Source: Candidatus Schekmanbacteria bacterium GWA2_38_11 (lineage in GTDB: Bacteria; Schekmanbacteria; GWA2-38-11). From it: 7,152 bases of DNA. Position 1 is the stretch's first letter, and each line of letters begins with the position of its first letter. The position numbers and the translations under genes were made by a program. Below the pieces are notes generated by a model, which did no database searches, had not been told where the DNA came from, and saw nothing but the letters and a program-made list of their open reading frames with translations. Below, one piece after another: positions 1 through 7,152 of the stretch. The stretch lies in contig MGDB01000106.1 in NCBI GenBank assembly GCA_001790645.1, positions 11,266 through 18,417 on the forward strand. Direction: 5' to 3'.

Positions 1-581
1 TTAAATGTTGCATTACCTTTATCATGGCATGTGAGGCACAGAACAGTATCAGCTTTTACAAGAAGGTTGTTTTCATCAGAGCTGTGGGAAAAATGGCATT
101 TCATGCAGCCATCAGATTGCATTGTCTTATGAATTATATTTTTTTCATATTTTTCTTTCTTATGGCATTGATAGCAGACTTCACTCCCCTCTGACTTAAG
201 AAGATGTTTTGCCTGGGAGGCATGAGGATTATGACAAAGCGTACATTTCCCCTCCTTCAGTGCCGTATGCACCTTAGATTTATTCATTCCTATCTTTTCT
301 TTGTTATGGCACTGAAAGCATATCTCATTCTCGCTCTTTTTCAGAATTAAAGCAGGAATTCTTCCGTGTCTGAGATGGCACTCCTCACATTTTTCTTCTT
401 TCACAACAGGATGAACTTCCTTCATGTTCAAATATTTATCAGAAAAACTTTTATGGCAGTCCAGACACCCTTTAGTTTTAAATTTCCTTTGTGCTGCAAA
501 AGTTTCATATGTAACATAAAGAACCAATCCACATAAAATTAATATAATCCCAAATATGATTTTTTTACCTTTTGTTTGCAT
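1..581 (-). CDS. Multihaem c-type cytochrome, doubled-CXXCH type (3' end cut by window)
   Basis: Read directly from the minus strand: 193 codons are open from ATG at 581-579 to the window edge, with no stop, so the C-terminus is missing. The N-terminus MQTKGKKIIF is followed by a hydrophobic stretch (about residues 8-25) and a possible cleavage site near A29-A30, or it stays as a membrane anchor. Seven CXXCH haem sites are visible at residues 39-43, 65-69, 88-92, 113-117, 136-140, 159-163 and 182-186. They are spaced 23-26 residues apart, with the 'H-x(n)-C-x-x-C-H-x-P/S-H-(A/S)-S' pattern of doubled-CXXCH cytochromes. Extra histidines (for example H57, H72, H105, H120, H151, H166) could be distal ligands for bis-His haems. 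The likely role is periplasmic or membrane-associated electron transfer. It starts 29 nt after the SurA-like gene and is probably co-transcribed with it. The ATG at 588 was rejected because that frame stops after seven codons. Family assignment is firm; the specific partner is inferred. Confidence 0.9.
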   Translation of the reverse strand, partial: MQTKGKKIIFGIILILCGLVLYVTYETFAAQRKFKTKGCLDCHKSFSDKYLNMKEVHPVVKEEKCEECHLRHGRIPALILKKSENEICFQCHNKEKIGMNKSKVHTALKEGKCTLCHNPHASQAKHLLKSEGSEVCYQCHKKEKYEKNIIHKTMQSDGCMKCHFSHSSDENNLLVKADTVLCLTCHDKGNATF

Positions 582-592
582 AAAACATATAT

Positions 593-598
593 CCTTCC
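593..598 (-). promoter_or_regulatory. Ribosome binding site of the multihaem cytochrome gene
   Basis: GGAAGG on the minus strand lies 11 nt before the ATG at 581, inside the 29-nt gap after the upstream stop codon. The spacing is a little long. The nearer ATG at 588 would sit only 4 nt from it, but its frame closes at once, so the site supports the 581 start. Confidence 0.55.
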
Positions 599-610
599 AA
601 AATTTTTATC

Positions 611-2362
611 TTATTTGTTATTATAATCTATCGCATAGATTCTTATGGTAGAGTCTTTTCTAAGTTTATCAGTCCAGTCATCAACTGCTTTGCCAAGTTT
701 ATTTTTTAATACCTTGTCATAAATCAAATCTTTTGCATCTTCAAAGGGCTGCGGTTTTGAAGGTATCATATCTTTTATATACAGGATATAATAATATTTT
801 TCAGGACTTACATACATCCTCAAATCCCCTGAACCTGCACCTGCTACTGCTCTCTGTACATCTTCAGATAATTCACTTGTAACAACAGGAGCGTTTCCAA
901 AACCTAAAAGCCCTTCAGTACTTCCATCTACCTGTCCATCTGCATTTTCTTTTATAAAACTAAATTCTGCCCCTTTTTTAAGTTTATCAAGAGAAGATTC
1001 CGCATCTTGAATTTTTTTAAAAACAATGGTATCTATCTTCATCATCTGCGGAAAAGAAAATTCACTTATATGTTCATCATAGTATGCCTTAAGTTCCTCA
1101 TCTTTAAGCTTTACATTAGGAGCAATAACCTTCCGCATAAATAATCCAAAAAGCACAGATATTTCATATTCATTAATCATGCTTTTATATTCTTCTGTTT
1201 TATCAATGCCCTTTTTCAATGCCTCTAATCTAAAAATCTTTTTACCCAATATTTTCTGCAATATATCTATTTTTTTCTGATTGATTTTTTTATTTTTAAT
1301 CGCTTCATCTACTCCATGGAAAAATTCTTTCTTAATGGCTTCAGCCCATTCTTCTACTGTTACCGGTTTTCCGCCTTTAACCTCAGCAACAACCCTTTTA
1401 TCTTTTAATAGATTTTGAAATCCTGGCTGCTTAGATTCAAAATTTATGGTGTCAATAATTTTCTTATTCAATTTTATATATTTATTGGATAACTCTCTGT
1501 TATAATTTGATAAAGCTTTAAACCTTTCTATTTCAAGAACCTTATCCCTTGCTTCATCCTTTACATCTGGATTGTCAGGGTATCGCACATCATCAAGCCT
1601 AAAAACAATATAACCCGAGTCAACAGAAATAACAGGACTTATAGAACCAGCATTCATATCAGATAAAGTCTTTATTATTTGGGGCAGAAGGTCTTTATCC
1701 TTTAAATAAACCCCTTCTTTTTTCCCTTTTACTTTTCCCTCTGTAATCAAACTCTCTATTCTTTCATCAAAGTTACCACCTGCCTTTATCTCTTCTTCAA
1801 ATTTTTTAGCGTCATCTTCTTTATCAAACAACACAGATTTTATCTTCCACTCCTTAACCATCTGCTTATATAGCTTATCTACCTCAGCCTCATCTGCCTT
1901 CAAATCCTTAACATATTGACCCTGTAACAGCGAAAGCAGGGTTGACTTAGCATATTTGTCAACCATGTTTTTCACTTCCTCCAACTCGTCAAACCCCATA
2001 TTTTTTGCCTCTTGTACAATAAGCTTTGTGTTTATAAGCCGCTTTATAATCTCAGAATAATCTTTTCTTGATGATGTCTCTTTTTTCTCCACCCCACCAT
2101 GTAATCTCCCGACAGCTTTTTTTAAGTCTTCAATGGTTATTGGTTCATCATTAACAATAGCAATAGGAAAGATTGAAAAGGAGGGTGAAGAAATCGGAAC
2201 ATTTAGGGCAATTTGTTCTTCTCCGTTATCCCAACCATTTTCTTTGACCTTCTCATCTGATTTGGCAACTTTCTCATCAGATGCATACCCTGGCATTGCA
2301 ACAAACAAAAAAATTAGGGAAATAATCCCATAAGCTAAAAAAAACTGTTTAGTAGTTTTCAT
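611..2362 (-). CDS. SurA/PpiD-like periplasmic chaperone with two degenerate parvulin modules
   Basis: 583 aa. A Sec signal peptide is visible (about residues 1-27, ending GYA|SD). Two SurA-like modules follow. Module A has an N-terminal helical chaperone region (about 66-165, with the family opening 'AIVNDEPITIEDL' and 'LINTKLIVQEA') and a parvulin-like domain (about 172-260, ending in the typical 'SGYIVFRLDDVR'). Module B has a helical region (about 323-430) and a second parvulin-like domain (about 438-532, with 'GLLGFGNAP' and 'YYYILYIKDM'). A helix follows (about 538-575). SurA and PpiD family proteins bind unfolded outer-membrane or secreted proteins in the periplasm. Neither rotamase domain contains any histidine, so the two conserved active-site histidines of parvulins are missing and the protein is more likely a chaperone than an isomerase. 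AGGG lies about 9 nt before the ATG. The gene is 67 nt downstream of the two-domain TolB-N/CsgG-like gene and 29 nt before the cytochrome gene, so it probably serves cytochrome export or assembly (inference). Confidence 0.85.
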   Translation of the reverse strand: MKTTKQFFLAYGIISLIFLFVAMPGYASDEKVAKSDEKVKENGWDNGEEQIALNVPISSPSFSIFPIAIVNDEPITIEDLKKAVGRLHGGVEKKETSSRKDYSEIIKRLINTKLIVQEAKNMGFDELEEVKNMVDKYAKSTLLSLLQGQYVKDLKADEAEVDKLYKQMVKEWKIKSVLFDKEDDAKKFEEEIKAGGNFDERIESLITEGKVKGKKEGVYLKDKDLLPQIIKTLSDMNAGSISPVISVDSGYIVFRLDDVRYPDNPDVKDEARDKVLEIERFKALSNYNRELSNKYIKLNKKIIDTINFESKQPGFQNLLKDKRVVAEVKGGKPVTVEEWAEAIKKEFFHGVDEAIKNKKINQKKIDILQKILGKKIFRLEALKKGIDKTEEYKSMINEYEISVLFGLFMRKVIAPNVKLKDEELKAYYDEHISEFSFPQMMKIDTIVFKKIQDAESSLDKLKKGAEFSFIKENADGQVDGSTEGLLGFGNAPVVTSELSEDVQRAVAGAGSGDLRMYVSPEKYYYILYIKDMIPSKPQPFEDAKDLIYDKVLKNKLGKAVDDWTDKLRKDSTIRIYAIDYNNK

Positions 2363-2429
2363 TCATTTTTTCCCTATAATAGATTTTTCATTACACAAAA
2401 TATTAAGTTCATGTAAAAATATTTTCTCT

Positions 2430-3557
2430 TTATTGTTTTACCATAGACTCTACAGCAATCCGAACCATCTCAGATGCCATAACACTGGCTGTATTCACCT
2501 TCCCCCAGTCAAATAAAAAAACCCTGTCATCCCCTTCATTAAAACTCTTTGACCTCCATACTATTTTCCTTTCCATTTTGCTTAATAACTGTGCAGAAAA
2601 ATCTACTTTTGCTTTACCAAAAAACCCTATATAATCATCATAGCTCATGATTCTTCCGCTCAGCATAAGATCAGCATTTAAATCGCTAAGAATCAGATCC
2701 GCATCTGAGAGTGAAATCCCAACATTCATTATGAGTCTCATTTTAAGAAGTTCCTGCCTTATTATACCTGGCTCAATTATATTATAATTTTTCTGTTTCA
2801 TCATTTGCATAACAAAGTGTAACATAATTATCTCTCCTGCATTTTTCCTTGTGCTGTCATTAAAAAAGGGTATTACTGCAACAGTGTACCTATTATCAGG
2901 ACTTAAAAATGGTATATTATAAAATACTTTTGGATTGAATATTTTTTTACTTTTTTTAACACCAGCCATTTCGATATTTCCGGCAAGATATCTTCTGAGA
3001 GAGGCAGCAAGAGATTCAGTGGCTTTTTCCATAAGCAAATGAGGATCTTCTATCAGTCCTAAACCAAGAATCCCGGGTAAGTCATCACCGCTTAATCCAA
3101 CGCTATCCATCCACAAAATCACCGGATTGCTACCGGTTGAAACCAACCGACAAATTAATGCAATCTTTGATGGATCTGTTTCATTATACAGTTCCACTGA
3201 AGTGATTAGAACAGCGTCAACGCCTATCTCTTTCTTAAATGCCTCGGCTGTTGCTGCGTCTATACCCCCTGTATATCGTACCCTATTTCGTGCCATGAAC
3301 TTTTCAAGTTCTTCATTTTCAAAAATAGATAGTCCATGTATTTTAAAGTTTTTTATTAATGATTCCTTTATGTCTTTTATTGGTGCAGCTGTTCCGCTAA
3401 GGTTTTCTATTGGAAGGACAACAATGCGTAAATCTTGTTTAAAATCTTGAAAATTCTCAGATAAGTTTTTTTTTACAAGAACACATTCTGAAAGACAAAA
3501 AATACCTACCAATAAAATAGCAGCTAACTTACTTAAAAAGTTTATCGAGAAGATCAT
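2430..3557 (-). CDS. Exported protein with two tandem TolB-N/CsgG-like domains
   Basis: 375 aa. The N-terminus (residues 1-25) is hydrophobic and looks like a signal peptide. Cysteines occur at 21 and 25, and 'LSEC' resembles a lipobox but has Glu at -1, which is unusual, so lipidation is uncertain. Two related halves can be seen. Residues about 42-190 open with 'LRIVVLPIENLSG', and about 222-373 open with 'YTVAVIPFFNDST'. Each has a beta-strand 'VxxxPxxNxS' motif, a following helix, an 'xIxExxxLxxxM' segment, an 'AD(A/L)xLxx' strand (115-119 and 295-300) and a 'vxxxxxxxIxW' strand ending in Trp (149 and 334). This is the architecture of the CsgG/LpoB/TolB-N-like fold found in outer-membrane lipoproteins. 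The start overlaps the upstream lipoprotein gene by 29 bp, indicating translational coupling. A role at the outer membrane in export or assembly of the neighbouring cytochrome is inferred; no specific family name is claimed. Confidence 0.7.
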   Translation of the reverse strand: MIFSINFLSKLAAILLVGIFCLSECVLVKKNLSENFQDFKQDLRIVVLPIENLSGTAAPIKDIKESLIKNFKIHGLSIFENEELEKFMARNRVRYTGGIDAATAEAFKKEIGVDAVLITSVELYNETDPSKIALICRLVSTGSNPVILWMDSVGLSGDDLPGILGLGLIEDPHLLMEKATESLAASLRRYLAGNIEMAGVKKSKKIFNPKVFYNIPFLSPDNRYTVAVIPFFNDSTRKNAGEIIMLHFVMQMMKQKNYNIIEPGIIRQELLKMRLIMNVGISLSDADLILSDLNADLMLSGRIMSYDDYIGFFGKAKVDFSAQLLSKMERKIVWRSKSFNEGDDRVFLFDWGKVNTASVMASEMVRIAVESMVKQ

Positions 3558-4107
3558 TTACAGCCTTTACAGTAACAGTATTCATCGGTTCACCACCACC
3601 GCCAAAGAGGCGGTCTTTGATTCCTATCCCGCCTTTGGTTGAAGATGCAGACCATACAATCCGTCCTGTCTGTCCCTCTATCATCTGCACGCTTAAAGAA
3701 ATTATATTAGCAGAGGTAGTGCCTGACCTTAACTCTCCATATTCCTTTACAACTCCTGTAATCACAGCATTTGCCTTAATTGCATTAGTCAATTTGATAA
3801 CTTCTTCTCCTGTTGGAGCTGTCGGGTTTAAGACTCCGGTAGTAGCTATTCCCTTTGCAACCTCGCCAGGAGGTATTACATAAATACTCCCTGTTGACAA
3901 AAGCATAGTAATGAATACATCTCTAACCCTTTCAGAAGATGTTTGTTCTTTTGAAAAATTTGCAAAAGGCATAACCGCAACAGTTTGTATTGACCCAAAA
4001 TCCATAGTGGAATCCCTGTATACATCACTAGCACACCCAAATAAAAAGGCTACAATCAGAGATGCTAAAATTATCTTTTTAAAATTTATAATTCTCTCTT
4101 CTGCCAT
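3529..4107 (-). CDS. CsgG/TolB-N-like outer-membrane lipoprotein
   Basis: 192 aa. A lipoprotein signal is visible: basic N-terminus with FKK, hydrophobic core at about 12-23, and lipobox 'LFGC' with Cys25. The residues after the cysteine are Ala-Ser, with no Asp at +2, which favours the outer membrane. The mature part (about 168 aa) opens with 'TVAVMPFANFS' (42-52), then has an 'SIYVIPPGEVAKGI' segment, an 'AIKANAVITGVVKEYG' strand-turn (109-124), and 'TGRIVWSASSTKGG' (147-160). It ends with a Gly-rich turn (168-172) before a C-terminal helix. This pattern matches small CsgG-like or GNA1162-like lipoproteins, whose exact function is mostly unknown. It is the first gene of the unit downstream of the cytochrome terminator and overlaps the next gene by 29 bp. 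No good Shine-Dalgarno precedes ATG 4107, so that start is tentative, but the lipobox position supports it. It pairs naturally with the following two-domain paralogue. Confidence 0.8.
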   Translation of the reverse strand: MAEERIINFKKIILASLIVAFLFGCASDVYRDSTMDFGSIQTVAVMPFANFSKEQTSSERVRDVFITMLLSTGSIYVIPPGEVAKGIATTGVLNPTAPTGEEVIKLTNAIKANAVITGVVKEYGELRSGTTSANIISLSVQMIEGQTGRIVWSASSTKGGIGIKDRLFGGGGEPMNTVTVKAVNDLLDKLFK

Positions 4108-4197
4108 CAGAAATCTTTATAACATTAATAATATTTTTTGAATTTAAATAATTTTTGGAAAAAGCAATTTATATAGAATTTATTTTACATTTTTTTG

Positions 4198-4226
4198 ATA
4201 CTAAAATAAAGTAAATTTAAATTCAA
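4198..4226 (-). promoter_or_regulatory. Possible sigma-70-type promoter for the accessory operon
   Basis: On the minus strand TTGAAT (4226-4221), a 17-nt spacer and TAGTAT (4203-4198) lie just after the terminator of the cytochrome gene and about 90 nt before the lipoprotein start. Each hexamer matches the consensus at four of six positions. The region is very AT-rich, so such matches arise easily by chance. A promoter somewhere in 4108-4229 is expected, because the terminator separates this operon from the gene upstream. Confidence 0.35.
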
Positions 4227-4229
4227 GAT

Positions 4230-4262
4230 AAAAAGGCTGGTTTTTTTTAAACCAGCCTTTTT
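4230..4262 (-). terminator. Intrinsic terminator of the OmcS-like cytochrome gene
   Basis: A perfect 14-bp inverted repeat (4230-4243 with 4249-4262) encloses a 5-nt loop. The core is GGCTGG/CCAGCC, flanked by A-runs and T-runs, so on the minus strand the hairpin ends in a U-tract. It starts 35 nt after the cytochrome stop codon. Because of the symmetric A/T flanks it could also stop transcription from the other direction, although no plus-strand gene is seen here. It makes the cytochrome gene a separate transcript, or at least strongly lowers read-through into the accessory genes. Confidence 0.93.
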
Positions 4263-4297
4263 ATATCCTGAGCGTGTCTTTATATGCTCTTAGTATA

Positions 4298-5557
4298 TTA
4301 ATCCATATTATGGCACTTATTGCATAAAATCCTCTGATAAGAAGCAAAAATAGTCGCAGGCCTATCATAGTATGCTGCCTGTGTTTCTGCCCCTAAACGC
4401 CCTAAAGAAAATTCTGGGTTATCCGGTGTTGTATCAGTCCCTGGCCAGAGGCTATTGTAGACAATAAAATCTACCTCATTACTCCATCTAAACATATGGT
4501 TCCATCCTGTTGCATGTGCCCTGTGGCAACTTAAGCACATTACCTGAGAGTTGGAGGCAGGACCTGAAAGCGGAGAACTACCGCTTTTCCCTGCTATTGT
4601 TTTGAGACTTGAATAATCAGTAGAATTCTCTTCATATGGCACCAATGAAAGGTATGAACTTGCCTGGACACCTGTCGTGTCCCCAGATTTAACATAGGAA
4701 TTATAATTATTAGCTAAGGACGAGCCAAAAGTCCGATCGCAAGGATGAAGTAACTTACCTGTATCACTATGCATATCAGAATGGCAGTTTGCACACCATC
4801 TTGACATACCTTTTCCATAGGCAACATAGGTCTGGGTAGAAGACTCTGATCTGTTGTAATTAGATGGTGCCACTGCTGTTGGTGGATTTACCGTAAACGA
4901 AACATTGCTGGTTTTAGAATTGGTAAAGCCAATACCACCAAGAAGCCTGTAAACACCTACAGCTGTTTCACCTGCTACAGGGTCAGGGCTATTATCGTAA
5001 GAGCCTGATGCCATAATAGGTGCACCTTTTGTAATAATTGTTCCATCCCCGAGTCTTCTATATTTCCCATGGGGATCATGACAGCTGATACAAGAAAAAT
5101 CTGATGAAACAAATGATCCTCCAGGGGCTGTATTGTTTGTATTATCTGCTACATAATTTTTATCAACTGCAACTATGTTGTGTCCGTGTCTTTCCCCTGA
5201 CTCAATAGTTGTAACATTGCCAATTGTAATAGTGTAGCTCTTCTTCAGCCAGCCAAAATCTCCGCCAGGGGTTCGCTGTTTGGGTGGAACACTTGTTGGC
5301 ATATCAGAATCAGCAGTGCTAATATGATAGTCGGTTGGACCTGTGTCGCCTGAGTTTTCATGGCAAATCAGGCATGTTGAACTCTGGTCCGTTCCTTTCA
5401 AGCAATAGTCACCATCTGATGGTGTTGAATGCATGCTATGGCATCCTGTGCATTCCCCTACACCGCCATTATGAAACGCATAGCTTTTTCCACAAAGCAG
5501 AATAATTAAAAAAGGCAATATAAAAACAAATAAACTTACCATTTTTAAAATCTTCAT
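4298..5557 (-). CDS. omcS: OmcS-like hexahaem extracellular cytochrome (nanowire filament subunit)
   Basis: 419 aa from ATG 5557. The in-frame GTG at 5575 was rejected because AAAGGAGGGAAG sits directly before this ATG and would be inside the longer reading frame. The signal peptide is residues 1-27 (...KSYA|FHNGG), leaving a mature protein of 392 aa, close to Geobacter sulfurreducens OmcS (about 407). There are exactly six CXXCH sites, at mature positions 9-13, 35-39, 129-133, 228-232, 314-318 and 385-389. Blocks I recognise from OmcS include FHxGGVxECxGCHxMH, GDTGPxxYHISTA, TPGGDFGW, GHNIV, CHDPHGKYRR, NYNR, WCANCH, CLSCHRAHA and the C-terminal LCNKCH. His16 is at the same position as the OmcS histidine that ligates a haem in the next subunit. 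The family forms micrometre-long extracellular filaments carrying electrons to minerals or partner cells. Two cysteines, at mature 25 and 246, are not in haem motifs. The upstream sigma-54 promoter and downstream terminator suggest monocistronic, regulated expression. Confidence 0.93.
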   Translation of the reverse strand: MKILKMVSLFVFILPFLIILLCGKSYAFHNGGVGECTGCHSMHSTPSDGDYCLKGTDQSSTCLICHENSGDTGPTDYHISTADSDMPTSVPPKQRTPGGDFGWLKKSYTITIGNVTTIESGERHGHNIVAVDKNYVADNTNNTAPGGSFVSSDFSCISCHDPHGKYRRLGDGTIITKGAPIMASGSYDNSPDPVAGETAVGVYRLLGGIGFTNSKTSNVSFTVNPPTAVAPSNYNRSESSTQTYVAYGKGMSRWCANCHSDMHSDTGKLLHPCDRTFGSSLANNYNSYVKSGDTTGVQASSYLSLVPYEENSTDYSSLKTIAGKSGSSPLSGPASNSQVMCLSCHRAHATGWNHMFRWSNEVDFIVYNSLWPGTDTTPDNPEFSLGRLGAETQAAYYDRPATIFASYQRILCNKCHNMD

Positions 5558-5560
5558 CTT

Positions 5561-5567
5561 CCCTCCT
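5561..5567 (-). promoter_or_regulatory. Strong Shine-Dalgarno site that sets the OmcS-like start
   Basis: AGGAGGG lies on the minus strand 3 nt before ATG 5557, within the longer match AAAGGAGGGAAG. It is the best ribosome binding site in the window and shows that translation starts at ATG 5557 rather than at the GTG six codons upstream. It implies high translation of the cytochrome. Confidence 0.88.
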
Positions 5568-5651
5568 TTATCCACCCTATTACTTCTTCCAAAAAATGTT
5601 TTTAATTTTAAAGCTGTTAATATTTAAGTTTTTAGAAAGTACAGGAGGGAA

Positions 5652-5667
5652 TGCAATTTTTGTGCCA
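5652..5667 (-). promoter_or_regulatory. Sigma-54 (RpoN) -24/-12 promoter of the OmcS-like gene
   Basis: On the minus strand CTGGCAC is followed by AAAAA and TTGCAT. TGGCAC occupies 5667-5662 and TTGCA 5656-5652. The GG (second G at 5665) and GC (C at 5653) dinucleotides are exactly 12 bp apart, as the sigma-54 consensus TGGCAC-N5-TTGCW requires. The predicted transcription start is near 5641, giving a leader of about 84 nt before ATG 5557. It lies in a gene-free region, in the correct direction, at a plausible distance. Sigma-54 promoters need an ATP-driven enhancer-binding protein, so expression would be tightly switched. Confidence 0.82.
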
Positions 5668-5705
5668 GAATTAATATTGCCTTTGAAAAAAATATTTATT
5701 ACTAT

Positions 5706-5737
5706 TTATCAAATAGTTAATATGAATAATTTGATAA
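5706..5737. repeat. 9-bp perfect inverted repeat, candidate enhancer-binding site
   Basis: TTATCAAAT (5706-5714) and its exact reverse complement ATTTGATAA (5729-5737) are separated by 14 nt. The centre lies about 80 bp upstream of the predicted sigma-54 transcription start, where binding sites of sigma-54 activators usually begin. A second, overlapping palindrome, ACTATTT-ATC-AAATAGT (5701-5717), and AATAATT-N7-AATTATT (5725-5745) fall in the same block. The DNA is AT-rich, so the functional reading is tentative. Confidence 0.45.
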
Positions 5738-5773
5738 CAATTATTGTGAGGAAGGAGAATAAAGAGATATTTT

Positions 5774-5799
5774 TGTTAATATTAGTCAAATAATTAACA
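5774..5799. repeat. 7-bp inverted repeat upstream of the sigma-54 promoter
   Basis: TGTTAAT (5774-5780) and ATTAACA (5793-5799) form perfect arms around a 12-nt spacer, centred about 145 bp upstream of the predicted transcription start. The octamer GTTAATAT occurs here (5775-5782), at 5716-5723 and at 5616-5623. It could be a second regulator site, or chance in AT-rich DNA. Confidence 0.3.
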
Positions 5800-5828
5800 T
5801 TGAAAGCCTCAATCTAACAGCAAAAACC

Positions 5829-5860
5829 CTACAATATCTTTATCATTCATTGAATTGTAG
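5829..5860. repeat. 7-bp inverted repeat CTACAAT/ATTGTAG
   Basis: CTACAAT (5829-5835) and ATTGTAG (5854-5860) are exact reverse complements with an 18-nt spacer that itself ends in the small palindrome ATTCA-T-TGAAT (5845-5855). It lies about 200 bp upstream of the predicted sigma-54 start, still within the usual range for activator sites. No U-tract follows on either strand, so it is not a convincing terminator. Confidence 0.3.
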
Positions 5861-6147
5861 AAAATTTACCAAGGCAATAAACAGGTAGGTCATTATGATA
5901 TTTTATTTATACAGAATTTGATCTTGCGGCAAACTAAAACTGTTCTATAGCCTTTTTTATAATCCTTTTTCTTCACAGGCTAATCCGTGATTATAATAAA
6001 TGCATATGAATATTACTATAAAACACATTTGAGAAACATCTGATTAGTGTTGCTGTAACCTCTCTTCCATATTATTTTTTATTATTAATATATAAGTTCT
6101 TTATGTCATATGTCTTATAATAATTAAGAATATAAGGATGAAAGAAT
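5861..6147. other. Gene-free AT-rich spacer, no convincing element
   Basis: With 5558-5860 this forms a 590-bp stretch without a credible gene. Both strands were read. No ORF with a ribosome binding site, tRNA-like fold or intrinsic terminator for the TPR gene was found. The only structure seen is a weak 6-bp inverted repeat, TAGCCT (5948-5953) with AGGCTA (5977-5982). It may hold distal regulatory sequence for the cytochrome promoter. Confidence 0.5.
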
Positions 6148-7152
6148 TCATTTTCCCTGGATGGCTTTAAGGTTATTGACTATTTGAAGTTCTCTGGTTT
6201 CCTCTTCAAAACGTCCAAGCTTATTATAAATTATTCCCATGTTGAAATGTGCCCCTATATCTTCTGGCTTAGCCCTTATAACAGCCTGAAATTCTTTTAA
6301 GGCTTCAATGAATTTTCCCTCTCTTCCGTAAATTGCCCCCAAGTTATTATGCGCTTCAACAAAATCAGGTTTAAGCCTTATTGCAGTCCGGTATTTTTCT
6401 ACTGCTTCCTCAAAAAAACCAAGCTTCCGGTAAACCTCCCCTAAGTTATAATAAGCGCTGGCATCACCGGGATTAAGTTTTATAGCAGTCTGAAATTCTT
6501 TAATCGCTTCTTCAAAACGGTTCTGTATTTCATAAATCAAGCCAAGGTTGTAATGGGGCACAGCATATTCAGAAGAAAGTTTTATAGCAGTTTCTAATTC
6601 CTCTATTGCTTCTTTAAAGCGGCCCTGCCTCCCGTAAATGTTGCCAAGGTTGTAATGTGCCACAGGATAAAAGGAGTCAAGCCTTACAGCAGTCTGAAAT
6701 TCCGTAATCGCTTCTTCAAAACGGTTCTTCCTTCCATATACAACTCCAAGGTTACTGTGTGTGCGGGCTATTAAAGGACTCTTCTTTACCACATCTTCCC
6801 AGAACCTGATTTCATCCCCCCAGATATTATTTCTCGCATATGTTGCAATTGAGAGGACAAGCACTGCTATCACCAAGGCTGGTATAATCACATAACCTGC
6901 TCTTAATTCCCTGTTCTCTAATTTGTCCTTAACCATAATAATAAAAGTAACCATAGCAATGAAAAAACCTACAGATGGCAAATATACCCTGTGTTCATAG
7001 ATTACATCTGCAATGGGAATCACGCTGGATTCAACCGAGAGTGTTATAAAAAACCAGAAAGTGCCAAAGGCTATGAGACGGTTGCCTGAGTCATTGCCTC
7101 TGCGCGACTTCACAAACAGGAATATTGATGTGCAAAAAATACACAGGAGAAC
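6148..7152 (-). CDS. TMTC-like membrane protein with C-terminal TPR array (5' end cut by window)
   Basis: The reading frame is open to the window edge. A GTG at 7113 could start a shorter frame, but the upstream codons encode another hydrophobic segment (VLLCIFCTSIFLF), so the true start lies outside; 334 residues are visible. Numbering from the edge, membrane segments lie at about 1-13, 26-48, 63-74 and 86-105. They enclose the motif 'EHRVYLP' (53-59) and are followed by 'RNNIWGD' and 'FWED'. These are landmarks of large bacterial membrane proteins related to TMTC/O-mannosyltransferase-like (GT-C) enzymes that carry TPRs. Six TPR units of 34 residues follow (about 129-332) with the usual 'AHYNLGxIYxxxGRFEEAIxEFxxAIKL' pattern spread over each unit. 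The visible part is the tail of the membrane domain plus the TPR domain, so the catalytic centre cannot be judged. Its link to the cytochrome genes is unclear: it ends 590 bp upstream and has no visible terminator. Confidence 0.85.
   Translation of the reverse strand, partial: VLLCIFCTSIFLFVKSRRGNDSGNRLIAFGTFWFFITLSVESSVIPIADVIYEHRVYLPSVGFFIAMVTFIIMVKDKLENRELRAGYVIIPALVIAVLVLSIATYARNNIWGDEIRFWEDVVKKSPLIARTHSNLGVVYGRKNRFEEAITEFQTAVRLDSFYPVAHYNLGNIYGRQGRFKEAIEELETAIKLSSEYAVPHYNLGLIYEIQNRFEEAIKEFQTAIKLNPGDASAYYNLGEVYRKLGFFEEAVEKYRTAIRLKPDFVEAHNNLGAIYGREGKFIEALKEFQAVIRAKPEDIGAHFNMGIIYNKLGRFEEETRELQIVNNLKAIQGK
6484..6728 (-). repeat. Near-identical DNA segments in two TPR units
   Basis: The 41-nt segments 6484-6524 and 6688-6728 differ at only two positions. 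They are 204 bp apart, exactly two 102-bp TPR units, while the intervening unit is clearly more diverged. This points to a recent duplication or gene conversion inside the TPR array. Confidence 0.75.

Follow-up and report, generated by a model that had tools for sequence, protein, structure and literature searches.

Predicted OmcS-family wire subunit beside osc-type assembly genes in Candidatus Schekmanbacteria

The locus described here raises the question whether a multihaem cytochrome of a bacterium outside Geobacter could be the subunit of an extracellular wire like OmcS. The window, i.e. the whole analysed stretch of 7,152 nucleotides, comes from a MAG of Candidatus Schekmanbacteria bacterium GWA2_38_11 (2.11 Mb in 158 contigs, 70% complete), and no report joining Schekmanbacteria with cytochromes and extracellular electron transfer was found in the literature searched. 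We consider it probable (about 0.7) that the gene encodes an OmcS-family hexahaem cytochrome which, standing beside osc-type genes, forms an extracellular, electron-carrying filament by head-to-tail polymerisation. This reading rests on six haem motifs, twelve ligands recognised by conservation, the OmcS fold of a monomer model, a signal peptide and osc-type genes on one contig. The gene and its parts, all on the minus strand, are the following:

4298..5557, minus strand: OmcS-family hexahaem cytochrome c, predicted wire subunit, 419 residues, 392 when mature (phmmer against PDB 6ef8, E 3.4e-120; fold search, 6ef8_A)
5477..5557, minus strand: signal peptide of 27 residues, predicted cut before FHNGG (by eye and by alignment to mature OmcS)
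5438..5452, minus strand: haem motif 1, CTGCH
5429..5431, minus strand: codon of His16, equivalent of the OmcS ligand to the neighbour's haem 5 (alignment; OmcS role from PMC13319180)
5402..5404, minus strand: codon of the non-haem Cys25 (OmcS position 37)
5360..5374, minus strand: haem motif 2, CLICH
5078..5092, minus strand: haem motif 3, CISCH
4781..4795, minus strand: haem motif 4, CANCH
4739..4741, minus strand: codon of the non-haem Cys246 (OmcS position 259)
4523..4537, minus strand: haem motif 5, CLSCH
4310..4324, minus strand: haem motif 6, CNKCH

The reading frame starts with an ATG at 5557, a GGAGG ribosome-binding site lies immediately 5' of it, and the mature chain begins with FHNGG. 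In the mature numbering the CXXCH motifs start at residues 9, 35, 129, 228, 314 and 385, as against 9, 47, 140, 239, 328 and 400 in OmcS (GSU2504 of G. sulfurreducens, PDB 6ef8/6nef); when the residues of the window protein were shuffled 20,000 times, no shuffle contained more than two such motifs, compared with the six real ones. A sequence-only reading of this DNA had claimed six motifs in the OmcS order and with similar spacing. The order was confirmed by the motif positions, and the spacing is similar overall but the loop between haems 1 and 2 is 12 residues shorter. The long OmcS-like stretches noticed at that time proved to be part of a similarity over the whole chain, 207 of the 389 aligned positions being identical (53%). 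The two proteins further share the twelve ligand positions, His16, the N-terminal FH and the fold, while the window protein has two extra cysteines. OmcS was the sole PDB sequence match at E 0.001 and the sole significant match (6ef8_A) in the fold search of the monomer model, which had a mean pLDDT of 65 and values below 50 in the N-terminal segment of residues 23-54. The OmcE and OmcZ wires have four or eight haems per subunit (PMC9473688), the window protein has six, so it is neither of them. The earlier remark that the AT-rich composition suggests a host other than Geobacter was correct, since the GC content of the window is 35.5% and the host is a Candidatus Schekmanbacteria. GC content was measured for six genes of the window, including two partial ones, and is highest in the cytochrome gene. 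Its value of 41.7% and the 44.5% of a second cytochrome gene (L004 5114-6349) compare with 33.4% in the isomerase gene; the raised GC content of both cytochrome genes may reflect protein composition or transfer.

The haem ligands were counted in an alignment of 115 hexahaem rows, consisting of the window protein, its paralogue, OmcS, 99 other open reading frames of the fetched loci and 13 protein matches, which were also used in the tree and were drawn from the best 120 of 3,949 protein relatives. Five hexahaem frames with fewer than five CXXCH were dropped before the counts; one relative (L028 7689-9074) has its second haem motif stretched to CX6CH, so that five standard CXXCH were counted in it. 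Histidine was present at OmcS positions 2, 110, 147, 257 and 335 in all rows or all but one, and it varied at positions 63 (78 rows) and 247 (82 rows). The five positions together with the six CXXCH histidines give eleven conserved ligands, as judged from conservation, and of the 114 rows without a gap at column 16, 107 keep His16. This pattern matches the one reported for OmcS, where each chain supplies eleven of its own ligands and the neighbouring subunit contributes the twelfth, to haem 5 (PMC6584659); this last one is named as His-16 on haem V (PMC13319180). The histidines three residues after motifs 1, 3 and 5 would serve the haem two places back, a rule which fits His16 on the neighbour's haem 5; in the passages and top results of the literature searched, no paper listing the pairs of histidine ligands and haems was found. 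In the window protein His16 is in register with OmcS, as had been stated before, and the alignment proposed as a check for all twelve axial ligands gave 12 of 12, the positions being placed by conservation. The view that His16 makes polymerisation a concrete prediction is supported, with the qualification that the residue is common in the family (107/114). Since it also occurs in groups never shown to form wires, His16 looks, at the level of sequence, necessary for wires and not diagnostic of them.

Seven rows of the alignment lack His16 (locus and positions):

L044, 9941-11263: hexahaem relative without His16
L067, 9878-11272: hexahaem relative without His16
L060, 9785-11242: hexahaem relative without His16
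L075, 9914-11215: hexahaem relative without His16
L030, 517-1752: hexahaem relative without His16
L058, 431-1672: hexahaem relative without His16
L040, 612-1835: hexahaem relative without His16

The other eleven ligands are kept in all seven of them, and the same eleven in 106 of the 107 rows with His16. Each of the 88 columns that are at least 90% conserved among the His16 rows is kept, on average, by 6.3 of the seven; besides column 16, which was the selection criterion, column 37 is the sole conserved column lost in all of them. The His16-less rows are scattered over several branches of the tree and, by the adjacency rule, only one of the seven stands in an osc-like position, versus 76 of the 93 judgeable His16 rows. 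These relatives may have given up polymerisation; they are the best sequence evidence here that His16 would have a separate job, and they appear as natural candidates for non-polymerising versions.

In two trees the window protein belongs to a group of 12 (support 100/99 in one of them) inside a set of 39 which excludes OmcS (100/98 in the same tree), and it also falls outside the groups with the Geobacter OscC-type proteins, clades 3A and 3B of PMC12977616. On these sequence grounds it is a member of the OmcS family and not an OmcS orthologue; the designation "OmcS-type" given earlier holds for the family (sequence, fold, ligands) but not for orthology, the tree placing the protein in a separate, well-supported group. 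The OscC (GSU2501)-type proteins likewise adjoin assembly genes and have His16 in 8 of 8 and 21 of 22 rows of their two groups, whereas the window protein is in neither group and precedes the gene of a GNA1162-like lipoprotein (GNA) instead of a beta-propeller gene. The OmcS filament has been shown, while the wire of the window protein is a prediction from its sequence; according to passages of PMC12977616, only OmcS of G. sulfurreducens is proven to form a wire, and sequence models would lack the resolution for detecting wires in other genera. Relatives of OmcS have already been reported in diverse bacteria (PMC10954620) and in Desulfurivibrio (PMC12545173). In our contig scan the best 80 of 85 relatives, corresponding to 75 distinct loci, spanned Nitrospirota, Acidobacteriota, Rokubacteria, Geobacter-type and other former Deltaproteobacteria. 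Out of at least 7,999 candidates, 3,949 were scored as relatives in the protein search, and 54 of the best 120 were used in the structure alignment.

Forty related genomes were searched, three of which share the family or order and the rest only the domain. Among the three, the cytochrome was found only in G002 (same order), while G001 (99% complete) and G003 (97%) are without the gene; weak matches were obtained in two distant genomes. The MAG itself carries a second OmcS-family gene on contig C144 (L004 5114-6349), 68% identical to the window protein and preceded by an NHL-repeat gene (both within L004 3885-6349); no other osc-type gene matched near it in the 20 kb read. No match to the cytochrome c assembly family PF01578 was found in the 70%-complete MAG, although haem attachment is required for multihaem proteins. 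In the same MAG the RpoB profile TIGR02013 was also without a match, and ribosomal L19 was found. The genome also contains eight pilin-type N-methylation sites (PF07963; contigs C4, C8, C61, C124 and C135); according to PMC12307469, Geobacter requires pilin to export OmcS.

The strongest added support for the OmcS-wire reading comes from the osc assembly genes, which the earlier note had not included. Four assembly-type genes downstream of the cytochrome, on the same strand, fill most of the rest of the window:

3529..4107, minus strand: GNA1162-like lipoprotein, OscF-type by position (PF05643, 7e-7; followed by a relative of the next gene in 45 of 48 places)
2430..3557, minus strand: lipoprotein of 375 residues (LP375) with two PelC/CsgG/GNA1162-type domains, OscG-type by position
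611..2362, minus strand: SurA/PpiC-type peptidyl-prolyl isomerase, OscH-type (PF13145, 1.1e-29; position in the cluster)
1..581, minus strand: 5' portion of an OscI-type gene for a large multihaem cytochrome, with 7 CXXCH inside the window
4228..4264, minus strand: terminator-like hairpin of 16 pairs with a T-rich tail, between the cytochrome and GNA genes (fold z -6.87)

Beyond the window the same contig encodes a 16-haem cytochrome, an outer-membrane-type barrel and a beta-propeller protein. The Pfam match of the barrel was below the cut-off; the barrel and the two lipoproteins were assigned by homology to genes in Geobacter clusters. In the whole OscI-type gene 25 CXXCH are readable, the reading being broken by an unread stretch, and its G002 counterpart has 26, while 26 haems are given for OscI GSU2495 (PMC12977616). 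In G. sulfurreducens oscC, oscI and oscJ are GSU2501, GSU2495 and GSU2494; the functions ascribed there are morphology for OscD, secretion for OscE, F and G, and folding for OscH (PMC13194489), and the eight genes GSU2500-2493 are described as a block with a link to the maturation and secretion of nanowires (PMC12977616). Counting along the gene order, the propeller would correspond to OscD, the barrel to OscE, the GNA protein to OscF, LP375 to OscG and the isomerase to OscH. The primary osc paper (Shen et al. 2025) is said to describe a prolyl isomerase OscH, a channel-like OscEFG and a propeller-like OscD.

The gene set shared with the osc (omcS companion) cluster of Geobacter (PMC13194489, PMC12977616) thus comprises the beta-propeller, the beta-barrel, two lipoproteins, the prolyl isomerase and the large multihaem OscI and OscJ, here on one contig. 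The cluster of the window differs from it in having spermine-synthase-like and TPR genes inside, as in G002, in the cytochrome having moved beside the lipoprotein genes, and in the NHL gene and the second cytochrome lying on another contig. The usual order in the fetched loci is NHL, hexahaem cytochrome, propeller, barrel, GNA, LP375, isomerase, OscI and OscJ. The hexahaem, propeller, barrel, GNA, LP375 and isomerase genes occur together in 36 of the 78 loci, many of which are cut by contig ends; this count of linkage is biased, as the loci were fetched by the cytochrome. The canonical order, in which the cytochrome precedes the beta-propeller gene, was not found in the window: of 48 places, the gene upstream of GNA is the barrel in 46, a TPR gene in one (G002) and the cytochrome in one (the window). 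The insertion of spermine-synthase-like and TPR-type genes is shared by G002, where both cytochromes have kept their place ahead of the propeller. From this comparison and from the neighbour counts, the gene order of the window looks like a local rearrangement of the type of cluster seen in its taxonomic order. L060 was left out of the GNA-neighbour count and of the machinery tree since it overlaps L025. Separate histories of wire and machinery were also considered, the machinery tree joining the window with G002 and the cytochrome tree splitting them; gene exchange is not claimed, because forcing the two cytochromes together was not rejected (AU p 0.214).

The spermine-synthase domain belongs to a 1,008-residue membrane protein (L005 982-4008) inside the cluster, which is found in G002 as well and in the vicinity of several further osc clusters. 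Downstream of OscJ there is a row of b-type and multihaem cytochrome genes (L003 3-7735), one of which has at least nine CXXCH and a b561-type domain and presumably resembles CbcL; this row is a possible quinol-to-wire route on one contig.

Searching Pfam with the OscG-type protein gave no match above the cut-off, and with the CsgG profile 14 of the 32 members were hit when E values as high as 1 were allowed (best 1.8e-6). A clearer answer was obtained from the predicted model, in which each half of the protein matches the PelC/GNA1162/CsgG fold superfamily. Of the OscG relatives, four that were overlong or lacked the start motif did not enter the alignment, nor did 7 of the other 38, which were near-duplicates, short or divergent. 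OscG is thereby predicted to be a tandem PelC/CsgG-type lipoprotein. It shares the fold superfamily of each half with the PelC, GNA1162 and CsgG lipoproteins, and differs from them in having two domains per chain; the cargo of PelC and CsgG is polysaccharide or curli subunits, whereas that of the OscG-type protein would be a cytochrome.

The hairpin listed above is one of three terminator-like sites found in the stretch, against 1.2 expected, and it may hold the assembly proteins at a lower level than the wire subunit; promoter-like sites (11 versus 10.3 expected in the stretch) were uninformative. Upstream of the cytochrome lies the following gene:

6148..7152, minus strand: candidate glycosyltransferase, the C-terminal portion of a membrane protein with TPRs and TMTC-like (GT-C) motifs (motifs as in PMC7801869)

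The marks of TMTC-type GT-C proteins are a DD motif after the first membrane segment, KE..T and ER..Y-like motifs and C-terminal TPRs (PMC7801869). In the full protein (L003 17416-19368) a DD motif and a KE..T-like motif were found, EHRVY (ER..Y-like) was recognised by eye, and TPRs are present; no Pfam glycosyltransferase was matched among 25 of the 27 families listed. OmcS filaments are glycosylated (PMC9473688), and by analogy with the TMTC O-mannosyltransferases this protein may glycosylate the wire.

The two additional cysteines were followed in 222 hexahaem rows, including the best 120 of the 3,949 protein relatives. In 208 of these rows (197 of the 211 remaining at 95% identity) there is no cysteine outside CXXCH, and the window protein alone has cysteines at OmcS positions 37 and 259, its 88% identical sister P0002 being without both. 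The shared gain of Cys25 and Cys246 suggests a disulfide. If His257 serves haem 6, an assignment used for this reading only, and residue 37 sits in the N-terminal interface segment, the two cysteines would meet between subunits and not within one. A disulfide-stapled nanowire, in which Cys25 of one subunit would be joined to Cys246 of the next at the His16/haem 5 interface, is suggested by the uniqueness of the pair, its absence from the sister and the loss of position 37 in all His16-less relatives, and is in our judgement a speculative, rather improbable arrangement. Another cysteine pair, at OmcS positions 166 and 181, occurs in seven Nitrospirota rows (L023, L024, L029, L032, L035, L041 and L053).

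In the proposed filament pathway the chain would be moved to the periplasm, would receive six haems and would fold with the aid of the OscH-type isomerase. The OscE-type barrel together with a ring of OscF/OscG-type lipoproteins, comparable to the PelC ring under PelB, would allow the crossing of the outer membrane, and His16 of each subunit would bind haem 5 of its neighbour, so that the chain of haems would run on without a gap. Electrons from the quinol pool would be supplied by the large cytochromes of OscI and OscJ type and by the b-type cytochromes encoded downstream, and the hairpin after the cytochrome gene would allow more wire subunit than assembly proteins to be made.

Several observations speak against a filament. 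The tree does not place the protein with OmcS (39 rows stand apart at 100/98), His16 occurs also in the OscC-type groups while the proof of a wire is limited to OmcS (PMC12977616), and the model is weak at residues 23-54 and covers the monomer only. The gene order is unusual (1/48), the gene is absent from the near-complete G001 and G003, and the MAG is 70% complete with PF01578 unmatched. A non-polymerising OmcS-like hexahaem cytochrome, serving as a monomeric surface or periplasmic carrier as may hold for OmcT, OmcJ or OscC, would be in line with the position outside the OmcS group and beside the assembly block where the Geobacter OscC sits; OscC is listed as periplasmic (PMC13194489), and the roles of the OmcS relatives in G. 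sulfurreducens are given as unknown in PMC12977616. We regard such a carrier as fairly unlikely, since His16 and all the other ligands are kept and without polymerisation haem 5 would be left with one ligand, while the seven losses of His16 suggest that the residue is dispensable when it is not needed. The genome, moreover, encodes two OmcS-family proteins, either of which could be the wire.

Filaments might also form without providing a long-range outward route for electrons, serving in adhesion, in haem or electron storage or in electron uptake. Schwarz et al. (2024) dispute long-range electron transfer by OmcS filaments, and neither the lack of OmcS nor a triple mutation impaired Fe(III) oxide reduction in Geobacter (PMC11077965). 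Yet the multihaem and b-type cytochrome genes after the cluster, on the same contig, are what is expected for respiration from the quinol pool outwards, although such chains can also run inwards, and we consider these other functions unlikely. Finally, Pfam and NCBIfam gave just general haem-motif families or sub-threshold matches for the cytochrome, as a generic multihaem protein of another family would, similar to OmcS by chance or through its haem motifs only. This explanation is refuted by the 53% identity to OmcS over the whole chain, the OmcS fold and the PDB match; a best match in a non-filament family, named earlier as evidence against a wire, was looked for, and the PDB sequence match at E 0.001 and the significant fold match were to OmcS only.

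The filament reading would place an OmcS-family wire subunit and its assembly gene set in a poorly known, low-GC lineage, and the protein is predicted to be a filament cytochrome of a kind already described in other bacteria. New here are the seven His16-less relatives which keep eleven ligands, the predicted tandem PelC/CsgG-type OscG and the unique cysteine pair. The relatives should be useful to specialists as natural controls for polymerisation through His16; if the staple is true, a covalently locked cytochrome wire would be attractive for materials, and the PelC/CsgG-type reading of OscG makes the question how the wire leaves the cell directly testable.
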